This document shows positions 1 through 44,264 of a stretch of DNA of 44,264 bases, piece by piece; positions within the stretch are counted from its first letter, which is position 1, and each line of letters opens with the position of its first letter. Location of the stretch: the NCBI GenBank assembly GCA_016927495.1, contig JAFGMP010000256.1:1-44264 (forward strand), in the 5' to 3' direction. Both the position numbers and the translations under genes were made by a program. The notes under the pieces are model-generated. The model saw nothing but the letters and a program-made list of their open reading frames with translations. It searched no databases and was not told the DNA's origin. Source of the stretch: Candidatus Latescibacterota bacterium (lineage in GTDB: Bacteria > Latescibacterota > Latescibacteria > Latescibacterales > Latescibacteraceae).

Positions 1-30
1 AATAACCAAATAAATTTAAGGAGATCTACA

Positions 31-1920
31 GTGAATTTAAGGTTAACGAAAAAATGTATATTGATACTTGCCTTAGTATTTAATCTAAATGCATTCTCCT
101 TGTATTCACAGGAAAAAGGATTGACTGAGGAAGTTTTCTTTCAGCCCATTGAAACGGTAATCACGGCAGGAAGAACCGAACAGAGTATCGAACGGGCTCC
201 GGCAACGATTACGGTAATTTCTTCGGAAGAAATAAAATCATCCGGGGCACTAACTATTCCGGAACTTCTTAGATTTGTTCCTGGAATCGATGTCATGACC
301 ATCACAGCTTCCCACTCGGAGGCAAATGCCCGGGGTTTGAACCAGTTACTATCGAATAAACTTCTGATTCTTATCGATGGACGGTCGGTCTACTTCGATT
401 TTTATGGCGGTGTTATCTGGCAGGGACTGCCGATTCTTATGAATCAAATAGACAGAATTGAAATTGTACGGAGTCCCGGTTCTGCTCTCTATGGAGCAAA
501 TGCATTCAGCGGGGTAATTAACATCATTACGAAAAATCCGAGACAACTGAACGGCGGTCATATTCAGATTCAGGCCGGAGAAAATGGGGTTGTACATACA
601 TCTGCAGTTGTTGGAGACTGGAAAGAAGATACCGGTTACCGATTTGCTCTGGGTACACGTAAAATAAACAGTTATCGTGATCCCCATGAAGATTCGGAGG
701 ATCATGTAATCGGTAATTTCTACCTGGAACATCGTTTAAAGAACAATGCAAAATTGTCTGCCGAGGCCGGTATGGGGCGCGGGTCCATAGTTCAAATCGC
801 AAGAATTGAGGAGACAAAATTCGAAGCTACCACATCATATGCAAAAATGAATTTCGAGCAAGGTTCTTTCAAAGTTCAGGCATTCTGGAATCATGGTGAT
901 GAAACCGGCGGGGCTTTTTTCCCTCCGGGGGATGACGTAAACATCCTTTTTAATACGATTGATCTGGAAGCCCAGCATATGTTGGAATTTGGAAGGAAAA
1001 ATAGCTTTATTTACGGTGGCTCTTATCGCTTTAACAAAATTGAATCGAATTTAATTGACCGTGATCATGATCAGAATTTAACGGCTGCATACTTTCAGAA
1101 TGAATATAGGCCAATACCTGATATAAGTCTTCTTGCTGGAGCCCGTGTTGATCACCACCCACTGGTCGGCATCAATATAAGTCCCAGAGGCAGTTTCATT
1201 TACTCACCGACCAGCCATCACACACTTAAATTTTCTATCGGCAGGGCATTTCGCAATCCCTGTTTCACCGACTCTTATATTAATCTCGCAACCCCGTTAG
1301 GACTTCAGGTAGTCGGTGAGTCTGATCTTGATTCGGAAACTATCACAACGTATGAAATCGGTTACATGTTCTTCCCAGGATACCGGTTACGTACGGAAGT
1401 GAATTTATTCAAATACAACTTTAAAGATTATATCGGTTTTGGGGAACCCCAAATAATAGATCAAATACCGGTACAATCGTTCGTAAATCTTGGAAGTGCA
1501 GAATCTCAGGGATTCGAAGTGTCAACCGATATAATACCGGTTCGCTGGTTGAAAGTATCTTCGAATTACAGCTACCAGGAACTTGATAATCAGTATACGG
1601 TGTTAAAAGAACAATATCCTGCAAAGCATAAAGTAAATGTCAAACTCTTTTTCTCTTTACCGAAAGGTGTATCCGCTTCATTTCTAACCGGGTATGTAGG
1701 TAAAAGTAAATGGGAAGTTCCGACACAAGCGGGAGACTATGCCGAGGCAGTTACCGAAGCACACACCAGGTGTAATGGGAGATTGGGTTACCTGCTGGAA
1801 AATCAACGTTTGGAACTTTTTACATCGGTGTATAACATTTTTGATACCGGAAATAAAGAATACCCATTTGGTGAAGGGATCAGAAGACGGATAGTCGGAG
1901 GAATTAACTTTTCTTATTAA
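31..1920 (+). CDS. TonB-dependent outer-membrane receptor
   Basis: A 629-residue outer-membrane receptor that would import a ligand using TonB energy. The GTG start at 31 follows an AAGGAG ribosome site at 19-24. A signal peptide covers about residues 1-27. The plug domain (about 40-170) has the classical motifs SGALTIPELLRFVPGIDV and ALYGANAFSGVINIITK, and the rest alternates like a 22-strand barrel, ending in aromatic FSY. It is the first gene of a tight same-strand series: the solute-binding protein follows after a few dozen bases, then a histidine kinase. This arrangement suggests that it admits the ligand which the downstream proteins bind and sense. The ligand cannot be read from the sequence. 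The gene starts 30 bases from the window edge, so the operon could begin further upstream. Confidence 0.93.
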   Translation: MNLRLTKKCILILALVFNLNAFSLYSQEKGLTEEVFFQPIETVITAGRTEQSIERAPATITVISSEEIKSSGALTIPELLRFVPGIDVMTITASHSEANARGLNQLLSNKLLILIDGRSVYFDFYGGVIWQGLPILMNQIDRIEIVRSPGSALYGANAFSGVINIITKNPRQLNGGHIQIQAGENGVVHTSAVVGDWKEDTGYRFALGTRKINSYRDPHEDSEDHVIGNFYLEHRLKNNAKLSAEAGMGRGSIVQIARIEETKFEATTSYAKMNFEQGSFKVQAFWNHGDETGGAFFPPGDDVNILFNTIDLEAQHMLEFGRKNSFIYGGSYRFNKIESNLIDRDHDQNLTAAYFQNEYRPIPDISLLAGARVDHHPLVGINISPRGSFIYSPTSHHTLKFSIGRAFRNPCFTDSYINLATPLGLQVVGESDLDSETITTYEIGYMFFPGYRLRTEVNLFKYNFKDYIGFGEPQIIDQIPVQSFVNLGSAESQGFEVSTDIIPVRWLKVSSNYSYQELDNQYTVLKEQYPAKHKVNVKLFFSLPKGVSASFLTGYVGKSKWEVPTQAGDYAEAVTEAHTRCNGRLGYLLENQRLELFTSVYNIFDTGNKEYPFGEGIRRRIVGGINFSY

Positions 1921-1957
1921 CTCGGATATGTATAATTATTCTTCGGGGAATATAATA

Positions 1958-2938
1958 ATGTTTTTGAGATGTGCAAAATATATAAGATATAGCATGATTT
2001 GCCTGGGTATCCTCAGTCTTTTATTGATAGTTACCCCTGTTGAAGTATCCTCCGAACCTGTTCGCATTTTAATTGTCAAAAGTGCGATGGGAACTGAATA
2101 TGATCAAACAGTCAGTGCTATCAAATCATCTTTACAAATGGATGGTATGTCATTTGTCACCGAAGAGATACTTATTGTTCCCGCACAGGAAGAAGAACAG
2201 GTTTTCTGGAATAATGTGCATAGAAATAAACCCAAACTTATTATTACCGTTGGTACAAAGGCGACTACGTCGGCAGTAAATTTTGTACGGGATATTCCGA
2301 TCATTTTTACCATGGTTCTTGGAAAAATTGAAACTATCGAATCACAAATGATTTCCGCCCGTACTAAGGATATCAGTGGTGTAACTCTATCGATTCCCGT
2401 AAAAGACCAGTTGACCATGATGCTCGAAGCATTGCCATATGTAAGGAGAGTGGGTTTATTATACAGCAGGGAGTCGATTCAGACTTATAATGCTGCAAAC
2501 GAAACCACGAAAAAAATGGGGTTACGCCTGCTTGCCAATGAAATTTCAAGCGAAAGGGATATTCCGATTGTCCTGAGAGAAATTCTTCCCGAAATAGATG
2601 TATTCTGGCTGCCACCTGATGCTGTTGTTTATGAGAGGAATAATTTATCATATATAATCCGTGAATGTTATACGAACAGCATTCCTGTAATTGCTGTCTC
2701 CGAACAATTTGCCAAAGCCGGAACTCCATTGGCTTTCGGTATCGATTATACAGACCTTGGTAAACAAACAGCCGAATTAGCTCTACGCAGATTATCAGTT
2801 AATTCTTTCTCAACGCCCGTCATCGAAACACCACGTAAAATATTGCTTCACATTAACAAAGGCGTTGCGACAAGTCTTGGGCTTAAGATACCGGGGAGAA
2901 TACTTGAACGGGCAATACCGGTGGAAAACGGGAGATAA
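1958..2938 (+). CDS. ABC-type solute-binding protein (ABC_sub_bind family)
   Basis: A periplasmic binding protein of the ABC_sub_bind (PF04392, TrpX-like) family, about 326 residues. I chose the ATG at 1958 because GGGGAA at 1945-1950 gives a good ribosome site; an in-frame ATG at 1928 has only a weak one. The N-terminus (FLRCAKYIRYSMICLGILSL onward) is a signal peptide. Two alternating alpha/beta lobes follow, with the family-like stretches LIITVGTKATTSAV and GVTLSIPVKDQLTMM. No permease or ATPase gene is adjacent, so it may act as a sensory binding protein presenting ligand to the next-door kinase rather than as part of a transporter. The kinase ATG begins one base after its stop codon, suggesting translational coupling. 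The ligand is unknown; members of this family bind aromatic amino acids and other small molecules. Confidence 0.85.
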   Translation: MFLRCAKYIRYSMICLGILSLLLIVTPVEVSSEPVRILIVKSAMGTEYDQTVSAIKSSLQMDGMSFVTEEILIVPAQEEEQVFWNNVHRNKPKLIITVGTKATTSAVNFVRDIPIIFTMVLGKIETIESQMISARTKDISGVTLSIPVKDQLTMMLEALPYVRRVGLLYSRESIQTYNAANETTKKMGLRLLANEISSERDIPIVLREILPEIDVFWLPPDAVVYERNNLSYIIRECYTNSIPVIAVSEQFAKAGTPLAFGIDYTDLGKQTAELALRRLSVNSFSTPVIETPRKILLHINKGVATSLGLKIPGRILERAIPVENGR

Positions 2939-2939
2939 T

Positions 2940-4607
2940 ATGGTTGGTACAAATATTGGTAAGTCAGCACGGTCACAACTCGGAACAAAATCGATACTGG
3001 CTGTAGTATTTTTGTTAAGTGCAATATCAATTACTCTGACTGTATTTTTTGTTTCCGGGCAAAAAAACTTTCTCAGTGAAGAGCTTAATAAACGAGCGCT
3101 TTCTCTTGCAAGTAATATGGCATATAACAGCCAGTTTGCCGTACTATCAAGTGATATCACATTTCTTCAAACTCTTATTTCGGGTGTTAAAAAGGAAAGC
3201 GATATAAAAGATGCATTTATAACCGATATTGATGGAGTTATTCTGGCTCATGACGATAAAACCCTAATCGGGCAGAAGATAACAATTCCGACAATCGGAG
3301 ATTCGACATTCTATCAAAGCTGGTTGCCAACGGAGAACAAAGATATAAAACGAACGATAACACTCATTGAGATCGAAAGAAAACCTGCGGATAGTGATGA
3401 AAATATTCTTTTTTCCACTCCTGAGGAAACGAGTGATTCAAACTCAACTGCCATGACTCAATTATACATCAAACCACTTGGATACGCCATTCTTGATGTA
3501 TCGCTTGAGAGTATGAACAGGGCGCTGTCTGTCGGTACACGAAATGCAATAATAATTACGCTTATTATGATTTTATTGGGAGCACTTGCCATTATTTATC
3601 TGGTGAGGAGTGTTGCCGGGCCTATCTATTACCTTGCAGATGCAACAAGAGCTGTAGCGGAGGGTGACCTCGAACAATACGTACCGATTACAAGATCGGA
3701 TGAAATCGGTGTGCTGGCAGACTCTTTTAACCATATGATTGAGCAGTTAAAAGTCTCAAGAGAGAAGATTGAATCCTGGAATCGTGAGCTTGAAACTAAA
3801 GTAGCAGAACGTACAACCGAACTGGAAGAAAAACATAATGAACTTGAAAAAGCTTACGAAGCGTTAAAAACGCTGGATAAGGCTAAGGATGATTTTTTAT
3901 CTCTTGTCTCTCATGAACTTCGAACTCCTTTAAGTTCAATCTTACTGTATTCCGAAATGTTGTTGGATGGCCTTGCAAACTCTGCGGAAGACCGGAATGA
4001 TTTTCTTACCACTATTGTTGAAAATTGCAAGAGGCTTACTCGATTGATTAATGATGTATTGGATCTTTCCAAGATAGAAGCCGGAAGAATGCCGTTTAAT
4101 TTTGAAGAATTGAATATTAAAGGATTGGTGGCGGAAACATTAACCGGAATACGTCCCAAACTTGAAAATCAGTCTTTGAAGTTTGAATATGATCAGATAG
4201 ATGAAAATGCATGTCTCTGGGGTGACAGAGATAAAATAATACAGGTTTTGACAAATATAACCTCGAACGCAATTAAATTCACTCCTGTGGGAGGTAGAAT
4301 CAGTGTTTCGCTGAGCCATAAAAACAACATGGGTGTAGTCGCCGTGGAAGATACCGGCAAAGGTATCGAAAAGAAGGATATACCGAAAGTCTTCGACAGG
4401 TTTAGCCAGCTGGAAAGCATCGATCATCATTCAGAGGGTACGGGATTGGGAATGACAATTTCGAAATCAATAATCGAACGAATGGGAGGAAAAATCTGGA
4501 TAGAGAGTGAACGTGGAAAAGGAACAACCGTTTTCTTCACTTTATCGAAAATAAAACCGAAATTGAGAAATACTGCACAAATGGAAGTTAATAATGGAAC
4601 TCAATAG
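2940..4607 (+). CDS. membrane sensor histidine kinase (HAMP, HisKA, HATPase)
   Basis: A 555-residue sensor kinase. I chose the ATG at 2940, right after the previous stop, with GGGAGA just upstream; the open frame extends to 2865 but that start lies inside the previous gene. Order: TM1 (about 18-40), a periplasmic sensor region of about 155 residues, TM2 (about 200-222), HAMP (about 225-275), a coiled coil (about 280-320), HisKA with the phospho-accepting H325 in SHELRTPLSS, then HATPase_c with N box (NITSNAIKFTP), G1 (DTGKGI), F box (FDRFSQ) and G2 (GTGLGM). The gene overlaps the next response regulator by 14 bases. The solute-binding protein and receptor upstream suggest that it reads a ligand in the periplasm, possibly through the binding protein. 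Confidence 0.94.
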   Translation: MVGTNIGKSARSQLGTKSILAVVFLLSAISITLTVFFVSGQKNFLSEELNKRALSLASNMAYNSQFAVLSSDITFLQTLISGVKKESDIKDAFITDIDGVILAHDDKTLIGQKITIPTIGDSTFYQSWLPTENKDIKRTITLIEIERKPADSDENILFSTPEETSDSNSTAMTQLYIKPLGYAILDVSLESMNRALSVGTRNAIIITLIMILLGALAIIYLVRSVAGPIYYLADATRAVAEGDLEQYVPITRSDEIGVLADSFNHMIEQLKVSREKIESWNRELETKVAERTTELEEKHNELEKAYEALKTLDKAKDDFLSLVSHELRTPLSSILLYSEMLLDGLANSAEDRNDFLTTIVENCKRLTRLINDVLDLSKIEAGRMPFNFEELNIKGLVAETLTGIRPKLENQSLKFEYDQIDENACLWGDRDKIIQVLTNITSNAIKFTPVGGRISVSLSHKNNMGVVAVEDTGKGIEKKDIPKVFDRFSQLESIDHHSEGTGLGMTISKSIIERMGGKIWIESERGKGTTVFFTLSKIKPKLRNTAQMEVNNGTQ

Positions 4608-4974
4608 AAACAGAATTTTAATTGTCGATGATGAAAAAGCTATTCGTATGGGATTATCAATGTGTGTTAAAGCCTCCGGTTTTGAGTCTATGGAAGCCTG
4701 TGATGGAAATGAAGCTTTACGTTTTGCGTCAGAGCAACATCCGGGATTGATAGTTCTCGATGTAATGATGCATGGTATGTCCGGGCTGGAGGTTTGCAGA
4801 AAATTAAAATCGGATCCCTCAACTAAAGATATTAAAGTTATAATGTTGTCTGCCAGGGGACAAATCAGGGAACGTGAAGAGGGGCTTGAAGCGGGTGCCG
4901 ATAAATATATTACCAAACCTTTTGATTACAGAGAATTGATAAAAAATATAAAAATATTATTAGGGATTAAGTAA
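4594..4974 (+). CDS. single-domain response regulator (CheY-like)
   Basis: A 126-residue stand-alone receiver domain. The acidic pair D12-D13, phospho-acceptor D56 in LIVLDVMM, S86 in VIMLSARG and K108 in TKPF are all present, so it should be phosphorylated normally. There is no output domain, so it would signal by protein contact or act as a phosphate shuttle to the next gene product. Its ATG at 4594 lies inside the end of the kinase gene, and its stop codon shares a base with the next start (TAATG at 4972-4976). That coupling makes the upstream kinase its probable phosphodonor. Confidence 0.93.
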   Translation: MELNRNRILIVDDEKAIRMGLSMCVKASGFESMEACDGNEALRFASEQHPGLIVLDVMMHGMSGLEVCRKLKSDPSTKDIKVIMLSARGQIREREEGLEAGADKYITKPFDYRELIKNIKILLGIK

Positions 4975-5981
4975 TGGAAGTTAATAATCAAAAGTCGCAT
5001 TTTGTGTATGATAAGTTAAATCAGGATATAGAGCAATTACCGTCAAAAATATTAGTAGTTGACGATGATATATCGCTGCGCAAAGGATTAGCACGACTAC
5101 TTGAGGCTGAGGGATACAGGACGATAGAAGCCGAAAATGGCAGAGAAGCGATCGGATTGGTTTCTTCGGGAAAAACCGATCTTATTTTACTCGATCTTAT
5201 GATGCCGGAAGTGAACGGCATTGAAGTTTGCACCCTTTTAAAAAGTAATGAAGAAACCAGATTGATACCGATAATAATGATTACTGCGGTTCACGAACAG
5301 GAAGAAAAACTAAAGGCAATACATGCAGGTGTTGATGATTTTCTCAATAAACCGATCAACATAGCGGAGCTTCGAGCCCGTGTTAAATCGTTGTTAAAAA
5401 TGAAACGTTTGAACGATCTTCTTGATTATTCCGATACGGTGGTAGCTTCTCTGGCAAATGCTATCGAATCGAAAGATAAATACACTGAGGGGCATAATGA
5501 ACGTGTCTCACGGTTTGCGGTTGAACTGGCAAAAGTTGCGGGTTTAAATGATAAAGAACAGGAAATGGTAAGAATGGCCGGTATTCTTCATGATATCGGT
5601 AAAATTGGCATACCCGACAATATTCTCAATAAACCGGGGGCTCTTACGGATGATGAATTCACCATTATAAAATCTCATCCGCAACACGGAGAAAAAATTC
5701 TCAAGCCTCTTCATTCCCTGCATGGAGTTCGTGATGTTGTTCTTTATCATCATGAACGTTTTGATGGTAAAGGTTATCCCTACGGTTTAAAAGGGGAACA
5801 GATACCGATTTACGCAAGAATCGTTGCCATAGCTGACAGCTATGATGCAATGACAACAAAAAGACCATACCGTAACGCTTATACCCAAAATGAAGCAATA
5901 AAAGAATTGGAAACAAAAGCCGGACAGTGGTGGGATCCGGAACTTATAAGATTATTTGTCGACAGTGTGTTATTAACATGA
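4974..5981 (+). CDS. response regulator with HD-GYP phosphodiesterase domain
   Basis: A 335-residue two-domain regulator. The receiver domain (about 24-145) has D30-D32, phospho-acceptor D74 in LILLDLMMP and K126 in NKP. The HD-GYP domain (about 155-335) has the HD pair H206-D207 in ILHDIGKIGIP, HHE at 259-261 and the GYP motif at 267-269 in DGKGYPYGLKG. HD-GYP proteins of this type hydrolyse cyclic di-GMP, some also cGAMP, so phosphorylation would change second-messenger levels. All catalytic motifs are intact. It shares its first base with the previous stop codon. In this operon it is the likely output of the sensing arm, linking a sensed ligand to motility or biofilm state. No GGDEF partner is present in the window. 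Confidence 0.94.
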   Translation: MEVNNQKSHFVYDKLNQDIEQLPSKILVVDDDISLRKGLARLLEAEGYRTIEAENGREAIGLVSSGKTDLILLDLMMPEVNGIEVCTLLKSNEETRLIPIIMITAVHEQEEKLKAIHAGVDDFLNKPINIAELRARVKSLLKMKRLNDLLDYSDTVVASLANAIESKDKYTEGHNERVSRFAVELAKVAGLNDKEQEMVRMAGILHDIGKIGIPDNILNKPGALTDDEFTIIKSHPQHGEKILKPLHSLHGVRDVVLYHHERFDGKGYPYGLKGEQIPIYARIVAIADSYDAMTTKRPYRNAYTQNEAIKELETKAGQWWDPELIRLFVDSVLLT

Positions 5982-6020
5982 TGATATATAAAATAAATTT
6001 ATAATTCAAGGATATGTTAG

Positions 6021-7763
6021 ATGGTGGATCTGATATTATGGAATTCGATTGCCAACAGACGTCGATCACCAAGTGATACTTTTCTGGAAAACGGTCTGGG
6101 AACACTTAAATCATATATTGAAAAGCAGGGATTCAATGTACATATCATCGATTGGGCAACAAGTGACTATTGGGAAACATTCACGCCGAAAATTTTATCA
6201 AAAATCAATAGATATCTCGCAACCAAACTGATTTCTTCAGGCAACAGAAACAAGTTATTAACGTATTTTATTAAACCTGTTTTTTTACTAAGTCAGTCAC
6301 TTATGTCGAGATTTCAGGAGCGGGCAATGTATACCGCACTGCTTAATTTGGCCAAATCATTTCGAAAAGACGGATGTCCTGTGCTTGGTATAAAAGTCTG
6401 GTACGGTGAGGCTTACAGAGCTGCAAAAACATTTGCTAATTTGGTACATACTCTGGCGCCGGAAATTCTTATCGTTGCAGGAGGACCTCATGCAACAATT
6501 TACCGTGAGGCTATACTTGGAGACAATGTATTTGATATATCTGTGATCGGAGAAGGCGAAAGAGCGTTATCAGCTATTCTCGGCCTTGCCCGGCGGACGT
6601 ACTCAAAAAATAATTTGCTCGATAAAATTATTCATGAAGCAAAAAATAACAGATTGAAAAATGTTGTTTACCGGGACGGTTCCGAAATAAAAATAACTAC
6701 AATAGATAAAGCGGATGCAAATAAAAAAAATATTCCCACATATGATAATATGGACGGAAAGACAAGAATTCATGTTGTTGTTGACTCTCTTGGTTGCGAG
6801 TGGGCGAAGTGTAATTTCTGTGTTCATTCAAATGTTTACCCGGATCATACATTAAGAGATCCGCAGTCTGTTATCGATGAAATTGAAACTATGATTTCAA
6901 AAGATATAGGTATTTTCCGTTTTGCAGGTTCTTCTTCATCTCTTGATCATATTTGTGAAATAGCAAGATTACTTACGGAGAAAGATATTAAGATTATATA
7001 TTCAATGTTTGCACGGTCAGTACCCAAATCTTCGGAAGAAGAAAACTACAGAAAAATTGTTGAATCCTACAGGTTGCTTATTCGTACAGGACTTCGCGCC
7101 GTATTTGTCGGTGGTGAATCCGCCGATGATAAAATACTCAAATCCGTAATGGGAAAAGGATTGTGCAAGAAGGAAATTATTGCAACAATCAAAGCAATGA
7201 AGCAAGCCGCAGAAGAGGAGGGATTGCCGCTTGATATCGGCCTTTCATTAATTTATCCGACACCGACAATGAGGGAGATGTCTTTAGAAAAACTTAAATT
7301 ATTGAACATCGAATTAGTTGAAGAAACAAATCCTGATTCCGTGCTTGTAAATCCCCCGGCGCCTTTTCCGGGGACGACGTGGTTCAACCATAGCACTCAG
7401 TTCGGATTTGAGTTAGGGCAGAATTTCGTTCAAAAAATGCTTAATTATGATTATGTGCTTTACAAACCACCCAATCTCTGGCCTGATATTGATCTGAAAC
7501 TCGAAGAAATGGATTTTCACCAGATACTCAATGAATGCCAGAACCTGAGAAAATCTTTGGAAGAAAATGGAGTTGTAACTGAAGTAACCGATGAACACTT
7601 TTTGATGATGCGTGCTTCAGGTTATACAGGAAGAGAAGGCGCGCTTACATTTAAACAAAACGCTCTGCTTGATATTTTATCATGTGACTACAAATGGATA
7701 AATAATATGCAGGAAAAAGTAAACCAAACAAGTCGTGCACAAGCACGATTAAACAGGAATTAG
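6021..7763 (+). CDS. B12-binding domain radical SAM protein, atypical CX4CX2C cluster motif
   Basis: A 580-residue enzyme of the cobalamin-dependent radical SAM class. The ATG at 6021 follows AAGGATA. Residues about 1-200 form the B12-binding-like domain with VAGGPHATIY and VIGEGERAL, both typical of this class. The radical SAM barrel follows, with cysteines C259, C264 and C267 in GCEWAKCNFC. This is CX4CX2C, one residue longer than the usual CX3CX2C. Later motifs include GLRAVFVGGESADDKILKSVMGKG, typical of a substrate or SAM-binding strand, and GLSLIYPTPT. The reaction could be methylation, oxidation or rearrangement and cannot be named. It sits 39 bases after the HD-GYP gene and 4 bases before the acyltransferase, so it may make or tailor the acyltransferase product. 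Confidence 0.88.
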   Translation: MVDLILWNSIANRRRSPSDTFLENGLGTLKSYIEKQGFNVHIIDWATSDYWETFTPKILSKINRYLATKLISSGNRNKLLTYFIKPVFLLSQSLMSRFQERAMYTALLNLAKSFRKDGCPVLGIKVWYGEAYRAAKTFANLVHTLAPEILIVAGGPHATIYREAILGDNVFDISVIGEGERALSAILGLARRTYSKNNLLDKIIHEAKNNRLKNVVYRDGSEIKITTIDKADANKKNIPTYDNMDGKTRIHVVVDSLGCEWAKCNFCVHSNVYPDHTLRDPQSVIDEIETMISKDIGIFRFAGSSSSLDHICEIARLLTEKDIKIIYSMFARSVPKSSEEENYRKIVESYRLLIRTGLRAVFVGGESADDKILKSVMGKGLCKKEIIATIKAMKQAAEEEGLPLDIGLSLIYPTPTMREMSLEKLKLLNIELVEETNPDSVLVNPPAPFPGTTWFNHSTQFGFELGQNFVQKMLNYDYVLYKPPNLWPDIDLKLEEMDFHQILNECQNLRKSLEENGVVTEVTDEHFLMMRASGYTGREGALTFKQNALLDILSCDYKWINNMQEKVNQTSRAQARLNRN

Positions 7764-7767
7764 AATT

Positions 7768-8667
7768 ATGGTTGCCCAGAATTTGAAATCATTGACTTTT
7801 ACATATAATGAAAATGAGGAAGCATCCATGTTAGCCAACAGTGAAATAAAAAAACCGAGGGAAATACGGTATCAGATTTTAAATGACTATGAGGATATAA
7901 AATCATGTTTACGTTTACGATATATAAGTTATAGGTATGTTAATTTTATTGAAGAAAATAAGGATCGCCTCGATATCGATGCATACGATCCCTATTCCAC
8001 TTTCCTCGGAGCATATGACGTAACTGATGGCAAACGAATTTTAGTGGGAACCATGCGAATTATCAGCATAAACGAGAATAGTAAAAACATTTCGCAGATT
8101 GCGGAATTGATCTCAAATGCACATGACCCACACATAAAAGAACTGGATAATCGACCTGAATTGTTTCCTATAATGGAATCATTCATACTTCCTGATTCTT
8201 ATCATGATCATTTAAATACATTTAAAAACGGACATCAATCATTTCATCCGTATGAAATTTCAAGACTCGCTGTAAGGCCGGATTACTGGATGCATAATGT
8301 AGATGTAGGATTACATCATCTTTTGGTGTTGGACAGCTGGTTAAATAATCCGCCGCGTAATGATTTTCTCATTGCCGTTCACCCACGGTCACGCAGACGG
8401 TATGAGCGTGTCGGTTTTGAAATCATTCCCGGGACCAAAGAAGTGCTGTATAAGCATATCGATCAGCTTGCAATTGCGATGGTTCTCGATTTGGAGGAAT
8501 ATCTGAAGAGACCTAAATCATATAAGGAAACATGTGAAGCTTTATTGCCGCATTACAAAGAACACCACTATTTCAGTCGTATCACGGAAAGAAGACAGAT
8601 CGAGCGAAGAATTAAAGAAAGAAGAAAAGAAGAGAAAAGGAAAAAAATTATCAATGAAGAAATATGA
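7768..8667 (+). CDS. LuxI/FeeM-like N-acyltransferase (putative signal synthase)
   Basis: A 299-residue GNAT-fold protein resembling acyl-homoserine-lactone synthases and long-chain N-acyl amino acid synthases (FeeM type). Visible hallmarks are an acidic patch D69-D71-D74 before STFLGAYD, the GTMR motif ending in R97, the E163-x-S165-R166 motif in YEISRLAV, and a GNAT-like YERVGFEIIPG at 212-222. In known LuxI proteins the equivalent D, R and E-S-R residues are conserved. The C-terminus (about 271-293) is an unusual run of R, K and E. The start could also be M21 (7828), which has GAGGAAG before it. An alternative is the PEP-CTERM/exosortase-associated acyltransferase family, but no exosortase is visible here. 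As the last gene of the operon it probably makes an N-acylated small molecule. Confidence 0.72.
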   Translation: MVAQNLKSLTFTYNENEEASMLANSEIKKPREIRYQILNDYEDIKSCLRLRYISYRYVNFIEENKDRLDIDAYDPYSTFLGAYDVTDGKRILVGTMRIISINENSKNISQIAELISNAHDPHIKELDNRPELFPIMESFILPDSYHDHLNTFKNGHQSFHPYEISRLAVRPDYWMHNVDVGLHHLLVLDSWLNNPPRNDFLIAVHPRSRRRYERVGFEIIPGTKEVLYKHIDQLAIAMVLDLEEYLKRPKSYKETCEALLPHYKEHHYFSRITERRQIERRIKERRKEEKRKKIINEEI

Positions 8668-8982
8668 ATTTATTTTCGGCTTTTTGTCTGATGTTTCTTT
8701 TTATAGTGAATGACCCTATAAATGGGAAATGAGTAGTTGTTTTAACAAAATATCCTGCGATAAAACCTGCTGTGTTTTATGAGTATTCTGATGACCGAAC
8801 AGGAACAACAGGAGATTCTCCGCTATATTGAAGCGGTTAAACCGCTGCCGGATCAATACCGTTTCCTGTTATTCGAGGATATGCGGGAGGTGGGACTGGT
8901 CCGGAATGGGAAAACCAGCGAGGTATGCAATATTTTCTCCCTTTTCAAATGATCGAGCAGATCTACGAAACACGAGTAAAGA

Positions 8983-9012
8983 AACCGCGAATGAACGCTA
9001 ATAAACGCGAAT
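8983..9012 (+). repeat. 30-bp repeat copy A (three 10-bp units)
   Basis: Three successive 10-bp units of form NN(A/C)CGCNAAT: AACCGCGAAT, GAACGCTAAT, AAACGCGAAT. It matches the reverse complement of copy D (9841-9870) at 24 of 30 positions, and with copy B (9027-9056) it makes an inverted pair separated by 14 bases. It lies inside the decayed methyltransferase frame and is read there as coding sequence. Confidence 0.8.
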
Positions 9013-9026
9013 CCGGGGATGGAAAT

Positions 9027-9056
9027 ATTGGCGTTAATTCGCGTTCGTTAGCGGTT
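9027..9056 (-). repeat. 30-bp repeat copy B, inverted relative to A
   Basis: The minus strand reads AACCGCTAAC, GAACGCGAAT, TAACGCCAAT, the same 10-bp-unit pattern as copies A, C and D. It matches copy D at 24 of 30 positions. Copies A and B together form an element of about 74 bp with hairpin potential and no gene inside. Confidence 0.8.
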
Positions 9057-9397
9057 GAAGAGCAGCTTTCTCTTTTTGATATTCGGTCAGGAATTATTAC
9101 AGAATGAAATTATTTGGTGTTATAGAGGTATGGCTATTTCAACAAGGCATTGTGTTTGAAGACGCAGTTTCAAGTTCCAAATGCAACACAGACGAACCCA
9201 TTTGATTCGCATGTAACAAATATATCATGAGGTGGCCTGAATGCCAGTGTTTTTCTTGGACGAAGAAAGACTGCCCCCTGGAACTGAAGAGCAGTTTTTA
9301 CGAAAGCTTACCGGGAATGCTCAAGCTGGCGGTCAAGGTGGTGGACATTTTCGGCAATGACACGATGACAATAGTGGACGTGAATGTAGGAGGTTAA

Positions 9398-9427
9398 AAC
9401 CGCTAATGGACGAGAATGAACGCAAAT
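9398..9427 (+). repeat. 30-bp repeat copy C, overlapping the GxxExxY start codon
   Basis: Reads AACCGCTAAT, GGACGAGAAT, GAACGCAAAT. It begins right after the TAA (9395-9397) of the decayed upstream frame. The ATG of the GxxExxY gene at 9406-9408 lies inside the first unit, so the repeat supplies the first seven codons. It matches the inverted copy D at 24 of 30 positions. Confidence 0.8.
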
Positions 9428-9834
9428 TGATTTTGAAGGATGAGGTTTATCAGATTGTGGGCGCGGCGATGGAAGTGTCCAATCAACTGTGGTGCGGTTT
9501 TCTGGAGGCTGTTTATCAGGAAGCCATGGAAATTGAACTCGAAGAGCGGCGGATACCACATGTGCCGCAAAAGAGGATAGAGATTTTCTACAAAGGCATA
9601 ATGTTAAACAAGGAATATATAGCGGACTTTTTATGCCATGACCGGATTGTGGTCGAGATAAAGGCCATAAAAGAGATCACGGGAATTGAAGAGGCGCAAA
9701 TTCTCAACTACTTGAAGGCAACGAAACTTCCGTTAGGGTTGATCGTCAATTTTGGTGCACCTCAACTCGAATGGAAGCGCTATGCTTATACGAAGCGAAT
9801 CCGCTATATGGCCGCAAATGAACGCCAACTATGA
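9406..9834 (+). CDS. GxxExxY family protein
   Basis: A 142-residue protein of the GxxExxY family (TIGR04256-like), named for the motif seen here as GFLEAVY. Further conserved parts are VGAAMEVSNQLWCGF, a basic KRIEIFYKG, and ADFLCHDRIVVEIKA, whose spaced D and E-x-K resemble a PD-(D/E)XK nuclease core. Function is not established; the family is common in environmental bacteria, often in several genomic copies. The start at 9406 has AGGAGG at 9389-9394. The first codons come from repeat C, and the last codons (NERQL) lie in another partial copy of the same repeat, so the gene fits precisely between inverted repeats. It may be the payload of a small non-autonomous mobile unit, or a gene that such repeats have colonised. 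Confidence 0.9.
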   Translation: MDENERKLILKDEVYQIVGAAMEVSNQLWCGFLEAVYQEAMEIELEERRIPHVPQKRIEIFYKGIMLNKEYIADFLCHDRIVVEIKAIKEITGIEEAQILNYLKATKLPLGLIVNFGAPQLEWKRYAYTKRIRYMAANERQL

Positions 9835-9870
9835 ATATTTATTAGCGTCTATTCGCGTGAATTAGCGGTT
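9809..9870. repeat. partial copy E and inverted copy D of the 10-bp-unit repeat at the 3' end of the GxxExxY gene
   Basis: On the plus strand GCCGCAAAT plus GAACGCCAAC (9811-9829) repeats the 10-bp unit and encodes the last residues of the GxxExxY protein. Copy D (9841-9870), read on the minus strand, is AACCGCTAAT, TCACGCGAAT, AGACGCTAAT. The stop codon at 9832-9834 lies between the two. Opposed orientation gives hairpin potential, as in the A/B pair. Confidence 0.75.
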
Positions 9871-9982
9871 GATTGGAGAAACCACTGATAGCTGCAAATG
9901 ACATTCCGCTGCTCTCTGGAGCCGCCGGTGAGTTTGACCGTTTAAGAATTGTATACAATTTGTGTTACCTTCATTTTCCTTA

Positions 9983-12900
9983 TCACTCACAAAACAGTAC
10001 ATCCCCGCTAACTTCCGTCATCTCAAATCCCGGACCCGACCACCGGACTTTGAGCGCTTCACCGCCGCCAGCCTCGAAAAAATCCACCCGGATACGGTGC
10101 AGACCCGCTTTCAACCCGATGTCACCGCTTGCTGTTTGCGGCCAGTGACGACCGTCGTTGTTTGCGATGAGCAGGCCGTCGACATACAGCATACCGCCGT
10201 CATCAGATTCGATCTCGAACGTGTAAATGCCGTCTTTGGGGACTTTCACCAGCCCGGTGAACGACAGCCCGAACTGCTCCATATCGGTATTCTTGGCCGG
10301 ATCGAAACCGAAATTCGGCACAATGCCCTGTTTGAGCGGTTTCATGGCGGCAAAGTCCGGCATTTTCTCCCATGATCCCTCGAAATACCCGTAGGCAAGC
10401 CCCGATTTGACATTTCCGGCTGCCACAGGTTCGGTAAGCCCGATGCGATATTCGGTAACCACCGGGACACTCGAAGCGGTTCTGCCACGGTAAGCTCGTG
10501 CAGTCAGAACGAAGTTTCCGCCAAGTTTCAGCGGCGCGTTGTACTGCTGCGAGGCCGGTGTCGGTTCGGTTCCGTCCGTGGTATAATGGATAACCGTGTC
10601 CGAATCGCCCGAAAGCCGTATGTTGAGTTGACTGTCCGCGTACACACCGCCCGGTGGATCGGCTATAGGTGGCGAAGGAGGAATCAGGCTTCGTGCATCG
10701 GCGCGCCATCTGCCGGGAGTAAGCTTGTATGTCTCGATGGCATGATGGCCGACAGTAGCTTGTACAGTTCCGGTTTGCACAACAGCGGGCTGTGGATTCT
10801 CCTCGATAATGTCGGTGGAAAACGCTGTTTCCACCGGGACGAACAGCTTAAGTTCGGTTTCGGTGTTGTTGCCTGTAATTTCATACACACGCATTACCAC
10901 GCTGTTGTCGTCCTCACATTTCTTCAGTGCGCTGATGACAACAGATGAATCGCCGGTTGAAGCGAAACTCAACGTCTCCGGCAGCCTGAATGTTTCTCCT
11001 CTGCGCGGGTGAGGTACCGTAATAAGCGGATTATTGTGACGGACACCCTGAACAAAGCCCGTGCACCAACCCTCACGTCCGGAAAATAATGAGAAAGCAA
11101 AATGGTGGTCGCCAGCCTGAAGATACCAGTTACCCTCGCCGTGGCAGCTACGTCTGCTTGCCAGAAGAAGAGGCTGGAGCACCGGATAGTCCACAGGATT
11201 ATCAGTCGGATCGATCCAGTCGAATACCGCCACGCTGGAACTTACTGTTACACCCAAGTTATCGTCAGATGCGTTAAACCACTCCTGCACTTCACGGGGA
11301 TGGACATCGCTGGCGTTGTCGGTGTACCGTTCGCCCGCAGCGCCATCGATTTCGCTTTTACCTACCTCAACAACTCCCATCGGGGCATCATATGATACAG
11401 TCCCGTTTTCGACCGCAATTGGAAAGGCGAGCCGGTATTCACGGGATTTTGTGCCGTCCCACCCGAGAAGGTCAACTTCGACATCGATACGTTTGACGGT
11501 GTGATACGCTATAATATGCTGGACCACCGTGCAGTGACGGGTCAAACATTCGGTGCGGAAGACTGTGCGGACAGGACCGTCTTCGATTAAGTTCCAGCGG
11601 GGGGCATAGTTACTCAGGCGTTCAAAACCCTCCATTGTAGGCTGCTGCACCGAGGCGAATTCACCGGCGCCGTTCCCCTCGGATTGCATACCGAACAACT
11701 CTCCGCCGAGGAATTTATCAGTATTCAGGATGTCCTGGCCAAGCTCCTTATCGACCAGACTTGCAATGCCGCCGCCGGTTAATTCAATATGATAGAAATT
11801 GTTGTCGATAACCGGATTTTCATTTCCCGAAACATTATTGGGTTTGCGCTCCGGGATTGTTTGAATAGGAACAACATAGCAGACCGAATATCCTAATGAT
11901 GGCACTTTATCCGCAACGAAAACTACTTCCACGGTTTCATCACGCGATTCTCCACTCGATTCGGTAGTAACACGCTGGAATGCAACTTCCCGGCCGAGAA
12001 AATCGAGGATACGAAATCCCGCGCTTTCATGACCATAAACATCCACGTTCATTCTGACAATATCTGTTCGTTCCTGCGGCAGCGGATTGAATACGACATA
12101 TGGTGTGCCCATATCCTTGACCGCAATTTTTGCAGCGATAGACGTGAGAGCATTTTCGAGCATATCCCGTCCCGCATTTCGTCCCGCCTCCATTTTTGTA
12201 CGGAAGAGACGGTCGGTAATTGCGCCGTTGAATCCGCCCCAGCCGTGATCGGGATAGATGGCAGCCATCCATGCTTTTTCAAGTCGTTCCGACGGGTACT
12301 TTTGAAAACTACCGGTTACGAGTGCATCGAAAGTTGCGAACGTTTCGGCTGCTGTTAACATGCGCCATGCCTCACGGCCTGCTGTGAGAGCGCGACGATG
12401 TGTCGGGCCATGGATGTAAAGCCAGACATCGGGCCGTTCACCAACGATAGTTTTCAGCTTTGGTTTATTTTTTGTTACCGCATCGAGGAAGGTTGTTCCG
12501 GTTGCATAGGTCAGGCGCGGCATAATAAACGCTGTCTCCGGTTTGTCAGTGTAACCCCTGTCGACTGCGGCGTTCCATTCGCTGAAAAGATCGTCGAAAT
12601 TCACCGGACCGCTGAAATCGGTCGATACCACGATTCCAACTTCCGGTTTCAGTTTCCATGTACTGTAATAATTCTGTTTTTCACTAAGTGCCGGATAAAG
12701 AGTCTGCCATACCTCGTTGAAACTTTTGGTTTTCTGTATGATTGTGGTATGGTCATCACCCCGCTCGATGCCTTTTCTGAATATTTCACCGGAAGCATGA
12801 TAATGACCGGGAGAATAAGCGGTTACAGAACTACCATCCGGGCTTTCCCAGTTGAACAGACCCTCTTCGTGACGGCTCATGATTAGATAGGGAACACCGG

Positions 12901-14155
12901 CTTTGGAAAGTATCTGGGGCATCTGCATGGCACGGCCGGGGACATCGGGACTCCATGCCTCGCGGGTATCGCAGCCGGGGAGCGTTTTTCTGAGCCATTT
13001 TCTGCCGAGATACACCTGTCTGACAAGTGCCTCGCCCGCATACATGGACTCATAAGGCTGGTTGTAGGTGGCGCCCCAGGCGAACCGTCCCTCACGGGTG
13101 TAATGCGCGATCTCGTCACGGCTTTCCGGGTGACGGTCGAGGTATTCCATAAGATTCATGGTCGATTCCATGACAAAACGAAATTGGGGATTCTCTTGCA
13201 TCCGTTCAAGCGCGGGGGTGATAACGAGTCTGTCACGATCGATGATACACTGTTCGGGGGTATCCATCCAGCCGATATCCTGATGGCTCGATGAGATGAC
13301 ATGTACTGTTCCATCGGTGAAATATCCCGGATCTGTTGCGTTATAGTCAACATTACCCAGCACTTTTTCACCATCGGGATTGATCATGACGAGTGAAACC
13401 GTGCCGGTTCCGTCAGGGGTTTTAGTCGCCGGCAGCCAGAGATCGTGGGTACCGAAAGCCTCTTTTTTATCAATCGTGAACAGGATATCATTGCCGGATT
13501 TAACCGCGAATTTGGTACCGTTTTGTATGTCGGACGGGAACACGATTTCAAGTTCGGCGCCGATGTCGAAACTGTTCGCACTCTTGCGTTTTACATGATC
13601 CATCGTGGTCAGATGCATCATCGGGGCGGATAGTTCACTGCGGTTTGCCCATGTTTCGACCTCGAAAATACGGGCATAATCGTTTGCACCCTGTTCTCCC
13701 ATCTCGATGAACAGCCGGAGATACCGCATACGTGTCGGTGGAAAAGAGAAATCGTTCACATCCTCGGTGTTTCCTCTCACCGGGTCGATAATGTCACACC
13801 ATGGACCTTCCGGTGAATCGGAAATCTGCAAACGGTAATCGCTTGTATTGAAGCTTTCACCATCGCCGTAAATGCCTTCATGCCGTACCACGATTCGATG
13901 TATCGCGACAGTGTGGCCGAAATCGATACTCAGCCAGTGGGGTGTTTCACCAAGTTTCGAGTTCCATTTGTGATGCTCACGGGATGTCCAGAGGCCGTCG
14001 AGCGCGTTTCCTGCCCGGTAATCGGGCCCGAATTCACTGCTTGCCGTTGCAGTGGCGCCCCACCGTGCCAGGGCGATGTTGACATCATCTGCAGCGAATG
14101 TGCCGCAGGGGGAAAGTACACATAATAAAAGGGTAAACAGATATGAAAATTTCAT
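9983..14155 (-). CDS. secreted multidomain alpha-mannosidase (GH38) with F5/8C, CHB_HEX-like and PA14 domains
   Basis: A 1390-residue exported glycoside hydrolase. The signal peptide is about residues 1-21. An F5/8 type C (discoidin-like) carbohydrate-binding domain covers about 25-172 (NALDGLWTSREHHKW, HWLSIDFG). The GH38 catalytic module starts near 285: metal ligands H291 and D293 in HQDIGW, and D404 in WSPDVPG at the nucleophile position. The mid-domain and beta-sandwich regions run to about 1150. Next comes a chitobiase C-terminal-like domain (about 1160-1245; TVIHYTTDGTEPTPAS) and a PA14-like domain (about 1250-1390; YTFEIESDDGGMLYVDG). GH38 enzymes release alpha-mannose in a metal-dependent retaining reaction. 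The usual D-x-FG nucleophile context is SPDVPG here, so substrate choice may differ. It stands alone on the minus strand and feeds sugar to the catabolic genes nearby. Confidence 0.9.
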   Translation of the reverse strand: MKFSYLFTLLLCVLSPCGTFAADDVNIALARWGATATASSEFGPDYRAGNALDGLWTSREHHKWNSKLGETPHWLSIDFGHTVAIHRIVVRHEGIYGDGESFNTSDYRLQISDSPEGPWCDIIDPVRGNTEDVNDFSFPPTRMRYLRLFIEMGEQGANDYARIFEVETWANRSELSAPMMHLTTMDHVKRKSANSFDIGAELEIVFPSDIQNGTKFAVKSGNDILFTIDKKEAFGTHDLWLPATKTPDGTGTVSLVMINPDGEKVLGNVDYNATDPGYFTDGTVHVISSSHQDIGWMDTPEQCIIDRDRLVITPALERMQENPQFRFVMESTMNLMEYLDRHPESRDEIAHYTREGRFAWGATYNQPYESMYAGEALVRQVYLGRKWLRKTLPGCDTREAWSPDVPGRAMQMPQILSKAGVPYLIMSRHEEGLFNWESPDGSSVTAYSPGHYHASGEIFRKGIERGDDHTTIIQKTKSFNEVWQTLYPALSEKQNYYSTWKLKPEVGIVVSTDFSGPVNFDDLFSEWNAAVDRGYTDKPETAFIMPRLTYATGTTFLDAVTKNKPKLKTIVGERPDVWLYIHGPTHRRALTAGREAWRMLTAAETFATFDALVTGSFQKYPSERLEKAWMAAIYPDHGWGGFNGAITDRLFRTKMEAGRNAGRDMLENALTSIAAKIAVKDMGTPYVVFNPLPQERTDIVRMNVDVYGHESAGFRILDFLGREVAFQRVTTESSGESRDETVEVVFVADKVPSLGYSVCYVVPIQTIPERKPNNVSGNENPVIDNNFYHIELTGGGIASLVDKELGQDILNTDKFLGGELFGMQSEGNGAGEFASVQQPTMEGFERLSNYAPRWNLIEDGPVRTVFRTECLTRHCTVVQHIIAYHTVKRIDVEVDLLGWDGTKSREYRLAFPIAVENGTVSYDAPMGVVEVGKSEIDGAAGERYTDNASDVHPREVQEWFNASDDNLGVTVSSSVAVFDWIDPTDNPVDYPVLQPLLLASRRSCHGEGNWYLQAGDHHFAFSLFSGREGWCTGFVQGVRHNNPLITVPHPRRGETFRLPETLSFASTGDSSVVISALKKCEDDNSVVMRVYEITGNNTETELKLFVPVETAFSTDIIEENPQPAVVQTGTVQATVGHHAIETYKLTPGRWRADARSLIPPSPPIADPPGGVYADSQLNIRLSGDSDTVIHYTTDGTEPTPASQQYNAPLKLGGNFVLTARAYRGRTASSVPVVTEYRIGLTEPVAAGNVKSGLAYGYFEGSWEKMPDFAAMKPLKQGIVPNFGFDPAKNTDMEQFGLSFTGLVKVPKDGIYTFEIESDDGGMLYVDGLLIANNDGRHWPQTASGDIGLKAGLHRIRVDFFEAGGGEALKVRWSGPGFEMTEVSGDVLFCE

Positions 14156-14627
14156 AACTCTCTCCGGTTTGAATGATAAAATTGTATATCATGTTTTATG
14201 GTGTAAAGTATTGTCGTTTAGTGTAAAATAACTATTTGGGTTATTCTTTTAATTATGCTTATTAAACCTATCCCTGCTCCGGAACTCATCCCCTGCCCCT
14301 TCTCTTACGAAAAGAAGGGGAATTGTGCTGGGTGGTCATCCCCCTCTACTTTCAAGAGAGGGGGAGCGAGGGGGTGAGTTCCATAAAGACAACGACTTAA
14401 TCATAATAAAAAAACAAAATTTTGCTTAACTAATGGTATAACCGAAAAATTATTTCTCTTATATGTGAAAAATAAGTAATAACAAAACAGGAACAAAGTA
14501 GATAGTTTAAGAGCATTATCTGTGTTATATTTAAAATATAGTATTGAGGTTCTGAAAAAACCGAACACATCGTAATCTTAAAAAATTTTATAAAGGTGAA
14601 AACATTTTGCAATTATACGGAGATTTA
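14156..14627. promoter_or_regulatory. divergent intergenic region
   Basis: A gap of about 470 bases between the divergent mannosidase and the UroD-family gene. It must hold both promoters. I see AT-rich stretches but no confident -35/-10 pair. The only clear structure is the compound inverted repeat at 14281-14382. Confidence 0.4.
14281..14382. repeat. compound inverted repeat (outer arms enclosing two hairpins)
   Basis: The outer arms are GGAACTCA (14281-14288) and TGAGTTCC (14375-14382). Inside lie two hairpins: CCCCTTCT (14296-14303) with AGAAGGGG (14313-14320), and CCCCCTCT (14340-14347) with AGAGGGGG (14357-14364). The fold is cloverleaf-like. It resembles dispersed REP-type elements of environmental genomes rather than a terminator, because no T-run follows. 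Confidence 0.75.
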
Positions 14628-15629
14628 ATGAATCCCCGTGACCATGTAAAAAATACACTTGAATTCAGCAAACCGGAACGAATTCCCCGGCAGATGTGGC
14701 TGCTTCCGTATGCCACAAACACCTATCCGGATGATGTCGCCCGGATTCATCTCGATTTCCCGGATGATATCGTACATGCACCGGCGGAATACACAAATCC
14801 TCCCAAAACAAAGGGCGATCCATGCAGCATCGGCACCTATATCGATGAATGGGGATGTATTTTCGAGAACCGTCAAAATGGCATCATCGGCGAAGTTAAG
14901 GAACCGCTGCTAAAACGGTGGGGGGATGTTGATATCGTAAGGCCGCCGCGTGAGATGCTTTCTTTTGACCGTGATACAGTTAACCGGTTCTGTAAAAGTT
15001 CCGATAAATTCGTTCTGGCGGGCTGTTGTCCGCGGCCGTTCGAACGGCTTCAGTTCATACGGTCGACCGTCAATGCCTTTTATGATCTTATCGACAGGCC
15101 GGAGGAATTCAATGTGCTGCTCAATCGAATTCACTCATTTTATTTGGAGGAGTTCGAGATTTGGGCGACAACCTATGTGGATGGTCTCATGTTCATGGAT
15201 GACTGGGGTGCGCAGCAGTCTTTGCTGGTTTCTCCGGATATATGGCGCGAACTGTTTAAGCCGCTGTACCGGGATTACATAAACCTTGCGCATGACCACG
15301 GAAAATATTGTTTTATGCATTCCGACGGATATATTATCGATATTCTGCCCGATCTTATCGATCTCGGTCTCGATGCGATCAATTCACAGATATTCTGTAT
15401 GGGGGTCGGTAAACTCGGTGAACGGTTCCGCGGCAAGATAACATTCTGGGGTGAAATCGACCGTCAGCACATTCTCCCGTACGCTACGGTTCCTGAGGTT
15501 GTTGAATCGGTACATGCAGTCAGGGATGCATTGTATAAAGACGGCGGTGTGATAGCGCAGTGCGAATTCGGTCCGGGGGCGAAACCGGAAAATGTCTATG
15601 CAGTTTTTGATACCTGGAATAAAATTTAA
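14628..15629 (+). CDS. uroporphyrinogen decarboxylase (URO-D) family protein, H-x-D type
   Basis: A 333-residue TIM-barrel protein of the URO-D superfamily, which includes haem biosynthetic decarboxylases and cobamide-dependent methyltransferases. I chose the ATG at 14628 (GGAG at 14619-14622, five-base spacing); a TTG at 14607 is in frame but lacks a site. It begins MNPRDHVKNTLEFSKPERIP, typical of the uncharacterised branch, not of HemE. Probable metal-site residues are H231 and D233 in MHSDGYIIDILPDL, and C312 in AQCEFGPGAKPENV. The D at 233 replaces the Cys of the MtaA-type H-x-C motif. A second URO-D gene follows after 22 bases. Substrate unknown; a methyl or carboxyl transfer on a plant- or sugar-derived compound is possible. 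Confidence 0.82.
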   Translation: MNPRDHVKNTLEFSKPERIPRQMWLLPYATNTYPDDVARIHLDFPDDIVHAPAEYTNPPKTKGDPCSIGTYIDEWGCIFENRQNGIIGEVKEPLLKRWGDVDIVRPPREMLSFDRDTVNRFCKSSDKFVLAGCCPRPFERLQFIRSTVNAFYDLIDRPEEFNVLLNRIHSFYLEEFEIWATTYVDGLMFMDDWGAQQSLLVSPDIWRELFKPLYRDYINLAHDHGKYCFMHSDGYIIDILPDLIDLGLDAINSQIFCMGVGKLGERFRGKITFWGEIDRQHILPYATVPEVVESVHAVRDALYKDGGVIAQCEFGPGAKPENVYAVFDTWNKI

Positions 15630-15651
15630 AATGTAATCAGGATACATCTAC

Positions 15652-16674
15652 ATGATAAAAAAAACACTGTCAGACAGCGCCCGTGAGGCGTATGAAAAAG
15701 GAAAACGCCTGGTTGCTCCGCTAATGGGTTATCCCGGTTTATCGGTAACCGGAGTCAACGTCAAACTTGCCCAGCAGAATTACGGCGAACATTACCGTGT
15801 CATTAAATCTCTTGCCGAAAAATTTCATCCTGATGTTATCTTTCCTATTATGGATTTGTCGGTCGAGGCAAACGCTTTCGGACGGTATACGGTGTTTCCG
15901 AAAGATGACAGCGCAACCGTTGTCAAAGACCATTTTGAGATCGATGAACTTGAAATCTGGAAACAGATTAATATTTCTCTGGATTCACGTCTCCTCGGGT
16001 ATGTGGAAACCATGAAATTGATGAGCATCGGTATGCCGAAAGAAATAATACGGGGTGCATATGTAGCCGGGCCGTACTCGCTGGCAGCGCTGATTATGGG
16101 TGCTGATGATGCTGCAATGGCCACAATTATGGAGCCTGATAAACTGCACCGGCTTTGTGAGTTCGTAACCGAAAGTATTCAGTTATACTCACGTCTTCTG
16201 ATCGGTGCTGGCGCACAGGTTATCTGTATTCTTGAACCAAGCGCCGTGATGCTGGGGCCTGACCAGTTTTTGGAATTTTCCTCACATTATGTCAGTCATA
16301 TCAGCAGAAGCTGCCGATACAACGGCGTCAATATTATATATCACACCTGCGGCAATACCATGCACCTTATAGAAAACATGGCTCAGGCAGGTGTTAACGG
16401 TATCAGCCTCGATTCTTCGGAAACCGGAGTCAATCTCCCTGCTGTAGCGGAACGTGTTCCACCTGATGTTGCCATTATCGGTAACATCAATCCAACCACA
16501 ACAATTCTGAACGGGAAACCGGAGGATGTATCGGGGGAAGTTACCATGCTGCTCCGGGCTATGGACAAATATCCGAACTTCATATTGAGTACCGGTTGCG
16601 ATTTGCCGCAGGAAACACCGCTCGATAACATCGGGGCCTTTATGGAAACCGGGAAGAATTATTGTGTATCATAA
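15652..16674 (+). CDS. URO-D family methyltransferase, MtaA/CmuA-like
   Basis: A 340-residue URO-D superfamily protein. Unlike its upstream neighbour it keeps the full zinc motif of cobamide methyltransferases: H231-T-C233 in YHTCGNTMHLIENMAQ, and C316 in STGCDLPQETPLDNI. Those proteins (MtaA, MtbA, CmuA) move methyl groups between a corrinoid protein and a thiol or folate. Other family-like parts are GPYSLAALIMGADD and VCILEPSAVMLGP-type segments near the middle. It lies 22 bases after the first URO-D gene in a two-gene operon. No corrinoid protein, MtaB-type or reactivase gene is in the window, so a complete methyl-transfer pathway cannot be shown here. Confidence 0.85.
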   Translation: MIKKTLSDSAREAYEKGKRLVAPLMGYPGLSVTGVNVKLAQQNYGEHYRVIKSLAEKFHPDVIFPIMDLSVEANAFGRYTVFPKDDSATVVKDHFEIDELEIWKQINISLDSRLLGYVETMKLMSIGMPKEIIRGAYVAGPYSLAALIMGADDAAMATIMEPDKLHRLCEFVTESIQLYSRLLIGAGAQVICILEPSAVMLGPDQFLEFSSHYVSHISRSCRYNGVNIIYHTCGNTMHLIENMAQAGVNGISLDSSETGVNLPAVAERVPPDVAIIGNINPTTTILNGKPEDVSGEVTMLLRAMDKYPNFILSTGCDLPQETPLDNIGAFMETGKNYCVS

Positions 16675-16797
16675 CTATATACAAGAATAGTTCTCATGTT
16701 TATGTACGTTTTCATATTGATGTAGTGTTAACATTTTTTGGAGAAAAACCTTTAAAAATGGCGTACGGCGCATATTCATAATTTTCAACCATGGGGA

Positions 16798-16844
16798 ATA
16801 GAAATTGCAGGGGTACAGCATGCTGTGCCCTCAGCAAATTCTAT
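16798..16844. repeat. 47-bp imperfect palindrome
   Basis: The outer arms ATAGAAATTGC and GCAAATTCTAT pair with one mismatch. The inner part GGGGTACAGCA / TGCTGTGCCC pairs almost completely around GCATGC. The strength and compactness suggest a dispersed REP-like unit or a protein-binding dyad. No T-run follows it. Confidence 0.65.
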
Positions 16845-16904
16845 GAAAAGAACATAAGCAGCATCGCGATTCACTTTTCCGATGTGTAATACGAATCCTC
16901 TTCT

Positions 16905-17042
16905 GTCTGAACCGCAGATAACTATGATAGAATGATGACTTTGATCCGTTTTTGCAGAAAAGAATGTTAAGATCGACGTAATACGTCCAATTATTTTTTT
17001 ATCATAATAATCTGCGTAATCATGAATATCTGTGGTTCAGAC
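16905..17042. mobile_element. MITE-like element with 16-bp terminal inverted repeats
   Basis: The left end GTCTGAACCGCAGATA (16905-16920) and right end TATCTGTGGTTCAGAC (17027-17042) are inverted repeats matching at 15 of 16 positions. They enclose about 106 AT-rich bases with no reading frame. The ends resemble the TCTGAACCACAGAT-type repeats common in uncultured bacterial genomes. No transposase is nearby. Confidence 0.55.
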
Positions 17043-17108
17043 AATTTTTTATTTTACCGGACGGGGGATTGCCAGTTGTATTCCAATATCCGTGTCTAAT
17101 AATGAATT

Positions 17109-17900
17109 CTAACCTATATTTCGCGCGACACGGAATCCCATATAGTAACTCTGATTTATCCCCTCCCAACTGCAAAAACATGATCGTGCCGCCGAACGGC
17201 AGACAGACGGCTCGCTGAACCAGCTTCCGCCGCGAGTCATGTTGAGGCTGTGATAATAATGGAATGTCGGTATGATATCATGTACTGTCAGGTATTTCCC
17301 GTAACACATGCCCGGATTCCAGTCATCGTTGCAATACTCGAACACATTCCCATGCATATCGTACAGCCCCCATGCGTTCGGCTCCTTCTGCGCGACTGGA
17401 TGGGTCTTTCTTCCGCTGTTGCCTAAGTACCACCCGGCTCTGTTCAGGTCTTTTTCGGTATTGCCAGTGTAGAAATGCGAAGATGTTCCGGCGCGGCAGG
17501 CGTATTCCCATTCAGCTTCGGTTGGCATTCTAAAACCGTTTTTGCTGAAATCAGAGGTCTTTTGCTTCTCGTCATAACAAAGATCGAGACTCATTTGTTT
17601 ACTCAACAAGTTGCAGAATTTCATGATCTCTGATGGCCCGATGTTGGTTACAGGAAATGAGTTGCCGGTAAATGTCGAGGGATTGACACCGGTAATTTCC
17701 CTGTATTGCGCCTGCGTAATTTGAGTCTCGCCCAGTTGGAATGCTTTCAGTTTCACCGTGTGAGCCGGTTGTTCGTCGGGATAAAAGACATTGATATTCC
17801 CGGCAACATCTTCATCCTTGTCATATATATGTCCCATGGTAAAACTTCCCGAAGGGATCGCTACCATATACATGCCCTTCAAAACTTCGTGTTTATTCAT
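17109..17900 (-). CDS. FGE/SUMF1-domain protein (formylglycine-generating enzyme-like)
   Basis: A 263-residue protein made almost wholly of an FGE-sulfatase (SUMF1) domain. Markers are IPSGSFTMG near the start, FQLGETQITQAQYREITG, RMPTEAEWEYACRAGT, GLYDMHGNVFEYCND, TRGGSWFSEPSVCRSAAR and GFRVAR at the end. True FGE enzymes oxidise a sulfatase cysteine to formylglycine using two cysteines in GGSYLCHASYC. Here the first is S229 and only C234 remains, so sulfatase maturation is doubtful; many such domains have other or non-enzymatic roles. No signal peptide is evident, so it is probably cytoplasmic. A sulfatase gene starts beyond the right edge of the window, but it is about 26 kb away. Confidence 0.85.
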   Translation of the reverse strand: MNKHEVLKGMYMVAIPSGSFTMGHIYDKDEDVAGNINVFYPDEQPAHTVKLKAFQLGETQITQAQYREITGVNPSTFTGNSFPVTNIGPSEIMKFCNLLSKQMSLDLCYDEKQKTSDFSKNGFRMPTEAEWEYACRAGTSSHFYTGNTEKDLNRAGWYLGNSGRKTHPVAQKEPNAWGLYDMHGNVFEYCNDDWNPGMCYGKYLTVHDIIPTFHYYHSLNMTRGGSWFSEPSVCRSAARSCFCSWEGINQSYYMGFRVARNIG

Positions 17901-17960
17901 TTTGTATGACTTTCTTTGTATGAAATTTTATTATTCATAATATTAATATTTATATCCTTG

Positions 17961-17980
17961 CCGATCCGTGTTCATCCGTG
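17961..17980. repeat. short 10-bp-period direct repeat (ATCCGTG twice)
   Basis: CCGATCCGTGTTCATCCGTG contains ATCCGTG at 17964-17970 and again at 17974-17980, exactly 10 bases apart, just after the ThuA gene end. It resembles the ATCCGTGTTCATCCGTGG repeat seen in many uncultured genomes, and shares the 10-bp spacing of the repeats around the GxxExxY gene. Confidence 0.5.
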
Positions 17981-17989
17981 GCAAAAATA

Positions 17990-18823
17990 TTAACCTTCAT
18001 ATACCGGAATATCCCGTTTCATTGCCCAATGTGCTCCTCGCCAGATCAGCGGCAAATAATTAGGGTCCTGGTAGGCAAAATAGGTGTGGCCGGCGAGAAA
18101 TCCCACAACCCGTCCATTGCCCTGATCCAGGCACCAGCCCCCGTAATCGCGGCGTTTATCGGTATATCCCGTGGTTTCATACAATGGTGTGACATTTTCG
18201 TTAACTATCTCGGCGCCGAAATTTTCATCGAGTGGTATATCAAAACTTTTCATGCCCTGTGTGATGGGATGATCCTGATTGAAATTATGCAGACGGACAA
18301 TTTGCAGCGGCCCGTGTATAATGGGATTGACTCCGAGCAATTCCATGAATTTCGGTTTACGAAATGACCAGACAGTGCAGTGAAGGCTCATGAAACCCAT
18401 GCCGCGGTTTTTGACATTGTCCACAATGGCATCGGCAAGTTCATCGCTCATATATCCGTCCTGCGGCGGCGCTTCCTCGAATATGGGGCCGGGTACCCAG
18501 CCGGGCAGGGAGCCCATCCAGCGCTGGATAATCAGAAGGTCGGCATCGCTGATAAGCTCAGGTGTAACATACCGGGCATCGTGCACAGTCAAAACGTTCC
18601 ATCCGGCCTTCTCGCAAATACTCCGTATCGCCGGTTCCTGAGCCATAAAGTTGTGTAATACATCGCCGCCGAGAAAAACAACCCTGGTTTCTCCGGGTAC
18701 TTTCGGTTTTATATCCTTCGGCATGGCGGCAAACGATTGTGATGGCATAATCGCTGTTGATGCGAGCGAAGCAAGCCCGGTTTTGATAACATTTCGACGG
18801 CTTGTTTTATTAAGTATGGCCAT
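17990..18823 (-). CDS. ThuA-like domain protein, Tat-exported
   Basis: A 277-residue ThuA-family (PF06283) protein with a class-I glutamine-amidotransferase-like fold. The start at 18823 has AGGAGATA upstream. The N-terminus has a Tat signal (TSRRNVIKTGLASLASTAIM, ending near SFA), so it is exported folded. The mature part contains TRVVFLGGDVLHNF, DADLLIIQRWMG, GMGFMSLHCTVW, HPITQGMKSFDIPLDE and GNGRVVGFLAGHTYFAY, all typical of ThuA. ThuA takes part in trehalose use through 3-keto sugars in rhizobia, and related proteins cluster with Gfo/Idh/MocA oxidoreductases. It is followed on the same strand by the FGE-like gene, and the DUF362 gene lies upstream. Its exact reaction is unknown. Confidence 0.85.
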   Translation of the reverse strand: MAILNKTSRRNVIKTGLASLASTAIMPSQSFAAMPKDIKPKVPGETRVVFLGGDVLHNFMAQEPAIRSICEKAGWNVLTVHDARYVTPELISDADLLIIQRWMGSLPGWVPGPIFEEAPPQDGYMSDELADAIVDNVKNRGMGFMSLHCTVWSFRKPKFMELLGVNPIIHGPLQIVRLHNFNQDHPITQGMKSFDIPLDENFGAEIVNENVTPLYETTGYTDKRRDYGGWCLDQGNGRVVGFLAGHTYFAYQDPNYLPLIWRGAHWAMKRDIPVYEG

Positions 18824-18856
18824 ACTATCTCCTTCGTATTATATATAAAATTACGT

Positions 18857-20527
18857 TTATCCTCTCATCAGCAGTATATCCTGTGTTTCGCTGTAATCAT
18901 TGAAGCGATAACGACAGGTGTATTTACCGGAATTGTATGTTTCGGTGTTCCATGAAGCCATATGGCTGCCGGAATACCGTATGGCATTGACAAGAACCAC
19001 CACAGTTTCGCCCTTATCATCGATAATTTCGAGCATCACATTGCCATTCTTTGGTACGCGGTATTCGATGGAAAGCATGGGATAGAATGCTGTCCGGGCG
19101 GTTTGAACGAGCACCTGTGCGCCGGGTTTGGATGGCACCGCCGGTTTATCCTCATATATGGCGTTGTAATCGAACGGTTCGTCGACGAGATGCCAGAACG
19201 GTTCGTTTTCTTTCTGCAAATAGTATGATTTGAGCGGTGTGCGGGTGAAATGTGTCAGCGGCGTACGGACAGCCTCGCTGTTGTGCCATCGATATACCGG
19301 TATATTCATGGGATTCAGACCGTTCAACATACCGCGTTCCATGGCAATATGGAAGAATCCGAAATTGCCAGGCTCATGGCCGCCAAGCCATTTGCCGACG
19401 ATATCGACTTTAAACGGGTCCATGCCAAAGATTAAAATATTTGTCATGTAATCCCATGCTTTACCTCTGGGATTATTATCGTTTCCTTCCGGATTGGGTC
19501 CCGGGCTGAAATTGCCGTCACGGCCATAGATGCCTTCCACAACATGGAGCCCGAATTTCGTAACGGACAGGCTGTCCAGTGTGCGGTGTGTCCAAAGTTC
19601 CTGGCATACTGTGTCATAACGGTCAACCCATGTTGCCGATGCATCACCCTCGTCTTTAATCGGCCTGTCCCAGCGTGGGAGTGTGCCGACATGCCGTTTC
19701 ATATAGGCTTGAAAGTCTTTTTCGACATTGGGATTTCTATGTTCGGGAGGCATAGTCAGAATACTGCCCATCTTCTGGCAGAAATGCTGATAACCGTTGG
19801 CGACAGCGCCCTGAAAATTTTTGCAGCACAGTGTAAGGCCCATCGAGTGTGCTTTAAATTTGGCTATGTTGAGCAAAAATGTATCCGGTGCATTAATCGG
19901 CCAGAGATAGGGGATTTTCCTGTATACGACACCATTTGGGACATCGACCCATTGAAGTTCTTCATCGTCGATTTCGGCGTTATTCCTCGACCATTCGGAT
20001 AATCGTTCATTATCGATACCCCTGACTCTGCCGTTCATGTTGTGCAGATCAGCCCCGGTGCGCTTAGCTATCGGGTAATACATATGCTTTTCCCAGTTGA
20101 TACAGTTGACCTCTCTCAGGAAAAATTGTTTTTTCGAGATACCTAACTGTTTCATCCCCTCGATAACACCTTCCACAAAATGGGGGTCGGTGATTATCCC
20201 CATGGTATCGTATGTGTTTCCGCCGCCGCCGGTAATATTGGGTTTTATCGGAATGAGACGGGATGTCGGAATGCCGGATTCATCCATGGGGACTAAAACC
20301 TCCCGCGCGAATCTCTCCCCTTCGAATTTATTGGCTTTAGCATTAGTTTTAACATCGACATCGGTGAACATTATAAAAACTGCTTCGGGATGATTTTCGA
20401 TGAAAGGATGCACCCCGAAATATCCGGTCGTTTTTCTGTCTCGGGCGGCAAAAATCTTGAGAGGACACACCATGCCCACGTTTGCCGCAAGAACGGCAGT
20501 TTTAATAAAATCCCTGCGATTGAACAT
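18857..20527 (-). CDS. DUF362 protein with Tat signal and FlgD-like C-terminal tail
   Basis: A 556-residue exported protein. The Tat signal is MFNRRDFIKTAVLAANVGMV, and GGAGATAATA precedes the ATG. The body matches the DUF362 family: RLIPIKPNITGGGGNTY, then FLLNIAKFKAHSMGLTLCCKNFQG, and FGLHVVEGIYGRDGNF with FKVDIVGKWLGGHEPG. The family is uncharacterised; no 4Fe-4S ferredoxin repeat is visible here. The last roughly 70 residues (NVMLEIIDDKGETVVVLVNA, then SASWN-like strands, ending RFNDYSETQDILLMRG) look like an FlgD Ig-like or secretion-sorting tail common in FCB bacteria. It is a paralogue of the 21864 gene, which lacks this tail. It lies 33 bases upstream of ThuA on the same strand, so the two are probably co-transcribed. 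Confidence 0.8.
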   Translation of the reverse strand: MFNRRDFIKTAVLAANVGMVCPLKIFAARDRKTTGYFGVHPFIENHPEAVFIMFTDVDVKTNAKANKFEGERFAREVLVPMDESGIPTSRLIPIKPNITGGGGNTYDTMGIITDPHFVEGVIEGMKQLGISKKQFFLREVNCINWEKHMYYPIAKRTGADLHNMNGRVRGIDNERLSEWSRNNAEIDDEELQWVDVPNGVVYRKIPYLWPINAPDTFLLNIAKFKAHSMGLTLCCKNFQGAVANGYQHFCQKMGSILTMPPEHRNPNVEKDFQAYMKRHVGTLPRWDRPIKDEGDASATWVDRYDTVCQELWTHRTLDSLSVTKFGLHVVEGIYGRDGNFSPGPNPEGNDNNPRGKAWDYMTNILIFGMDPFKVDIVGKWLGGHEPGNFGFFHIAMERGMLNGLNPMNIPVYRWHNSEAVRTPLTHFTRTPLKSYYLQKENEPFWHLVDEPFDYNAIYEDKPAVPSKPGAQVLVQTARTAFYPMLSIEYRVPKNGNVMLEIIDDKGETVVVLVNAIRYSGSHMASWNTETYNSGKYTCRYRFNDYSETQDILLMRG

Positions 20528-20607
20528 TATTATCTCCGGTGGTTTGTTTTTTAAGATATGTTTGATCTATCTAAAAATCATATAGCTATTCCTGATCATC
20601 CTTATTT

Positions 20608-21492
20608 CTACCAACCTTGAATCCTCATTCGTATCGAGAAAAGTGAAGAACGGGCGGTGATAAAGAGCGTTTTTTTATCTTTGCCGCCAAAACAGACATT
20701 TGTCGGTTTGCCGGGAACCTTTATGGATTCGATTTTTTTACCTGACGGATTATAAACCTCGATGGACTCCTCCATGGTAATATACACATTTCCTGCGCTG
20801 TCGACAGCCAAACCGTCATAACCTTCCGGAGCAAACAGCCTTTTATCCGACAATGTGCCGTCGGCATTGACCGTGTACACATAGGTTTTATCAACAGGAG
20901 TCTCGGTAACATATACCAGAGCGCCGTCAGGAGAGCCGACGATACCGTTAGGTTTGGTAAGATCATGCGCCGCTCTGATGATAGTATCAGTGTCGGGTTT
21001 GATATAAAAGATATGGAAGCCGTCCTGCTCGACCTCCTCCTCTAAAGGGGAAAAACGGGGATCGGTAAAATAGACGCCGCCTTTTGCATCTACCCAGATG
21101 TCATTGGGACTGTTAAAGAGTTTGCCGTTGAATGTGTTCGGGAAATCTAAAACATCACCGTCGGGGCTTACCCTTTTAATGCGGTGTTCTCTTGCGGCAC
21201 ACACCCAGAGGTAACCCCCCTTGTCGAAATATAATCCGATAGGCCCGCCCATTTTTTCCTTGAAAACCGATAATGTACCGTCAACCGACCATATATGGAT
21301 TCTGTCATTGCCGTAATCACTGAAATAGATGTTGCCTTCGCTGTCGGATACGGGGCCTTCCGAGAACTTGAAACCATCGGCACATTTTTCGATTTTTGCA
21401 TCCGGCGTTACAACACCGGCCGGTTCAGCACCATGAATGGGATTAATGCTGAGTGCTGTAATCAATAAAAGTGAATTTAATAACAGCATCAT
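20608..21492 (-). CDS. SMP-30/gluconolactonase-like beta-propeller, exported
   Basis: A 294-residue six-bladed propeller of the SMP-30/gluconolaconase/LRE-like family. The frame is open to 21684, but the upstream part contains a dispersed repeat (21515-21532). I chose the ATG at 21492, preceded by AAAGGAAA; it gives a clean signal peptide (MMLLLNSLLLITALSINPIHG). Marker strings are FKFSEGPVSDSEGNIYFSDY, NDIWVDAKGGVYFTDPRF, LTKPNGIVGSPDGALVYVTE, GYDGLAVDSAGNVYITMEE and PTNVCFGGKDKKTLFITA. The conserved Glu, Asn and Asp bind a divalent metal in lactonases. It probably hydrolyses a sugar lactone formed by the oxidoreductases nearby, in the periplasm. It lies just upstream of the DUF362 gene on the same strand. 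Confidence 0.87.
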   Translation of the reverse strand: MMLLLNSLLLITALSINPIHGAEPAGVVTPDAKIEKCADGFKFSEGPVSDSEGNIYFSDYGNDRIHIWSVDGTLSVFKEKMGGPIGLYFDKGGYLWVCAAREHRIKRVSPDGDVLDFPNTFNGKLFNSPNDIWVDAKGGVYFTDPRFSPLEEEVEQDGFHIFYIKPDTDTIIRAAHDLTKPNGIVGSPDGALVYVTETPVDKTYVYTVNADGTLSDKRLFAPEGYDGLAVDSAGNVYITMEESIEVYNPSGKKIESIKVPGKPTNVCFGGKDKKTLFITARSSLFSIRMRIQGW

Positions 21493-21863
21493 GTAAATTT
21501 TTCCTTTAATGTTTCCCTCGACAGGCTCAGGGAGCTTAAATGATACTCTGAAATCCACTGGCTGAGCATGTTTTAATTGTTTGATGTATTCCTGCAAGAA
21601 AAGCTCCGAAAAAAACCAACAACGTAAAATATATAAGCCTTCAACATAAATTATAACATTTGTTCTGATTTCATCAAAGATCATAATTTTATATACTTTA
21701 GCCGGTCAATAAAAGTTTCGTACGATTTTTCGTAATCCGGTTCATTCAATTTTTAATTCTTATTCCTAATAATCGACATTCATGCTTATATTATATAACA
21801 ACTTATTGTCTTTTTTTACATTTTTTGAATTTTGATAATGTTTTCTCATATTTAGGAGGCGCA
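21493..21863. promoter_or_regulatory. divergent intergenic region with a dispersed repeat
   Basis: About 370 AT-rich bases between the SMP-30-like gene and the divergent second DUF362 gene, so it should hold two promoters. CCCTCGACAGGCTCAGGG at 21515-21532 is a known-looking dispersed palindromic repeat; the frame it opens looks like an extended N-terminus of the SMP-30 protein. No -35/-10 pair could be assigned with confidence. Confidence 0.45.
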
Positions 21864-23315
21864 ATGAAACGACGAAATTTTTTGACCCGGTCAGGCTCTG
21901 CAGCGGCAGGCCTTGCGGCATCGACAACCTATGAGTTTTTTGCCAATAATCCGGTTATGGCTTTCCCTACCAGCAAAGGCACAGGTGTGGAGGAGGCAAA
22001 TTACTATCTCGAAAGCGGCAAAGAAAAGAACATAATGCCCGAGGTTCGGCCGGAAATCCTTAATAATCCACGGGCGGTGTTTCTGATCGAAACGAATGTG
22101 GATGCCCGTAAAGACAAGACCGGCCATTACACCGAGGCGGTTGACCAACTCCGCAGCGAGGGACAGCGTATCGCCCGGATGCTCTTTGTAAGGGGAGCGA
22201 AAAAAGGAGGCACAACATTCATCAAACCAAATTTTACCGGCGTACCCGAACATAAGTTCAACCGGACTAACGGAGTGTATACCTCCCCCGATTTTGTGGT
22301 CGGAGTCATAGAGCATCTTCGTGAAATCGGCAATGGCAATGTTGCATGCGGTGATAATCCCATCGATGCTGTGAATCACCGTCAGGGCGGCGTATATGAT
22401 GCTTTCGATCCCTATGGTGTTTTGATGATCGAAGCCGGTTACGAACAGTTCGAGCACTACAATAAGAATGAGTTGAACTGGAGCGATCCGGTAAAATCCC
22501 CTGTCTGGAACCGTATCCCGTATTTCAAACCAATTCTCGATGACGACAATTTTCTGATCAATATCGCAACGTTGAAATGTCATTTAACTGCGCTGACAAC
22601 CCTTACGGTTAAAAACTTGCAGGGTTGTGCGGTCAGAGGTTTCGGCCAGTTCTGCTGGCCCGGTATTCAGCTTGAACTTCAGTCCGAAACAGCGGGTATC
22701 GATTTCAACCGCGGTTTTCAGAAAAATGCCATTCAAAATGTCGAAGCGTTATTCCTTAAACACAAAGCGGCCGGTTTTAAACGCTGGGAAGCAAATACTG
22801 CCCAATCCGGTGATTACACCAAATACAACGAACTTGGTGGTTACGAGACCTATCGGAAAGTAAAAAACGATGTCGATGCACGCCGTGATTTTCTCAAACA
22901 GGTAGGCAGTTTGTTCCGTCAGGAATCATGGATACACCGCGGACTGGATAACGCTGCAACGCTGAAACCGAAGCTCAATATAATCGAGGGTATCATCGGG
23001 TTGGACGGCAACGAGCACGGATGGTGGAATATCGGAGATGATCAACTTATAAATATTGTTATCGCCGGTTGTTCTCCGTTTGAGGTAGATGCTGTCGGAA
23101 CATATATCATGGGTCATGACCCCGACGAAATCTGGTATACCCGCGTTGCCAAAGAAAAAGGCCTTGGGGAATGCGATATCAATAAAATCGATATTTATTG
23201 GATTCGCGTGAACGGCAACATAGAACCGGTCAAAAATATTGACGAAATTAAACGTCACCCGCTCGGAGTGAACTGGGCGCGGAGCGATAATCCGGAAGAG
23301 CGGCTGTTCTGGTGA
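21864..23315 (+). CDS. DUF362 protein, Tat-exported
   Basis: A 483-residue DUF362-family protein. I chose the ATG at 21864 because AGGAGG lies directly before it; the open frame runs back to 21825. The Tat signal reads MKRRNFLTRSGSAAAGLAAS. The body parallels the 18857-20527 protein: TTFIKPNFTGVPEHKFN, NFLINIATLKCHLTALTTLT, VKNLQGCAVRGFGQFCW, KLNIIEGIIGLDGNEHGW and SPFEVDAVGTYIMGHDPDEI. It lacks the C-terminal FlgD-like tail and any ferredoxin cysteine cluster. Function is unknown. It heads a plus-strand run that continues with an alcohol dehydrogenase, a Gfo/Idh/MocA protein and an SDR, so it may take part in the same oxidative pathway. Confidence 0.82.
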   Translation: MKRRNFLTRSGSAAAGLAASTTYEFFANNPVMAFPTSKGTGVEEANYYLESGKEKNIMPEVRPEILNNPRAVFLIETNVDARKDKTGHYTEAVDQLRSEGQRIARMLFVRGAKKGGTTFIKPNFTGVPEHKFNRTNGVYTSPDFVVGVIEHLREIGNGNVACGDNPIDAVNHRQGGVYDAFDPYGVLMIEAGYEQFEHYNKNELNWSDPVKSPVWNRIPYFKPILDDDNFLINIATLKCHLTALTTLTVKNLQGCAVRGFGQFCWPGIQLELQSETAGIDFNRGFQKNAIQNVEALFLKHKAAGFKRWEANTAQSGDYTKYNELGGYETYRKVKNDVDARRDFLKQVGSLFRQESWIHRGLDNAATLKPKLNIIEGIIGLDGNEHGWWNIGDDQLINIVIAGCSPFEVDAVGTYIMGHDPDEIWYTRVAKEKGLGECDINKIDIYWIRVNGNIEPVKNIDEIKRHPLGVNWARSDNPEERLFW

Positions 23316-23512
23316 AAAATGATGTATGAAAAGCCTGTTATTTTTTTCCTCTCTAAAGGTTAGAGGTATTAAGGAATGATTTCAATACATGGTCTGAACC
23401 ATGATTTACATAATGAAAAGATTTTAATAAATAAACTTGATTGGTGGTGGTATAGCATATTTTCTTTTTCTTATCTCCCGGTCAATTCCTCTTGACTTTA
23501 TACATACACCCA

Positions 23513-23548
23513 TTCTCCGAAGTAGTGATTACTACAAAGGATGAAGAG
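23513..23548. repeat. small palindromic repeat (copy 1)
   Basis: TTCTCCGAAGTAGTGATTAC followed by TACAAAGGATGAAGAG forms an imperfect palindrome around AGTAGT / ACTAC. It matches 39281-39315 at about 27 of 35 positions, so it looks like a dispersed element. It lies just before the alcohol dehydrogenase gene and may alter its leader. Confidence 0.45.
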
Positions 23549-23576
23549 TGTGAAGGCAAACAAAAAGGAAACCACA

Positions 23577-24608
23577 ATGAAAGCATTGGTTTTAAAAGAA
23601 TACAATCGTTTCGAGTATGAAGAGGTACCAATTCCCGCAATCATGAATAACGATGTCCTTATTCAGGTTAAGGCATGCGGGATATGCGGCAGCGATGTCC
23701 ATGGCATGGACGGCAGCACCGGACGACGGATTCCACCGCTGATCATGGGACATGAGGCGAGCGGAATTATTGTTGACACAGGCGCTGAGGTTACGCAATT
23801 AAAAAATGGAGACTGGGTGACATTCGACTCGACCATATATTGCGGAGTCTGTTATTTCTGCAAGCGGGGAAACATAAACCTGTGCGACAACCGCCGTGTT
23901 CTGGGTGTATCCTGCGACGAGTACCGTCAGCACGGCGCTTTTGCCGAATATGTGGCGGTGCCGCAGCATATTGTGTATCCCCTGCCGGATAGGCTTTCCT
24001 TCGAGCATGCATCGATGGTCGAGCCGCTTTCGGTGGCATTTCATGCGGTCGGACGGACACCGAAATCACTGAACGATACCGCTGTTGTGGTCGGCTCCGG
24101 TATGATAGGGCTTCTGACTATACAGGCACTCCGTGCTGCAGGATGCGGTACGATCATCGCGGTAGATATCGATAAGGGGCGGTTGGAGCAGGCAAAAGAA
24201 CTCGGCGCAGATATCGGACTGAGTTCCGGGAGTGATAATATAACCGCTGAAATCAGACGTGTTACCGGCGGGCGCGGCGCCGATATTGCGTTTGAAATTG
24301 TCGGCAATACTCCGGCGTTTAAAACCAGTCTGGCTTCACTCCATAAAGGCGGCCACCTTACGCTGGTGGGTAATCTGTCGCCGGAAATTGAGATGTCGCT
24401 TCAGTCCGTTGTGACCCGTGAGATCACTATGTATGGTTCATGCGCATCATGCGGGGAATATCCGGCATGCCTCGATATGATGGCACGAGGCGCTGTAAAT
24501 GTGGATGCGCTGATCAGCGCCACTGCGCCGCTTTCGGAGGGAGCATCGTGGTTTCAACGGTTGTATGACCGTGAACCGGGATTAATGAAAGTAATTCTGA
24601 AACCATAG
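23577..24608 (+). CDS. zinc-dependent alcohol/polyol dehydrogenase (MDR family)
   Basis: A 343-residue medium-chain dehydrogenase of the sorbitol/threonine dehydrogenase type. I chose ATG 23577 (AAAAAGGAAA upstream, MKALVLKEY typical start); an in-frame ATG at 23541 would add twelve poor residues. Catalytic zinc ligands are C37 in CGICGSD and H59-E60 in GHEASG. The structural zinc site has C89, C92, C95 and C103. The NAD-binding motif is VVVGSGMIGLLTIQA, followed by IAVDIDKGRLEQAKELGAD; the Asp favours NAD. It would oxidise a secondary alcohol of a sugar or polyol in the cytoplasm. The preceding gene is a DUF362 protein and the next is a Tat-exported Gfo/Idh/MocA protein. Substrate is not readable. 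Confidence 0.92.
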   Translation: MKALVLKEYNRFEYEEVPIPAIMNNDVLIQVKACGICGSDVHGMDGSTGRRIPPLIMGHEASGIIVDTGAEVTQLKNGDWVTFDSTIYCGVCYFCKRGNINLCDNRRVLGVSCDEYRQHGAFAEYVAVPQHIVYPLPDRLSFEHASMVEPLSVAFHAVGRTPKSLNDTAVVVGSGMIGLLTIQALRAAGCGTIIAVDIDKGRLEQAKELGADIGLSSGSDNITAEIRRVTGGRGADIAFEIVGNTPAFKTSLASLHKGGHLTLVGNLSPEIEMSLQSVVTREITMYGSCASCGEYPACLDMMARGAVNVDALISATAPLSEGASWFQRLYDREPGLMKVILKP

Positions 24609-24667
24609 ATAATACCTGAAATATGCTGCACACAATGATGTCAATTCACTATACGAGGTGATCAATT

Positions 24668-25990
24668 ATGACTGCGGAAAAAGAACAATCGCGACGAACA
24701 TTTCTGAAAACGACAGTCAGAACTGCCGGAGCTTTTGCAGCTATGCCGTATTTTGTTCCGGCATCCGCATGGGGCGCCAACGGTCAGGTTACACCGGGAA
24801 ACCGTGTAACTGTGGGTTTTATAGGTACCGGCGGTCAGGGTTCGTTCCTCCTGGGTAAATTTCTTGCTATCGATGATGTACAGGTGCTTGCGGTTTGTGA
24901 TGCTGACACACAGCGCCGCAATAAAGCTAAAAACACAGTGGAGAGTTACTATTCGGAACATGCTTCCACAGGTAGTTATAAAAGGTGTGATGACTACAAA
25001 GATTTTCGTGACCTGCTTGCCCGTGAAGATATAGACGCTGTCGTGATAGCCACTCCCGATAACTGGCATGCGATAATGGCTGTTCAGGCGGCACAGGCAG
25101 GCAAGGATATCTATGGCGAAAAACCGCTGGCGCTGACGGTACAAGAGGGCCGGGCAATCTGCAACGCTGTGAAGCGATACGAGCGTGTTTTTCAAACCGG
25201 CAGTCACCGCCGCTCCGTGGAGCGTTTCCGCGCAGGTTGTGAACTGGTTCGGAACGGATACATCGGTAAGCTTCACACCATCCATACCTCGGTACCATCG
25301 GGCTCGGTCATCGATCCACAGCCGGAAATGCCTATCCCTGAAGGATTTGATTACAATATGTGGCTGGGGCCGGCCCCCTGGCAGCCATTCACAGAGTTAC
25401 GGTGGAATCCGAGGCCGAGTTTTATCCTTGATTACGGAAACGGTATGATTACCGACCTTGGGACGCATTTTAACGATATCGCCCAGTGGGGGCACGGAAC
25501 CGAATATACCGGCCCGGTGACAATCGACGGCAAGGGTGAGTTCCCGCGAAGCGGACTCTATGACACCGTGGTGCATCTTCGTATCGAATATGAATTTGCC
25601 GACGGGGTAAGAATGATATGTGTGGATAAATACCCCAAGCCATTGATCAGCGCCCGGTTCGAGGGAACAGAGGGCTGGATCGATATAGGTTACGATGAAA
25701 CTACCACCGAACCTGAATCGCTCAGGAGTGTTATAATCGGAAGGGACGGCATTCATCTGTACAGGTCACTCGACCACCACCGCACTTTTATCAAATGCGT
25801 CAAATCACGGGAAGAAACTGCAGCACCGGCAGAGGTCGGGCACCGGTCTGCCACTTTGTGCATTCTGGGGAATATTTCGATGCGACTGGGGCGAAAATTG
25901 TATTGGGTCCCTGAACACGAGACATTTCTCAATGATGATGAAGCAAACAGGATGTTGTTCAGGTCAATGCGCTCACCCTGGTTTGTCTGA
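24668..25990 (+). CDS. Gfo/Idh/MocA family oxidoreductase, Tat-exported
   Basis: A 440-residue NAD(P)-dependent sugar oxidoreductase. The start has GAGGTGAT upstream. The Tat signal is EQSRRTFLKTTVRTAGAFAA. The Rossmann domain has VGFIGTGGQGSFLLGKF, the family motif EKP in YGEKPLALTVQEGRAICNA, and ATPDNWHAIMAVQAAQAGK. The C-terminal domain has the glycan-like stretch NMWLGPAPWQPF and DYGNGMITDLGTHFNDIAQW. Tat-exported members often keep their nucleotide tightly bound and oxidise sugars or glycosides in the periplasm; in recent work such enzymes act in 3-keto-glycoside routes. The SDR gene follows 57 bases later. The exact substrate is not readable. Confidence 0.92.
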   Translation: MTAEKEQSRRTFLKTTVRTAGAFAAMPYFVPASAWGANGQVTPGNRVTVGFIGTGGQGSFLLGKFLAIDDVQVLAVCDADTQRRNKAKNTVESYYSEHASTGSYKRCDDYKDFRDLLAREDIDAVVIATPDNWHAIMAVQAAQAGKDIYGEKPLALTVQEGRAICNAVKRYERVFQTGSHRRSVERFRAGCELVRNGYIGKLHTIHTSVPSGSVIDPQPEMPIPEGFDYNMWLGPAPWQPFTELRWNPRPSFILDYGNGMITDLGTHFNDIAQWGHGTEYTGPVTIDGKGEFPRSGLYDTVVHLRIEYEFADGVRMICVDKYPKPLISARFEGTEGWIDIGYDETTTEPESLRSVIIGRDGIHLYRSLDHHRTFIKCVKSREETAAPAEVGHRSATLCILGNISMRLGRKLYWVPEHETFLNDDEANRMLFRSMRSPWFV

Positions 25991-26047
25991 ATTTAGTGAA
26001 AAAAACACTTGTTGGTTTTTTTATAAAAAAAGGAAGGAATTTCAACG

Positions 26048-26797
26048 ATGAATTTGGAAGGAAAGGCAGTACTGGTTACCGGCGGGACAAAAGGTATCGG
26101 GGCAGCTACGGCACTTGAGTTTGCAAAAAACGGCGCTGATGTGGCAATTCTCGGCAGATATGATGATGACGAAGCAAAAAAGGTGAAAGCAGCCATTGAA
26201 AAATTAGACCGAACATGTGTGATGATTGTCGCAGATATGGGAAAGCCGGAAGATGCGACTCGGGCTGTGGGTGAAACAATTAAAGGGCTCGGGGGGATCG
26301 ATGTAATCATCCATAATGCAGGTGGCGGTTTTCCGGCCGGAATATTGGAAGTAACACCGGAAGAATGGTACCGTGCGTTCGATGTACATGTTCATGCAGC
26401 GTTCTTTCTCTGCCGTGCGGCGCTCCCTCACATGAAGAAAAAGGGCGAGGGTGCGATAGTGATGATGTCATCTGTAGCCGGGATTCAGGCTGGGCCGGGC
26501 TCAATTACCTATGGTGTTGTCAAGGGAGCTATTCCACAGTTTACCCGGTCACTGGCCCGCGAACTTGGAGATTTCAATATTCGTGTCAACTGTGTTGCAC
26601 CGGGTATCATACGAACCCGGTTCCATGAAAAAATGACACCCGAAGCAAAAAAACACAATATCGATAATCGTATCCCGCTACACCGTGAAGGCACTGCGCA
26701 GGATGTTGCAGAGACCGTCGTTTTCCTCGCTAAGAATGATTTCATTACCGGTGAACTGGTCGTTATCGATGGTGGCATGACCATGCGTATCGGGTAA
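26048..26797 (+). CDS. short-chain dehydrogenase/reductase (SDR, FabG-like)
   Basis: A 249-residue classical SDR. AAGGAAGG precedes the ATG. The cofactor motif TGGTKGIG is at 11-18, NAG at 90-92, and the catalytic set is S141 or S142, Y155 and K159 in the YGVVK motif. The C-terminal GELVVIDGGMTMRIG is typical. It would reduce or oxidise a sugar- or acyl-type ketone with NAD(P). It ends the plus-strand catabolic run and a strong terminator follows. FabG of fatty-acid synthesis has the same fold, but the neighbours make a sugar-type role likelier. Confidence 0.92.
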   Translation: MNLEGKAVLVTGGTKGIGAATALEFAKNGADVAILGRYDDDEAKKVKAAIEKLDRTCVMIVADMGKPEDATRAVGETIKGLGGIDVIIHNAGGGFPAGILEVTPEEWYRAFDVHVHAAFFLCRAALPHMKKKGEGAIVMMSSVAGIQAGPGSITYGVVKGAIPQFTRSLARELGDFNIRVNCVAPGIIRTRFHEKMTPEAKKHNIDNRIPLHREGTAQDVAETVVFLAKNDFITGELVVIDGGMTMRIG

Positions 26798-26881
26798 AAT
26801 TGAAATGAAGTTGAAGTTCATCTATTTTTAACTATTAAATACTGGGTAACAGTATATTGCAGTACTCTTCAATTTGATATC

Positions 26882-26909
26882 AAGAGCCCCTCGACGCGAG
26901 GGGCTCTTT
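26882..26909. terminator. bidirectional rho-independent terminator
   Basis: The stem AAGAGCCCCTCG / CGAGGGGCTCTT with a three-base loop (ACG) is followed by TTTCTGCATTTTTA on the plus strand. It lies between the convergent SDR and RND genes and can serve both. Confidence 0.88.
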
Positions 26910-26952
26910 CTGCATTTTTATTCTTTTTTATTAGTTGTTTTTTCCGAATAAA

Positions 26953-29900
26953 TTATAAACACTCGGGACGTGGACGCCTGTGTTTTTCAAAATACTCTTC
27001 TTTTCTTCCGAGAATCATATACATGGACGGTACAACCACAAGAGTGAGGATAGTTGCTACTGTCAGACCATAAATAACTGCTATAGCCATCGGCGCCCAC
27101 CATTGCGATGACGAACCGCCGGCGGTAAACCTGAGAGTGTGAACATTGAATGACCATCCGGTTGCAAGCGGTACCAATCCGACAATTGTGGTAATAGCCG
27201 TGAGGATCACCGGTCTGAAACGTGTCTTTCCGGCTTCGATAATAGCTTCCATTTTTGATTTACCCCAACTGCGGAGCTTCATGGTATAATCGAGCAGCAC
27301 GATGGCATTATTCACCACGACACCGGCAAGACTTATCACACCTACGCCTGTCATAATGATCCCGAACGGCATATCGGAAATGAGCAGGCCCCAAAGTACA
27401 CCTATAACCGATAATATCACGCTCGAAAGTATGATAAACGGCAGAACGATCGAATCGAATTGACTGACAAGCACCATAGCGATGAGAAACAGGGCTGTCA
27501 TGAGCGCTTTACTCAAAAATTCAGAGGCTTCCTGAGATGCTTCGTCTTCTCCGCGGTATGTTAAATTATAACCGCCAGGCAATTTATAATTCGTAAGTTT
27601 CGTTTTAACATCATTGAGAACATCATTGGCAAGCCTGCCGTGGTTACTTCCTGTTATGGTAACAACACGTTTAAGGTCGGTACGGCGTATGGTGCCGAAT
27701 CCGGCGGCTGTTTCAATAGTTGACACGCTCGATAACGGTATCTGACGGCCTTCTTTGAAAATATAGATTTTATCGAGGTCCGGAACTGAATTACGGTCCT
27801 GTTTGGCGAAACGGACAGTAATGTCATAATCATCTTCCTCAACACGGAAATCGCCGGTATCATAACCGGTGATAGCGTTACGTACCGCCATTGCGATATC
27901 AAATGTTTTAACATCCAGTATTGCTGCTTTTTCACGATCCACCTGAACTCTGATTTCAGGTTTCGAGCTTTCAAAATCATCCTTAAGATCAACCAATCCG
28001 GGAATATCCTTAATAGTGTCACGAATGTTCTTCGATATTTCGCCAAGAAGCAGAAAATCGTCGCCGGCAATCTGAACTTCAACCGGTTCTCCTACCGGCG
28101 GACCGTTTTCCTCTTTGTCGAGTTCAACTTCCGCACCCGTGATATATTTAATTTTTTCTTTCGACTCCTCGAACGTTTTTAATGATGGCTGACTGCGTTT
28201 CTCAAAATCGACAAAATCCATATAAAGACGTGCTTCGTTCGGCGTGTCATACCCACCTCCAAGTCCTGACGAACTGGTCGAAACACCAACATTGGTGAGG
28301 ATTTCATTTATATCCGGAAATTCAGCGGCAGTTTTTTCGAGCTGTTTTGCTATTTCGTCGGTGGCATCCAGCCGCATGCCAACGGGCCCTTTAATATCGA
28401 TGAACATCGAGTCCGGATCTGTATTGGGAAATAATTCGACTCCATGACCAAATACCCCATACGCTGCAACAGTTATAATAAATACTAATACTGCCAGCGA
28501 TAGCGTTGTTTTAGGGAAAGTGACGGCTTTTATAAGAAGCCATTCATATTTGCTTAACACTCTTTCAAAAAAGCCGGGTGACTTGGAATGTTCTTCGGTT
28601 TTTTGATCTTTTACTCTCATAAACCGGAAACAAAGCACCGGATTTATTATAATCGCCACGAAAAGCGAAGCGAGTAGCGTTATGATAACGGTTATCGGCA
28701 AATATTTCATGAATTCGCCCATAATCCCCGGCCAGAAAATCATGGGAGCAAACGCAACCACTGTGGTAAGCGTCGAAGCTGCCACAGCTACCGCGACCTC
28801 GTTCGTAGCTTCCTCAGACCCGTGTTCGGCGTCCTTTCCCATGTGACGGTGACGATATATGTTTTCAACGATAACTATTGCATTATCGACAAGCATACCA
28901 AGCGCCATTATAAGGCTGAACAGCACGATAAAATTCAACGTTATACCCATCAGACTCAGGACAATAAATGTAATCAACATACTCAGCGGTATGGCTGTCG
29001 CCACAAACAGGGCATTGGCAACACCTAAAAACAGAAATATACAGAGCATTACAAGCACAAATCCGCTGATGATGTTATTCTCAAGATCCTCCACCATAAT
29101 TCGAATAAACTTTGATATGTCATTCTGTATTGATATATGTGTTCCTTTTGGCAGTAACGGTTCGCTTTCTTTTAATATTTCTTTCACAGTATCGGCTATA
29201 TAGACGATGTTTTCACCGGCCCGTTTGGTTATACCGATTGAAATTGATGGTTTACCATTGATACGGGCAATCGTTGTCCGGTCTTTGAATCCATATTCGA
29301 CATTCGCAATGTCACGTATGTATACCGGGCCATCCGGTGTAGCGGTAACAACAAGATCACCAAATGTGTACGGATTCTTGATTTCACCCGGAACACGGAC
29401 GGTATATGACATGTTGCCAATATCCATAGTACCGCCGGGAATAGTAACATTCTCGTTCATTATTGCCCCGGTCACATCGAACATCCCAAGGTTGTAATCC
29501 TTGAGGCGTTTCGGATCGACATTGATCTGAACCTCACGTTCCAGGTCGCCGGTTACCTTGGCTTCGAGAACACCCTGAATGGTCTCGAAGTCATCGGAGA
29601 GGTCGTCCGCAACTTTTTTGAGTTTAACCAGATCATAATCCGCAGTGAGTACGACATTCATGATCGGCATGTTCTCAAAATCAATTTCGGTTACGACAGG
29701 ATCCTCTGCTTCATCGGGAAGATCGGGTTTGGCGGTATCGACTTTATCCTTGACACGCTGAAGTGCAAAATCAAGATCGACATCCGGTTCAAATTCTACT
29801 GCGATAACGGAGAAACTTTCCGATGAACTTGATGTTATCTCTTTGACATCCTTGATATTTTTAAGTTCCTGTTCAATTTCTCGCGTTATGAGGGTTTCGA

Positions 29901-30075
29901 TATCTTCCGGAGAAACTCCCGGATAGATAGTTGTTATTATCATATATGGTATTTTAACATCCGGAGCAGCTTCTCTTGGAAGAGAAAAATAGCTGATAAG
30001 GCCCGTAATTGTCAAAAAAACGATAATAACAAAGACTGTGGTATATTTCCTTATGGCATATCCGGTTATACTCAT
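26953..30075 (-). CDS. RND efflux pump inner-membrane transporter (AcrB/HAE1-like)
   Basis: A 1040-residue RND transporter of normal length, with twelve predicted helices and two large periplasmic loops. The start reads MSITGYAIRKYTTVFVIIVF. Family motifs include REAAPDVKIPYMIITTIYPGV, SPEDIETLITREIEQEL and LVDNAIVIVENIYRH with its acidic residues in the helix-4 region, and a matching half near the C-terminus, VVVNNAIVLLDYTMKLR. It exports a drug-like, lipid or other amphipathic substrate using the proton gradient. It overlaps the adaptor gene by four bases (ATGA). TetR, TolC and adaptor genes lie upstream on the same strand. Confidence 0.96.
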   Translation of the reverse strand: MSITGYAIRKYTTVFVIIVFLTITGLISYFSLPREAAPDVKIPYMIITTIYPGVSPEDIETLITREIEQELKNIKDVKEITSSSSESFSVIAVEFEPDVDLDFALQRVKDKVDTAKPDLPDEAEDPVVTEIDFENMPIMNVVLTADYDLVKLKKVADDLSDDFETIQGVLEAKVTGDLEREVQINVDPKRLKDYNLGMFDVTGAIMNENVTIPGGTMDIGNMSYTVRVPGEIKNPYTFGDLVVTATPDGPVYIRDIANVEYGFKDRTTIARINGKPSISIGITKRAGENIVYIADTVKEILKESEPLLPKGTHISIQNDISKFIRIMVEDLENNIISGFVLVMLCIFLFLGVANALFVATAIPLSMLITFIVLSLMGITLNFIVLFSLIMALGMLVDNAIVIVENIYRHRHMGKDAEHGSEEATNEVAVAVAASTLTTVVAFAPMIFWPGIMGEFMKYLPITVIITLLASLFVAIIINPVLCFRFMRVKDQKTEEHSKSPGFFERVLSKYEWLLIKAVTFPKTTLSLAVLVFIITVAAYGVFGHGVELFPNTDPDSMFIDIKGPVGMRLDATDEIAKQLEKTAAEFPDINEILTNVGVSTSSSGLGGGYDTPNEARLYMDFVDFEKRSQPSLKTFEESKEKIKYITGAEVELDKEENGPPVGEPVEVQIAGDDFLLLGEISKNIRDTIKDIPGLVDLKDDFESSKPEIRVQVDREKAAILDVKTFDIAMAVRNAITGYDTGDFRVEEDDYDITVRFAKQDRNSVPDLDKIYIFKEGRQIPLSSVSTIETAAGFGTIRRTDLKRVVTITGSNHGRLANDVLNDVKTKLTNYKLPGGYNLTYRGEDEASQEASEFLSKALMTALFLIAMVLVSQFDSIVLPFIILSSVILSVIGVLWGLLISDMPFGIIMTGVGVISLAGVVVNNAIVLLDYTMKLRSWGKSKMEAIIEAGKTRFRPVILTAITTIVGLVPLATGWSFNVHTLRFTAGGSSSQWWAPMAIAVIYGLTVATILTLVVVPSMYMILGRKEEYFEKHRRPRPECL

Positions 30076-31187
30076 TGTACAGTTCCTTCCCCCAAATCTG
30101 CGATGTATTCACCCGTAACATTGATTTTCTCTCCGGTTACGAGATCCTGCTGGCCTTTAACTATAACGCGGTCGCCGGGATTAATTCCATTAATGATACG
30201 TATCATGGTATCGTTGGCTGAGCCAATCTGAACTGTTCTTTCTTCAGCAGTTTTATCATCACGGGCGACGAAAACACTGCGGCCTTTTTGTGATTCAACA
30301 AGAGCATTCAACGGTATCATTATCGCATTCGCATGAATCTGCCTTAAAATCTGTGCGTTACCCATAGTTCCCGCTCTGATAAGGCCTTCACTGTTATGTA
30401 TATTAATTTCAGCGAGGAATGTTCTGACCGATGTGCTTGCTTCAGGCGAAATATAATTTATACGACCATTAAAAACCTTCTCCGGAATTGCGTCCAACCT
30501 GATGGATACGGTATTACCCTCTTTAAAAAGCACAATGTGTTTTTCCGGAATTCCGGCCTGAACTTTTACCTGGCTCATATCGATAATCCTGAATGCGGGA
30601 GAACCCGGACTCAGTATATCGCCAACTTCCACATTTTTCACCGTTACAAGTCCGGCAAACGGGGCTTTCAGCGTTGAATCCTCAAACTGCTTCTTTGCCA
30701 TATCGAATGAGCTTTGAGCTGTTGCAAGCTGTAGTTTTGCACCGTCGTACTGTGCTTCGGTGATTGTGCCGTCATTTAAGAGTTTTGTGCTCCGTTCAAA
30801 TTCGGTTTTCTGGTAATCGAGATTTGCCTTCGCCTGATCATATACGGCTTTAAGAAGCACATCATCGGTTTCAAGAAGTGTCATGCCATTTGAAACACGG
30901 TCACCTTTATCAACATAAATTTTTGTGACTTTTCCGCCGGATGTAAGACCGAGATTGACTTCTTTGTTCGGCTTTACCACCACAGGCAGGGTTATATAAT
31001 CCTCAAATGAGGATGATACTACAGTGTAAATCTCAACATTGGTTACTTTTGTGAAATTTGTTTCCGTTTCGATATTTACAGCGCTATCGGTATTGATATT
31101 AGCCTGCTGACTTTCTTTACCACAACCGGCTGATAAAATCAATAGCAATACCACAAGAAACATCCCATTGAATAAAACTTTTTTCAT
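30072..31187 (-). CDS. RND periplasmic adaptor (membrane fusion) lipoprotein
   Basis: A 371-residue HlyD/AcrA-like adaptor. I chose the start at 31187, with AAAGGGAA before it; the frame extends eleven residues further. The N-terminus MKKVLFNGMFLVVLLLILSA ends in a lipobox-like SAGC, so it is anchored as a lipoprotein. The lipoyl domain reads NLGLTSGGKVTKIYVDKGDRV and continues after a short alpha-hairpin with KAPFAGLVTVKNVEVGD, the standard pair. A beta-barrel domain follows. It links the inner-membrane pump to TolC. It lies between the TolC gene, with a 16-base gap, and the RND gene, with a four-base overlap. Confidence 0.93.
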   Translation of the reverse strand: MKKVLFNGMFLVVLLLILSAGCGKESQQANINTDSAVNIETETNFTKVTNVEIYTVVSSSFEDYITLPVVVKPNKEVNLGLTSGGKVTKIYVDKGDRVSNGMTLLETDDVLLKAVYDQAKANLDYQKTEFERSTKLLNDGTITEAQYDGAKLQLATAQSSFDMAKKQFEDSTLKAPFAGLVTVKNVEVGDILSPGSPAFRIIDMSQVKVQAGIPEKHIVLFKEGNTVSIRLDAIPEKVFNGRINYISPEASTSVRTFLAEINIHNSEGLIRAGTMGNAQILRQIHANAIMIPLNALVESQKGRSVFVARDDKTAEERTVQIGSANDTMIRIINGINPGDRVIVKGQQDLVTGEKINVTGEYIADLGEGTVQ

Positions 31188-31203
31188 TTTTTTATTCCCT
31201 TTC

Positions 31204-32556
31204 TTATGAGTCGGTATCAAGAATTCCTAAATTTCTCTTGAGCATTATTTCCGCAATTGTTCCTTCATAGAGGGCAGCAACCATATTTGTACGGGCTACT
31301 TCCAGTGCAAGCTGGGCATCCAGTACTTCAAGCTGGGTAGCTTTACCGTTTTTATAAAGAGATTCCGCCATTTCCAGCGCTTTTCCCGCTTCCTCCACAT
31401 TCATGCGCTGGCTTTCTATGGTTTTGACAGCCTTGCGAAGGTTTAAAACACTCTCCTGAACTTCTATCAGCACAGCATCATGAGTCTTTTTGTAATCTGT
31501 TTTCGCTTTGTAGTAATCTGTTTTGGCCTGTTTGTATTTCGAATAATTCTTTAAACCGCTGAAAATCGGGAATGACAGTGTAACACTTGCTGTCCAGTAA
31601 CGGTTCCAGTCTTCTGCCTCATATCTGAAAATATCAAAATTACCGGCGTAAGCAAATGTCGACCCGGCGGTCAGTGTCGGTAAAAAATCCCCCTTTGCGA
31701 TATTTATTGCCTTGTCATAAAGGTCGACACTATATTCGCTGACTTTAAGGTCGGGACGACTCTCCAGAGCGGTTTCAAATGAAGCGATAGCAAAAAGTGT
31801 CGTGTCGGGCTCAGAAAAAGAACCCGAAACGCTTAACGGATCATCGGGAGATACCCCCATAACCTCTTTTAGCTTGAGCTGTGCCACTGTTACCTGGTTT
31901 TCGGCTGCCAGCAGATCAGGTTTCATATTAGACACCTGGACACGGGCACGAAGAAGATCGTATTCGGTTGCACTTCCTGCATCGTGCAATGTCTTCACAT
32001 TATTCAGATGTTTTTCCGCCTGAGCAAGAGACTCTCTATTTATTGAAAGCATTTCTTCGGCAAGTAATACAGAATTAAATGCCTGAACGACTCCGGCAAC
32101 AACATTCTGCTTCACAGTCAGAAGTGTTTTCTCAGAAATATTTTTATAAATTTTTGCCGCTTTCAATGCTGTGCCCACTTTCCCGCCTACATAGATAGGT
32201 TGAGTCAATGTAGCCCCGAGATTCATAGTATTATCAGTTCCTACTTTCAGACGGTTTTTCTGTAATACACCATCGCTGTCCGGAAACGATATTACGAAAA
32301 CCATCGGTTTAAGGTTACGCTCATAATTCCAGTTGCCGTTGATCTGCGGGAAAGCAGCCGATGCCGCTTCGGTTATTTGAAAATCAGCTTTAATTCTTTC
32401 TTCCTGCGCATTTGAAATTTCCCTGTTGTTCTCCAGTGATATTGAAATCGCACGTTCCATGGTCAGGTTTAAAAACTTGTCGGTCTGAGCCATTCCTGCG
32501 TGCGGGAATAAACTGATAAGAAGAAAAACAACGATACCGAGCAGTTTATTGCTCAC
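31204..32556 (-). CDS. TolC-family outer-membrane efflux protein
   Basis: A roughly 450-residue outer-membrane channel. I chose the GTG at 32556, which has AAGGAGG six bases before it; a TTG at 32562 is also in frame. The signal peptide ends near GMAQT. Two OEP repeats are visible: ISLENNREISNAQEERIKAD near the start with GATLTQPIYVGG, and ASVTLSFPIFSGLKNYSKYK in the second half, then the long coiled helices. TolC trimers form the exit duct for the RND pump. The gene overlaps the end of the TetR gene by 11 bases, so one transcript probably carries all four genes. Confidence 0.94.
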   Translation of the reverse strand: MSNKLLGIVVFLLISLFPHAGMAQTDKFLNLTMERAISISLENNREISNAQEERIKADFQITEAASAAFPQINGNWNYERNLKPMVFVISFPDSDGVLQKNRLKVGTDNTMNLGATLTQPIYVGGKVGTALKAAKIYKNISEKTLLTVKQNVVAGVVQAFNSVLLAEEMLSINRESLAQAEKHLNNVKTLHDAGSATEYDLLRARVQVSNMKPDLLAAENQVTVAQLKLKEVMGVSPDDPLSVSGSFSEPDTTLFAIASFETALESRPDLKVSEYSVDLYDKAINIAKGDFLPTLTAGSTFAYAGNFDIFRYEAEDWNRYWTASVTLSFPIFSGLKNYSKYKQAKTDYYKAKTDYKKTHDAVLIEVQESVLNLRKAVKTIESQRMNVEEAGKALEMAESLYKNGKATQLEVLDAQLALEVARTNMVAALYEGTIAEIMLKRNLGILDTDS

Positions 32557-33214
32557 TGCCAACCTCCTTTTTCCGGGCTATTCCGTTGAAAAGCATATCA
32601 ATAAAAATATCTATTTTACTATATAAATCCTGCTCTGTGGTGCACTCCCACCTCGAAAACATCATATTCTCGCTTGCCCCATGAATCATACCGTAAATGG
32701 ATCTTGAATCCAGGTTTCTTAATTCGCCCTGCTTAATTGCGCCATCAATACGATTTATTACTTTCTGATCATGTTCTTCATGAGCTGAGCAAAATTCACG
32801 TGCTTTATCCGGCGAAAGAGACCTGAAAAAAGCCGCATGCTGCACAATAAAAATCTGTAAGAATTCTTTGTCAGAGAAAGAAAATGATGCTAATTTTTGA
32901 AGAAATAGACGTAATTCTTCTTTAAATGGAATTCCTTCATTAAGAATTTCTTCAACAAATTCATCTATCTTGGATGTTTTTTCTTTCATAATGGTATAGA
33001 GCAAATCTTCCTTGTTATTGAAATACAAGTAAAGAGCGCCTTTTGAAAATTCTGCCTCCTGTGCTATTTCATCGAGTGTGGCGTTAAAAAAGCCTTTTTT
33101 TGCAAAAACACGGGTTGCTGCATCGAGAATATCCTGTCGATGGGCTAATTTTTCCCGTTCCCGACGTGAAAGAATTTCATGATTTTGATCTTTATCTAAA
33201 GAAAATTCCGCCAT
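32546..33214 (-). CDS. TetR-family transcriptional regulator of the RND operon
   Basis: A 222-residue regulator. The N-terminal helix-turn-helix (about 18-65) reads HRQDILDAATRVFAKKGFFN, then ATLDEIAQEAEFSKGALYLY, then FNNKEDLL. The C-terminal ligand domain is all-helical. It is first in a four-gene operon with TolC, adaptor and pump, and would repress it until a substrate binds. Four ACTGGT-type half-sites lie in the 170 bases upstream. Which ligand releases it is not readable. Confidence 0.93.
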   Translation of the reverse strand: MAEFSLDKDQNHEILSRREREKLAHRQDILDAATRVFAKKGFFNATLDEIAQEAEFSKGALYLYFNNKEDLLYTIMKEKTSKIDEFVEEILNEGIPFKEELRLFLQKLASFSFSDKEFLQIFIVQHAAFFRSLSPDKAREFCSAHEEHDQKVINRIDGAIKQGELRNLDSRSIYGMIHGASENMMFSRWECTTEQDLYSKIDIFIDMLFNGIARKKEVGSEQ

Positions 33215-33251
33215 AATACCTCCGATATGTTTTCAGCCATATGCAATGATA

Positions 33252-33403
33252 AATTAAAAATAACCAGTCATTTATATAGCTATAATAATAAAATAATAAC
33301 TGACTGGTTAGTCATAATATATACTGGTTAGTTATTATATGCAAGCTATTTTTTATCCATAGTAAAAAAACATTAATAAATCTTATTTGGACTGGTCAAA
33401 TTC
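33252..33403. promoter_or_regulatory. probable TetR operator cluster (ACTGGT half-sites)
   Basis: ACTGGT or its complement occurs at 33263-33268, 33303-33308, 33323-33328 and 33391-33396. The second lies in a dyad TGACTGGTTAGTCA (33301-33314, five-base arms). A wider dyad joins AATAACT (33294-33300) to AGTTATT (33330-33336). They sit directly upstream of the TetR gene, in AT-rich DNA suited to a promoter. Autoregulation is inferred. Confidence 0.6.
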
Positions 33404-33591
33404 AATAAATACGACGGATATTTATCTCTATTATGGTGTATGACTGTTTTTGAAGAAAAATAATTCCATAAATTTTGAAATAGTTGGAGTAACAGTTAAC
33501 TTTCGATTTAGTCTTGACCTGCCCGTATATTATGAGTACAATATGTCGGGTGGAATTATTCAATCGATTTTTTTCAGAAGGGTATTGACTC

Positions 33592-34674
33592 ATGAAAACA
33601 AAATCATTCAAGGGAATGAAATGCCGAAGAATGGGAAATTCCGGGCTGTGGGTTTCGGAGATTGGGTTGGGAACATGGAAATGGGGTGACCCGAGCTATG
33701 ACGGTTCACGTGTTGGCGACCATCAAGGATTCGACATACTGGACCGTGCTCTCGAACTCGGAATTATTCACTGGGATACCGCGAACTCCTATAATATTGC
33801 ATCGGGCAATTCGGAACGTTTACTTGGGCGCTATTTTGCTTGCCGTCCGTCATCCGCTCGTGACCAGGTTGTTCTCGCCACAAAAATTACCAATTCAGCA
33901 CGTGAAGAACATGAAATGGAACGTGAATTTTCACCTAATGAGCGGGGTTCATCACGAAAATATATCATGCAGGAAACCGAACGCTGCCTCGACCGTCTTC
34001 AAACCGATCGCATCGATATACTTTATATACACTCCCCGTCAATCATGGAAGACGGTTCATGGGAAACTCCTCTCGAGGAAACGTATGGGGCTTTAAACGA
34101 TCTCATCAGTTTGGGCATGGTCAATTATATTGCCGTTTCAAATCGTACCGCCAAACAGCTTGAAGAAGAAATTGCCGCTCTTGCCGGAGTTGCTACCAAT
34201 ACTTCGAGACGTATCATAGCGGTTCAGAACTGGTACAATCTTGCAGAGCGAAACAAAGTAACCACCGAGGGTAAAGACAGATTGGAGGGAGACGAAAAAG
34301 CATTTCTCGATTTTGTCGCACGGAAAAACATCGGACTTATACCTTTCTTCCCGCTTGCGAGCGGTCTTTTGACCGGACGGTATCGCAGAGACAGCATCGA
34401 CACATCCGGCCGTATCGTTACAGACGGTGATATGTGGAAAGAAATGTTTCTCACCGACCGCAATTTTGATCTTATCGAGGGGCTCGATACCATAGCGAAG
34501 CGTAAAGGGTGCTCGATAGCTCAGCTTGCAATCGCCTGGCTTTTATCACATGAGGTCGTTTCATCGGTTATTGCCGGAGTCACCAAACTCGAACAACTCG
34601 AAGACAATGCAAAAGCATCTTCTGTCGAACTCATGGAATCGGACATGAGAGAGATAGATGAATTAACCGTATGA
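33592..34674 (+). CDS. aldo/keto reductase (K+ channel beta-subunit / YghZ-like)
   Basis: A 360-residue TIM-barrel oxidoreductase. The catalytic tetrad is D62, Y67, K98 and H147 (WDTANSYN, ATKI, LYIHSPS). It starts MKTKSFKGMKCRRMGNSGLW with GAAGGG upstream. The C-terminal region has IAQLAIAWLLSHEVVSSVIAG, a typical NADP-binding end. Such enzymes reduce aldehydes, ketones or sugars with NADPH. It is divergent from the TetR operon, and the intergenic region holds the TetR-like half-sites, so co-regulation is possible. Substrate unknown. Confidence 0.92.
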   Translation: MKTKSFKGMKCRRMGNSGLWVSEIGLGTWKWGDPSYDGSRVGDHQGFDILDRALELGIIHWDTANSYNIASGNSERLLGRYFACRPSSARDQVVLATKITNSAREEHEMEREFSPNERGSSRKYIMQETERCLDRLQTDRIDILYIHSPSIMEDGSWETPLEETYGALNDLISLGMVNYIAVSNRTAKQLEEEIAALAGVATNTSRRIIAVQNWYNLAERNKVTTEGKDRLEGDEKAFLDFVARKNIGLIPFFPLASGLLTGRYRRDSIDTSGRIVTDGDMWKEMFLTDRNFDLIEGLDTIAKRKGCSIAQLAIAWLLSHEVVSSVIAGVTKLEQLEDNAKASSVELMESDMREIDELTV

Positions 34675-34681
34675 TTATAAG

Positions 34682-34710
34682 CAAGGGCAGATTTTATTAA
34701 TCTGCCCTTG
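34682..34710. terminator. stem-loop between convergent genes
   Basis: The stem CAAGGGCAGATT / AATCTGCCCTTG with a five-base loop is a strong inverted repeat between the aldo/keto reductase and the convergent TPR gene. The T-run after it is weak on the plus strand. Confidence 0.65.
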
Positions 34711-34789
34711 TATGAAAGAATACATCGTATGTTATGAAGAAAAAGTACTATTTACGTTATGGAATTAACATAAATCGGGGTAATATTTC

Positions 34790-35701
34790 TCACTGATTGG
34801 AATTCTGCTGCTGTTTTTGACGGGTTTCCCATTCCTTTTCGATTTCGATTTCTTCGAGTTTCTGATTGATTACTCCAATGAAATGTTCGGCATACGCCTT
34901 GGTCTCGATATTTTTTGCTGCGATATTATAATCATCGAGAGCTTCCTGATATTGTCCTTTGAGTCTTTTGTAATCTGCAACTATAACACGGGCTCTCGCA
35001 TGATTTTGGTTTTTCCCGAGAATCTCGATTGCCGCTTTGTAAGCGTCTTCCATCCTGCCGAGTTCTGACAGGGTCTGGGCACGGTAATACATATATTTAA
35101 TATCGCCTGGTTTCAGTTCGAGCGCTTTTTCATATGCGGAGAGTGCATCCTCTATGTTTTTCTGCTGGCGGTAAACAAAAGCAAGGGTTTCGTAAACCGT
35201 CTCCTGTTTGGGATCGATTTCTATGGATTTTTTGAGTTGAGATATGGCTTCGTCATACTTCTGAAGTTTGATCAGCACGCGGGCTTTACCCCAATAGAGA
35301 TAATAGTCATCGGGTGTTGTGGCAATGCTCTTGTCATAGGCGTTAATAGCTTTCTCGTCCTCATCAATTCTGGCAAGTGTGGACGGATACAACCTGAGCG
35401 CTTTCGTATGCCCCGGATCTTTATCGAGCGTCAATCCGAACTTTTCTGCAGCCCCTTTGTATTTGCCTTGTTTATTCAGTGCGAGACCGTGGGCAAACAA
35501 TGCTGATATGTTACGGTCATCGAGTTCATAAGCTTTCTGAAAATATCGTATGGAATCGTCATATTTACCCTCGCTGTAATATTTCAAACCCTCTTTGTAT
35601 GCGGTTCCGGACTCTTCATTGACGACAACCTCGGCATCCTGCGCGAATACAGCGCAAATCGACGTTAATATGATACAGATGATCAGCAAAAAGTATTTCA
35701 T
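34790..35701 (-). CDS. TPR-repeat periplasmic protein
   Basis: A 303-residue protein with a signal peptide (MKYFLLIICIILTSICAVFA) and about seven TPR units between 30 and 275, such as GLKYYSEGKYDDSIRYFQKA, DYYLYWGKARVLIKLQKYDE and IEDALSAYEKALELKPGDI. The tail is charged and Q-rich. It scaffolds protein contacts in the periplasm or at the membrane. It is the last gene of the ExbB-ExbD-ExbD-TonB block, 15 bases after TonB, so it may serve the Ton complex. A second TPR protein starts the same block. Confidence 0.88.
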   Translation of the reverse strand: MKYFLLIICIILTSICAVFAQDAEVVVNEESGTAYKEGLKYYSEGKYDDSIRYFQKAYELDDRNISALFAHGLALNKQGKYKGAAEKFGLTLDKDPGHTKALRLYPSTLARIDEDEKAINAYDKSIATTPDDYYLYWGKARVLIKLQKYDEAISQLKKSIEIDPKQETVYETLAFVYRQQKNIEDALSAYEKALELKPGDIKYMYYRAQTLSELGRMEDAYKAAIEILGKNQNHARARVIVADYKRLKGQYQEALDDYNIAAKNIETKAYAEHFIGVINQKLEEIEIEKEWETRQKQQQNSNQ

Positions 35702-35716
35702 TCTAAAACCTCAATT

Positions 35717-36385
35717 CTATTCAAGCACAAACCTGAAAGGCATTTGTACCCAGCAGGAAACCGGCAGGTCATTCTGTTTGGCCGGTTTGAATTTTGTTGC
35801 AAACGCTGCATTTGTGGCAGCTTCATGGAGCGCAGCCGGCCCTTTCAGAACTTCGACTTTTTCCACGTTCCCGGTTTTGCCCACTAATGCCCTGACAAAT
35901 ACCGTACCCTCTATTCCTGCGTTTTGAGCTGACTTAGGGTAATCGGGAACCACAGTATTGATCTTTTCCGGTTGAACCTCGACAGCATAAAATTCGAACA
36001 CTTCCTCTTCGACAGTTTCAACCTCAGCCTCGACATTGGGAATATCAACCATCGGAGCGACTTCCACAGTCGAAGTATCAAGATCGAGATCTGTGCTTTC
36101 AATGGTAACATCATCAGGCATAATGTCATCCTCGACTTCGAGCGGTATGGCGAGCTTGGGGGCGGGAGCGCGAACCTGGTGACGGGTCTCGGGAATATTC
36201 TCGAGCTGAATGATTACCGGAGGAGGTTCGATCTTTTTTTCGAGCGTCCGTACCTGTATTAAAGGCATATGAACACCGACAGCCACAGTCAAAATAGAGA
36301 AAAACATACAGACGGCAAAGATCTTCGGTGATTTTCTATGTAAGTCAGCTTGTGGTGTCTTGAATCCTACAATAGATGCAGTCAT
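35717..36385 (-). CDS. TonB energy transducer (copy 1)
   Basis: A 222-residue TonB-family protein. The cytoplasmic start VGFKTPQADLHRKSP is followed by one TM helix (about 23-42), a Pro/Glu-rich periplasmic linker (about 55-145), and a TonB C-terminal domain (about 146-222) with VVPDYPKSAQNAGIEGTVFV, KTGNVEKVEVLKGPAALHEA and ending FRFVLE. It passes proton-motive force from ExbBD to outer-membrane receptors. It shares one base with the upstream ExbD stop (TAATG). A close paralogue lies at 39470-40141. Confidence 0.94.
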   Translation of the reverse strand: MTASIVGFKTPQADLHRKSPKIFAVCMFFSILTVAVGVHMPLIQVRTLEKKIEPPPVIIQLENIPETRHQVRAPAPKLAIPLEVEDDIMPDDVTIESTDLDLDTSTVEVAPMVDIPNVEAEVETVEEEVFEFYAVEVQPEKINTVVPDYPKSAQNAGIEGTVFVRALVGKTGNVEKVEVLKGPAALHEAATNAAFATKFKPAKQNDLPVSCWVQMPFRFVLE

Positions 36386-36795
36386 TATTCTCTCTTTGCT
36401 ATAAATGACACTCTCAGCGCCTGTGCGCGTTTCAGTTCTTCGATGACTCCCGATACCATCCGGTAAGGTGTATTACTGTCAGATTTGACAAGCACCACAA
36501 CGCGGGGATTTGCTTCAAGTTTCTGTCGGACAATACCCGCTACACCTGATAATTCGGTTTCGAACTCATCCACCATAACCCGTCCCTGAGGATTTACCCA
36601 GACGCTTACGATATTACGTCGGCTTTTCATCGGATCGATACGTTCGGCACGCGGCAGGTTCACGGGAAATCCGCGGTAAACGACAAATACAGTAGTAACC
36701 ATGAAGAATATTATCAGCAGAAACGATATATCCGCCATAGTACCGGTTGGGATTTCCTGGTTTATTTTTTTACGTTTTTTGAATCGTGATTTCAT
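36385..36795 (-). CDS. ExbD-family proton-channel subunit (copy 1)
   Basis: A 136-residue ExbD/TolR-type protein. A cytoplasmic basic N-terminus (KKRKKINQEIPTGTMADIS) precedes one TM helix (about 24-44) holding the conserved Asp, followed by a periplasmic domain. With ExbB it drives TonB. It lies between the second ExbD gene, 24 bases away, and TonB, which overlaps it by one base. Confidence 0.93.
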   Translation of the reverse strand: MKSRFKKRKKINQEIPTGTMADISFLLIIFFMVTTVFVVYRGFPVNLPRAERIDPMKSRRNIVSVWVNPQGRVMVDEFETELSGVAGIVRQKLEANPRVVVLVKSDSNTPYRMVSGVIEELKRAQALRVSFIAKRE

Positions 36796-36819
36796 CGATT
36801 CCTCTTAACTATTACACAT

Positions 36820-37227
36820 TTAAAAATCAGGCTCGGCTATTGAAATTTTATCGTTGCCTGCTTTTTTTATTTCATCCACAACATCGACAAATAATTCGTA
36901 TCGTGCTTCCGGAGCAGTCTTAATCGACACAATAAGATTGGGATTATCCTCGGTCATCTGCTTGACTCTGCCACCCATCTGGGCAAGAGATACCAGTTCC
37001 TGATCATGCATTATTTCCCCGGCGGCATTTATCCATACTTTGGTAATGTTACGGCTTGGCACTCTCGTCGCCGAACCTATCGGCGGAAGGGTCAAACCGA
37101 GACCTTTGTCATGAGACATCGATGTCGTCACCAGGAAAAACACAATCAGCAGAAACGCAATGTCTGCCATTGTTGATGTTGGTATTGCAGCAGAAGCCCG
37201 TGCTCTTTTTACGATAGCCATACTCAA
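36820..37227 (-). CDS. ExbD-family proton-channel subunit (copy 2)
   Basis: A 135-residue ExbD/TolR-type protein, starting MSMAIVKRARASAAIPTSTM and then ADIAFLLIVFFLVTTSM, the conserved Asp-containing helix. It lies six bases after the ExbB gene. Two tandem, diverged ExbD copies follow one ExbB here, an arrangement known in FCB-type bacteria, and could form a mixed pair in the channel. Confidence 0.93.
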   Translation of the reverse strand: MSMAIVKRARASAAIPTSTMADIAFLLIVFFLVTTSMSHDKGLGLTLPPIGSATRVPSRNITKVWINAAGEIMHDQELVSLAQMGGRVKQMTEDNPNLIVSIKTAPEARYELFVDVVDEIKKAGNDKISIAEPDF

Positions 37228-37233
37228 ACCGCC

Positions 37234-37875
37234 TTACGAGGAAGTTTTATCATAACCGAGATCAACGAGCGTATCGATAAATCTGCTGGCATTTTCTTCC
37301 ATACTGACTACAACACGGTCAATAAGATATACACAGAGATTGTAGGCAAGCTGTATAGGTATAGCTACGAGCAAACCTCCTGCAGTCGTTATCAACGCAA
37401 TCGATATACCGGTTGCAACAATCGAAGGCTCGACATCACCTTGCGCAGCGATATCTTTAAACGCTTTTATCATACCGACAATGGTTCCGAAAAATCCGAT
37501 CATCGGTGCGATGTTCGCTATTGTCGCAAGCCATACAAGACCGTTTTCAAGAAATGCCATCTCGACGGAACCTGCGCTTTCCACAGCCTTTTCCACGTGG
37601 TCGATACCTCGATTGACACGCGAAAGTCCCGCATGGACAATCGTAGCCACCGGGCCGGGTGTTCTGGAACAGATTTCCGAAGCTTTCTCAATTCCCTTCT
37701 CACCTTCCTGAAGGGCGGCATAAACTTTATTGTACAGCGATTTCGTATTAATCATTGCGAGAAAAATAACGATAAGTCGCCATAACGTAATCGCAAGCCC
37801 GATAACAAATAATCCGACAAGCGTCCACATAATCGGCGGTCCGCCATCGTTAATGTACTGCATAAGGTTTTCCAT
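37234..37875 (-). CDS. ExbB/TolQ/MotA-family proton-channel subunit
   Basis: A 213-residue ExbB-type protein with three TM helices: one near the N-terminus (MWTLVGLFVIGLAITLWRLI) and two later (LATIANIAPMIGFFGTIVGM, ISIALITTAGGLLVAIPIQL) in the MotA/TolQ/ExbB domain. It forms the proton channel with ExbD. It begins the ExbB-ExbD-ExbD-TonB-TPR run and lies 31 bases after the upstream TPR gene. Confidence 0.94.
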   Translation of the reverse strand: MENLMQYINDGGPPIMWTLVGLFVIGLAITLWRLIVIFLAMINTKSLYNKVYAALQEGEKGIEKASEICSRTPGPVATIVHAGLSRVNRGIDHVEKAVESAGSVEMAFLENGLVWLATIANIAPMIGFFGTIVGMIKAFKDIAAQGDVEPSIVATGISIALITTAGGLLVAIPIQLAYNLCVYLIDRVVVSMEENASRFIDTLVDLGYDKTSS

Positions 37876-37906
37876 AATTGATCTCCGTTACATATTGTGT
37901 TTATTA

Positions 37907-39016
37907 TTAATTTCCGCGGCTGAAAAAATCCTTTTCTGCTTTTTCTTCAGCGGTTTCGGGTTTCTCAATCTGATAAATAAGGCTTTGTGCGCTTGACTTG
38001 TATCGTTCGTCATTGAGTGCAATGCGAAATTCTGCCAGAGCCTTCTCATTATCTCCGTTAGTCCGGAAATGCTCCCCCATTAAAATTCTTAAACGTCCAT
38101 CCTTCGGGTCGATTTTTATTCCTTTTTTAACGTAAGCGATACTTTGGTCCATTAGACCTTCGGAATACAGCATTTTTGCCAGTTCACCCAGCACTTCCAC
38201 GTTCTCGGAAGCAAGCTCGTGATGACGTTCCAGAGCCCATAAAAGCCCGTTTTCGTCTGATTGGTCACGATACAGATTTTCTAAAGTTTCAACCACCGTT
38301 ATGTTTGCAGCTTCGGATTCCGCAAGTTTCCGGTAATGATTAATTGCCCCCTGAGTATCTCCCATGTCGAGGCGGGTGCTTGCAGCAATCTTTAGAGCAT
38401 TCACATCATCCGGATTATCACCGAGAGCAGATTCGACGTATGAATTTGCGCGTTCCGTATTTCCAAGATTCAGTGCAATTTTGGCTGCTCGTATTTTGTG
38501 TTCGAACGTGCCGGTTCCGGTCTCAAAGAGTTTATCATAGGAAGCAAGAGCTTCTTCTTCCATCCCAAGATACTCTTTAATGCCTGTTATAACACTTAGA
38601 AATTCACTCTTCTCCGGTTTAAGTTCATACATGCATTCATACATCACCAGCGCCGAATCAAAAACCGATTCCTGATAATATAGCTTCGCAAGCATCGCAG
38701 CGGAACTGTAATGTTCGGGATTCAGATTGAAAGCCTGTAAAAATCTTCTGCGGGCTTCCAGCTCTTTACCCATTGTCATGAGCATATCAGCGTATGAATA
38801 GTAAACCTGATAAACTGATGCGTCCAATGCAAGTGATTTTTCATATTGTTTTTCCGCTTCTTCGTAATTTTTGCTTTTTTTATTTTGTACCGCAAAACTA
38901 AAATGTTGTTTAGCCTGAGACTTACTTTCCTCGGACACCGTCTGTGCAGAGGCTGTTATATAAAAAATAACATTAAAAATAAAAACTAACACGAGCTTAA
39001 CATTGTGATTCATCAT
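37907..39016 (-). CDS. TPR-repeat exported protein
   Basis: A 369-residue protein, mostly TPR. I chose ATG 39016, preceded by GGGAG at nine-base spacing; the frame extends to 39088 but those residues do not look like a signal peptide. The signal sequence is MMNHNVKLVLVFIFNVIFYI ending ASAQ. TPR units run from about 35 to 350, such as AEKQYEKSLALDASVYQVYY and MDQSIAYVKKGIKIDPKDGR. Its tail (ETAEEKAEKDF) is charged. It precedes the ExbB gene on the same strand, so it is probably a periplasmic accessory of the Ton system. Confidence 0.86.
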   Translation of the reverse strand: MMNHNVKLVLVFIFNVIFYITASAQTVSEESKSQAKQHFSFAVQNKKSKNYEEAEKQYEKSLALDASVYQVYYSYADMLMTMGKELEARRRFLQAFNLNPEHYSSAAMLAKLYYQESVFDSALVMYECMYELKPEKSEFLSVITGIKEYLGMEEEALASYDKLFETGTGTFEHKIRAAKIALNLGNTERANSYVESALGDNPDDVNALKIAASTRLDMGDTQGAINHYRKLAESEAANITVVETLENLYRDQSDENGLLWALERHHELASENVEVLGELAKMLYSEGLMDQSIAYVKKGIKIDPKDGRLRILMGEHFRTNGDNEKALAEFRIALNDERYKSSAQSLIYQIEKPETAEEKAEKDFFSRGN

Positions 39017-39469
39017 GGTTAGCATCTCCCGTAATATATTGTCATTCAATCTGTTATGCAATATAATTCTGCAAAATACCTTGGGCATTCTTTTAAATGT
39101 GGCGTAAAATTACACTATTTTTGTTAAGAATTCATGAGCATCGTATTAGTAATATCTTCAGGTGTCACGATTTATAAGCGTGGGGAAAAGTGAGATTTTT
39201 GTTCAACAATATAGATCACCATGTCATTTCCGCTGCGAAACTGTGCATCACAGCAAAATTGAAATCCCCCTTTTTATCCATTTTCCGTAGTAGTTACTTT
39301 TACGAAGGACGAAAAGGGAACATTTCCCCGTCTTTCCATTACTCCCGAATAATGAATTGTCGATTCTTTTTACCTTTCTTAATTAGGAGGGATAATTTTT
39401 TATATGTTTTTCACCACGCTTTTAAATAACATATACTTAAAACAAAATTTACCGTATTTTCAAAATCTA
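39017..39469. other. intergenic region with a palindromic repeat
   Basis: About 450 bases without a convincing gene between the second TonB gene and the TPR gene. A 79-codon open frame on the plus strand (39190-39429) has no ribosome site and unlikely composition. A palindrome-like repeat (39281-39315), with wider complementary arms around 39261 and 39335, is the main feature. Confidence 0.4.
39281..39315. repeat. small palindromic repeat (copy 2)
   Basis: TTTTCCGTAGTAGTTACTTT and TACGAAGGACGAAAA form an imperfect palindrome similar to 23513-23548, at about 27 of 35 positions. Two copies in one window suggest a dispersed element. Confidence 0.45.
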
Positions 39470-40141
39470 TCAATCTTTATACTCAAACCTGAACGGGATG
39501 ATTACCCAGCACGAAACAGGTCTGTCATTTATTTTTGCCGGTTTGAACTTAACGGCGCTTGCGGCGCTTAAGGAGCTTTTATGAAACACCGTCGGCCCCT
39601 TTACTATTGATAAAGAGTCTACATCACCCTTGATGTTAACCAGTACCTTTACAAAAACCGTTCCCTGTACATGCGAATCCCGGGCTTCTTTGGGATATTC
39701 GGGAACAACCGCATGTACTATCTCCGGCTCTTCTTCAACCGCAAACACATCGAATATTTCTTCCTCCTCTTCGGCGACTTCTATTTCAGGCTCGTCTACC
39801 TCAATCATCGGCGAAGGAGTCTTTACCGCTGCATCAAGAAATAAATTAGTACTCTCTATTGTAATATCATCTGGCATCATCTCATCATCGACTTCGAGCG
39901 GTATGGAAAGGATTGGTGCGGGGGCTCTGACCTGATGATGCGTTTCCGGTATGTTTTCAAGATGTATTATTACCGGATCGATTTTTATATTTTCTGAGTT
40001 GCTTTCGTGTTTCGGCAGCGGTATATAGAGCATTATCACTGTAAAAACAACACTGGCAAACGAGCATAGCATAAAAAATCCCGGCGATTTACGGTGTAAA
40101 TCAGCTTCCGGCGTTTTAAATCCAACAGTTGATGGTTTCAT
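39470..40141 (-). CDS. TonB energy transducer (copy 2)
   Basis: A 223-residue TonB-family protein, paralogous to 35717-36385. Both share VGFKTP-ADLHRKSP, one TM helix, an ENIPET-HQVRAPAP linker motif, MPDD-TIES, and a TonB C-terminal domain ending in PVSCWV-PFRF. The linker here is more acidic (VAEEEEEIFDVFAVEEEPE). It lies downstream of the second TonB-dependent receptor but has no ExbBD of its own. The shared N-terminus suggests that both use the ExbBD pair encoded nearby. Confidence 0.93.
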   Translation of the reverse strand: MKPSTVGFKTPEADLHRKSPGFFMLCSFASVVFTVIMLYIPLPKHESNSENIKIDPVIIHLENIPETHHQVRAPAPILSIPLEVDDEMMPDDITIESTNLFLDAAVKTPSPMIEVDEPEIEVAEEEEEIFDVFAVEEEPEIVHAVVPEYPKEARDSHVQGTVFVKVLVNIKGDVDSLSIVKGPTVFHKSSLSAASAVKFKPAKINDRPVSCWVIIPFRFEYKD

Positions 40142-40356
40142 AAAAATACCTTCCGATACTGCAACATTTTTTGCGGCAGGGTATTATGATATTTGTATTC
40201 GGGGAGGCGTATCATATTTATCATATATACAAATCCATAATCCCCTGCAACATTTGTATTACATCACCGGCTTTTATCAGTTACCTCTTCTTCAAGCTCA
40301 ATCGGTTCTTCTGTAATATTTCTGCTTAATATCAGGTATGAACCTGAATTCAGTTT

Positions 40357-42597
40357 TTAGAATCCGACTTCCAAACCTGCATAATACATGCGGGGATTCA
40401 TCGGCCCGTACATATAGCCTGCGTCGCGATCTATACCTTTATCCAGGTCTTCCTGATATTCATCCGTGATGTTTTTCACTCCGATGTTTAACTTCTGCCA
40501 CCCTTTCACCTCACCGAGAAATGCAACCTTAAAACTTAATCCCAGATCGAGCGAAAAGAATGCGTCGGTAGTTTCAAGAATATCATCGGCGATATATCCG
40601 GCATAATGCGGAACCTTCATTTTGCCGGTGTAGTTAATTCCGCCGAACACCGACAGTCTTTCAATCGGATCGAAGTATGCAACGATATTACCATATTGTT
40701 CGGGTGTCTTGAAAATACGTGTCGATCCAAAATCCTCTTCCTCCGAATCAAGTTCATCTGTCTGAAGTGTCAGGCTGCCCTGCAATTCAAGCGGTTTTAC
40801 TGGCTTGTAACCCACCTGAATTTCAACGCCGGAGACCGTCAGACCGTCGCCATTGATTCGCGTAAACTCCTGTTCTTCCGTAGATGGGTCGTCACGATCC
40901 ACTACCTGAAACTGATCATCGAGCACGGTGTGGAATCCGGTAAGACCGATTTGGACAAATTGCGAATTGATTTCACGGCTCATCTCTATTGTACCTGAGT
41001 AGCTTATACTTTTTTCTTCAGTCAGGTCATCACTGTTGCGGATAATTTGTCCTTCACCATTAACCTGTGTGATATGGAGGTCTTCATCGAAAACCTGGGG
41101 GGCTTTGAATCCGGTAGAAACATTTCCCCGTAAACCGATATCTTCGCTCAATTCAATAAGTGCCGAAACTCTGGGACTGAAAATGGGATCGTCCAAAAGA
41201 GAATTTTTATCCACGCGGGCGCCGGCTACAATATGATATTTGTGCATAAAATCCAGTTCATCCTGAAGATATACGCCGTAATTATCATAATCGTCATCGA
41301 TAATACGATTATAAGCTATCGCCTCGTCATACAGACTTTCGGTTTTATATGTTACGCCCGCTGTAATCAGATTAATGCCTGCATTGTAACTCGCTTTTGC
41401 TGAAAGATATTGCAGCGGATTATCGGTTCGCCCGTAAGCGTTTGGGTCTCTTCCGGCGCCGTAGTAGGTATTTCTTTCAGCGAGCGCGAACGAGTAATTA
41501 CCCTCGACGTTCAATTGTGAACTCAAACTGTGCATGTATTTGAGATTGCCGCCCCATCGGTAGCTGTCGGCAGCCTCACTGATATCCGCATCATGGCTTG
41601 GGTAGGTGAATCGATTGCCGCCGCGACGTGCTTCCTGAATTCTATGCAGATTAAAAAGCAGTTCACCGGCATCGACAGGTTTGTAAAACATATTGACTCC
41701 GAGTGATGTCCCTTTACTTTTCCCAATGTCCGAAAATCCATCGTCATTTCTGTCATAGGGATTCTGCTCATGAGTACTACCATAGAGAAACATGCCGAAA
41801 TTCATATCATCCGACACCATTTCGGAAATAAATCCGAATTCTTTTCGTATATGATTTTCACCCATTTTATAATTAAATGACGCGCTATTTCGGTCCACGG
41901 TTGGTTTTCTAAGTTTGATATCGACAACGCCGCCGATTGCATTGCCCCCATACAGAGCCGATCCGCCGCCTTTAACAACTTCAAGTTTATCTATCATTTG
42001 TTCCGGGAACTGCTGAAGACCATAGACACCCGCCATGGTCGACATCATGGGATCGCCGTTGATAAGTATCTGCGTATAGCTGCCTTCGAGCCCAAGCATT
42101 CTCAATTGGGTAAAACTACAGTTCTGGCAGTTGTTCTCGACCCATAAACCGGGAGTATACGAAAGCGCTTCGGCAAGATCCGGCGCCTGAACAGCTTCGA
42201 TTAGTTTACGGGTTACAACTTCGGTTTTTACCGGTACATCCTCATATATTTTTTCAGTACCCGTTGCTGTCGAAACTATTTCTCCTGTCTGAAAAGGCGC
42301 TGTTTCAAGTTCAAAGTTAACTTCACCGCCGGAGGTCTGTTTTTTTTGGGGTTTGTAGCCGGTAAATACAACAACTATGGTACATTCTTCATCGGGTGCA
42401 TTCTTTATTACATAGATGCCATACTCATTCGTCATGGCTCCGATTCGTGTGTTTTCAACTTTTACCACTGCGCCGGGAATACTTTCTCCCGAATCCTTAT
42501 CGGTTACCATACCCCTTATTTCACCGGCAAAAACCTCACTGGCAGTAAGCATCATAAAAAGAATAGAGATATATACGATACACTTTATAGCGTGCAT
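40357..42597 (-). CDS. TonB-dependent receptor with carboxypeptidase-like N-terminal domain and CQNC motif
   Basis: A 746-residue receptor. A signal peptide (about 1-24) is followed by a CarboxypepD_reg-like domain (about 26-100; GEIRGMVTDKDSGESIPGAV, GYKPQKKQ), a plug (about 108-235) with ALSYTPGLWVENNCQNCSFT, GSALYGGNAIGGVVDI, and a 22-strand barrel ending MYYAGLEVGF. The plug carries a CX2C pair, C157 and C160, seen in a family found in Bacteroidetes-type genomes. Such a motif could bind a metal or form a disulfide. The TonB copy 2 gene lies about 215 bases downstream. Ligand unknown. Confidence 0.92.
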   Translation of the reverse strand: MHAIKCIVYISILFMMLTASEVFAGEIRGMVTDKDSGESIPGAVVKVENTRIGAMTNEYGIYVIKNAPDEECTIVVVFTGYKPQKKQTSGGEVNFELETAPFQTGEIVSTATGTEKIYEDVPVKTEVVTRKLIEAVQAPDLAEALSYTPGLWVENNCQNCSFTQLRMLGLEGSYTQILINGDPMMSTMAGVYGLQQFPEQMIDKLEVVKGGGSALYGGNAIGGVVDIKLRKPTVDRNSASFNYKMGENHIRKEFGFISEMVSDDMNFGMFLYGSTHEQNPYDRNDDGFSDIGKSKGTSLGVNMFYKPVDAGELLFNLHRIQEARRGGNRFTYPSHDADISEAADSYRWGGNLKYMHSLSSQLNVEGNYSFALAERNTYYGAGRDPNAYGRTDNPLQYLSAKASYNAGINLITAGVTYKTESLYDEAIAYNRIIDDDYDNYGVYLQDELDFMHKYHIVAGARVDKNSLLDDPIFSPRVSALIELSEDIGLRGNVSTGFKAPQVFDEDLHITQVNGEGQIIRNSDDLTEEKSISYSGTIEMSREINSQFVQIGLTGFHTVLDDQFQVVDRDDPSTEEQEFTRINGDGLTVSGVEIQVGYKPVKPLELQGSLTLQTDELDSEEEDFGSTRIFKTPEQYGNIVAYFDPIERLSVFGGINYTGKMKVPHYAGYIADDILETTDAFFSLDLGLSFKVAFLGEVKGWQKLNIGVKNITDEYQEDLDKGIDRDAGYMYGPMNPRMYYAGLEVGF

Positions 42598-42769
42598 AAT
42601 TTACTCCTCGCAATTACTTCTGTATATTTTCATTAATTGATGAATAATAAACAAATGAAGACATCACTACTTCAATAGCGATAAAAAACAGGTTAATACA
42701 TGCTTTTTTGCTAACACATATTGTAGTGAAAACGATATAAACGAATTATTTTTTTTGATAATTATGGAA

Positions 42770-43057
42770 CTATCGGGCGTATGGAGGAGCGCGCTGAGAA
42801 GTTAGATTAAAATACAGAGAAGAAACGGCAATTTCATTACTACTGTCAAGGAATCCCAATAAAGTCAGAATCCCAACAAACAGAAGGTAAACCATGAAAA
42901 GGTGGCCAAGTTCTGTCGATTGTATTGATTCACAGAGGGGGCACCATTCCGGATTTAATACGTTTTCTCCCAAATGCCCGTATTCGTAATCATACAAGAT
43001 CACAAAGAGGGCAAGCAACGACATCAGGAGTATTAAAATTTTCCTGAATGTACTCAT
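42770..43057 (-). CDS. small two-helix membrane protein with CPLC motif
   Basis: A 95-residue protein, unrecognised. AAAGGCAG lies upstream. It has two predicted TM helices (about 6-22 and 52-70) joined by a loop with C39-P-L-C42 in NPEWCPLCESIQ. The tail after helix two is polar, ending QRAPPYAR. A CX2C loop outside the membrane could bind metal or act in redox, but this is guesswork. It stands between the CQNC receptor and the sulfatase, on the same strand as both, without close coupling. Confidence 0.6.
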   Translation of the reverse strand: MSTFRKILILLMSLLALFVILYDYEYGHLGENVLNPEWCPLCESIQSTELGHLFMVYLLFVGILTLLGFLDSSNEIAVSSLYFNLTSQRAPPYAR

Positions 43058-43394
43058 TTTCTGCCTTTCTGAAAAAAATTAACGTAAATAGAAAAGTTAG
43101 GCACTCCTAATATAGCTTTTCAGAATTATGTTGTCAAGCATAACATTTTGCCGGCGATCCCCATTTTTGAAAAATACGGATGAAAAAAGGGAAAAAGGTA
43201 CAAGGGATAAGGGATAGGATTTTTGTAGGGGCAGACCCGTGTGTCTGCCCTGAAATTTTACCTGTATTATTGTTTGTCTGAGGTTACCGCAAAACCGGTA
43301 TTACAATGCTTCTCTCAAATGTGCTTTTTCATGGCTGAAATATCACTGTAAAAATTGAAAATAGTTGATTATTAAAATTACTGCGTTCGGAGAT
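43058..43394. other. intergenic region, AT-rich, with a GC inverted repeat
   Basis: About 335 bases without a gene. GGGCAGAC (43229-43236) and GTCTGCCC (43243-43250) form a stem-loop, similar to GTAGGGGCAGACCCGTGTGT-type dispersed repeats. No T-run follows, so a terminator role is unproven. Confidence 0.45.
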
Positions 43395-44264
43395 TTACAT
43401 GCTCCATGTCGGATCGATACGTCCCTCCGTCTCACGAAGAATGCCGAATAATTTATTCTGAAAACCCTGAACCATATTTTTCATGTCCGAATCCCTAATC
43501 TGATTCAATACATCACCTGCCTGGGTGGTTAGACGGACATCGCCGAGAAGGTTTGACATCTGATCCGGGTCTTTTTGCATGTCGTAGAGTTCATACAAAT
43601 CCCAGATGCCCTGAAAACGCATAAAGCTGTACTGATCGGTTCTCAATCCAAGCACTGTCGGAGTCTGAGGAAATGCACGTTCCCAGAAGTATTCGTACAG
43701 AAATTCGGTTCGCCATGCGGTATTCTGCCGTCTGATGAGCGGCATAAATGAAAGACCATGCATGTTACCGGGAACCTGCACACCTGCGGCATCCAGAATT
43801 GTAGGAGCAATATCGATATTCAGTGTCATTCTCTCCTCGACAGCGCTGCCTTTTGTCAGTGCCGGGCAGTGAGCGATCATTGGCACCCTTATGGACGGTT
43901 CATACATGCAGCGTTTATCGATAAGGCCGTGTTCGCCGAACAGAAATCCGTTGTCGCCCATAAAGATTACAAGTGTATCCTCGGCAAGCCCTTGCTGTTC
44001 GAGAGTATCCATCAGGCGGCCGATGCTGTCATCCACCCCACACACTGTTTCGCAGTAATCACGGTAAAACTGGTCGAAATCGAAATCGTGGTTGTACATG
44101 CCGTCGACGCCGTGCCAACTGTCACGCTGCCTTCGTACCCAGTCCGGTTTGCCCCGGTAGTTCTCCTCAGTGTTGGCAAATGAAACCGGCTTGGGAACTT
44201 TAATGTTGTTGTATTTTCCTTTGTGACGCGGCGCAGGTTTGAACTCGTGATGAACGGCTTTATG
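43395..44264 (-). CDS. sulfatase (arylsulfatase family), N-terminus beyond window
   Basis: C-terminal part, at least 289 residues, of a type I sulfatase. The frame is open to the window edge at 44264. It contains SFANTEENYRGKPDWVRRQR, the metal-site region VIFMGDNGFLFGEHGLIDKR, MYEPSIRVPMIAHCP, and a C-terminal DLYELYDMQKDPDQMSNLLG, the classical sulfatase end. The active-site Cys/Ser motif (C/S-x-P-x-R) lies outside the window, so the need for formylglycine cannot be checked. It would hydrolyse sulfate esters of glycans. A signal peptide cannot be seen. Confidence 0.9.
   Translation of the reverse strand, partial: HKAVHHEFKPAPRHKGKYNNIKVPKPVSFANTEENYRGKPDWVRRQRDSWHGVDGMYNHDFDFDQFYRDYCETVCGVDDSIGRLMDTLEQQGLAEDTLVIFMGDNGFLFGEHGLIDKRCMYEPSIRVPMIAHCPALTKGSAVEERMTLNIDIAPTILDAAGVQVPGNMHGLSFMPLIRRQNTAWRTEFLYEYFWERAFPQTPTVLGLRTDQYSFMRFQGIWDLYELYDMQKDPDQMSNLLGDVRLTTQAGDVLNQIRDSDMKNMVQGFQNKLFGILRETEGRIDPTWSM

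Follow-up and report, generated by a model that had tools for sequence, protein, structure and literature searches.

Seven genes of an uncultured Latescibacterota bacterium place a FeeM-type N-acyltransferase and a B12-binding radical SAM enzyme (rSAM) beside a receptor arm made of a TonB-dependent receptor (TBDT), a periplasmic binding protein (SBP), a sensor histidine kinase (HK) and an HD-GYP regulator. Comparison of related sequences supported these genes as one conserved unit, in which the enzymes are co-inherited with the arm. The reading we prefer, and hold tentatively, is a combined synthesis-and-sensing operon whose own product is sensed.

Organization of the operon

The window analyzed here is the whole of contig JAFGMP010000256.1 (44,264 nt; C304) of Candidatus Latescibacterota bacterium, assembly GCA_016927495.1, which comprises 6.1 Mb in 521 contigs. 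All seven genes are on the + strand. The first has a GTG start and encodes the TBDT (31..1920) with Plug and barrel domains (PF00593, 3e-32; PF07715, 3e-20); a ribosome-binding-like sequence was observed immediately 5' of its start at base 31. It is followed by the SBP, an ABC_sub_bind protein with a signal peptide (1928..2938; PF04392, 2e-30), the HK (2940..4607; sCache_3_2, HAMP, HisKA and HATPase_c), a receiver-only response regulator (4594..4974; PF00072, 4e-30), a REC-HD-GYP regulator that is a predicted c-di-GMP phosphodiesterase (4974..5981; PF00072 and PF13487), the rSAM (6021..7763; PF02310 and PF04055) and the FeeM-type acyltransferase (7768..8667; PF21926, 7e-12; PF13444 (Acetyltransf_5), 1.5e-8). 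The gaps between genes 1 to 7 are 7, 1, -14, -1, 39 and 4 bases, and the catalytic motifs are intact, so the initial annotation was right in describing seven same-strand genes with short gaps or overlaps. The seven genes are probably carried on one transcript.

The number seven itself is a lower bound, because the window is an entire contig and is cut 30 bases before the first gene, truncating the operon on its upstream side. The "seven-gene operon" of the initial annotation is therefore a minimum, and relatives carry further genes on both sides. Some 740 bases with no convincing gene separate 8667 from a GxxExxY gene at 9406.

Conservation of the gene order

All seven genes were found in the same order in Candidatus Latescibacterota SI047_bin62, a member of the same family and a different genus, with identities of 59-73% to the window genes where measured. 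There, an HTH-receiver gene and a receiver gene stand in front of the operon and a methyltransferase gene behind it. The enzymes and the binding protein were absent from the two other family members examined, and across the phylum the rSAM turned up in 2 of 64 genomes. A genome scan also located the operon in Candidatus Glassbacteria, where a search of the class found the rSAM in all six genomes examined, each of which carried the receptor arm as well. In total, the close rSAM homologues were accompanied by TBDT, SBP, HK and HD-GYP genes in 8/8 loci and by a FeeM-family gene in 8/8, and the receiver-only gene was found in seven of the eight orthologous operons. A methyltransferase gene lies downstream in three of these loci and a further receiver gene upstream in two; the methyltransferase was not found in the assembly of the window's genome. 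Since the order, for which a search of other genomes had been proposed, recurred in all eight genomes of two lineages at an rSAM identity of 50-65%, it is not due to chance.

Variation within the loci was also observed. The acyltransferase gene directly follows the rSAM gene in four genomes (the window's, G002, G147 and G160). In G148, G154 (two copies), G156 and G158, the acyltransferase has about 400 residues and is divergently transcribed beside the HTH-receiver gene. The N-terminal third of this longer form resembles a degenerate receiver domain and its C-terminal part is FeeM; the alignment profile of the fusion N-terminus matched YycF (E 9e-5) and PhoB (E 2e-4). In addition, G148 and G154 contain three core-only loci (L100, L101 and L102, the SBP match of L101 being taken from a separate search) with HTH-receiver, TBDT, SBP and HK genes, from which the enzymes are absent. 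Small, midpoint-rooted trees that included L100 and L102 placed an enzyme-linked clade apart from these two copies with support of 100/100 for TBDT and HK and 95/97 for SBP; in the HK tree the branches of L100 and L102 are long. Identical groups were recovered with TBDT and with rSAM. The arm and the enzymes are separable modules, which have been kept joined in this clade.

The acyltransferase and the radical SAM enzyme

The acyltransferase scored 45.8 bits against PF21926 (FeeM), above the curated cut-off of 27, and all nine homologues matched the same model, that of L096 at 26.9 bits, just under the cut-off. R51, D71, D74, R97 and E163 were invariant in 9/9. The predicted model (pLDDT 67, weak) matched generic GNAT folds only, none at E 0.001. 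A LuxI-type AHL synthase was rejected, as PF00765 gave no match at E 10 in the nine homologues; the earlier description "LuxI/FeeM-like" thus keeps its FeeM half (PF21926, E 7e-12) and loses its LuxI half. No relative of the acyltransferase was found in viral contigs. FeeM-type enzymes have been linked to the stieleriacines, N-acyl tyrosines that have an effect on biofilms (PMC7293339).

The rSAM combines PF02310 and PF04055 domains with a conserved three-Cys motif, as B12-dependent radical SAM enzymes do. The spacing of its cluster motif, CX4CX2C (C259, C264 and C267), differs from the usual CX3CX2C, and the three Cys were invariant in all 12 homologues. Its solved relatives, both weak, are OxsB and TokK.

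Distant rSAM homologues, with 37-40% identity where measured, were found in SAR324, Myxococcota, Omnitrophota and KSB1. A FeeM gene was near the rSAM gene in seven of these eight loci, the contig of the eighth ending early. Most of the loci contain AMP-ligases, and several contain MMPL or MacB, LolA-like, DUF1302 and PilZ genes; the TBDT-SBP-HK arm was near the rSAM in 0/8 within the stretch read. Judged by these neighborhoods, FeeM and rSAM look like a biosynthetic pair in their own right, distributed over Latescibacterota, Glassbacteria, Omnitrophota, KSB1, SAR324 and Myxococcota, and no description of this partnership was found in the literature searched. The question raised by the initial annotation, whether the enzymes occur mostly apart from the sensing genes, therefore had two answers: the two are linked in every one of the eight close relatives and apart in all eight distant loci.

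The receptor arm

No N-terminal signaling domain was found on the TBDT. Its best NCBIfam match was the TOL_0244 family, at 241 bits and under the 645-bit cut-off of that family, and its closest solved structure was the colicin I receptor.

The SBP showed no lipobox by eye. With neither an ABC permease nor an ABC ATPase encoded in the operon, the protein looks like a sensor. Its gene adjoins the HK gene in 8/8 loci, with a gap of -17 to +3 bases, and the SBP may contact the periplasmic domain of the kinase. That domain was modeled as a single Cache/PDC domain resembling those of the CitA/DcuS/LapD type (E ~5e-3), and a LuxQ-like tandem sensor was rejected on this model. The HD-GYP motifs (HDxGK and HHExxDGxGYP) were intact in 8/8 loci and read HDIGKIGIP and HHERFDGKGYP in the window.

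The closest solved relatives of the SBP are 6hni, 3lkv and 3lft. Solved relatives hold Tyr, Phe and Trp, with the amino and acid groups gripped alike in each (PMC6816091). CD0873, VC_1101 and SP1069 are PF04392 kin (PMC6816091), whereas the SBP of the window has no ABC transporter genes beside it. Asp231 and Asp273 of the SBP were invariant, and its Tyr274 aligns with Tyr279 of CD0873, but the tyrosine-selecting Glu263 of CD0873 is Ser258 in the window. These residues, together with the FeeM link, agree with an amino-acid-derived ligand rather than show it. An acylated amino group as ligand would need an altered SBP pocket.

PF04392 relatives were present in 99 of the 193 Myxococcota genomes sampled. 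Among 20 of their neighborhoods, a kinase was directly downstream in 10, a chemoreceptor and a TBDT were found in one, and rSAM or FeeM in none. The pairing of a PF04392 protein with a neighboring kinase is thus nothing unusual; its further union with a TonB receptor and a synthase was observed in this clade alone.

The upstream regulator in relatives

In all six loci whose contig covers the upstream side, the first gene encodes a BldC-type HTH-receiver regulator, and the HTH_17 domain was matched in the HTH-receiver proteins. In most cases the promoter region before these genes has a TTGAC box with TG[TA]TAT repeats after it, at spacings that are multiples of 9 bp. The pattern was derived from six loci, and shuffle statistics on those six are biased. 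In nine held-out loci, the 9-bp spacing was found in L033 and L096, L101 had two matches 90 bp apart, and L030, L031, L032, L037, L100 and L102 gave no match; degenerate repeats were noticed by eye in L031 and L037. BldC proteins bind direct repeats spaced 9 bp (PMC5859096). The regulator of the relatives shares with them a MerR-like HTH and, in part of the loci, 9-bp-spaced direct repeats, but it is fused to a receiver domain and its repeats are TGTTAT-like, not AATTXXXX(C).

For the window itself, the promoter is cut off by the end of the contig, and the repeats are known from relatives. The best HTH-REC and REC relatives in the window's genome (69 and 64%) are on contig C114, where they head a cluster with MMPL, LolA-like and DUF1302 genes and a divergent receiver-PilZ gene (L029). 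C114 was rejected as the missing upstream part of the window, its HTH-REC heading this export-type cluster instead, and the true upstream neighbor was not found in the window's genome. No exporter gene is present in the operon; the L029 cluster is a candidate exporter that may be under the same kind of regulator.

Proposed mechanism and alternatives

We propose that the two enzymes, the acyltransferase of FeeM type and the B12-rSAM, produce an N-acyl amino-acid-like compound in modified form, and that this compound, or one closely related to it, would enter the periplasm through the TonB receptor. There, the PF04392 protein would bind it and act on the Cache domain of the kinase, which would phosphorylate the receiver proteins and so alter the breakdown of c-di-GMP by the HD-GYP regulator. 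In relatives, the BldC-type regulator may also act on the 9-bp repeats at the operon's own promoter. In this scheme we infer the chemical nature of the FeeM/rSAM product and the direction of the c-di-GMP change, and the product would be the ligand of the arm.

Several lines of evidence argue for sensing of the operon's own product. Every close rSAM homologue lies within an arm and has a FeeM-family gene in its locus. The enzyme-linked TBDT, SBP and HK are separate from the L100 and L102 copies, and the receptor and rSAM trees agree in their groups. The acyltransferase changes its form and place and is always in the locus, with a receiver-like domain in half of the cases. The sensor-like SBP, with no permease or ATPase in the operon, points the same way, as do the aromatic amino acids held by its relatives and the N-acyl tyrosines to which FeeM-type enzymes have been tied. 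On the other side, the core-only loci show that the use of the arm extends to other ligands, and, with the frequent pairing of SBP and kinase in Myxococcota, they mark it as a general sensor type. Furthermore, proteins of the SBP family hold their ligand by a free amino group that acylation would block, and the lack of an exporter gene in the operon also counts against this reading.

A close second, plausible in itself if still short of probable, is that the arm senses an outside ligand and that a FeeM/rSAM factor is made, together with the c-di-GMP change, as the output. Such a ligand could be derived from an aromatic amino acid, be a chelate or come from the metabolism of another microbe; the output would be a secreted or membrane lipid-like factor. 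Copies of the arm without enzymes are as expected here, as are the PF04392 proteins commonly found beside kinases or chemoreceptors and the FeeM/rSAM pairs that occur elsewhere without the arm, often by export genes. The fusion in four genomes of the acyltransferase to a receiver-like domain shows that the enzyme may be an output, and is as compatible with this reading as with sensing of the own product. However, the receptors linked to enzymes group in a clade of their own and were in no case seen without the enzymes (8/8), as would suit a ligand connected with the product.

It is improbable that the arm recognizes N-acyl compounds of this class made by any neighbor, with an analogue that competes with them or blocks them coming from the enzymes of the cell itself. 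FeeM-type genes in several phyla and the common import of foreign compounds by TBDTs would suit such a use, and the sequence evidence does not separate it from sensing of the own product. Import of cobalamin by the TonB receptor for the rSAM, with cobalamin sensed by the arm, is very unlikely: BtuB-type models match the receptor partially and the rSAM binds B12, but the best family of the receptor is not BtuB, a search for cobalamin riboswitches in the window and in seven related loci found none, core-only loci have related receptors but no B12 enzyme, and solved SBP relatives bind aromatic amino acids, not cobalamin.

Going further, the preferred reading of a self-sensed product could mean cell-cell signaling in uncultured Latescibacterota and Glassbacteria, by an N-acylated, rSAM-tailored signal with TonB re-entry, readout by SBP and kinase, and c-di-GMP and BldC-type control; we consider this possible but doubtful. 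Cells of two poorly known lineages may then have an undescribed way of sensing what they themselves make. If this holds, a lipid-like signal would re-enter the cell at the expense of energy as part of a signaling circuit, in lineages for which the literature searched yielded no signaling system, and FeeM plus B12-rSAM is a concrete pathway that can be tested. Even with an external ligand, FeeM and rSAM are a recurrent biosynthetic partnership.

Comparison with known systems

In LuxP-LuxQ, a periplasmic binding protein reports the signal to a histidine kinase, and the LuxQ sensor has two PAS-like folds. The window shares the pairing of binding protein and kinase; it differs in the kinds of signal and synthase, in its TonB receptor, and in a kinase sensor modeled as one Cache/PDC domain. 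The stieleriacine cluster resembles our locus in a FeeM-family N-acyltransferase, an accessory methyltransferase (here in relatives) and a biofilm link, whereas no rSAM was reported for it in the text searched and no receptor arm is described (PMC7293339).

Among systems known to work, the closest is ScrABC of Vibrio parahaemolyticus, in which a signal-making enzyme, its periplasmic binding protein and a c-di-GMP-changing membrane receptor are encoded in one operon (PMC11315295). This combination is therefore already known. However, ScrA is an aminotransferase and ScrC a GGDEF/EAL protein, and a TonB receptor, FeeM, rSAM, kinase and BldC-type regulator are not described for ScrABC. The initial annotation knew of no quorum system with a TonB receptor and a periplasmic binding protein; binding-protein systems do exist, as LuxPQ and ScrABC illustrate, and the TonB receptor part alone appears unprecedented in the literature searched. 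No paper combining all these parts was found among the open-licence literature searched. What is new here is the TonB receptor, the FeeM and B12-rSAM chemistry, the kinase with HD-GYP output and the BldC-REC regulator.

Enzymes of the operon and their homologues

The B12 radical SAM enzyme of the operon (window 6021-7763) carries the cluster motif CX4CX2C (C259, C264 and C267) rather than CX3CX2C, and this motif was invariant among 12 homologues. Clusters combining a FeeM-type acyltransferase, an AMP-ligase and a B12 radical SAM enzyme recur across several phyla (loci L038, L039, L040, L041, L042, L166 and L170), with MMPL or MacB, LolA-like, DUF1302 and PilZ proteins as optional members, and the sensing arm was absent from them. 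At other loci, a degenerate receiver domain was fused to the FeeM-type acyltransferase (L037:1713-2918; two copies in L097, at 9123-10337 and 10596-11816; L098:3047-4261; L099:16085-17335), apparently an unusual domain pair.

Closely downstream of the operon, a GxxExxY protein (PDDEXK_3, TIGR04256) is encoded at 9406-9834 of the window.

HTH-receiver regulators and upstream repeats

On contig C114 of the window's own genome (L029), an HTH-receiver and receiver pair heads a cluster of MMPL, LolA-like/DUF1329 and DUF1302 genes, with a receiver-PilZ gene divergent from it. This is possibly a lipid export cluster under the same regulator type as the operon's relatives. Four additional HTH-receiver paralogues were observed in this genome (L030, L031, L032 and L033). 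After each of them comes a gene whose product is similar to histidine kinases, and therefore this regulator type is expanded there.

Upstream of the HTH-receiver genes, a TTGAC box followed by TGTTAT/TGATAT units was found in the Latescibacterota SI047_bin62 contig (L004:11203-11480) and in L029 (5547-5852), as well as in L033, L034, L096, L097, L098 and L099. The units are spaced by multiples of 9 bp, and the arrangement is common to the operon's relatives and further HTH-receiver genes in the window's genome. As a candidate operator, these repeats resemble the direct-repeat operator of the BldC type.
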